Shown one piece after another: positions 1 to 31,592 of a DNA stretch of 31,592 nucleotides (positions are counted from its first letter, which is position 1; every line of letters begins with the position of its first letter). The translations under genes were made by a program, and so were the position numbers. The stretch covers positions 1 through 31,592 of the IMG/VR virus record IMGVR_UViG_3300020180_000087; one strand, 5' to 3'. A model generated the notes under the pieces. It made no database searches and was not told the origin of the DNA. It saw nothing but the letters and a program-made list of their open reading frames with translations. This DNA comes from a virus.

Positions 1-155
1 ATTGTTTTCCTTACTTCTTCTATATAATTATCAATCATGTCTAATTGTTGAGCTTTTTTCTCTGCTTGCTCTTTTGTGTGTGTTAACAATTCCGCTAATT
101 CCTTGAGGGATAAGCTGTTTAAGTATTTCTCTTGTGTATTTATTTTTGTGTTCAT
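1..155 (-). CDS. Small helical protein, 3' end cut by window edge
   Basis: I do not recognise this gene. An ATG at 155-153 opens a reading frame that runs off the left edge without a stop, giving at least 51 residues. The product starts MNTKINTQEKYLNS and is rich in Lys, Glu, Leu and Gln, so it is probably helical or coiled coil. The start lies 6 nt past the stop of the upstream gene (162-539), so the two are probably co-transcribed. Because only the N-terminus is present, its length and role cannot be judged. Confidence 0.55.
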   Translation of the reverse strand, partial: MNTKINTQEKYLNSLSLKELAELLTHTKEQAEKKAQQLDMIDNYIEEVRKT

Positions 156-161
156 ATACCT

Positions 162-539
162 TTATTCTTTATTTGTATCCAAGGAGGTCTGTAACTCGAA
201 GGACGCAAGGAGGTCTGTAACTCGTAAAAGCATATTCATCTGTCCGCCTGCAAAGATTTGATTTTGCGAAAGGTTGTTTGGTGGCGGTTCAACTGTCGGT
301 GTAATAACTTTCGGCAAGTTTTCCCTCACCCTCTTCCTATCTTCTACTACTATCTCCTCTAGTGCTTGGCGTAGTGTGTTCTCTAACTTAGATGTTTTTT
401 CACCTAAATCTTGTGGGTGTATTTTCCTAGTAAGACTGACGACTTTTGCTTCTATGTATTCATCGCCATATTCAAGTTCTTCACATTCTCCACTACTTTG
501 ATTTTCTATTTCAATAAATCTCTTTTCTATGTTGTTCAT
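162..539 (-). CDS. Hypothetical acidic, coiled-coil-prone phage protein
   Basis: A 125-aa protein of no family I recognise. The N-terminal 30 residues are very acidic (runs such as ECEELEYGDEYIEAK). The middle (about 45-75) is a charged helix likely to form a coiled coil, followed by a Pro-rich hinge (TPTVEPPPNN) and a short C-terminal hydrophobic helix. Its ATG overlaps the TGA of the upstream 41-aa gene in an ATGA junction, which indicates translational coupling and fixes the start. It is the third gene of a minus-strand operon that starts with a ribbon-helix-helix-like regulator. The function is unknown. Confidence 0.6.
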   Translation of the reverse strand: MNNIEKRFIEIENQSSGECEELEYGDEYIEAKVVSLTRKIHPQDLGEKTSKLENTLRQALEEIVVEDRKRVRENLPKVITPTVEPPPNNLSQNQIFAGGQMNMLLRVTDLLASFELQTSLDTNKE

Positions 540-661
540 ATAAAATAGTAATGAGTTAATATAGCGATACCAATTGCTAATGCAAACACGCTGATTCGAG
601 TTTCTCGCTTTTCCGACTCACGTTCTAGGCGATACTTTGTTTTACTTTTTTCCCAGTTCAT
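536..661 (-). CDS. 41-aa single-pass membrane protein
   Basis: A short ORF starting MNWEKSKTKYRLERESEKRE. The first 22 residues are highly charged and basic. Residues about 23-41 form one hydrophobic segment (ISVFALAIGIAILTHYYFI), long enough to cross the membrane. By the positive-inside rule the basic N-terminus would stay in the cytoplasm. The ORF is supported by its junctions: it starts 20 nt inside the end of the upstream regulator gene, and its TGA overlaps the ATG of the next gene (ATGA). Small membrane proteins like this are common in phage accessory operons. No specific role is visible. Confidence 0.55.
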   Translation of the reverse strand: MNWEKSKTKYRLERESEKRETRISVFALAIGIAILTHYYFI

Positions 662-782
662 ATTGGTTGATTAGCATTCTAATAATGGCGCTCTCTGTTT
701 CTTCTAATTCCTTTGATAATTTACGAACCTTGTTAATGTGCTTTTTCTCTAAGTAGTAAACCTTGCGTATTTGTTTGACCAT
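642..782 (-). CDS. 46-aa ribbon-helix-helix-like DNA-binding regulator
   Basis: A 46-aa protein starting MVKQIRKVYYLEKKHINKV. The pattern fits the MetJ/Arc/CopG ribbon-helix-helix fold: a short basic beta strand (residues 2-10), helix 1 (about 12-27, ending in LSKELEE), then a TESAIIRMLINQYE segment resembling the conserved S-x-I-I-R of helix 2. RHH proteins act as dimers and usually repress their own promoters. It is the first gene of the minus-strand operon. A tandem 7-bp repeat lies exactly in the spacer of the promoter just upstream (813-841), which suits autoregulation. The fold is assigned by pattern only. Confidence 0.6.
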   Translation of the reverse strand: MVKQIRKVYYLEKKHINKVRKLSKELEETESAIIRMLINQYELGKK

Positions 783-812
783 AGTTTTATTTAATTGATA
801 ACCCCTGTTGTT

Positions 813-841
813 ACAGTAGCACGTTGCACGTTACATCGCAA
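813..841 (-). promoter_or_regulatory. Candidate promoter with tandem 7-bp operator for the left operon
   Basis: Read on the minus strand there is a -35-like TTGCGA (841-836), a 17-bp spacer and a -10-like TACTGT (818-813). This predicts a transcript start near 806, about 24 nt before the regulator ATG at 782. The spacer holds two adjacent copies of GCACGTT on the plus strand (819-825 and 826-832). Tandem short repeats are typical ribbon-helix-helix operators. The -10 match is mediocre. Confidence 0.4.
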
Positions 842-863
842 CATAGTTATCCACGTGTATCCC

Positions 864-891
864 CTGACAACATAATTGTATCTGATAGTAT
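864..891 (+). promoter_or_regulatory. Candidate promoter of the accessory cassette (leaderless)
   Basis: A -35-like CTGACA (864-869), a 16-bp spacer and a -10-like TAGTAT (886-891) precede the ATG at 898 by only 6 nt. Transcription would then start at or next to the ATG, giving a leaderless mRNA. This agrees with the lack of any Shine-Dalgarno sequence there. The region is shared back-to-back with the minus-strand promoter at 813-841. Confidence 0.4.
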
Positions 892-897
892 AGGTAC

Positions 898-1251
898 ATG
901 GCAAAGGAAACAAAATACTCAATAAGAAACTTAAAGGCGGACTTCCCTAATGAGGAAGCTTACCTAGCCTTGATATTCGATACCCTACACACAAAGGAAT
1001 GTACATGTGGTGGAACATACAAGCAGATAAAGAGGCGTAAACAATACCAGTGTGGGAAGTGCCGTTTTCAGATAGCCCCTGCTTCTACTACCATTTTTCA
1101 TAAATCGGATACCCCGCTATCGCTCTGGTTTCATGCAATCTTTATCTTTTCTAATGCTAAGAGTGGTATATCTGCTAAAGAGCTTGAAAGACAGCTAGGA
1201 GTGACATACAAATGTGCATGGAGAATACTATCACTTATCCGAAGCGTTTAG
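898..1251 (+). CDS. Truncated IS1595/ISXO2-type transposase: zinc ribbon + HTH only
   Basis: This 117-aa protein matches the N-terminal DNA-binding half of IS1595/ISXO2-family transposases. FPNEEAYLALIF is the usual entry motif. A zinc ribbon follows, with Cys at 35, 37, 52 and 55, then the conserved TIFHKSDTPLSLWFHAIF segment (65-82) and a helix-turn-helix (ISAKELERQLGVTYKCAW, 91-108). Family transposases are usually much longer, because a DDE catalytic domain follows this point. Here the protein stops at residue 117 and no DDE remnant follows in the next 500 bp. It therefore cannot transpose by itself. It may be a broken IS, or a domain kept as a DNA-binding regulator. Its intact frame and own promoter slightly favour the latter. 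Confidence 0.75.
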   Translation: MAKETKYSIRNLKADFPNEEAYLALIFDTLHTKECTCGGTYKQIKRRKQYQCGKCRFQIAPASTTIFHKSDTPLSLWFHAIFIFSNAKSGISAKELERQLGVTYKCAWRILSLIRSV

Positions 1252-1368
1252 GCTCGTATTTAGTAAAGCGTCATCAAGGGAAACCTTGATGTTGCAATCA
1301 AAAGGAATAACGTAGTTGAATAAACTGTTTTAAACCTTGATGATGCTTTATTGAAATCGAGCCTTTTT
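1251..1368 (+). other. Structured RNA segment: long imperfect inverted repeat, GAAA hairpin, U-tract
   Basis: Two 29-nt arms (1251-1279 and 1335-1363) are complementary at 24 of 29 positions; both outer ends are GGCTCG/CGAGCC. They are followed by TTTTT at 1364-1368, so the closed form looks like a rho-independent terminator with a long stem. The 3' half of the first arm (1272-1279) can instead pair perfectly with 1284-1291, making an 8-bp hairpin capped by a GAAA tetraloop. The two pairings exclude each other, as in attenuators. It begins at the stop codon of the truncated transposase. An IS-derived terminal repeat pair is the main alternative, but I see no flanking target duplication. Confidence 0.5.
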
Positions 1369-1419
1369 GTTTGGTAAGTTCCTTTTAATCCAATTCCTGT
1401 ATTTTAAGGAGGGTATCAA

Positions 1420-1476
1420 ATGGAGGATTATCCCTCTACTCCCAGTCTAACCGACTGTGAAAGGTCTAAATCATGA
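1420..1476 (+). CDS. 18-aa leader-like ORF with strong ribosome binding site
   Basis: ATG at 1420 is preceded at ideal spacing by AAGGAGG (1406-1412), one of the strongest Shine-Dalgarno sequences in the window. The product is MEDYPSTPSLTDCERSKS, and its TGA overlaps the next ATG (ATGA at 1473-1476). The arrangement suggests a leader peptide or a device that delivers ribosomes to the downstream 40-aa ORF. It is very short, so the call rests on the ribosome binding site and the overlap. Confidence 0.35.
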   Translation: MEDYPSTPSLTDCERSKS

Positions 1477-1595
1477 CACCAGCGAAGATTTGTCGCATGT
1501 TTATTACACTCAGAAATGGGAAGAAATACAGGCGACCGAATGGAAAGCCAATATGTTGGGTTCCAAAAGAAAAAAAACTTAAGAGTTTATCTTAA
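1473..1595 (+). CDS. 40-aa basic protein, coupled to the 18-aa ORF
   Basis: The ORF starts MTPAKICRMFITLRNGKKYR and ends KEKKLKSLS. It is strongly basic, with two Cys, and resembles no family I know; a nucleic-acid-binding role is possible but unproven. The start overlaps the stop of the 18-aa ORF. It ends shortly before two hairpins with T-tracts (1614-1648 and 1721-1746), consistent with being the last gene of the plus-strand cassette. Short length keeps confidence low. Confidence 0.4.
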   Translation: MTPAKICRMFITLRNGKKYRRPNGKPICWVPKEKKLKSLS

Positions 1596-1613
1596 TTTTT
1601 GATTCGTCCATAT

Positions 1614-1648
1614 AAGTCGTATCATCTTATAACGGGGGTACGGCTTTT
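1614..1648 (+). terminator. Weak terminator-like hairpin
   Basis: AAGTCGTA (1614-1621) pairs with TACGGCTT (1639-1646) with one G-U wobble, around a 17-nt loop, and runs into TTTT at 1645-1648. It is placed just after the 40-aa ORF. The loop is long and the T-tract short, so it may be only an auxiliary site. Confidence 0.3.
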
Positions 1649-1720
1649 ATGTTTGTATTTATTATACGGTACTTACTGTAAGTTCGCAGGTCATCAGATT
1701 ACCTGAACGGGGATAACTTT

Positions 1721-1746
1721 GCAAGTTTTAAATAAAACTTGCTTTT
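1721..1746 (+). terminator. Rho-independent terminator of the accessory cassette
   Basis: GCAAGTTTT (1721-1729) and AAAACTTGC (1734-1742) form a perfect 9-bp stem with a 4-nt loop, followed by TTTT. It lies between the plus-strand cassette and the stop codon of the convergent minus-strand gene at 1748. It therefore separates convergent transcription; as a minus-strand terminator it would lack a good U-tract. Confidence 0.6.
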
Positions 1747-1747
1747 A

Positions 1748-1888
1748 CTATAAATCTTTATTGATAACTTCTTTATTTTGTATTGTTTCAATAAGTAAGC
1801 CAATATTTCTATTTAAGTAGCGTAGTTGCTTATATATATCCCAAAGTAATATTATTGCAATAACACTTAGTATTCCTATAAATATCAT
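1748..1888 (-). CDS. 46-aa membrane protein with amphipathic tail
   Basis: The ORF starts MIFIGILSVIAIILLWDIYK. Residues 1-16 are a hydrophobic N-terminal membrane segment, and the rest (YKQLRYLNRNIGLLIETIQNKEV) looks like an amphipathic or coiled helix. It is the last gene of the minus-strand replication operon, 44 nt after the resolvase-like gene. Its stop abuts the terminator hairpin at 1721-1746. The combination of one membrane anchor and a helical tail is common in small phage proteins of unknown role. I cannot name it. Confidence 0.5.
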   Translation of the reverse strand: MIFIGILSVIAIILLWDIYKQLRYLNRNIGLLIETIQNKEVINKDL

Positions 1889-1932
1889 ATTTTTATTCTA
1901 TCACATTATGTCGCTAAGGGAGAGGTGTGTAG

Positions 1933-2307
1933 TTATCCACACCTTACGCTAACGGTACTAATCTCCTTTGCTCTCGCACCAGTAAGCGACTTACGTTTCG
2001 AGCGATCACGTTCTAAGGTGAAAGTCTCGACGTCAATTAAACAAAAAAACCTTGGGTATTTAACGACGATATAAGCAGGTGTGTTTCTAAGGTACACATA
2101 GTCCGGCATCCCCTCTGTTACCGCTTGGGTCCGGAGCAACACGCCTTTGTTGCCTTTTATAGCCATGCCGTAAGTGAGCTGTTCTTCAGTCACTGCTGAA
2201 AATGGAAGTGAGTCTGTCGTTGTTTGCTTCATTTCAAAAGAAGACGAGAAGCGAGGATTCGCCTTGATCCAGTGACGAAATAAAATAGAGAATTTACTTT
2301 CTTTCAT
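1933..2307 (-). CDS. Putative Holliday-junction-resolvase-like PD-(D/E)XK nuclease
   Basis: A 124-aa protein counted from the ATG at 2307, preferred because AAAGGA lies just upstream; upstream in-frame ATG codons (from 2328) are possible. The segment SSSFEMKQTTTDSLPFSAVT resembles the E-x-K beta strand of Hjc-like and other small PD-(D/E)XK nucleases. It is followed by EEQLTYGM and by a strand AYIVVKYPRFFCLIDVETF, then KSLTGARAKEI. In phage replication operons such nucleases resolve branched intermediates before packaging. It overlaps the end of the upstream SF2 helicase gene. The nuclease call is inferred from the E-x-K motif, size and neighbours. Confidence 0.5.
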   Translation of the reverse strand: MKESKFSILFRHWIKANPRFSSSFEMKQTTTDSLPFSAVTEEQLTYGMAIKGNKGVLLRTQAVTEGMPDYVYLRNTPAYIVVKYPRFFCLIDVETFTLERDRSKRKSLTGARAKEISTVSVRCG

Positions 2308-3520
2308 ACATCCTTTCATTGAAGTCACCCTTATTTAATAAACACTTATCAACGGCTTCATCGACACCGCCCCTTACCACAAGATTTATATAAAGATTCT
2401 TCTTGATATTGTTAACGCGCTGTATTCGGCCGAGAGCTTGAGAATAGTCTACGAATGAATAAGTGCGTGAAGCAAAAACCATGACAGGGAAACTAGGTAA
2501 TTCCCAACCTGCGGAGATCTGAGCTTGGCAAATAAAAATAAAATTTATCGAGTTATTAGCTTCTTTAATAACACTACCTCGATCTTTAGTGTCGCCAGTC
2601 ATCGTTCTCACAAGATATCCAAGTTTTTTTAATTCCCTGTATATTTCGTCTATCTGCGCTCGGTACTTTGCGAAGATAACCAACTTCGGGAACTCTAGTG
2701 CCAATTCAAGAATTTTATCTATCTTTGCATTGTCAAAAAACTCTGGTTTGTTAAACTCGTCCCCACTCAAAATCCCATTCTCAATGGCGTGAATTTTGCC
2801 AACACGAACGATCGGGTCGGGGTATTCTAAGGGAATCTCTTTAATACGCTTTTTCTGCTCTGGAGTAAGCTCAACGTAAACTGTTTTAAATGTCTGCTCT
2901 GGTACGTCGAAGTAGTCCTCTAGTCGTCCGGTGTAACCGAGTCCTCGTACCAGTTCTCCAAGTTTTTCTTTAGACAAAACATCACTCTTCGCTTGCCAGA
3001 CTTCACGTCCAGGCATTGGTAGACGTATATAAAAGGTATTGCGGAACTTATAAAAGTCCCACCTCTTGCCTAAGAGCCTTGCTAACGCAAATATTGTCAT
3101 CGGAGAGCGTATGGGGGTTGCGGTCAATAAGTAGAGGCGATCCGGACAGGTTCGAGTAAGAAACGCCTCAAGCGCCTCAAACAACTGACTCGCTTTTGGT
3201 ATCGCCTGTTTATTGCGGTATCGAACGCTTGGAGTAACGCCTGCCGTCGTGTGACATTCATCGACTATCACCGTGTTGAATCTTCCAAGTTTTGCGTGAT
3301 CGCGACGGAAAGTTTCTTTGGATATAACTGTAACTATTTTGTTTTTCAATTCCCTCTCCCAGTTGCCGTCTTCCTTTTGAGTCTTCGGACAGATAACAAG
3401 GGTCTCGCCTCTGGCGAGCTCAAGAGCTATTCTAGTTTTTCCGCTACCCGTGCCTAAAAACAGCCCTGTCTTTTTAGGATCAGCTTCAATTATCGCCTTT
3501 TGATGAGAGAATAGTTGCAT
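2294..3520 (-). CDS. SF2 (SNF2/DEAD-like) DNA helicase
   Basis: A 408-aa ATP-dependent helicase or translocase. Lobe 1 carries a Q-motif-like FSHQKAI, Walker A GTGSGKT (residues 23-29), the DEAH variant DECH (87-90) and motif III TATP (133-136). Lobe 2 carries KLVIFAKYRAQIDEIYRELKKLG (motif IV area), QAQISAGWELP (motif V) and QALGRIQR (361-368, motif VI). It resembles compact phage helicases in replication or recombination operons. Such enzymes remodel forks or branched DNA together with nucleases, and here the neighbours are two PD-(D/E)XK-like proteins. It overlaps the upstream coiled-coil gene by 35 bp and the resolvase-like gene by 14 bp. Confidence 0.85.
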   Translation of the reverse strand: MQLFSHQKAIIEADPKKTGLFLGTGSGKTRIALELARGETLVICPKTQKEDGNWERELKNKIVTVISKETFRRDHAKLGRFNTVIVDECHTTAGVTPSVRYRNKQAIPKASQLFEALEAFLTRTCPDRLYLLTATPIRSPMTIFALARLLGKRWDFYKFRNTFYIRLPMPGREVWQAKSDVLSKEKLGELVRGLGYTGRLEDYFDVPEQTFKTVYVELTPEQKKRIKEIPLEYPDPIVRVGKIHAIENGILSGDEFNKPEFFDNAKIDKILELALEFPKLVIFAKYRAQIDEIYRELKKLGYLVRTMTGDTKDRGSVIKEANNSINFIFICQAQISAGWELPSFPVMVFASRTYSFVDYSQALGRIQRVNNIKKNLYINLVVRGGVDEAVDKCLLNKGDFNERMYERK

Positions 3521-3806
3521 CTTTATATAATAGATAGGTGCTTTCTGTTGCCTTAGCTGTGCCTTTCTCTTGCTCTTTGTTCTTTGCGATCTTGACCTTT
3601 TCTTCGAGCTTAGCCACGGCAGGAGAATACTTCCATGACGTTTTATGAGCGACGGTAAATGAGCCGAAGACTTCGCTTTCTATCTTTTCGAGGTTGTTGT
3701 CTTTCAGATTGTTTAAAATAGATTCGCGTAAAACTTTCTTCTTTTCCTCAATCACCTTAAACTCTGCTTCGAGCTTAACGTATTCCGCTAGTAGTTTTTG
3801 ATTCAT
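3486..3806 (-). CDS. Hypothetical coiled-coil protein of the recombination module
   Basis: A 106-aa protein. Residues about 5-45 form a long charged helix (LLAEYVKLEAEFKVIEEKKK), probably a coiled coil. A compact strand (FGSFTVAHKTSWKYS) and a second charged helix with AKLEEKVKIAKNKEQEKGTA follow. Small phage proteins with this helix-strand-helix plan often sit between nuclease and helicase genes, but I know no biochemical role. The ATG at 3806 is 11 nt after the nuclease gene stop, and the 3' end overlaps the helicase start, so it is tightly embedded in the operon. Confidence 0.6.
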   Translation of the reverse strand: MNQKLLAEYVKLEAEFKVIEEKKKVLRESILNNLKDNNLEKIESEVFGSFTVAHKTSWKYSPAVAKLEEKVKIAKNKEQEKGTAKATESTYLLYKDATILSSKGDN

Positions 3807-3817
3807 TGATTAAATTA

Positions 3818-4549
3818 TTAACCCTTCTTCTGATAACTGACCTCTTTTGTAACTCCTGATAATACGTCTTGCTTCTCGGACTCTTTTTGTGCGAGAGCTT
3901 CCCTAGTTTGCTGAAATAGCTCCGGACATTCTTGTTTAAGTTTGGTGTAGTCATCTGAGATTTCCTTTGCTATTTTAATAATCTGTTTTTGCATTTTCGC
4001 CCTCTGCCACTCTGCAATGCGACGTTTGAACACTTGAATTTTGCCGGTGAACTCAATCTGATTATTCTTGCCGATAAGCGTGTGGCCGCCAAATTCCCGA
4101 GTCTCCTTTCCGTCCCTCGTTTCGATCCATACCAAGCGCACCCACGGATCGACCTTTTTATATTTAACCTTCGTGAGTAACGAGTAAATAACGAGTTGGT
4201 TTGCTTTTGCACAACGTAAGTCATTCCACGCTTCCTTACCTGTCTTATACTCAACGATTGCCTTGCGTTGTTTTGAGAATGAGTCTAGGACACCGAGAAA
4301 GGGTACACCACCTACTTTGACCTCAATACGGTGTTCCATGAGCTTATAGCGTGGCACGCGATCAAGGACAGGGTCTTTGATACCGTTTTCGAGCATGTGC
4401 GCGACTCTTTTGCCGAATAAAATTTCACGAGTCACGAATGACGGGCCGTCGAAGTAGTAGCGTTGTCGATATCCTTCCCTGTTACTCTGCCACAAGGACA
4501 TTTGACTGTACGACAAATATTTCTTTGGTAGGTTATATATAACTTTCAT
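3818..4549 (-). CDS. PD-(D/E)XK exonuclease (RecB/Cas4-like)
   Basis: A 243-aa nuclease counted from the ATG at 4549; a GTG 12 nt upstream is possible. Motifs of the RecB/Cas4-like (PDDEXK_1) family appear in order: LSYSQMSLW (12-20), GKRVAHMLENG (helix with the conserved His), GVLD (86-89, catalytic Asp), EYKTGK (100-105, the E-x-K pair) and NQLVIYSLL (Gln of motif QhxxY). The family cuts or resects DNA ends in a metal-dependent way. Between SSB-like and helicase genes it would supply the exonuclease of a phage recombination system. No Cys cluster for an iron-sulfur centre is visible, unlike true Cas4. Confidence 0.8.
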   Translation of the reverse strand: MKVIYNLPKKYLSYSQMSLWQSNREGYRQRYYFDGPSFVTREILFGKRVAHMLENGIKDPVLDRVPRYKLMEHRIEVKVGGVPFLGVLDSFSKQRKAIVEYKTGKEAWNDLRCAKANQLVIYSLLTKVKYKKVDPWVRLVWIETRDGKETREFGGHTLIGKNNQIEFTGKIQVFKRRIAEWQRAKMQKQIIKIAKEISDDYTKLKQECPELFQQTREALAQKESEKQDVLSGVTKEVSYQKKG

Positions 4550-4589
4550 AATAAGACGCACGGTTGTACGCGTGCGACCTATATAAAAA

Positions 4590-5060
4590 CTAGAACGCGT
4601 CTATTGCAGTAGGATCAGTTGCCTCAGGTGGCACCGTGCCGCCTTTTGCTTGGTCTTCTGTATCAAGTTCGAGAACAGTCTTGCCTTCTGTTGTTAGCTT
4701 CTTTCCGTAAAAACCAAAAATCTTAGTTGGACTCAAGCCCTTCTCAGCAGGGTCTTTAAGCTCGATAAGTTCTACAGTCAAAGGATCGCCAATACGAAGG
4801 TCGTCTGTCTGAGAGAGAATAAACGAAAGTCTTTTAATTCCAACGTTTATCATTTTACCGTCTTGCTGTTCAAGAGTGATGCCACGCTGTTCTTTAAACT
4901 TACCGTCAGCCGCGCGATAAAACACATCGCGAATATAGCCCTGTGATTTGTCACCTACATTTTCAAACTTAGCCCAGTTGCTCCATGCGAGATCACGGGG
5001 GCGTGTGAGGGTATCTTTCTTATAATCACCAAAAATGTCACCTTCTATTTTCTTTGTCAT
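4590..5060 (-). CDS. Putative single-stranded DNA-binding protein
   Basis: A 156-aa protein from the ATG at 5060; an in-frame GTG at 5099 is less likely because it would sit almost on the predicted transcript start. The body contains alternating strands compatible with an OB fold (INVGIKRLSFILSQ, DPLTVELIEL, TKIFGFYGKKL). The C-terminus is disordered and acidic and ends in DPTAIDAF. An acidic tail with terminal Phe is the hallmark of phage and bacterial SSBs, where it recruits replication partners. It is the first gene after a strong promoter/operator (5104-5140). Sequence identity to classic SSB is not obvious, so the call combines tail, size and context. Confidence 0.55.
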   Translation of the reverse strand: MTKKIEGDIFGDYKKDTLTRPRDLAWSNWAKFENVGDKSQGYIRDVFYRAADGKFKEQRGITLEQQDGKMINVGIKRLSFILSQTDDLRIGDPLTVELIELKDPAEKGLSPTKIFGFYGKKLTTEGKTVLELDTEDQAKGGTVPPEATDPTAIDAF

Positions 5061-5103
5061 GTATTGAATGTTGCTTAGTGAATAATATTTGTACAACACT
5101 TAA

Positions 5104-5140
5104 ACTATAACGTACTTGCATACTGTTTGCAAACGGTATG
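5104..5140 (-). promoter_or_regulatory. Promoter overlapped by a 22-bp palindromic operator
   Basis: On the minus strand TTGCAA (5132-5127), a 17-bp spacer and TATAGT (5109-5104) make a good sigma70-type promoter for the SSB-nuclease-helicase genes, with an mRNA leader of about 37 nt. The -35 is the centre of an inverted repeat at 5119-5140, whose half CATACTGTTTG matches the other half at 10 of 11 positions. A repressor bound there would block the -35. No cognate regulator is visible. Confidence 0.6.
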
Positions 5141-5158
5141 GTGGGGATAGGAATTACA

Positions 5159-5329
5159 TCAAACTTTTTTGCTTTGGTATTTTTTTTTAGCTACAAAATC
5201 AATTCTTTTTGCCTCCAGATATTCAATGAATATCTTAGTGTCACCTTGCATTTCTTTCAGAACTTTCCTAGCCTCTTTAAACCCCTCGTATGTCATTATT
5301 TTCTCCGCCATTTCCATGTCTATTCTCAT
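5159..5329 (-). CDS. 56-aa hypothetical basic helical protein
   Basis: The ORF starts MRIDMEMAEKIMTYEGFKEA and ends with a Lys-rich tail (AKKKYQSKKV). It appears all-helical with a basic C-terminus. Its ATG overlaps the TGA of the D5-like helicase gene (ATGA), which strongly suggests it is translated as the third gene of the primase operon. The next gene has its own promoter about 30 nt downstream of this stop. A role as a small replication accessory or nucleic-acid-binding protein is possible but cannot be shown. Confidence 0.55.
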   Translation of the reverse strand: MRIDMEMAEKIMTYEGFKEARKVLKEMQGDTKIFIEYLEAKRIDFVAKKKYQSKKV

Positions 5330-6882
5330 ATATTTTCAAAAACATCATCTGTAATGGCTAGTTTCTTAGGAGTAAGCCCCACATAATATCTTTCATTTTG
5401 CACTCGAACTTGCTCAATTTTCCCTGTCTCTCTTGCGAATCTTTTTAATTCTTTTTTGAAGTTGAACTCTGATTTTGGAAATACGCCCTTACGCTGACAG
5501 AACCAACGATAGCCAGTGCCGACATTATTTTTAACATCATATTCGCCATATAATTCAGTTGGGTCATTATTTTTTGTGTACGCTTTATCAAAGGTATATT
5601 CCATTTCAAGGAAGGCGTAGACCGAATTACTTTGATGAGTATTGTCGCTCATGTCTTCGGCACTTTCTTCGTTTATACTGAACATCTTGCTTTCTTTAAG
5701 TATTTTCGCTCCAGCAATCGCCCAATTTAAAATACCAGTTCCTTCTTTTCCAAGAAGAATCTCATCGTACCTGTCGATACGATCTTTTTCAGGAATATGG
5801 TAGCTGAAGGGAATCGAGATCATCCGGTGTTTCATACCTTGCGATTCTTTAAACACAGGCAAATCGTTACAAGCAATTATAAATTTAGCTTTTACAACAT
5901 GCAAAAAACTTGTTTTGAATTTAGGGTCAATTTCTACAACACCCTCAGACGACATTGAAGTAAGCCGGGATGAATCAACATATTTCGAGGAGACTTCATC
6001 AGAAAAGTTTAATTGCTTACCTAGGAGTGACATGAGGATCGATGATTTTTCTCCAGCGATTTGGGCTAATGAAAGTGTAGATACATTTCCCCAACCAATA
6101 AGACCGCAAAGAATCTTAGCGGTAGTTGATTTTCCATTCCTTGCAATATCACCGTAAAGATAGAACACTTTGTGCTTCGGGTTGCCGGATAGTATACAAT
6201 ACCCAAACATTTCTTGGATCATCTGAGTTGCGGAGAGAGTCTGGTTTGAAACAGTTTGTATAAATTCCTCAAACAAAGGACATTCTACGCCTGGTTCGAA
6301 TGGGAAAGGAGTCTGACTTGTAGAAAAATAATCGGGTGTGTGTGGGAGTAGGGCGAACGTCTCCACATCCAAAAGCCCATTCTTTAAGTTCAGGTACCAT
6401 TTTGCACGGTAGATATCAGAGTCTTTAAAATTTCTTTTTGGTGTTCTTGAGAGTAACGCTTCGATTCTCGTTATTGTATCAAGTACTTTCCTTTTAGATG
6501 TTCGATAATCGAACAGGGCGTAACAAGCCATAAGCTCATCAACTCGGTTGTACATGTCTTTGTCAGAAACAGCGACGTACACACCGTTTATATATTCATG
6601 AAAAAATATGTTGTCTCCGTATCGTAAAGTTACGACGTGCGGATTTTCTTCAATAAATTTTGAGTCGAGATGGTTATAGACTATCTCCTGCTCGTCTTTA
6701 CTAGAAACAAGGGCCGATGAAATTGCTTTTGATTTTCTTGTTGTCTCAAAATATCTGTCAATTTCTTCTTTGGTTATTTCGTATTCCAAAACAAGATCAT
6801 AAATAACGTTTGCGGGTGTATTTCTTGAAAGTAGGTAGCTCGCTTTTGTGTAAAATTTATTTTTTGGTTTGAGTTTCGTCAT
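5326..6882 (-). CDS. D5/P4-type superfamily 3 replicative helicase
   Basis: A 518-aa protein with the C-terminal architecture of phage/plasmid primases (D5_N plus SF3 helicase). NLKNGLLDVET (165-175) is the typical D5_N signature. Walker A is GDIARNGKST (244-253), Walker B LNFSDEV (291-297), the sensor Asn lies in IIACND (335-340), and HRMISIPF (352-359) is the arginine-containing motif of the family. SF3 proteins form hexamers that open origin DNA and unwind the fork. In satellite phage P4 the primase and helicase are one chain; here the primase is the adjacent gene with a 4-bp ATGA overlap, a split version. It is a good candidate to recognise the repeat array upstream. Confidence 0.88.
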   Translation of the reverse strand: MTKLKPKNKFYTKASYLLSRNTPANVIYDLVLEYEITKEEIDRYFETTRKSKAISSALVSSKDEQEIVYNHLDSKFIEENPHVVTLRYGDNIFFHEYINGVYVAVSDKDMYNRVDELMACYALFDYRTSKRKVLDTITRIEALLSRTPKRNFKDSDIYRAKWYLNLKNGLLDVETFALLPHTPDYFSTSQTPFPFEPGVECPLFEEFIQTVSNQTLSATQMIQEMFGYCILSGNPKHKVFYLYGDIARNGKSTTAKILCGLIGWGNVSTLSLAQIAGEKSSILMSLLGKQLNFSDEVSSKYVDSSRLTSMSSEGVVEIDPKFKTSFLHVVKAKFIIACNDLPVFKESQGMKHRMISIPFSYHIPEKDRIDRYDEILLGKEGTGILNWAIAGAKILKESKMFSINEESAEDMSDNTHQSNSVYAFLEMEYTFDKAYTKNNDPTELYGEYDVKNNVGTGYRWFCQRKGVFPKSEFNFKKELKRFARETGKIEQVRVQNERYYVGLTPKKLAITDDVFENI

Positions 6883-7754
6883 ACTAGTTTATTAACAAGC
6901 CTATAATTCTCAATAACAAGCGTTTTTGCGGCCTCACGATAATTTCCACCGTGGTTAAGCGTGGTGTATAAATTAAACTTCGTATACCCCTTTAATTGTT
7001 TAAGACCATCAACGGAAGTTGTGTAAGGGAAAAACAAGCCGTAATTTTTCCAATTTGTTGAGGCAGATATTCCGTCTTTTTTGCCAGGTCGTCTCCAGTA
7101 TGTAATGTCGCTAGAGCGTCCAAGGCGCGTCCAGCCGAGAGGGATCAGAATATCGTCCCAAGATGCCAGTTCGTTGAATATGTCGCCTGGGCGGCCCATT
7201 TCAGGGTTTTGGCGGGGGGTAAATGGGGTGAAGTCGGTTGATTCTATCTCCGGTTCAAGGGCGTTGAGTATTTCAATCAATAAGTCTTCGGGGATAGGGA
7301 TGAGAGGCGCGTCGTGGACCATCTTATACGTTCCGTTTTTAAAAACTGTCGGCGGAGCAAAGGCTAGGGCGCCGTTTGATTGGATATCAACACCTTTTAA
7401 AATTCCCTTATGTTCTTGCTTCTTATGCTTTGTTGATTTTAAAAGTGGATCGTAAAGCGCGTAAAAATGGTAACCGCCGGAAGGAGTCCTGATTTCCAAG
7501 AAACCACGGTTTAAAAAAGGTGTCGGGTCACCGTCGTTTTTTGTATCAACATCAATGACAATAATGTTTGAAATTTCACCACAAACGATCGCATAATTTT
7601 GAATCGGCGAAGAGAGCCAAGATTGAATCTCTGTTTGCGTTGGTTTTCTCGTTTGAAACTCTGTCCACTTTCTAAATATCTTCTTTTCGGCACATTGTGT
7701 ATTGAAAAAGGAAAATCCTGCCTCTTGGTATCTTTTTATGAAACTGTTTTGCAT
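6879..7754 (-). CDS. Prim-Pol-type primase-polymerase (AEP family)
   Basis: A 291-aa archaeo-eukaryotic primase of the bifunctional primase/polymerase N-terminal type. The metal-binding motif I is IIVIDVDT (Asp 68 and 70), motif II is PSGGYHFY (91-98, with the conserved His), and motif III is GVDIQSNG (121-128). These residues bind metal and nucleotide and support primer and short DNA synthesis. The C-terminal third (about 200-291) holds an extra domain with DDILIPLGWTRLG, as in many phage Prim-Pol proteins. It is first in the minus operon, next to the divergent control region, and overlaps the helicase gene. No other DNA polymerase is in the window. Confidence 0.85.
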   Translation of the reverse strand: MQNSFIKRYQEAGFSFFNTQCAEKKIFRKWTEFQTRKPTQTEIQSWLSSPIQNYAIVCGEISNIIVIDVDTKNDGDPTPFLNRGFLEIRTPSGGYHFYALYDPLLKSTKHKKQEHKGILKGVDIQSNGALAFAPPTVFKNGTYKMVHDAPLIPIPEDLLIEILNALEPEIESTDFTPFTPRQNPEMGRPGDIFNELASWDDILIPLGWTRLGRSSDITYWRRPGKKDGISASTNWKNYGLFFPYTTSVDGLKQLKGYTKFNLYTTLNHGGNYREAAKTLVIENYRLVNKLV

Positions 7755-7787
7755 TTTATTTTGTTTTTATTAGTGATCATGGGGTTA

Positions 7788-7814
7788 ATTATACCGTAAA
7801 AAAAAAGAAAACAA
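7788..7814 (-). promoter_or_regulatory. Candidate promoter of the primase operon
   Basis: On the minus strand a perfect -10 TATAAT (7793-7788) precedes the primase ATG (7754) by about 33 nt. The -35 is weak: TTGTTT at 7814-7809 with a short 15-bp spacer, or CATTGT at 7816-7811 with 17 bp. The spacer is almost all T on this strand. Confidence 0.45.
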
Positions 7815-7820
7815 TGTCCC

Positions 7821-7849
7821 TTGTCCACACCAGAAAAGATTGATAAAAT
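7821..7849 (+). promoter_or_regulatory. Candidate rightward promoter before a terminator
   Basis: TTGTCC (7821-7826), a 17-bp spacer and TAAAAT (7844-7849) form a plausible sigma70-type promoter reading right, back-to-back with the primase promoter. No convincing ORF follows. The transcript would meet the terminator at 7889-7933 after roughly 78 nt. Confidence 0.4.
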
Positions 7850-7888
7850 GTTTAGGCATAAAAATTTGTTTTTTTATGTGATCCCAAC

Positions 7889-7933
7889 AAACACCCTACT
7901 TTGCCTAGCTTTGCTAGGTAGAGGGGTGTTTTT
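7889..7933 (+). terminator. Two-part terminator hairpin in the divergent control region
   Basis: AAACACCC (7889-7896) pairs with GGGTGTTT (7924-7931), and an inner CCTAGC (7904-7909) pairs with GCTAGG (7913-7918) around a TTT loop; TTTTT follows at 7929-7933. Because no gene precedes it on the plus strand, it either ends a short leader/sRNA started at about 7856 or acts as an early attenuator. The reverse strand also has a short T-rich run, so it may work both ways. Confidence 0.6.
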
Positions 7934-7956
7934 GGTATGTGTGCCAAGTAAGCCAT

Positions 7957-8276
7957 CTCTGCCAGATGCTTTTTTTTTATCTGGCAGAAAAAATATGGCT
8001 AACAATATAGGCGGTTTCCCATTCTGCCAGCTCTGCCAGATAAAATTAAAAGTTTATTTATATATATATATACCCCTCTCCCCCTATAAAGGGGGGTATA
8101 TATAACCCTTCTATATAGGGTTTCAGAAATGGATTTTTTATCTGGCAATCTGGCAGAATGACAAAATATGGCTAAGATTAGCGTTATTTGCTCTGCCAGA
8201 TGCTTTTTTTCATCTGGCAGAGCATCTGGCAGAATGACAAAATATGGCTAACAATATAAAATCGTCATCTGGCAGA
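7957..8276. repeat. TCTGGCAGA iteron/hairpin array: candidate origin or operator cluster
   Basis: The 9-mer TCTGGCAGA or its complement occurs eight times (7958-7966, 7980-7988, 8032-8040, 8149-8157, 8192-8200, 8213-8221, 8225-8233, 8268-8276), with partial copies at 8023-8030 and 8141-8147. Opposed pairs make two near-identical hairpins with 10-bp stems and T-rich loops (7958-7988 and 8192-8221). A 28-nt unit is repeated exactly at 8148-8175 and 8224-8251, ending in AAATATGGCTAA, with a shorter relative at 7979-8009. The array sits beside the Prim-Pol/D5 operon and surrounds an AT-rich tract. Known P4-like origins use such iterons, so an origin is my first guess; a repressor operator is the alternative. 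Confidence 0.7.
8065..8122. other. AT-rich tract with perfect 12-bp inverted repeat
   Basis: TATATATACCCC (8065-8076) is exactly repeated in inverse at 8093-8104, with C/G runs between, and a second small hairpin AACCC/GGGTT follows (8104-8108 and 8118-8122). The flank is a run of alternating TA. It lies in the middle of the repeat array. An easily melted origin segment or a strong transcript hairpin are both possible; there is no T-tract making it a clear terminator. Confidence 0.45.
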
Positions 8277-8331
8277 TTTTCCGCTTTATCCCCTTGTGGA
8301 CAACAAATCACCTCATTATCCCCCTATGAGC

Positions 8332-8337
8332 TATAAT
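8332..8337 (+). promoter_or_regulatory. Perfect -10 box seven nt before the first rightward gene
   Basis: TATAAT lies so that transcription would begin at or next to the ATG at 8345, implying a leaderless mRNA. No good -35 is seen at 16-18 bp spacing, so an activator or a phage-modified polymerase may be needed. The last TCTGGCAGA copy ends about 55 bp upstream. Confidence 0.4.
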
Positions 8338-8344
8338 ATAAGTA

Positions 8345-8524
8345 ATGCGTAAAATATGCCGTGAGTGGCTAAGAAGAGATGACGAGTCTAAGGGCTGTTG
8401 TGATTTTCCTACGGTCGCACACCCTAATCCTAAACTTAAAGAACCACTCTGCACCAATCCGAAATGTTGCAGGTATTATATTTGTATTTGTGGTAAACTT
8501 TTTGGGACACATGATATTCTTTAG
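8345..8524 (+). CDS. 59-aa Cys-rich putative zinc-binding protein
   Basis: A short ORF starting MRKICREWLRRDDESKGCCD. It contains eight cysteines (residues 5, 18, 19, 36, 41, 42, 47, 49) and one His in the middle, arranged in pairs (CTNPKCC and CICGK) suited to one or two zinc sites. It is the first gene of the long rightward operon, directly after a perfect -10 box, and its end overlaps the next gene's start (ATG at 8511). Small zinc proteins at the head of phage operons are often regulators or host-takeover factors, but here this is only position-based inference. I do not recognise the family. Confidence 0.5.
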   Translation: MRKICREWLRRDDESKGCCDFPTVAHPNPKLKEPLCTNPKCCRYYICICGKLFGTHDIL

Positions 8525-8711
8525 TTTTGGAATTGTTATTGGACTTCTTCTCGCAATCCTTGTGGTGCTGGTGAGTGTGTATGTGCTACTCAAACAAAAG
8601 AAAGCTATTGAGAGAAAAATCAATCAGGTTGAATCGGTGCTTAAACCTAAAGGCTCGATTCTTGAACCACAGTTGGAGGAATTAGAAACTTGGATAAATA
8701 ATTTAAAATGA
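8511..8711 (+). CDS. 66-aa membrane protein with C-terminal coiled coil
   Basis: I place the start at the ATG 8511 (MIFFSFGIVIGLLLAILVVL) rather than upstream, because the upstream part of this frame overlaps the Cys-rich gene in another frame. Residues about 2-25 form one strong membrane helix. The rest (KQKKAIERKINQVESVLKPKG and LEPQLEELETWINNL) is charged and helical. It overlaps the GroES-like gene start by 4 bp (ATGA). The plan resembles small phage membrane-anchored helical proteins; no lysis motif is visible and the real lysis genes seem to be at the right end. Confidence 0.55.
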   Translation: MIFFSFGIVIGLLLAILVVLVSVYVLLKQKKAIERKINQVESVLKPKGSILEPQLEELETWINNLK

Positions 8712-8962
8712 TACAGCCGTTAAATAATTATGTTTTAGTTGAGATCTCTAAGTTGGAGAAAACAAAGAGTGGTATTCTTTTAGCTACGGACAATGACGCA
8801 CGACTAGAGAAAGGAGAAGTCATAGCCCTTGATCCACAAGTAGATATTGTTAAAAAGGGGGATTTGATTTATCTCAAGTTATACGCGCTGAGTTCGGTTG
8901 AGATTGATGATAGGGAATATCACTTTATTAAGTCGGAGGATATACTAGGAGTAGAAAAATAA
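8708..8962 (+). CDS. GroES-like co-chaperonin
   Basis: An 84-aa protein aligning with Cpn10/GroES through its length. IQPLNNYVLVEISKLEKTKSG matches the RPLxDRVxV entry strand, GILLA (22-26) corresponds to the mobile-loop hydrophobic tripeptide that docks on GroEL, KGEVIALD (35-42) matches the GEVxAVG strand, KKGDLIYL (49-56) the VGD strand, and HFIKSEDILGV (72-82) the final SExDILAI strand. It is slightly shorter than GroES (about 97 aa) and lacks the long roof loop. Phage versions such as T4 gp31 replace host GroES to help fold the major capsid protein. It is co-transcribed with the packaging and capsid genes. Confidence 0.8.
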   Translation: MIQPLNNYVLVEISKLEKTKSGILLATDNDARLEKGEVIALDPQVDIVKKGDLIYLKLYALSSVEIDDREYHFIKSEDILGVEK

Positions 8963-9183
8963 TGCACCATCACGATTATGCTGTTGTTTCTACGAATAAC
9001 AATGGGCAAGTTGAGGTATGTAAGGAGTGTAAGCATCGCTTGGTTATCAAAAAGGATAAGAATGGTAGAATAGATAACAGTGAATATGTGAAGACGCACG
9101 TTAGGGACACCGCACAACCCAGTGGCGCAACAGCAAGAATTTTTAATAAATATTATGGAGCAAGTAAAAACAAAAGAAGTTAA
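8962..9183 (+). CDS. 73-aa basic protein with CxxC knuckle
   Basis: A small protein starting MHHHDYAVVSTNNNGQVEVC. A CKEC pair (residues 20-23), together with the N-terminal His residues, could bind one metal ion. A strand-turn-strand HRLVIKKDKNGRIDN follows, and the C-terminus is basic (FNKYYGASKNKRS). It starts on the last base of the GroES-like stop codon (TAATG) and overlaps the following gene. Small one-knuckle proteins before phage terminase genes can be HNH-like or DNA-binding, but the HNH residues are missing. Function unknown. Confidence 0.5.
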   Translation: MHHHDYAVVSTNNNGQVEVCKECKHRLVIKKDKNGRIDNSEYVKTHVRDTAQPSGATARIFNKYYGASKNKRS

Positions 9184-9313
9184 TGGAGAAACTCTGTACG
9201 CTGTGAAGCCCCCGGAGGGGCGACGCATGTTGCCTCTTGGCTATTTTAAAACAGAGGCAGAAGCTATCGAGGCGACGCGAAGTTATAAGGAGGCTAATCA
9301 TATTGAGTGGTAA
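9155..9313 (+). CDS. 52-aa hypothetical protein
   Basis: I start at ATG 9155; an in-frame GTG at 9122 would lengthen it but lie deeper in the upstream gene. The product begins MEQVKTKEVNGETLYAVKPP and carries RMLPLGYFKTEAEAIEATRSYKEANH. The strand plus a helix starting with T-E-A-E-A is the pattern of small domains such as AP2-like or phage DNA-binding modules, in which a residue string is folded against one helix. The stop lies 3 nt before the small-terminase ATG. Role not known. Confidence 0.5.
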   Translation: MEQVKTKEVNGETLYAVKPPEGRRMLPLGYFKTEAEAIEATRSYKEANHIEW

Positions 9314-9316
9314 ATA

Positions 9317-9742
9317 ATGTCGACGGAGCTTCAAAAAAATCTAGCTAGACAAATAGTCAAAAATTTGAAACGTGAAAAGCCACAGAATAAACGTGAGCTT
9401 CTTGTTTCCTCTGGCTACGCTTTGAAATCTGCTATGTCGGTTCCACAAAAAATAATTGAACAGATTGGAGTTGTTGAAGCTCTTAATGAACTTGGTTTTT
9501 CCGAACAGGGTGCGAAGAGCGTTGTACAAGAAATTATGTACAACCCTGAAACTGATCCAAACGCTCGACTAAAAGCGACTGACCAAGTGTTTAAGGTTGA
9601 GGGTTCATACGCGCCAGAGAAAACAAGTGCATTAAATCTCATTGTGGAAGCTCGTTTGACTGACAATATTGAATTAAAGGCACTTGATGAGGAATACATG
9701 AGGCGTACTAGGGAAATTTATGCTAAAGGAAAACCAGACTAA
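9317..9742 (+). CDS. terS: Terminase small subunit (candidate)
   Basis: A 141-aa helical protein directly upstream of and overlapping the large terminase by 23 bp, the usual position. It opens with a helical segment, RELLVSSGYALKSAMSVPQKIIEQ, resembling the helix-turn-helix of small terminases that recognise the packaging site. DPNARLKATDQVFKVEGSYAPEKTS (positions about 88-112) is typical of phage small subunits, where a helix of the oligomerisation domain is followed by a flexible tail. The C-terminus (ALDEEYMRRTREIYAKGKPD) probably contacts the large subunit. Small terminases diverge strongly, so the name is based on pattern and place. Confidence 0.7.
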   Translation: MSTELQKNLARQIVKNLKREKPQNKRELLVSSGYALKSAMSVPQKIIEQIGVVEALNELGFSEQGAKSVVQEIMYNPETDPNARLKATDQVFKVEGSYAPEKTSALNLIVEARLTDNIELKALDEEYMRRTREIYAKGKPD

Positions 9743-11306
9743 TATTATAAAGTGGTTAAGAGATCATAATATAAAAAATGAAGGTGGAGTGTCGTTAGAC
9801 TTTTATGACCACTTGTTTCTATATGATATTTACGCAGATCAATCTCCGAAGTTAGTTTGCTATAAGGCGGCTCAGATTGGATTTTCTACGATGGCGATTC
9901 TAAAATCTTTGTGGCTCGCGAAGCATAAACATTTTGATTGCGTGTACACAATGCCAACAGCGAATGATGTTAAGGATTTCGTAGGTGGAAAGGTTAATCG
10001 CATTATAAATCAAAACCCTGTATTATTAGAGTATGTCAAGGATAAAGACTCAGTTGAACAAAAACAAGTCGGTGACAACATTATCTACTACCGAGGCACG
10101 TGGACAGAAAAAGCGGCTATCGCAGTCTCCAGTGACCTCAATATTCACGACGAAGAAGACCGTTCGAAACAAAGCGTTATCCAACAATATGCTTCCCGAC
10201 TCCAACACTCTAAATACAAATGGGAGTGGCATTTCTCGAATCCTTCTGTTGAAGGGAATGGAGTATCTCGGTATTGGAATAAAAGTGACCAAAAGCATTG
10301 GTTCATCAAATGTGGCGGTTGTGACAAGGAACAATTCCTTTCGTGGCCTAAAAGTATCAATATTGAACGAAGAGAGTTTGTTTGTAAGGAGTGTGGCAAA
10401 GGGTTATCACGAGAGGAGCGAAGAGTTGGTCGGTGGATTCAAAAGTATAAGAATCGTGAGTTCTCCGGCTACTGGATAAGTTTACTAATGGCTCCGTGGG
10501 TAACGGCCGATGAAATAATAAATTATCATGAAACAAAATCAGCAGAATACTTTGCAAACTTTGTCCTCGGTCTACCGTATGTTGGCGAAGGAAACCAAGT
10601 CACTCCTGATATTATTTATAGGAATTGTAATAGCGATACTAATAATCAGGAGCGAGTCGTCATCGGTTGCGATAGTGGACTCAAAAAACATTATGTGCTC
10701 GGCAACAAAGATGGATTGTTCTACGCGGGAGTAACGCATACGTGGGAAACTATAGAAAAGCTCTTGGGGCAGTATGAAAGGTCAATAGCAGTCATTGACG
10801 CATTACCAGACCTCACAGAACCTCGCCGGTTGCGTGAGAAGTATCCGGGTCGAGTATTCCTATGTCACTACGCTAGAGATCGCAAAACCTATCAGATTAT
10901 TCGCTGGGGTTCAGGGCTCGAAGCTGGCAACGTAACAGTAGACCGTAATCGAGGCTTGCAAATGGTCATTGATGATTTTGCTAATAAGAAAATTCCACTT
11001 CAAGGTACGCAGGACGACTGGGAGGAATTTGAAAGTCATTTTGCTACACTTTATAAGGTTACAGAGTTAGACACGCTTGGTGTGCCACAAGCTAGGTGGG
11101 AAACCTCGAACGGTATGGATCATTTCGCACATGCAAGTTTGTACTGGCGCGTCGGCATGGACAAATTCCGCAACGATGGTGGTAAGATATTCACTGGTGA
11201 GCCAAACGAGTATCGTGTATCAAGTCCTATCGTGAGTGATTCGATGCCTTACAAGCCAAAGTTTGATTTACCAGAACGTGAGTTAGAAGATTGGAGAACA
11301 GTATGA
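9720..11306 (+). CDS. terL: Terminase large subunit, GpA-like
   Basis: A 528-aa packaging motor of the lambda-gpA type. The ATPase domain shows a deviant Walker A, KAAQIGFST (49-57), and Walker B with VSSDLNIHDEED (136-147, with the catalytic acidic residues). A zinc ribbon typical of GpA proteins is present with CGGC (198-201) and CKEC (222-225). The RNase H-like nuclease domain includes VVIGCDSG (Asp 318), VIDALPD (Asp 360) and MDHFAHA near the C-terminus. The enzyme cuts concatemeric DNA and pumps it through the portal. It lies between the small subunit and the portal gene. No Walker A Lys-Thr is seen in the usual GK[ST] form, as is often true for gpA relatives. Confidence 0.9.
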   Translation: MLKENQTNIIKWLRDHNIKNEGGVSLDFYDHLFLYDIYADQSPKLVCYKAAQIGFSTMAILKSLWLAKHKHFDCVYTMPTANDVKDFVGGKVNRIINQNPVLLEYVKDKDSVEQKQVGDNIIYYRGTWTEKAAIAVSSDLNIHDEEDRSKQSVIQQYASRLQHSKYKWEWHFSNPSVEGNGVSRYWNKSDQKHWFIKCGGCDKEQFLSWPKSINIERREFVCKECGKGLSREERRVGRWIQKYKNREFSGYWISLLMAPWVTADEIINYHETKSAEYFANFVLGLPYVGEGNQVTPDIIYRNCNSDTNNQERVVIGCDSGLKKHYVLGNKDGLFYAGVTHTWETIEKLLGQYERSIAVIDALPDLTEPRRLREKYPGRVFLCHYARDRKTYQIIRWGSGLEAGNVTVDRNRGLQMVIDDFANKKIPLQGTQDDWEEFESHFATLYKVTELDTLGVPQARWETSNGMDHFAHASLYWRVGMDKFRNDGGKIFTGEPNEYRVSSPIVSDSMPYKPKFDLPERELEDWRTV

Positions 11307-11503
11307 ACACAATAATTTTAAATGATGTAGACGCGACGTTGTTTTTGGAGTTTCGCAAAAATCAAGACGCTTTTAAAATACTGTCTGATAATAAAATTTT
11401 CGATACGCAAAGTGGGTCAGTAGTCTTGCATTTCAACCTTGAGGGTCGCCTCGTGAAAGTTGACAGAAACCAAGTATTGTTTTTTGCTAAGCTGTCCCCA
11501 TAG
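11303..11503 (+). CDS. 66-aa hypothetical protein after terL
   Basis: The ATG at 11303 overlaps the terL stop (ATGA), so I prefer it to the in-frame TTG at 11291. The product begins MNTIILNDVDATLFLEFRKN and is a small alpha/beta domain, with a charged helix (LEFRKNQDAFKILSDN) and strands (SGSVVLHFNLEGRLVKVDR). Translation is coupled to terL. Small proteins of this kind are common next to terL in phages but have no established function. It is the last gene before the terminator at 11563-11590. Confidence 0.6.
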   Translation: MNTIILNDVDATLFLEFRKNQDAFKILSDNKIFDTQSGSVVLHFNLEGRLVKVDRNQVLFFAKLSP

Positions 11504-11562
11504 AGTTTGTTGCTTTCTGTGTGATAATGTGAGCGTTAGTTACGCCCTACCAGACAACGGAG

Positions 11563-11590
11563 GCGACCCATTAAAGGGTCGCTATTTTTT
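11563..11590 (+). terminator. Strong rho-independent terminator between terL and portal
   Basis: GCGACCC (11563-11569) and GGGTCGC (11576-11582) form a perfect GC-rich 7-bp stem with a 6-nt loop, followed by TATTTTTT (to 11590). The portal gene begins 10 nt later, so read-through, antitermination or a nearby promoter would be needed to express the structural genes. I see no clear promoter in the 60 bp before it. Confidence 0.75.
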
Positions 11591-11599
11591 ATATATAAA

Positions 11600-13423
11600 A
11601 TGCCCTTAACATCAGGATATAACACACTTTCAGAGGACATAAATAAAGTTGGTAAGCCCGACGATTTAGTTTCAGCGTTGCTCCCTGAGCTTACTTTGGA
11701 GATGAGCGATGAGGAACTTATCGCTCTAAAGAAAAGCTGGATAAAGAACTGGGAGCCGTACAAAGTTGAAATAGAAAAGAAACAAAAGGTCAATGAAGAC
11801 TATTGGCTCGGACAGCAGTTTAATCCAAACAAGAGTAGTGACAATGAACGCCCCCTTGTTGATAATCTTATTTTTGAATCATTAGAAACATTTTTGCCTA
11901 TTGCTACTAGAGCGAAAGCAGAGCCATTAGTTGAGTCTGACAATACAGAGGAGGGCAACGCACTAGCAGACAAGGTTCGCAAAATGATTTTGTATGTTGC
12001 TGATAACTTGTCATTCAATCTAAAAATGAAGCAAGTCGCCCGGTACTGGGCGCTTCATTTGCTTGGCGTTATAAAAGTTGGCTGGAGTGTAGTTGAAAAT
12101 GATATTACATGCAAAGCGATTCGTGCTTCAAAACTTGTCCTTGATACAAACTCTACAATTGACGGTTGCCAATACGATGGCTACTACATAGGAGAATACC
12201 TCGATGATATGGCAAGTGATTTGGTATTAAGATTCCCAGAGAAAGCTGAATTTATTAAGGACAAAGTAAAGGACAATATGGGTACAAAAGTGTCCTATAT
12301 CATGTGGACTACTAATGAATATGTTTTTTGGACACTTGATAACGAGGTACTTGGTAAGAACAAAAATCCTCATTGGAATTATGATTCAGAAGAAGAACAA
12401 CCTATTACTGACGAATTTGGACAGCAAACAATGCAGACCGTTCCTATTAAGGGCAACAATCACTTCAATTCTCCGCAAATGCCGTATGTTTTCCTGTCTG
12501 TTTTCAATCTCGGTAAACAACCACATGACGACACGAACCTAATACAGCAGAATCTACCACTTCAAGACCTTGTGAATAAGCGTCTGGCGCAGATAGACAT
12601 GAACGCAGACAATGCAAACAACGGTATAGCCTTGTCCGGCGATGCGTTTACTGAAGAACAGGCCATGAAAGCGGCACATAAGCGACGTAAGGGTGCAGCC
12701 TTTTGGGTCCCAACAGGCGATGTCAATGCTGCGATTAAGGAATTACCCGCACAGCCGTTACCTAATTTTATATACGAATCATTACTTGATTATAAAAACT
12801 CACTCCGTGATTTGTTTGGAGTGCGTGGTTCTACTCCTCAGGGAACAATCAGGGAGCAGACGCTCGGTGGAAAGGAAATTATTAAGGGTCAAGACGCAGA
12901 CCGTATTGGTGGAGGTGTATCAACTTATTTAGAGCAGTTTTCAGATCGCGTCTTTAATTGGTTCGTTCAGCTTATGTATGTCTACTACGATGAGCCTCAT
13001 GCGGCTTCTGTTGTAGGGGTCGAGCGAGCAAAGGAATACATAACTCTTGTCAATTCGGAGTTCACCTCGAAACTCACGATTGGGGTAAAGGAAGGCTCAA
13101 TGGTCCCTCACGACCCAGCTAGCCAACGTGGTGAGGCAGTTGAATTGTGGGCACAACAAGGCATTGACCCTATTACGTTCTTTACACGCCTTGAGTTTCC
13201 TAATCCTAGAGAAGCAGCGAAGCAGTTGTATCTCTGGCAAGCAGACCCGATACAGCTCTTTCCTGACTTGTTAGCAGAGCAACAGGCACAGCAGGCACAG
13301 CAGATGCAACAGCAACAAGTCATGCAACAGGAACAGTTAGGACAAGACCAGAATCTTGCGGAGGAAGAGCAAGACCGAGAGCTTGAAAAGGTCGAATTTG
13401 CAAATTTAGTAAAACAACCATGA
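11600..13423 (+). CDS. P22-like portal protein
   Basis: A 607-aa protein with the features of P22-type portals. After an acidic start there is a helical segment (KKSWIKNWEPYKVEIEKKQK), then NEDYWLGQQFNPNKSSDNERPLVDNLIFESLETF near residues 65-98, a motif widely seen in this family. A beta-rich wing follows, then a long core helix region (about 370-420) and a C-terminus rich in Gln (about 555-585). The portal forms the dodecameric channel through which DNA enters and leaves the capsid. It is directly followed by a small gene with an ATGA overlap. Length suits podovirus and P22-type portals, which are longer than siphovirus ones. Confidence 0.85.
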   Translation: MPLTSGYNTLSEDINKVGKPDDLVSALLPELTLEMSDEELIALKKSWIKNWEPYKVEIEKKQKVNEDYWLGQQFNPNKSSDNERPLVDNLIFESLETFLPIATRAKAEPLVESDNTEEGNALADKVRKMILYVADNLSFNLKMKQVARYWALHLLGVIKVGWSVVENDITCKAIRASKLVLDTNSTIDGCQYDGYYIGEYLDDMASDLVLRFPEKAEFIKDKVKDNMGTKVSYIMWTTNEYVFWTLDNEVLGKNKNPHWNYDSEEEQPITDEFGQQTMQTVPIKGNNHFNSPQMPYVFLSVFNLGKQPHDDTNLIQQNLPLQDLVNKRLAQIDMNADNANNGIALSGDAFTEEQAMKAAHKRRKGAAFWVPTGDVNAAIKELPAQPLPNFIYESLLDYKNSLRDLFGVRGSTPQGTIREQTLGGKEIIKGQDADRIGGGVSTYLEQFSDRVFNWFVQLMYVYYDEPHAASVVGVERAKEYITLVNSEFTSKLTIGVKEGSMVPHDPASQRGEAVELWAQQGIDPITFFTRLEFPNPREAAKQLYLWQADPIQLFPDLLAEQQAQQAQQMQQQQVMQQEQLGQDQNLAEEEQDRELEKVEFANLVKQP

Positions 13424-13746
13424 GAAAACAAATTATAGACGCATTGAAAAGAACGAAAGACAAAGTTGTTGACGTGACATCAGATGTGCTTTCTGCTCCG
13501 TCAAGAGCGATTAGCGGGGTAAAGAAAAAAGTGAGTGACGATTTCTATGAATTTTATAAAAATAAAAACAATACGTATAAACGCACACGAGAAGAGGATG
13601 AAGCAGGTAAACCTGATGCAGGAAACGAGAGTGATCCTTTGTTTAGGTATCGAATAAATGCATTAAATCGCGAGTTTGACGAGGAACAGGCGAGACAAAA
13701 TGCTAAGCCGAAGCAAAAGAAATCAATAGAGAAATTAGTAAAATAA
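13420..13746 (+). CDS. 108-aa basic/acidic helical protein between portal and scaffold
   Basis: I do not recognise a family. The N-terminus (MRKQIIDALKRTKDKVVDVT) is an amphipathic basic helix, with SRAISGVKKKVSDDFYEFY after it and a charged disordered second half. The first 30 residues resemble the start of the internal protein gene at 22177 (RVKGAVGGAVSAIKRAV), both being amphipathic. It overlaps the portal stop. Virion-associated or assembly helper roles are likely by position; there is no direct evidence. Confidence 0.55.
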   Translation: MRKQIIDALKRTKDKVVDVTSDVLSAPSRAISGVKKKVSDDFYEFYKNKNNTYKRTREEDEAGKPDAGNESDPLFRYRINALNREFDEEQARQNAKPKQKKSIEKLVK

Positions 13747-13800
13747 TTAAGTATGTCGTTTCTCGACCCGCGACAATAAACAAGAAGTCTGTGGAAAAAG

Positions 13801-14547
13801 ATGTCAGAAACAAACGAAGCATTTGCGGACGTTAAGAAAGAAGGGGACGATCCCTTTGCTCAACTTAACAAGGAGACTGAAACTCCTGCGGAGTCGCAAC
13901 CCGAAAAGAAAGAAGGAGAGGTTAAGCCAGATCAGGGCGTTAATACTGACAACGAAGATGAACCTTTTAACAAACGTTGGGAAGCAAGGGCTAATAATTT
14001 AAGGGAGGAAATAAACGCAGAATGGCAGGGGAAGTTTGACTCTTATCAAAAGGAATTAGAGACAAAGATTCCTCCTGTTACAGACACAAAATCAGATATT
14101 CCTGATTGGTTCCGGGGAATGTTTGGTGAAGATCAAACGGCTTGGGATAAATATAGCGAGTATGACAAGGGTCGTCGTGATGAGATTAAGCATGAGCTTG
14201 CTGAAGAACAGCAATCTCAAAAGACTCAAGAGCAAGAGGAGGTTAAATACTGGGATAAATGGGTAGCTGATGAGGTTACAAAACTTCAATCTACTAACCA
14301 GTTTGACCGAAACGAGCTTATGAAAGTCATGCTTGATTACCGCCCGACTGATGAAGCTGGAAACTTTGATTTTCAAGCGGGGCTACGGATTCTTGAGACT
14401 ATAAAACCTAATGAATCCAATCCTGAAAAATCAAATGCTCGTAAACAAGTCGCAGATACGATCAATAAAAGTACTTCGGGTGGAGCTAAGGTTAAAGATT
14501 ATATGACCACAGCCGAGGCTCGAAGCAAAACATGGAATCAGCTTTAA
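13801..14547 (+). CDS. Putative scaffolding protein
   Basis: A 248-aa, highly charged protein located immediately before the major capsid gene, where tailed phages place the scaffold. The first 60 residues are acidic and disordered, and two helical stretches follow (WEARANNLREEINAEWQGKF at about 60-80 and YSEYDKGRRDEIKHELAEEQ at about 118-137). The C-terminal TINKSTSGGAKVKDYMTTAEARSKTWNQL ends in a short basic helix-turn, the type of motif that binds coat protein. Scaffold chains line the procapsid and leave or are digested before DNA packaging. No protease motif is present. The spacer before it (13747-13800) has no gene. Confidence 0.7.
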   Translation: MSETNEAFADVKKEGDDPFAQLNKETETPAESQPEKKEGEVKPDQGVNTDNEDEPFNKRWEARANNLREEINAEWQGKFDSYQKELETKIPPVTDTKSDIPDWFRGMFGEDQTAWDKYSEYDKGRRDEIKHELAEEQQSQKTQEQEEVKYWDKWVADEVTKLQSTNQFDRNELMKVMLDYRPTDEAGNFDFQAGLRILETIKPNESNPEKSNARKQVADTINKSTSGGAKVKDYMTTAEARSKTWNQL

Positions 14548-14567
14548 TAATTAATTTATAAAATAAA

Positions 14568-15620
14568 ATGGCAGCATTAGGAACCCGCGTAACGACTCTG
14601 ACTCAGAGTAAATTGGTACCAAAGTTGGTGGATTCAATCTTAGGCTCAAACGTTTTCGCTTCACGTATGCTCTCAAGAGCAGCAAAATTCAGTGGTGAAA
14701 GAATTAAATTCCCAGTAAAGTATGCAAAAAATATAACTGGTACTTCATTTGCAGGTTTTGATACATTCTCAACCGCCGCAACTGACAATCGTGTGAATCT
14801 TGAATTTGTACCAAAGTTTTATCAGATGACTGTCGCTCTTCCCCTCGATGAGCTTTCAGGTAACGCAACAGAGGAAAAAGTACTTGACTTGGCTAAAATT
14901 GAAATGTCTTCAACTGCGCAAGATATGGCAGACGATATTGGTAATTTATTTTACGGCGCAGGCACAGGAAATGGAGGTAAAGATTTTCTTGGGCTAGAGG
15001 CAATCGTTGATGACGGAACAAACGCCGGAACATACGGAACACTCTCTCGAACAACTTATCCAACACTAAAATCAACAGTTACAGCATCGTCAGGTACTTT
15101 GAGCCTTGCAAAGATGTCCACGCTTTATAACGCAGCGGCATCTGGTTCACAGACTCCTACTTTAGGTCTTTGTAACGAAATAATCTTTGCTCTGTATGAA
15201 TCACTATTAGCACCACAGGAAAGAATCTCAAAGTCTGTGTCTATGATGAAAGGTGATCCGGGACGAGGTTTGAATTCAGGTTCTGGTTTAATTGGTGGTA
15301 CTGGATTTACAGGTCTTTTCTACAAAGGTTTTCCAATTCTTGCAGATGAGAAATGTACTTCAGGTGTTCTTTACTTCATTAACGAAGATTTTATCAACTG
15401 GCACGCTTTGCCTGTTGCTATGACTTCACCTGCGAAGTACCGATCACAAGACATTGAAGGTAACGATTACTCAGAAGTCGAAGGTCTTGGCTTCTCATGG
15501 AGTGATTGGATTAAGCCTACAAATTCAGCGGCTATCGTTGGCCACATGTATCTTGGAGGTGAACTTATCTCTCAGAATCCAAAAAGGCATGCAAAGTTGA
15601 CGGGCGTGACTTCTGTATAA
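14568..15620 (+). CDS. Major capsid protein, HK97-like fold
   Basis: A 350-aa coat protein in the position after portal and scaffold. The pattern agrees with HK97-type coat proteins: an N-terminal helix (LVPKLVDSILGSNVFASRML), E-loop-like strand region (GERIKFPVKYAKNITGTSFAG at about 42-64), VALPLDELSGN, a long spine-helix area (KVLDLAKIEMSSTAQDMADDIGNLFYG at about 103-130), and the A-domain with YKGFPILADEKC. No N-terminal delta domain or protease is fused, so the scaffold is separate. Folding may be helped by the phage GroES. The start follows an A-rich leader (TTTATAAAATAAA) without a Shine-Dalgarno sequence. Confidence 0.85.
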   Translation: MAALGTRVTTLTQSKLVPKLVDSILGSNVFASRMLSRAAKFSGERIKFPVKYAKNITGTSFAGFDTFSTAATDNRVNLEFVPKFYQMTVALPLDELSGNATEEKVLDLAKIEMSSTAQDMADDIGNLFYGAGTGNGGKDFLGLEAIVDDGTNAGTYGTLSRTTYPTLKSTVTASSGTLSLAKMSTLYNAAASGSQTPTLGLCNEIIFALYESLLAPQERISKSVSMMKGDPGRGLNSGSGLIGGTGFTGLFYKGFPILADEKCTSGVLYFINEDFINWHALPVAMTSPAKYRSQDIEGNDYSEVEGLGFSWSDWIKPTNSAAIVGHMYLGGELISQNPKRHAKLTGVTSV

Positions 15621-15647
15621 ATTTATTAGCTCTAATCAAATAATATT

Positions 15648-16040
15648 ATGGCTATAGACATAGTAAATTACGACCCAGCGGTCTCAGGAGGCGCAAAGAT
15701 TGGCTACTCTCGTGGTGGCGGTTCAGTAACACAGCTTACGAGCCGTGCTACAGGAGTAACAGTCAACGCTCTCTCAGGAACGATTACGACAGTCAACACC
15801 TCACTCGCAGCAGAAGTTTCAGCCGTGTTTGTAGTAACAAACAGCGAAGTAGCTATCGGTGACGTAGTTGTTGTCTCGATGCGTTCCGGCTCTGTCGCGC
15901 TCAATACCGATGTGGTAGTTACCGCCGTAGCAGCAGGCTCATTCAGCCTCACTGTTATTAACGGTAACGTCGCAGCAGGTACAGCAGAAACAGGTGCAAT
16001 CATTATCAACTTCGCTGTGATAAAAGCAGTGTCAGCGTAG
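15648..16040 (+). CDS. Small Ala/Val/Thr-rich virion protein, decoration-like
   Basis: A 130-aa protein made almost wholly of short beta strands rich in Val, Thr, Ala and Ser (GVTVNALSGTITTVNTSL and DVVVVSMRSGSVALNTDVV), ending NFAVIKAVSA. I recognise this as a small beta-sandwich family found next to capsid genes of many environmental tailed phages. It is often thought to be a capsid-surface trimer or fiber. Function is inferred, not shown. It is separated from the capsid gene by only 27 nt, and the low Lys/Glu content and high beta propensity suit an exposed structural protein. Confidence 0.6.
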   Translation: MAIDIVNYDPAVSGGAKIGYSRGGGSVTQLTSRATGVTVNALSGTITTVNTSLAAEVSAVFVVTNSEVAIGDVVVVSMRSGSVALNTDVVVTAVAAGSFSLTVINGNVAAGTAETGAIIINFAVIKAVSA

Positions 16041-16066
16041 GATTATCAACTTAAAATTAAATTAAA

Positions 16067-16798
16067 ATGGCAACATCATTATCAACACCAGTTCATCTTG
16101 TGGGACATGACATTCTTGTAGCTTCTACTGTCCAGCAACACAATCTCGGTGCTTATGCGGAAACTCCCGATGGACGTGGATTCCGTTACGGTAAAGTCGG
16201 TGCGGTAGCCACGCTTCCGGGCAGAGTTTATCAGTCACCAGCTTTGGATGCGACTAATCAAACTCTTTCTGGCGGTCATTCTGTGGCAGCCGCCGCTATC
16301 GGTGCAACCACAGTTACTCTTACTAACTCTATTACTCTTGCGGCTAACTTAGTCGCTGGTGGTTATATGTCAGTAGTAGTAGCTCCAGGAATCGGTTACA
16401 CCTATCGTATTGCATCAAATACAGGTGTATCAGCAGCAGCGGGTATGGTTATAACCCTTGAAGATCCTTTGGTTGTGGCTCTTACAACTTCGTCAAAGAT
16501 TATTGTTTGTAAGCATCCTTATGACGGAATTGTAATAGACCCAGGTACACCAACGGGAGTAATTGTAGGAATTCCTACAGCTATCTATCCAATAGGTTCT
16601 TTTTGTTGGGTTCAGGTTTCAGGTCCTTGCGCGGCTCTCTTTACAGGCACAGGTGCGGCTAGTAAAGCAGTTGGCTCTCTTACTGGCGGTACTTCAGGTT
16701 CTCTCGCCCCAGCCATCGCAGCTACCAATATCGCTGGTTATCACATGGCTACAGGTATTACAGCAGAATACTCTATGGTTTACTTAGATATTCACTAG
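16067..16798 (+). CDS. Beta-rich virion structural protein
   Basis: A 243-aa protein starting MATSLSTPVHLVGHDILVAS. The N-terminal part has HNLGAYAETPDGRGFRYGKVGA, a signature of a family seen beside the capsid gene in uncultured phages, where it is annotated only as a structural protein. The rest is a run of Gly/Ala/Thr-rich beta strands. It lies third in the capsid cluster. It ends with TAG at 16796-16798; the same frame stays open afterwards and leads into the next gene without another stop. See the finding on the missing ATG of that gene. Confidence 0.6.
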   Translation: MATSLSTPVHLVGHDILVASTVQQHNLGAYAETPDGRGFRYGKVGAVATLPGRVYQSPALDATNQTLSGGHSVAAAAIGATTVTLTNSITLAANLVAGGYMSVVVAPGIGYTYRIASNTGVSAAAGMVITLEDPLVVALTTSSKIIVCKHPYDGIVIDPGTPTGVIVGIPTAIYPIGSFCWVQVSGPCAALFTGTGAASKAVGSLTGGTSGSLAPAIAATNIAGYHMATGITAEYSMVYLDIH

Positions 16799-16873
16799 TC
16801 AAATTATGGCTTCGCTCTGTCTCCTACGGGAGATAGCTACGAGGCCGAAATTATCAACTTAATCAAAAATAAC

Positions 16874-17215
16874 TTGGAAGCAATAAAATTCAAAAACTAC
16901 ACAAATGAGGACTTTACATGGAGCTATAACGCTGTACCCCATTTGTTTAAGGCAGGACAGGAAATCTATCTTGAAGACTTCAAGGCAAAACATTTTGCAA
17001 AGCATCTTGTAGATAGAGAGTTAAACAAAGTAGGGACTCTAACAAATAACGTTACGGCAAGAGCTGGATTAGAGGTACAATGTTTGCCGTCAGACGAACC
17101 AGTATCAGTAGCAGAAGCAATAGACATTGAAGCTAAGTCACAGGTAGTGGAGAAAAAGAAAGCAGGTAAGCCAAAAAAGGTCGAGGAAGAAGAGTTTGCT
17201 GATTTGAAAAAATAA
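16874..17215 (+). CDS. 113-aa structural-region protein with TTG start
   Basis: The product starts at TTG 16874 (read as Met), MEAIKFKNYTNEDFTWSYNA, and has no internal ATG at all, so TTG, another rare start or readthrough from upstream must be used. The N-terminal 50 residues form a compact domain with NEDFTWSYNAVPHLFKAGQEIYLEDFKAKHF, resembling small proteins found after phage capsid genes. The C-terminus is charged (VVEKKKAGKPKKVEEEEFADLKK) and probably disordered. The leader ATTATCAACTTAA also occurs before the gene at 16067. The function is unknown; a head-completion role is possible by position. Confidence 0.6.
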   Translation: MEAIKFKNYTNEDFTWSYNAVPHLFKAGQEIYLEDFKAKHFAKHLVDRELNKVGTLTNNVTARAGLEVQCLPSDEPVSVAEAIDIEAKSQVVEKKKAGKPKKVEEEEFADLKK

Positions 17216-17216
17216 C

Positions 17217-17546
17217 ATGAACCCAAAACAACAACGAGGCACATCTTTTCAAGTAACAGCAACTAATGCAACGGCTGCTTTGGCTTCTAACGCAGGTGTT
17301 GCTGGTAGGGTTCATTACATTACGGATATTTCAGCTAGTAGTGATAAAGCAGGGGCTTTGCTTCTGGTTAAACAAGGAACAACAGTTATTTGGCAGTCTC
17401 AAGTAGCGGCCACGGCGGCGGGGACTCTCGCTTATGAGCATACATTTTCTACTCCACTAACCGGGGCGGTAGGGGCTTTGGTCAGTGTGGAGATTGATGG
17501 AACTGCTGTGTGTCATGCGAATATTGCTGGGTTTTCACTATTATAA
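17217..17546 (+). CDS. 109-aa beta-rich putative virion protein
   Basis: A Gly/Ala/Thr-rich beta protein (VAGRVHYITDISASSDKAGA; TTVIWQSQVAATAAGTLAYE) of the type found among decoration and short fiber proteins of environmental phages. It starts one base after the upstream stop. The product probably forms a small beta sandwich on the capsid or tail surface. I cannot place it in a named family. Confidence 0.5.
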   Translation: MNPKQQRGTSFQVTATNATAALASNAGVAGRVHYITDISASSDKAGALLLVKQGTTVIWQSQVAATAAGTLAYEHTFSTPLTGAVGALVSVEIDGTAVCHANIAGFSLL

Positions 17547-17548
17547 CA

Positions 17549-17884
17549 ATGAAACTACTCTCTAAAAGCGAAACCAATGCAGGTCTCAAAAAAGAACGTG
17601 AAGCTCTCATTGAGAACATTGAATTTTTGAGAAAGAAAGTAATTTTTAAAAGTCAACCAATCTCTAATCAGGAGATTCAGGAACAGAAATCAGAATTACT
17701 TAAAGAACTAAAAGACATCGAAGAAGTTATTGTCACAAAGCGTGAGGTTATTCAAGGAATGATGGAGCGTCAAGATGAGTTAGACGAACGTGTGTATCAG
17801 ATAGATGAGCGCGAGAAGAAAGTCGAACTTCGCGAGAACTTTATTAAAGTCATAGAGCAAAAACAATATGGAGTACCAGCATAA
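17549..17884 (+). CDS. 111-aa coiled-coil protein
   Basis: Start chosen at ATG 17549, two bases after the upstream stop, rather than farther upstream inside that gene. The product starts MKLLSKSETNAGLKKEREAL and is an almost continuous charged helix with heptad-like spacing (REALIENIEFLRKKVIF; ELLKELKDIEEVIVTKREV; DELDERVYQIDEREKKVELR). It is predicted to form a long coiled coil. Its place between decoration and fiber genes suggests a structural or assembly role. No family is recognised. Confidence 0.55.
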   Translation: MKLLSKSETNAGLKKEREALIENIEFLRKKVIFKSQPISNQEIQEQKSELLKELKDIEEVIVTKREVIQGMMERQDELDERVYQIDEREKKVELRENFIKVIEQKQYGVPA

Positions 17885-18008
17885 ACAAAAGAATCCGAAT
17901 TTGTATATTGAGCTTGCAGTTTCTGGTCAGGGTGGATTCTTGATGACACAATCTGGTGATCTGCTTCTGACTGAATTAGGAGATAACTTTATTACACAAA
18001 ATGGCTAA
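17868..18008 (+). CDS. 46-aa virion-region microprotein
   Basis: A short ORF starting MEYQHKQKNPNLYIELAVSG that overlaps the end of the coiled-coil gene by 17 bp and the start of the fiber gene by 8 bp. Overlaps on both sides in an otherwise packed operon support translation. Its C-terminal part shows two similar strand-turn units, GGFLMTQSGDLLLTE and LGDNFITQNG, a motif seen in small phage structural ORFs. A beta-hairpin protein joined to fibers is possible but unproven. Confidence 0.5.
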   Translation: MEYQHKQKNPNLYIELAVSGQGGFLMTQSGDLLLTELGDNFITQNG

Positions 18009-18600
18009 TAAAAGATTTACCGATTTAACTACCCTCACTTCAATCGCCACTGGCGACTTGTTTCCGATTGTTGATATTTCTGATACTACGGATTCCGCTG
18101 GGGGAACGACAAAGAAAATAACACAAGCGAATCTAGGTTTTGCACCTTCTGCTTCTCCTACTTTTACTGGGACAGTGACTTTAACTGGTGCAACGTTAGT
18201 AAATACTGGGACATTAACTCTTCCAACTTCAACCGATACACTTGTTGGTAAAGCGACAACAGACACTCTAACTAACAAAAGAATAACCGCCCGTATTCTT
18301 TCTGCTACTTCATACACTACCAATACAGGTGTATCTCTAAACATAGACAACCTTGACCAGTTTATTGTTACCGCCCAAGCTGGGGCGTTGTTGATAAATA
18401 ACCCCACGGGTACTGCCACGGAAGGACAGCGACTGATTGTCGCAGTTACAGGAACGGCGGCGAGGGCTTTGACTTATGACACACAGTTTGAGTCAAGCAC
18501 GGTCACCTTGCCGACAACTACTGTAACCACCGCACGGCTAAATATGGGTTTTATTTGGCGTAGCGACACAAGTAAATGGGTCTGCGTAGCGAGTGCATAG
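18001..18600 (+). CDS. Tail fiber protein
   Basis: A 199-aa fiber. The N-terminal FTDLTTLTSIATGDLFPIVDISDTTDSAG (5-33) is a frequent start of short phage fibers. It is followed by the repeat-like SASPTFTGTVTLTGATLVNTGTLTLPTSTDTLVGKATTDTLTNK. The C-terminal half, with NPTGTATEGQRLIVAVTGTAA and a final SDTSKWVCVAS, is a beta domain related to the C-terminus of the fiber encoded at 28997. Such fibers form trimers and bind host surface structures. It is one of several exchangeable fiber genes here. Confidence 0.75.
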   Translation: MANKRFTDLTTLTSIATGDLFPIVDISDTTDSAGGTTKKITQANLGFAPSASPTFTGTVTLTGATLVNTGTLTLPTSTDTLVGKATTDTLTNKRITARILSATSYTTNTGVSLNIDNLDQFIVTAQAGALLINNPTGTATEGQRLIVAVTGTAARALTYDTQFESSTVTLPTTTVTTARLNMGFIWRSDTSKWVCVASA

Positions 18601-18606
18601 AAATAT

Positions 18607-19293
18607 ATGGCAATTATAGATAATTTAATTTCATACTGGAAACTAGACGAATCATCGGGTAACGCCGCTGATTCTCACGGTTCTAATACTCTGACAAATA
18701 ATAACACCACCCCTTTTGTGGCTGGAAAAATAAACAATGCGGCAGATTTGGAGAGAACATCTAGCCAAGATTTTTCAAGAGCTAGTCCAACTGGAACAAG
18801 ATTTACTGGTAGTTTCTCTTTATCAATTTGGGTTAATACTGAAAGTCTTACTGGAGATATGGGGATTTTAGGAGACAATGACCGTAGTGCACCGAAGGGT
18901 TATATGTTGCGTTATGTTACCGCATCAAACCAACTCCAGTTTATATATTCAAACGCGGGGACTGATTACTCCACGGTAAAAGCGGCAATGCTTACAAACG
19001 CCACATGGGTACACATTGTTGGAACTCACAATGCCGCTACCGACACGGATGTTCTATATGTAAACGGGACTGCTCAAACAACAAATACAAGTCGAACGGT
19101 AGACCCAGAGGCGTCTGCTATTGATTTCAAAATTGGTGATATAAATACTGACCAATTTGATGGTTTAGTAGATGAAGCTGGCGTTTGGGGTAAGGCATTG
19201 ACCGCCGCAGAAGTTACTTCGCTCTATAACGGAGGAGCTGGATTGGCTTATCCATTCCTTATTAGTAGCAGTAGTTTCTTCGCATTTTTCTAA
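18607..19293 (+). CDS. LamG/concanavalin-like receptor-binding protein
   Basis: A 228-aa protein with a laminin-G-like jelly roll. Recognisable pieces are NLISYWKLDESSGNAADSHG (6-25), FSLSIWVN, TWVHIVGTHNAATDTDVLYVNG (about 137-158), FDGLVDEAGVWGKALTAAEV (about 183-202) and SLYNGGAG. These are standard for LamG_3 domains that bind sugars. In phages the domain occurs in tail proteins that contact cell-surface polysaccharide. It sits 6 nt after the fiber gene. The hydrophobic end (FLISSSSFFAFF) is unusual. Catalytic residues are not apparent, so binding rather than cleavage is likely. Confidence 0.8.
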   Translation: MAIIDNLISYWKLDESSGNAADSHGSNTLTNNNTTPFVAGKINNAADLERTSSQDFSRASPTGTRFTGSFSLSIWVNTESLTGDMGILGDNDRSAPKGYMLRYVTASNQLQFIYSNAGTDYSTVKAAMLTNATWVHIVGTHNAATDTDVLYVNGTAQTTNTSRTVDPEASAIDFKIGDINTDQFDGLVDEAGVWGKALTAAEVTSLYNGGAGLAYPFLISSSSFFAFF

Positions 19294-19303
19294 AATATAA
19301 TTT

Positions 19304-20143
19304 ATGCTTACCCACACATTAAGACGAAACCTCGCAGGCAAACTCACAAGCGATTCAAGCGCTGATAATTTAACTACTCTTGACACGCTTCTTAACGAAG
19401 CTGATAGAGAAATCCTCACTCTCAAACCTTGGCCATTTGCCTACAAGTCAAGGTCATTCAGTACGAATACGGCAAATGTTCATTTCCTACCGCAAGATTG
19501 TGGAGTAGTCAATACAATTACAGTTACGATTGGCACTACAAAATACACTCCCTATGTAGTTACTACTCGTGAAGAATGGGACTATCTTAATCAGTCTACA
19601 AGCACCTCAAACACTCCTGAATATGTCTATATTTTCGGTAACTCCTTTAGCTTCTATCCTGCTCCGTCAAGTGCTACAACTGATGCTGGGACAATTTCAT
19701 TCAAACGAAGACAGAAAGACCTATCTGTTGCTGACTACACGATAGGAACGATAAGCAGTATCGCCCTAGCAGGGGTTGCTGTTGTCGGTTCCGGCACAAC
19801 TTGGACTACTCAAATGGCTGAACGATACATCAGGATTACTGACTCAAATACCACTAACACAGGAGATGGTCAGTGGTATGAGATAGCTTCGGTAGAATCT
19901 ACGACTGCTCTGACACTCGTAGCCCCTTATAGTGGCACAGCAATCTCCGGGGGGTCTGCCGCTTATACCATAGGTCAGGTGTCAATTATCCCAGATGAGT
20001 TTCAGATGGGTTCTGTTTATCGAGCAGTAGAAAATTATTTTTCCTATATTCAGCCTGAGCAAGAAAGAGCTACTCTTGCTAAAAATAATTATGCCGAGAT
20101 GGTACAAAGAATGAAAGCGGAGTTAGGTAGTAGAACAATATGA
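19304..20143 (+). CDS. Head-tail adaptor / tail completion-like protein
   Basis: A 279-aa protein. The first 65 residues are helical (DTLLNEADREILTLKPWPFAYKSRS at about 27-51), followed by beta domains and a final helical segment (DEFQMGSVYRAVENYFSYIQ; ERATLAKNNYAEMVQRMKAE). Helix-beta-helix proteins of this type, followed by a propeller-like nozzle gene, occupy the collar position in P22/T7-like tails, where they form the ring under the portal. The pair here overlaps by 4 bp (ATGA). The name is based on arrangement and organisation; sequence similarity to P22 gp4 or T7 gp11 is not evident to me. Confidence 0.5.
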   Translation: MLTHTLRRNLAGKLTSDSSADNLTTLDTLLNEADREILTLKPWPFAYKSRSFSTNTANVHFLPQDCGVVNTITVTIGTTKYTPYVVTTREEWDYLNQSTSTSNTPEYVYIFGNSFSFYPAPSSATTDAGTISFKRRQKDLSVADYTIGTISSIALAGVAVVGSGTTWTTQMAERYIRITDSNTTNTGDGQWYEIASVESTTALTLVAPYSGTAISGGSAAYTIGQVSIIPDEFQMGSVYRAVENYFSYIQPEQERATLAKNNYAEMVQRMKAELGSRTI

Positions 20144-21729
20144 TTAAAGACCTCGAAATTGAAAGCGTGCTAGAGGGAATTTCCTCAACTAACTACCTCT
20201 CAGGTAATGGGCAGTATAATTCTGCTGTTGGTATTGATAGTGACGCACCTGTAGGCTCAAACACCAAGACATCAGGTATTATTGTCCCGACTCGCTACGA
20301 GAAGTTTTCAGGGGTAGAATTTACTGGCTCGCCTCTTTGGATTCTAACTAACAATAAAACCGCGAATACAGTTGTCTATGCCTCTGACGGTAAACTTCAT
20401 TCTTTTGATAGCTCTATCGTCATGCGTGCGACTGACGAGGCGACGACTGCATTTCCAATAACTATCACAGGAGGTGCTGGAAACGGTGGATTTTTCTATA
20501 ATAATTTTTACTATCTTTGCGAAGATACTGATATTTCTCAATATGGTGGTATGGATCAGGGTGCTTCGATTGCGAAAACAGAGAACGTTTGGACGGGTGC
20601 GAAGTTTAGCAAGACAGCTCTGACTGATACAACTTATCCAACTTTACAAGGTGTGGAGATTCCTAATCACCCCGGTCATGTTCATACCGACAACTCTGCT
20701 TATATAGGGGACGTGGTAACTGGGCAAGGTGTCATTCATCGAATGAACACCAAGAAAACTACTATAGAGGGCGACACAAACGGCACAACAGTCCCCTCTG
20801 CATTTAACGCCCTTGACTTACCGTTCGGATATTATCCGACAGATATTGAAAGTTATGGCACTGACGTGGTTATCGCCGCAATCCGAACGACTAGCTCATC
20901 AATCAATCAAGGCTCAGCTGTCCTTTTTTTCTGGGACCCAACGAACACTGACTCTTTTTACAGACAGCTTCATTTGCCCGACCCTTTGGTTACTGCTCTT
21001 CTAAACGTAAACGGTGTGCTTTATGTTTGGACAGGTAATGCCTCAAACGGTGTTCGTCTTTCAAAATACATTGGAGGTGAAACAATTAGCGAGGTCGCTT
21101 ATCAAGAGGAAGGCGTGCCGCCTTTTGCCGGTGCAGTAGACGCTATAGGCTCACGCCTTGTATGGGGTGCGGCTACAAGCTATCCAGCAACCACCGCTTC
21201 GGTTATGGCGTATGGTAGTAAAAATGACTCACTACCAAAAGGACTGCAGAACATTGTTCGCTCAACATCAGCTGGAGCAACGCAGAACGTATGTTCTTTA
21301 AAGTTTGTCCAGCAAGCTAATAACATTCAACCAAGAATGATTGTGGGGTGGCGTGACGCTGACGCAAAGGGGCTAGATAAGCTCTCAACATCTGCAACTT
21401 TTAATACCATTTGGCGAAGCGAGATTTTTAACGTCAATGAAAAGTTTGTTTTGAAGAAGCTCACTATTCCTCTCGCTGGTGCGGTAGACGCAAATACCAC
21501 AATCACAGTCAAAGTACATTTAGACGACGCTTCTTCCAGCGTGACTCTCACGACAATCAACAACACTAATTATCCTTCAAAGCGTAAGGTATTATTTAAG
21601 GCAGGGGAGCTACTTGCGTGTACAGGCGAGAATAACTTTTTTATAGAAATTCTGCACACAGGCACAACAAGTATGCCGATACTTTTACCGATAAGAATGA
21701 AGATCGATTCCGCAGACGATGAGCAGTAA
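20140..21729 (+). CDS. Putative tail nozzle (beta-propeller) protein
   Basis: A 529-aa protein of alternating beta strands with spaced G-x-W or Y-W/F segments (SPLWILTNNKTANTVVYASD; NGGFFYNNFYYLCEDT; NGVLYVWTGNAS; GSRLVWGAATSY), the pattern of a beta propeller. The C-terminal 130 residues form a separate beta domain (FVLKKLTIPLAGAVDANTTI). T7 gp12 and P22 gp10 are propeller-like proteins that form the tail tube below the adaptor, and this gene holds the matching place. No enzyme motif is visible. Start overlaps the adaptor gene. Confidence 0.5.
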   Translation: MIKDLEIESVLEGISSTNYLSGNGQYNSAVGIDSDAPVGSNTKTSGIIVPTRYEKFSGVEFTGSPLWILTNNKTANTVVYASDGKLHSFDSSIVMRATDEATTAFPITITGGAGNGGFFYNNFYYLCEDTDISQYGGMDQGASIAKTENVWTGAKFSKTALTDTTYPTLQGVEIPNHPGHVHTDNSAYIGDVVTGQGVIHRMNTKKTTIEGDTNGTTVPSAFNALDLPFGYYPTDIESYGTDVVIAAIRTTSSSINQGSAVLFFWDPTNTDSFYRQLHLPDPLVTALLNVNGVLYVWTGNASNGVRLSKYIGGETISEVAYQEEGVPPFAGAVDAIGSRLVWGAATSYPATTASVMAYGSKNDSLPKGLQNIVRSTSAGATQNVCSLKFVQQANNIQPRMIVGWRDADAKGLDKLSTSATFNTIWRSEIFNVNEKFVLKKLTIPLAGAVDANTTITVKVHLDDASSSVTLTTINNTNYPSKRKVLFKAGELLACTGENNFFIEILHTGTTSMPILLPIRMKIDSADDEQ

Positions 21730-21738
21730 TAAAATAAC

Positions 21739-22161
21739 ATGCCAAAATTCAAACAAAATAATATCCCCGCGCCAAGCAAAGACTTCGTAACTGACGAGGA
21801 GGTACGTGAAATTATTGCGGCGGCTTTAGCTAACTGGACGGGTATCACAAGGTTTAGGACAGTCGAAAGTGTGGTTACGGTAATTGCAGATTTCTCTAAC
21901 GCTCAACATAACCATACGAATACATCAGGTGGTGGGCAATTAACGGACGCCGCTCTTTCCGCAGTGGTGACGGTGCCGAAGGGTGGAACTGGAGTGAATA
22001 CCATTACGTCTGGTGGGATTTTGAAAGGCGCGGGTGCAGGTGCGATTACGACAGTCGTGCCACAGGCGGGAGTGAAGACGTGCTTTGTGGCGAATACAAA
22101 TGGAGGACTTGCAACAACACAGATTACGTTCACCGATGGAATTTTAACAGCAGGATTATAA
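21739..22161 (+). CDS. Short tail fiber protein
   Basis: A 140-aa protein. After a helical start (SKDFVTDEEVREIIAAALANW) it has FSNAQHNHTNTSGGGQLTDAALSAVVTVPKGGTG (about 53-86). This His-rich, Gly-rich join, followed by PKGGTG, is a well-known feature of phage tail fibers and of short collagen-like stalks. The last part (TCFVANTNGGLATTQITFTDGIL) is beta. It may be one part of a multi-chain fiber whose other parts are encoded at 18001 and 28997. Confidence 0.65.
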   Translation: MPKFKQNNIPAPSKDFVTDEEVREIIAAALANWTGITRFRTVESVVTVIADFSNAQHNHTNTSGGGQLTDAALSAVVTVPKGGTGVNTITSGGILKGAGAGAITTVVPQAGVKTCFVANTNGGLATTQITFTDGILTAGL

Positions 22162-22176
22162 AATAATAATACTAAT

Positions 22177-23679
22177 ATGGCAAAAACAGATAAAAGAAGT
22201 TTTAGGGACAGAGTTAAGGGTGCTGTCGGCGGTGCGGTAAGTGCAATAAAAAGAGCTGTTACAAAAAGTTCAGGAAATATTCCAACACAATATAGAACTC
22301 CGACAATCAAGTCATTGTCAACTCGTCCTGCGACAGACTTTATGACTCCTGCTCCTGTTACACCTCGCCGTCGTCAGTTTGGTAGTAATCAGTCAGCAAA
22401 CGCGCTTGGTGCGATAGGAGGTCGGGTTGTTTCTGCTCCACGTCCTGCGACAGACTTTATGACTCCTGCTCCTGTTACACCTCGCCGTCCTGCGACAGAC
22501 TTTATGACTCCTGCTCCTGTTACACCTCGCCGTCCTGCGACAGACTTTATGACTCCTGCTCCTGTTACACCTCGTCCTCGTCAGTTTGGTAGTAATCAGT
22601 CAGCAAACGCGCTTGGTGCGATAGGAGGTCGGGTTGTTTCTGCTCCACGTCCCGCGACAGATTTTATGACACCTCGCCCTCCTGAACGACCTACTGATAC
22701 TCCTTCAACTTTCACTGAAGAAAGGGGCTCTCCTGCTACTGAAAGAACAGAATCCTATACCTTGCCCGGTAGTAGTAACCCTATTAAGCCTAGTCAATTG
22801 TCAGAACAGCAGAGTGCTAATATCGCGCAACTGAAAACTCTTGGTGAACAACTGCAAGCGGCACAAGAGGCTCTTGCAACTGCCGGAACAGAAGAAGAAA
22901 GAAATGTAGCTGGACAAGAAGAACAAAGAGCTGATAGAGAATATGCTCAGGCTGAAAGGGCTTACGAAAGACTTTTGCGAGAATCAGAGGGTGAGGTTCA
23001 AGCTCAAACAGGAATCGACGCTTTATCTGCACAAAGTGCGGCAATAAACGCACAATACAGATCGGAGTCAGCAGATGTAAAAAATCAGCCTATTCCTGCA
23101 GGGTTCATTACCGGACAGGATAAGGCTCTATATGAAAAAGCTCAGACTGGATTAGGCACTCTAGCCACACAAAAAATCCCACTAGAGCAACAACTATCGC
23201 GTGAACAAGCAAAACGTCAGTCTGCTATTGATGTCTCAAAACAAAGACTAACTTCGTTAGAGAACAAACGAAGCCGATATGATTCTAGACGTAAAGAAAG
23301 AAAGTCTGATTTGAAAGATAAACAAGACAGAGAGCGAGATGAACGAAAGTATCAAGAAGACGTGCGACGCTATGGTCTTGATTATGCACAAAACGAGAGG
23401 AGAATAAATCAAGCTAATAGAGAGAAAACAACTCCTAAATTCCGAGTTTCATCGTCTGATATTGACCAAGGGACATCTGCTCTTGAACAGAGTCGAGGTT
23501 CTGATGGATTTGTTGATACCGCTCTTTATACGAATCTATATCGTGACTGGATTGACGGCGGCGGTTCGAGAAGCGAATTTCTAAAATACTTTCCGTCAAA
23601 CTCTTACCTTAATCCGAATGACCCAACAGTCCCAGCATATTTAAGACCAACAGGTAGCGGTGGAAATTGGAGGGGATAA
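22177..23679 (+). CDS. Repeat-containing internal virion (ejection-type) protein
   Basis: A 500-aa protein with a clear order. Residues 1-30 are a basic amphipathic helix (RDRVKGAVGGAVSAIKRAV). Residues 50-166 contain repeats: RPATDFMTPAPVTPR four times plus a partial fifth, and a 23-residue QFGSNQSANALGAIGG unit twice. A long charged coiled-coil area follows (about 205-430, with many Gln/Glu/Arg). The end is GGSRSEFLKYFPSNSYLNPNDPTVPAYL. It stands just before the giant ejection protein, as internal virion proteins do. Membrane activity from the N-terminal helix is possible. I infer an ejected or core protein; there is no enzyme signature. Confidence 0.55.
   Translation: MAKTDKRSFRDRVKGAVGGAVSAIKRAVTKSSGNIPTQYRTPTIKSLSTRPATDFMTPAPVTPRRRQFGSNQSANALGAIGGRVVSAPRPATDFMTPAPVTPRRPATDFMTPAPVTPRRPATDFMTPAPVTPRPRQFGSNQSANALGAIGGRVVSAPRPATDFMTPRPPERPTDTPSTFTEERGSPATERTESYTLPGSSNPIKPSQLSEQQSANIAQLKTLGEQLQAAQEALATAGTEEERNVAGQEEQRADREYAQAERAYERLLRESEGEVQAQTGIDALSAQSAAINAQYRSESADVKNQPIPAGFITGQDKALYEKAQTGLGTLATQKIPLEQQLSREQAKRQSAIDVSKQRLTSLENKRSRYDSRRKERKSDLKDKQDRERDERKYQEDVRRYGLDYAQNERRINQANREKTTPKFRVSSSDIDQGTSALEQSRGSDGFVDTALYTNLYRDWIDGGGSRSEFLKYFPSNSYLNPNDPTVPAYLRPTGSGGNWRG
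22324..22674 (+). repeat. Near-identical tandem DNA repeats inside the internal virion gene
   Basis: A 45-bp unit occurs at 22324-22368, 22441-22485, 22486-22530 and 22531-22575, and a diverged 27-bp piece at 22648-22674. A 69-bp unit occurs at 22372-22440 and 22579-22647. Copies look identical or nearly so in DNA, not only in protein, so the expansion is recent. The unit length is a multiple of three, so copy number can change without frameshift. Confidence 0.9.
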
Positions 23680-23683
23680 AACT

Positions 23684-26600
23684 ATGGGTATATTTGACAA
23701 TACATTAGGAGGACAGACCAAACAAAAGCCAAAAGGTGGTGGTATATTTGCCAATACCATTTCAAGACAACGGCCACAACAGCAATACCACGCCTCTGTG
23801 GACTCACGTGGCACTTCTTTAGGCTTCTCTGACGAGCGAGATACGTCTGGTCGTCCTTTCTTTGCCTATCGTAATCCGGGGGACACTTCTACTACTACGG
23901 ACTATAAGCGTGTGGCGACGCAGTTTGACCCTAGGATAGCTACAACAACACCTCGTGATAGTTTCTACAATCCTCGTGATCCTCGTATCGGTGACAGTGA
24001 CAAGAGAACCCAAATAGACCACGAAATGGCCTTGGCTCTTTCAGGCTCTAATAACCCTGCTAACTTGCGCACTGTACCGAACGCTCAAAATAGAGATTCA
24101 GGTATCATCCGTGACTTACAAGGCAACGTTATAGCAGGCAGAAATAGTCTATTCCAAGCACAAAGCGACCTTGCTATCGAAAAGAAAACACCGCTACCTT
24201 TCACTGGTAGTCGGTATGGGCAATTCGCCCTTGAAGCTAAACAGGCACAAGAAGAGGCAAGGAAAGCGCAAAGTTTTGGTGGGTTGTTTAAGAATACGTT
24301 ATCTGACTTGAAAAGTCGCTTTACTAATCTTGGACAAAAAGTAAGTGAAGCTGTACCGGGCGTTCGTGCGATAGCTGATATGGGAGTACAAGGAAGTTTT
24401 GAACCCATTATAAAACATGCTTCTACAATTGGTACAAAGGAACATCAGGAAAGACTCCTAGGAAAAAAAGACCACCCAATTAAAAATAAGGAAGGGAAAA
24501 CACTTGGGTACACTTATTCCCCAAAAAACCAGATGAACTTTGCTCTTGGTTTTGTCAATCCTGTTGGAGGCGAAGGTACTGTACTTGATAAAATTGCCAA
24601 AGAAAAATCTTTTTCTGTCATAAAAAACTTACTCAAAAAAATTGGAGACTATAGTGATGACGTTGTAGAGAAACTTGTTAGAACAGATACTGTTGACGAA
24701 GTAACGTCAATACTCCGTAGTAACATAACAATCCGACAGGGAACGACAAATTGGAGTAAGCTTCAGAAAGAAAACCCTGATTTGTTCGATACTGGCATAC
24801 TAAGAAAAAACCAGAAACCACAAAACGCGAATGGTGTTATACCAGTGGAAGTTCATACCGCACAGACAAAGTGGCAAAACTACGGTCAAGACAGCGAGGT
24901 ATCGGCATCAATCTTATACGGAAAGGATAAAAAGTATGGTGGTTATATTAAGAAAGACGGAGACCCTGTTCGTGATTCTAGTGGCAATATCTTAGACGAC
25001 ATTTATGACGAGGCTACAGGACGATATATCGAGCCAACAGTATCTAATAAACACCTAAGAGATAACCTACTAGATTCATTCTCTACAAAGGAAGGAAAGC
25101 AATATCTCAAAGAGGTAGTAAATGCCTTACCAAAAAATTCAGATGGAACAATAACTGCATATCGAATCGGGGCGATTAGCAAGGAAGGGACGCAAAGCTA
25201 TACTCTAAGCGAGGGAATGGCAAAAACATTCTCTAATCAAGGCACAGTTATTTTACCAGCGGGAACTCCTGGGTTGCCAAAAGGGGGTTACAAAGATTTT
25301 GGAGCACTCCCTGCCAATACAGTTAAAATAAAACCAGAAGGAATAGTGGCGTGGAGTCCTTACGATGCTGAAATACTTGTTGAATCAAAGTATGTAAAAA
25401 CCACCTCCCAACTCCGTACAGAGTACGCAGACGAGCTAGCTAAATCAAAGAGCGCTAACCTACCTAAAGCTAATTCAGCCCAACAAGCAGTCAAAGACGG
25501 TCTCACAGAGGAGCAGTTTATGAAGGGGCAGGGAACTCCTAAAGATGGACTTACAGAATACAAAGGTGCCGTGGATGCTGTTAAAAAAGATTTTCCAAAC
25601 GAAGCAATAGATTTAGATTCTCCCAGTGGGGTTAATGATTTTATGGAGTTACTTGATAATTCGGAAACAGCGGACAATTTAGGTATTTCGACTGAGATAC
25701 TTACGGAAAAATTATTGAATAGAGTTACTAAATTAAAAGAAGCTGGGTCTACAAAACTTGTAAATAAATTAGGTGAGAAATTGACCAGCATTAACCAAAA
25801 TTACATTGACAGGATTAAGTCTGACGGTGTTCGTATTTCGGAAAATTCAGGAAGCGAAAAAGTCAAACTATTGAGAGATATTTATGGTGGCACGATACCT
25901 CGTGAAATCAAAATATATCGTGGGACTAATCTAATGAACGCACCGTTAAGGGTTGGCGATTATGTTACCCCAAGCAAATCTCTTGCGAGAGGTTATGTAG
26001 ATGGAGAATTTGGAAATGTTGCCAATTATACGGTCAAATCAGAGGATTTGATTTTAATGAGAGTCAATAGTGGAGGCATTGATTCCGTTGAAATGGTTTA
26101 TCTGCCAAAAGCACAACTTGCCGACCTCCAAATCAAAACCACCTCCCAACTCCGTGCAGACTACCAAACAGCCAAAGGTCTATCAAAGCCTTCTCCAGAT
26201 TTTATAGGGGAACCCAAGAAAAGCGGTAAGCAATTAGCAAAAGAGGAAGTTGACAACATGTTTGCTGAACGTGAGCGGAAGGTCGCTAGGGAATATGTAG
26301 AAAGGAAAACCACCAATCGCGCTGAATACGACCCTGGGTATTTTGCTCGTAAAGAAACTCTTGAAAACAATCTCAAGACGACAAGACAAATAGAAAAACA
26401 AACCAAGCCACCACAAACAAGCCAGCAAAGTAGTCAGACCATTCCAAACTCAAAGGCTTCAGTAGGTAGAACCATGTCAGAAGGAGAGGCCAAGTCAATA
26501 GAAATACAAGCGAAGCAAGCAATAGATATAATGGCTGGAGGAAAGATTCCTGATGGGGTTTCATTGCATAAGATTATATCAGATACAGTTACTCCTGTTA

Positions 26601-28624
26601 CAAAGAAAGTTAATTTTATTGACACTTTTCTTCGGACTCCTGACCGAGTTATGAATAAAATCGGCTTTGGCAAAGAGGCAGTTGAACTTCGACGAGCAAT
26701 GGACTCTTACTGGAAGGAGTTGCCTAAGAACATCGCCAAACACACTGAATGGGCTAAACGTGTACCGAAAGAAAGCAACGAACGTATATTTAAATACCTA
26801 GACGGTCAAGCTATTGACCTACGGCCAGATGAGAAACAAGTGGCGCTGGAGATAAGAGCGTGGTTAGAACAGTGGGCGGATCGTTTGAAGTTGCCAAAAT
26901 CACAGCGTGTTTCTGAGTATATTACCCGTCTTTTTGATGAGGAACTTTTGGCTAAGGAATTTCCTGAAGAACTTGCCAAGATAATTGCCGATAAAGTCCC
27001 GGGTTCTGTCTACAATCCTTTTATGCTTCGTAGGCTTGGTGCTAAGGGCTACAAACAAGACACTTGGGCGGCGCTCGATGCTTATGTTAAGCGTGCCACT
27101 CGCAAGGTACACATGGATCCTGTGCTGGAGAAGATACAGGCGAAAACTGGTCAGTCTTTGGAAATGGCGAATATCGAAAAATCGCAGTTTAAATATGTCC
27201 AAAGATATGTAGAAAATATCAACATGCGACCATCTGAAATAGAGGAGTCTATTGATAATTTTCTTAAGTCATCTCCATTGGGTTACAAATTCGGACAGCG
27301 CCCCGTGGCTTCTATCAGTCAGTTTTTGAGGCGAATATCTTTTCGTGCTGGATTAGGTCTTAATCTGGGTTCTGCTTTACGTAATCTTTCGCAAGGGGCA
27401 AATACTTACTCTGAACTCGGTGAAAAATATACAACTCTTGGTTATGTTGGACTCTTTAAAAAGGGTGCAAAAGAAGAGCTTGAAAGAGAGGGGGTTTTAA
27501 ATGCAGGGTTTATTCAAGACCGTGTGCTTTCTTCGACAGCAAAAATAATAGAGAGAATGGATAAGGGACTTTTTGCGATGTTTCAAGTCGCAGAATATAT
27601 CAACCGAGGTGCGGCTTATTTTGGAGCTAAGTCTAAAGCTCTGTCTGCGGGAAAATCAATAGACGAAGCTATTGAATACGCCAAAGGTATCGTTCGTAAG
27701 ACACAATTTTCTTTTGATTCTGTAGATACTCCTGTCGGTATGTCTAGTAACATCGCAAAGACCGTTATGCAATTTCAGACGTTTACAATGAAACAAATGG
27801 AATTTTTGGGTGAAAAAGCAAAAGGTTCGGTAACAGGAAAAGAAAAAGTGAAAAATGTAATTGGCTTATTAAGATACGCTGCGGCAGGAACAGTGTTTGT
27901 GTACACAATCGGAAGGGCATTTGGAATGGAGCCAAGAGAGCTAATCCCTATTTATAGGATAGGTGCACCACCGGCGTTAGTCCCTATAGTTGAGACAGGA
28001 AAGGCCGCACTAGATACACCTGACAAGTACGGCAACCAGCGCGAACTTAAAACAAAGGCGATAGATGTCGGAAAATCATTTTTAGGATATGTCCCCGCTG
28101 GTTCTCAAATCAAAAAGTCTTTCTTGGGTGATCAAGCCGTCAGACAAGGTGGCTCATTCGACAAGGGTGGCAATCTTCAATTCAAAGTAGGAGAAACTAC
28201 GGGGCAAAAAATACAGGCAAGACTGTTTGGCAAGTACGCAGGTCCACAATCAGACAAGTATTTTAACAGAGCAGAGGAAGCTCAGAAGTTAAATAAAGAA
28301 GCAGAGAGGACATACGACGAACTTCTTGCGCTTCCTAAATCAGAAGGCGACCATCGCTTTACACAGTTAGAAAAAGACAATCCGAAATTAGCTGATAAGC
28401 TTAAGACTATCGGCCGTGACCGTAAACTTGGTATCACTGAGAAAGATAGGGAGCTTCGTGCGTTTGGCGTGACGAATGGTGACAGGGCACAGCGTGTTCT
28501 TGACTACATATTGGAGTTGCCGAGCGAAGCAGACCAAGACAAGCTCTACGATGAATTAGTAAAGAAGAAAATCATCACGTCAGTTGTAGCGAAACAGATT
28601 AAAGAGTTAATGCAATCAAGATGA
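23684..28624 (+). CDS. Giant polyvalent ejection protein with two ART-like domains
   Basis: A 1646-aa protein from ATG 23684, which has GGAGGGG (23669-23675) 8 nt upstream; the GTG at 23660 lies inside the preceding gene. In order: three G-[IL]-F-x-N-T copies near the N-terminus; an HNH-like segment TQIDHEMALALSGSNNPANL (about 109-128); two ADP-ribosyltransferase-like segments (about 488-580 and 740-826), each ending KTTSQLR; a helical linker; and a long helical region (about 970-1470) with TQFSFDSVDTPVGMSSNIAK, resembling domains of large polyvalent phage proteins. Giant multi-domain proteins before the lysis genes in podophages are usually packed in the virion and injected. The ART-like enzymes would then act in the host. 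Domain names are inferred from motifs only. Confidence 0.65.
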   Translation: MGIFDNTLGGQTKQKPKGGGIFANTISRQRPQQQYHASVDSRGTSLGFSDERDTSGRPFFAYRNPGDTSTTTDYKRVATQFDPRIATTTPRDSFYNPRDPRIGDSDKRTQIDHEMALALSGSNNPANLRTVPNAQNRDSGIIRDLQGNVIAGRNSLFQAQSDLAIEKKTPLPFTGSRYGQFALEAKQAQEEARKAQSFGGLFKNTLSDLKSRFTNLGQKVSEAVPGVRAIADMGVQGSFEPIIKHASTIGTKEHQERLLGKKDHPIKNKEGKTLGYTYSPKNQMNFALGFVNPVGGEGTVLDKIAKEKSFSVIKNLLKKIGDYSDDVVEKLVRTDTVDEVTSILRSNITIRQGTTNWSKLQKENPDLFDTGILRKNQKPQNANGVIPVEVHTAQTKWQNYGQDSEVSASILYGKDKKYGGYIKKDGDPVRDSSGNILDDIYDEATGRYIEPTVSNKHLRDNLLDSFSTKEGKQYLKEVVNALPKNSDGTITAYRIGAISKEGTQSYTLSEGMAKTFSNQGTVILPAGTPGLPKGGYKDFGALPANTVKIKPEGIVAWSPYDAEILVESKYVKTTSQLRTEYADELAKSKSANLPKANSAQQAVKDGLTEEQFMKGQGTPKDGLTEYKGAVDAVKKDFPNEAIDLDSPSGVNDFMELLDNSETADNLGISTEILTEKLLNRVTKLKEAGSTKLVNKLGEKLTSINQNYIDRIKSDGVRISENSGSEKVKLLRDIYGGTIPREIKIYRGTNLMNAPLRVGDYVTPSKSLARGYVDGEFGNVANYTVKSEDLILMRVNSGGIDSVEMVYLPKAQLADLQIKTTSQLRADYQTAKGLSKPSPDFIGEPKKSGKQLAKEEVDNMFAERERKVAREYVERKTTNRAEYDPGYFARKETLENNLKTTRQIEKQTKPPQTSQQSSQTIPNSKASVGRTMSEGEAKSIEIQAKQAIDIMAGGKIPDGVSLHKIISDTVTPVTKKVNFIDTFLRTPDRVMNKIGFGKEAVELRRAMDSYWKELPKNIAKHTEWAKRVPKESNERIFKYLDGQAIDLRPDEKQVALEIRAWLEQWADRLKLPKSQRVSEYITRLFDEELLAKEFPEELAKIIADKVPGSVYNPFMLRRLGAKGYKQDTWAALDAYVKRATRKVHMDPVLEKIQAKTGQSLEMANIEKSQFKYVQRYVENINMRPSEIEESIDNFLKSSPLGYKFGQRPVASISQFLRRISFRAGLGLNLGSALRNLSQGANTYSELGEKYTTLGYVGLFKKGAKEELEREGVLNAGFIQDRVLSSTAKIIERMDKGLFAMFQVAEYINRGAAYFGAKSKALSAGKSIDEAIEYAKGIVRKTQFSFDSVDTPVGMSSNIAKTVMQFQTFTMKQMEFLGEKAKGSVTGKEKVKNVIGLLRYAAAGTVFVYTIGRAFGMEPRELIPIYRIGAPPALVPIVETGKAALDTPDKYGNQRELKTKAIDVGKSFLGYVPAGSQIKKSFLGDQAVRQGGSFDKGGNLQFKVGETTGQKIQARLFGKYAGPQSDKYFNRAEEAQKLNKEAERTYDELLALPKSEGDHRFTQLEKDNPKLADKLKTIGRDRKLGITEKDRELRAFGVTNGDRAQRVLDYILELPSEADQDKLYDELVKKKIITSVVAKQIKELMQSR

Positions 28625-29004
28625 AACACCCCATTCACCAATCAAACGAGGACAAGTTAGCGCTCACTTCAAAGAATACAGTTGAAGCGGTCAATGACAT
28701 TTCTCGCAAGGCTGATAAGACAAACCAGCTTCTTGGCGAATTAAAGACTTCTATTCAGGATAAGGATCACCTTGTGATTGGCTTCACTAGCTTGGTTGAT
28801 AGCCAAAGAAAAACGTCCTCTAAACTTGAGGAAGTAAAGAGTGCGGTGTTAGCTTCAAACATTGTGTTAAAAAATATCGCTAGTAAAGAAACACCAGCTT
28901 TTCCAAAAACTGATTTTACTGCTACGAATAAGCTACTGACTGAATTACTTACTGAAATGAAAAAGCCAGATGAGATAACTGTAACTTTGGAATTAGATGA
29001 CTAG
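28621..29004 (+). CDS. 127-aa coiled-coil protein
   Basis: A charged helical protein with heptad character (KNTVEAVNDISRKADKTNQL; LVDSQRKTSSKLEEVKSAVL; TNKLLTELLTEMKKPDE). The final residues DEITVTLELDD form a short acidic strand. It overlaps the ejection protein stop (ATGA) and the next fiber gene start, so it is certain to be part of the operon. Baseplate, fiber-attachment or chaperone functions are conceivable; there is no recognised family. Confidence 0.55.
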   Translation: MKHPIHQSNEDKLALTSKNTVEAVNDISRKADKTNQLLGELKTSIQDKDHLVIGFTSLVDSQRKTSSKLEEVKSAVLASNIVLKNIASKETPAFPKTDFTATNKLLTELLTEMKKPDEITVTLELDD

Positions 29005-29950
29005 ACGAGATATAAAAATAAAAATAAACAAGGACGATTTCAAGAAAAAACTTGGGATAAAAGATGGTGTTGATTATGTGCTAACCGAGGCTGACAAAAA
29101 AGAAATAGGACAAAATATAAAAATTCCTATCGTTGAAAAAATTATAGAGAAAATAGAGGTTATTCGTGAAACACCTATAATTACTAATGAAGTAAGGGAG
29201 GTCGCGGTAACTGATACCCCTGACGAGGTGGTAGAAAAGGTAAACGAGGCTAATAAAAAAATCAAAGCGAAGCAAATTGAAGGGCTTACAAAAGCTCTTA
29301 AAATAGTTGATGAATACGGTACTAATCCTCAGGGTTATGCGTTTGGCGGTGCTAATCAAACTGTTATCTTAGATGAGGGTACGAGGATCACCGAACACTT
29401 TACCGAACTCAATTTCACCGGTGCGGGTGTATCTGCAACATACGGAAATAGTGGACGAATAAACGTTGATATAGGTGGTAGCGTTACCCCCGTCACTCCG
29501 GGTGGCTCTGACACACAAGTCCAGTTTAATGACAGTGGGGTGCTTGCAGGTGACGCGGGGCTTACATATAACAAGACAACAGACATGCTTTCTGCTGGTG
29601 GACTTACTGCCACTGGTGGCGCTGTCTTAGAAAAGGTCGTCACCCTCACAGACGGGGCTACAGTAGCCCTAAATGCCGCACTAGGCAATGTATTTAATTT
29701 AACTGCAGGTGGTAACAGAACAATCCTCGCCCCGGATAATCCAAAAGACGGACAGCGGATAATAATAAATATACTCGCTTCAGGTGCGAACAGAACAATC
29801 ACGCTAACCAAAGGGGCTGATGCTTTTGTGTTTTCGTCCTATGTGGCTTCACTACCAATTATCTTATCAGGTAAGGTTCTTTCAGTCGTAGCTAGATATT
29901 CCTCACTTAATTCTCGTTGGATAGTTCTAGCAGAAAACGCCGATGTATAA
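28997..29950 (+). CDS. Tail fiber protein with N-terminal coiled coil
   Basis: A 317-aa fiber. The N-terminal 100 residues are charged and helical (IVEKIIEKIEVIRETPIIT; EVVEKVNEANKKIKAKQIEG), a likely trimeric coiled-coil stalk. The Gly/Ser-rich TPGGSDTQVQFNDSGVLAGDAGLTYNKTTDMLSAGG (about 170-205) is a very widespread fiber motif. The C-terminal domain (NPKDGQRIIINILASGANRTITL; SSLNSRWIVLAENADV) is a beta domain related to the C-terminus of the fiber at 18001. Receptor binding is the expected task. Confidence 0.75.
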   Translation: MTRRDIKIKINKDDFKKKLGIKDGVDYVLTEADKKEIGQNIKIPIVEKIIEKIEVIRETPIITNEVREVAVTDTPDEVVEKVNEANKKIKAKQIEGLTKALKIVDEYGTNPQGYAFGGANQTVILDEGTRITEHFTELNFTGAGVSATYGNSGRINVDIGGSVTPVTPGGSDTQVQFNDSGVLAGDAGLTYNKTTDMLSAGGLTATGGAVLEKVVTLTDGATVALNAALGNVFNLTAGGNRTILAPDNPKDGQRIIINILASGANRTITLTKGADAFVFSSYVASLPIILSGKVLSVVARYSSLNSRWIVLAENADV

Positions 29951-30449
29951 AGATATATTTTTACAAAGCATAGATGATGGGGGACGCTTTTATACAGAAG
30001 CTCCTAGTACCCTTTGGGATAGACAGGATTTATCACAACCAATGATGATAGACAATGAATATGAAAGGACTACTAATCAAGTGTTTTTAGACAATGCTTT
30101 TGGTGATGTTCTGATCGGTGGATTAGGTATCGGACTTATCATCAAGGCGATAGAGGATAACGCAAACATTACCTCAATCACAGTCATAGAAAAACATCAG
30201 AGAGTCATAGATTTAATTGTTCCACAGTCTAATTTCAATAATAAAGTCACAGTAATTCAGGGCGATATTCACACCTATATTCCTACTAAACAATACGACA
30301 CTATTTGGTTAGACGATTGGACTACTGCAGAGGAGGACGCGGTATATCGTGAGTCCAGTATATTTGTCGGAGATAGCCGAGAACAATGGAAAGACAGGCT
30401 TTCGCCTTACTTAACAGATGGTGGGTATATTAACTATTGGAAACAATGA
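29943..30449 (+). CDS. Class I SAM-dependent methyltransferase-like protein
   Basis: A 168-aa Rossmann-like protein. FGDVLIGGLGIGLIIKAI (about 53-70) fits motif I, the SAM-binding glycine loop. ITSITVIEKHQRVIDLI (76-92) has the acidic residue of motif II (Glu 83), VIQGDIHTY (104-112) matches motif III, and YDTIWLDDW (118-126) matches motif IV. The order resembles spermidine-synthase/spermine-like and small O- or N-methyltransferases. It overlaps both neighbours, a fiber gene and a structural gene. Its substrate is unknown; a surface glycan, a fiber or a host protein would be possible. It may also be a SAM-binding fold without activity. Confidence 0.7.
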   Translation: MYKDIFLQSIDDGGRFYTEAPSTLWDRQDLSQPMMIDNEYERTTNQVFLDNAFGDVLIGGLGIGLIIKAIEDNANITSITVIEKHQRVIDLIVPQSNFNNKVTVIQGDIHTYIPTKQYDTIWLDDWTTAEEDAVYRESSIFVGDSREQWKDRLSPYLTDGGYINYWKQ

Positions 30450-30985
30450 TTACACTCCTAAAAAACCCAGCAACTGCCAAAGTAGACCCGTTTTTTACGC
30501 CACTACCTTTGGGTTGGTTAAACCCGGGGAATTGTTTTACTTCAAACAATGGATACGCTACCACCACTCCGACAGTTAGCGGCAACCAGACCATCTTAGA
30601 CACTGAAGTTTATTTGCAAACTGGTGATGATACTTTTATCGGTAATAATAAAGCCGACACAAGTACCGCATGGAGTACTACCGAGTCTTACATTACCTAT
30701 GGCGGCGAAAGCGACAAATGGAACGCTACACTCACTCCAGCTATTGTAAACGCTACGAACTTCGGGGTCGGTGTCGCTTGTAAAGTTTCCGCAAGCGGGT
30801 CGACTCGTGTTTACGCTTCTAATTTTGCTTTCAGCATTCCTACAAGTGCGGTAATTAGAGGGATACAGGTCGATGTAGAAAAGCACAAAATTTATAACTC
30901 CCGTTCAAACTTCACAACTGCAAATATAGACCACATAAGAATGACAATATTCTACGGTTTCCCACACCTTAATCACTTTGAATAA
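30446..30985 (+). CDS. 179-aa putative receptor-binding or tail-tip protein
   Basis: The start is the ATG 30446, overlapping the previous TGA; the in-frame TTG at 30437 is not needed. The product starts MITLLKNPATAKVDPFFTPL and is beta-rich, with many Thr, Ser and Gly residues (SGNQTILDTEVYLQTGDD; SAVIRGIQVDVEKHKIYN). A beta-sandwich C-terminal section with IRGIQVDVEKH followed by HIRMTIFYG is often found in tail-tip and fiber-end proteins of environmental phages. No known domain can be named. Confidence 0.5.
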   Translation: MITLLKNPATAKVDPFFTPLPLGWLNPGNCFTSNNGYATTTPTVSGNQTILDTEVYLQTGDDTFIGNNKADTSTAWSTTESYITYGGESDKWNATLTPAIVNATNFGVGVACKVSASGSTRVYASNFAFSIPTSAVIRGIQVDVEKHKIYNSRSNFTTANIDHIRMTIFYGFPHLNHFE

Positions 30986-30986
30986 C

Positions 30987-31349
30987 ATGTTTAATTTTTT
31001 ACAACAAAACTTCGTGCAAATAGGTCTCGGTGTGTCTATGCTAGTAAACCTATATCTAGGCTACCAACGCATTCAACTCGGAGGCTACGCAATCCGCAAA
31101 GAGATTTTTGAGGACTACAAAGAACGTAACGAACAGCTTGAAGATAAAATCAAATTACTTGGGGATAGAATAACCGACATGGCGCTACAACTGACCAAAC
31201 TAGAAACAACTATTGTCGAAAAAGATAACCACATTGCAAGCCTGACAAGGTTGGTGGAGAATCGCAACCCGCAATTGATAGCGGTTCTCGAAGAAATCAA
31301 AGTCTTTCTAAGTGGTCTTGAGGGTATGGTGGTACAGAATAAAAAATAA
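30987..31349 (+). CDS. Membrane protein with coiled coil, holin- or spanin-like position
   Basis: Start chosen at ATG 30987, one base after the previous stop; the in-frame TTG is unnecessary. The 120-aa product starts MFNFLQQNFVQIGLGVSMLV and has one membrane helix (about 8-26), then a long coiled coil (KEIFEDYKERNEQLEDKIKLLGDRITDM; KLETTIVEKDNHIASL) and a final helix. An N-terminal anchor and periplasmic-type coiled coil next to an endolysin is the plan of an inner-membrane spanin (Rz-like). A holin normally has more membrane segments, although one-segment holins exist. Confidence 0.5.
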   Translation: MFNFLQQNFVQIGLGVSMLVNLYLGYQRIQLGGYAIRKEIFEDYKERNEQLEDKIKLLGDRITDMALQLTKLETTIVEKDNHIASLTRLVENRNPQLIAVLEEIKVFLSGLEGMVVQNKK

Positions 31350-31350
31350 A

Positions 31351-31592
31351 ATGAACAAACTTTCATTACTAAAACCCGTAGTGCAACTAAAGGCTGAAAC
31401 CTTGATTAAGGAGTGTCGGAAGGTAGGTATAACGCTTATTGTGACTTCAACTCTACGCACACATGCCGAGCAGGATGCACTGTATGCCCAAGGTCGCACG
31501 ACAGCGGGTAAGGTGGTAACTAATGCCACTGCTGGTTTCAGCTACCACAACTGGGGAGTAGCGTTTGATGTAGTGGGTCTTAAAAACGGAGT
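31351..31592 (+). CDS. M15-type peptidase endolysin, 3' end cut by window edge
   Basis: The first 80 residues of a peptidase of the M15 (VanY / L-alanyl-D-glutamate endopeptidase) type are present. After a helical start, TSTLRTHAEQDALYAQGRT (32-50) and SYHNWGVAFD (64-73, containing zinc ligands His 66 and Asp 73) are characteristic of these zinc enzymes. They cut the peptide stem of peptidoglycan. The Arg in STLRT and Gln in EQDALY are also conserved. The remaining zinc His would be beyond the window. It starts one base after the membrane protein gene, a classical lysis cassette, and indicates a peptidoglycan-containing host. Confidence 0.85.
   Translation, partial: MNKLSLLKPVVQLKAETLIKECRKVGITLIVTSTLRTHAEQDALYAQGRTTAGKVVTNATAGFSYHNWGVAFDVVGLKNG

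Follow-up and report, generated by a model that had tools for sequence, protein, structure and literature searches.

DNA-conserved tags mark cassette borders in a replaceable payload slot of a giant polyvalent-type phage protein

The stretch of DNA analysed here (the window, 31,592 nucleotides) is a 31.6-kb virus record of IMG/VR, IMGVR_UViG_3300020180_000087. It carries a gene for a giant protein of 1,646 residues, the frame of which is already open from a GTG at 23660, upstream of the ATG taken as its start (Table 1). The giant gene lies downstream of those for terminase (9720-11306), portal (11600-13423), major head (14568-15620) and tail proteins (19304 onward), which places it among the late genes. 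In the C-terminal part of the protein, residues 1290-1390 match the tail-700/PLxRFG model of NCBIfam (E=6e-13, below the curated cut-off), and this part also weakly matches the DarB-like antirestriction family of PHROG (E=5.7e-5); these matches place the giant protein with the polyvalent-type proteins. Together with the late-gene position, the PLxRFG match supports the view, taken in an earlier note made from the sequence alone, that this is a polyvalent-type and probably ejected protein. The HNH-like stretch which that note had placed near the N-terminus is indeed present at residues 111-128 (IDHEMALALSGSNNPANL), with a PHROG HNH endonuclease profile reaching E=0.15 only. By motif, the candidate effector domains of the polypeptide are this HNH-like segment and two segments resembling ADP-ribosyltransferases (ARTs); profiles do not confirm them. 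The full protein and its C-terminal part gave no match when searched against phage records. Elsewhere in the window, a 117-residue ORF at 898-1251, with a cysteine motif and an HTH-like end, resembles by eye the N-terminal part of an IS1595-type transposase (no Pfam match).

Table 1. Features of the giant gene, in window positions
Feature	Position	Strand	Basis
Giant polyvalent-type protein, 1,646 aa	23684..28624	+	ORF from ATG
HNH-like segment IDHEMALALSGSNNPANL, residues 111-128	24014..24067	+	motif
ART-like segment 1, residues 353-571; R494, S505/S509, E563	24740..25396	+	motif, L024 homologue
Payload slot, the stretch wholly replaced in sister L002	24741..26209	+	blastn, junction alignment
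C-tag 1, KTTSQLRTEY	25397..25426	+	repeat; tags in other phages
N-tag SAQQAVKDGLTEEQFMKGQGTP; SD-like AGAGGAG before in-frame ATG at 25520	25475..25540	+	tag alignment, blastn, SD energies
Cargo 2: helical stretch, then ART-like segment 2; R746, S764/S766, E803	25541..26134	+	motif
C-tag 2, KTTSQLRADY	26135..26164	+	repeat; tags in other phages
PLxRFG/tail-700-like region of the constant C-terminal part, residues 1290-1390	27551..27853	+	profile

The two ART-like segments show the residue order of R-S-E ARTs (Alt/VIP2 clade, PF03496). The motifs of segment 1 are AYRIG (residues 492-496), SYTLSEGMAK (505-514) and DAEILV (561-566), those of segment 2 IYRGT (744-748), TPSKSLARGY (762-771) and SVEMVYL (801-807), and each set is followed by KTTSQLRxxY, which reads KTTSQLRTEY after segment 1 and KTTSQLRADY after segment 2. 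The ORF, both motif sets, the KTTSQLRxxY peptides and the 21-nt repeat that encodes part of them were thus all located where they had been described. A strict R-S-E pattern, drawn up post hoc with the sequence already in view, matches only these two places in the protein and appears in 1 of 5,000 shuffles of it. Outside an 11-residue tag the two segments are unrelated, so that neither is a copy of the other and the duplication of one ART is rejected.

Segment 1 has a homologue in L024 (IMGVR_UViG_3300006224_000005; L numbers designate phage loci), which is 57% identical overall and 79% identical in the core, with R, S and E conserved. This phage reads TGA as glycine: when it is translated with code 25, long-ORF coverage is 0.96, up from 0.60, and 84 TGA codons lie in frame. 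Code 25 is used by Gracilibacteria, Absconditabacteria and some of their phages (PMC10746230), and one type of cargo found in the window therefore also occurs in a phage with this code. The identities between segment 1 and its homologue at the three codon positions, 0.66/0.78/0.42, point to purifying selection on the segment 1 protein, which speaks against the suggestion that the first copy had decayed. In L024 the homologue is followed by a second ART that matches XopAI (1.2e-7), PF03496 (0.012) and an RNA polymerase ADP-ribosylase (0.023), the tandem ART-like domains lying within one protein of 1,168 residues. For the window itself code 25 was rejected, since 7 of its 29 long ORFs stop at TGA and long-ORF coverage is hardly altered.

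A reading of both segments as unrelated non-ART domains, with R, S and E spaced by chance, is rather unlikely. It gains from the profile searches, in which the segments matched nothing in Pfam, PHROG, NCBIfam or PDB sequences, neither the PF03496 model nor that of ART-PolyVal (PF18760, with H-Y-D residues) included, and from AlphaFold, whose pLDDT of 41 (segment 1 with its one homologue) and 38 (cargo 2 alone) yielded no usable fold; a loose R-S-E pattern is moreover present in 974 of 5,000 shuffled proteins (19%), but the same loose pattern recovers the T4-type Mod proteins, the strict one is rare among shuffles even if defined post hoc, R, S and E are kept in L024 beside a profile-supported ART, and ART-PolyVal occupies comparable cassettes in other phages (see below). 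The segments are like T4 Alt, ModA and ModB, phage effectors acting on host proteins, in the order of R, S and E at motif level. They differ from them in showing no detectable similarity: hhalign gave no signal between the segments and T4 ModA/ModB, the ART-PolyVal cargo or the L024 ART, and as it gave none between genuine ART-PolyVal and Mod proteins either, this null is uninformative. Searches of phage records with both segments gave no match, and no homologue of cargo 2 was found. The assignment of both segments as true ARTs is a probable one.

No other exact direct repeat of the gene reaches the length of the 21-nt one (25397-25417 and 26135-26155; 93% identity over 30 nt), compared with a longest repeat of 18 nt and a mean of 12 in 200 shuffles. 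From the recurrence of this 21-nt repeat in other phages, we read it as a C-tag, the border on the right-hand side of a cassette. The border on the left, an N-tag (SAQQAVKDGLTEEQFMKGQGTP) overlooked in the earlier note, stands ahead of segment 2; within it, at 25499-25522, an SD-like AGAGGAG precedes an in-frame ATG. The tags showed no hairpin and nothing att-like or otherwise recognisable as a site of recombination, and among the genes scanned none was recognised as encoding a recombinase. The N-tag gave no match against phage records or plasmids, its DNA pattern none in species genomes, and the exact tag peptide none in the literature.

Outside the window, 12 phage contigs with hardly any further DNA in common carry large proteins in which the tags frame divergent cargo. 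An N-tag and C-tag pair is present in L003, L004 (twice, in tandem), L005, L010, L013, L014, L015, L016, L017/L018 and L023, and the N-tag alone in two contigs that break off within the cassette, L020 and L021; the tagged contigs come from ten IMG metagenome datasets and one GenBank MAG, and several stop within the cassette. In an all-against-all blastn of the cassette-bearing loci, similarity is found almost only in the two tags, which are 74-100% identical, mostly above 85%; the exceptions are the sister phage L002 described below, the pair L020 and L021, and 89 bp over which L010 matches both the window and L002. Where two tag copies agree in the residue, they also agree in the codon at 75% of positions (N-tag) and 80% (C-tag), against 38% and 36% expected from each locus's own codon usage over loci of 36-52% GC; as the pairs are not independent, codon identity measures shared DNA and carries no probability. 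ART-type cargo is the rule between these tags. ART-PolyVal is matched above the Pfam cut-off in the cassettes of L004, L014, L016 and L017, and below it in L003, L005 and L015; the window's segments differ from this family in lacking a match and in having R-S-E instead of H-Y-D. The profile search found no ART match in the L023 cargo, and inspection by eye no ART motif in that of L013, which indicates that more than one fold can stand between the tags.

Replacement of the payload is directly visible in one sister pair. L002 (IMGVR_UViG_3300020203_000084) matches the window in three long blocks of 99.3%, 94.8% and 98.4% identity, and the slot, with both segments and all tags, is swapped in it for about 650 unrelated residues. 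One junction coincides exactly with the beginning of segment 1, the other lies 15 residues past C-tag 2, and the replacement has about 24% identity to proteins of two other phage records. L002 has a degenerate N-tag at the left edge only and no C-tag, so this swap need not have used the tags; it may have used other homology. Of the duplicated or exchanged module envisaged earlier, exchange is thus what the sister swap and the tags support, and duplication is what the unrelated segments contradict. Two further places differ between these phages: positions 18614-19276, in a gene for a laminin-G-like protein (18607-19293), are a second hypervariable place that cannot be aligned with L002, and a 49-nt repeat (RPATDFMTPAPVTPRR), present five times at 22324-22696 in the gene preceding the giant one, is apparently arranged differently in L002.

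Polyvalent proteins are mosaic, and we know of no described route by which domains move between them. Based on the above data, we propose, with a probability of about 0.6, that the window encodes a polyvalent-type protein, probably an ejected one, and that recombination at conserved tags refills its payload slot. The giant protein of this tailed phage would be part of the virion and be ejected together with the DNA. Its central slot would be framed by a constant N-terminal part (HNH-like) and a constant C-terminal part (PLxRFG-like), and would at present hold two ART-like domains of differing kinds, with the two short tags as cassette borders. When phages share one cell, the tags would probably supply short stretches of homology (about 54-66 bp and 30-40 bp) for recombination, which would replace an effector domain in frame and leave the rest of the protein untouched. 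The cargo would probably modify host proteins with NAD+ early in infection, like T4 Alt, an analogy that for the window's domains holds at motif level. Recombination between diverged sequences by lambda Red has been proposed as a source of phage mosaicism (PMC2327257). The tags are conserved as DNA across unrelated phages with varied cargo between them, and the near-identity of cassette borders in about twelve phages that are otherwise unrelated suggests an exchange of injected effector domains between phages by way of these borders; the identity of the tags could also reflect recent spread rather than active recombination.

The tags might instead be the protein-level edges of one expanding ART-PolyVal subfamily, with a first helix (EEQFxKGQGTP-YHG) and a last strand (IKTTSQLRAEY) conserved by fold or function and a DNA identity that stems from recent common descent of the whole cassette. 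The profile match does set in directly after the edge of the N-tag, at residue 18 of the L004 cassette, and stop at the start of the C-tag, and the ART cargos of different phages are recognisable as distant homologues (about 25-36% protein identity) on chassis proteins that are mostly unrelated. We nevertheless regard this as unlikely, because the tags also frame cargo with no recognised ART-PolyVal features (cargo 2 of the window, L023 and, by eye, L013), because they are alike as DNA where the cargo DNA cannot be aligned, and because the first 141 nt of the cassette are identical in L020 and L021, whose upstream sequences diverge right outside this stretch.

A captured ribosome-binding site and start codon would offer another origin for the N-tag, the cassettes being stand-alone effector genes fused in frame. 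This is quite improbable as a full account, although it is compatible with refilling of the slot at conserved tags, and the internal ATG or GTG may still start translation. An SD-like stretch (-7.7 to -12.1 kcal/mol) stands ahead of the M/V codon in all 12 N-tag copies scored, this codon being ATG, or GTG in every V copy; the product would begin at the edge of the ART-PolyVal domain; and the cassette ends the protein in L010 and L014 and forms a short ORF of its own in L013. Against this, the Glu-Glu codons GAG GAG make an SD by themselves, and simulations from codon usage reach the observed energy in 4-27% of cases for most copies and 0.8% for one, so that codon usage alone accounts for much of the signal; the N-tag copies are not independent, and in the window the product would include the entire C-terminal part. 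The start signal may be either a relic or a working internal start. Joining of unrelated phages at repeated tags during assembly is very improbable, for although L020, L021 and the JACCVY contig stop inside the cassette, the frame continues uninterrupted across the tags in contigs of ten metagenome datasets and of one MAG, the tags measure only about 30-66 bp, and the JACCVY contig has the terminal overlap expected of a circular genome.

Refilling of a payload slot at conserved tags has relatives among systems that are already known, polyvalent proteins and polymorphic toxins. Polyvalent proteins of phages and conjugative elements (Iyer et al. 2017, PMC5512222) are likewise giant multidomain proteins of mobile elements, with ART-type and other effectors, a PLxRFG/DarB-like C-terminal region and a predicted delivery with the DNA. 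Their ARTs are described there as H-Y-D, R-S-E ARTs (Alt clade) being placed outside genuine polyvalent proteins, whereas the ART-like segments of the window carry R-S-E; in the portions of that paper available, the words 'linker' and 'shuffling' do not occur and no border tags were seen. Polymorphic toxin systems (PMC3482391) also carry variable toxin domains on a constant delivery chassis, swapped by recombination with cassettes, and an exchangeable effector on a constant chassis is what the comparisons of the window with L002 and of L020 with L021 reveal; unlike those systems, the present case concerns a phage protein, with cargo in mid-protein in the window and borders conserved across unrelated chassis. 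Shuffling of fragments within phage proteins (PMC10684548) is a similar domain-level mosaicism; ejection, internal virion proteins and polyvalent proteins did not come up in a word search of that paper. Word searches of the literature open without subscription, in the portions available, found no description of border tags conserved as DNA.

Tags whose DNA is conserved across differing chassis and cargo would offer a concrete, testable route for domain movement. They would also serve as a search handle, the cargo between them being candidate injected effectors, including in phages of poorly known hosts. A dedicated exchange system shared by uncultivated phages, in which in-frame, DNA-conserved tags with a start signal would drop cassettes into different chassis from a common pool of host-takeover domains, is a possible, if doubtful, extension; the phages differ in base composition and probably in host. 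Among species genomes, the only match to the cassette profile was a circular phage-like contig binned in a Blastocatellia MAG; as 296 further genomes from that phylum gave none, this bin does not identify a host. That contig (L017/L018, JACCVY010000269.1) is a 36.7-kb circular phage-like genome with a 127-bp terminal overlap, and its tagged cassette spans the start of the record. In L013, the short ORF with both tags and non-ART-like cargo lies at 10319-10738 of the reverse complement, and an adjoining ORF, without tags, has a similar first stretch. The 1,421-residue protein of L003 contains, by eye, an HNH-like stretch (YSLEHIVPVKSGGDTGTMNL) in its C-terminal part, at the end opposite to that of the window's HNH-like segment.
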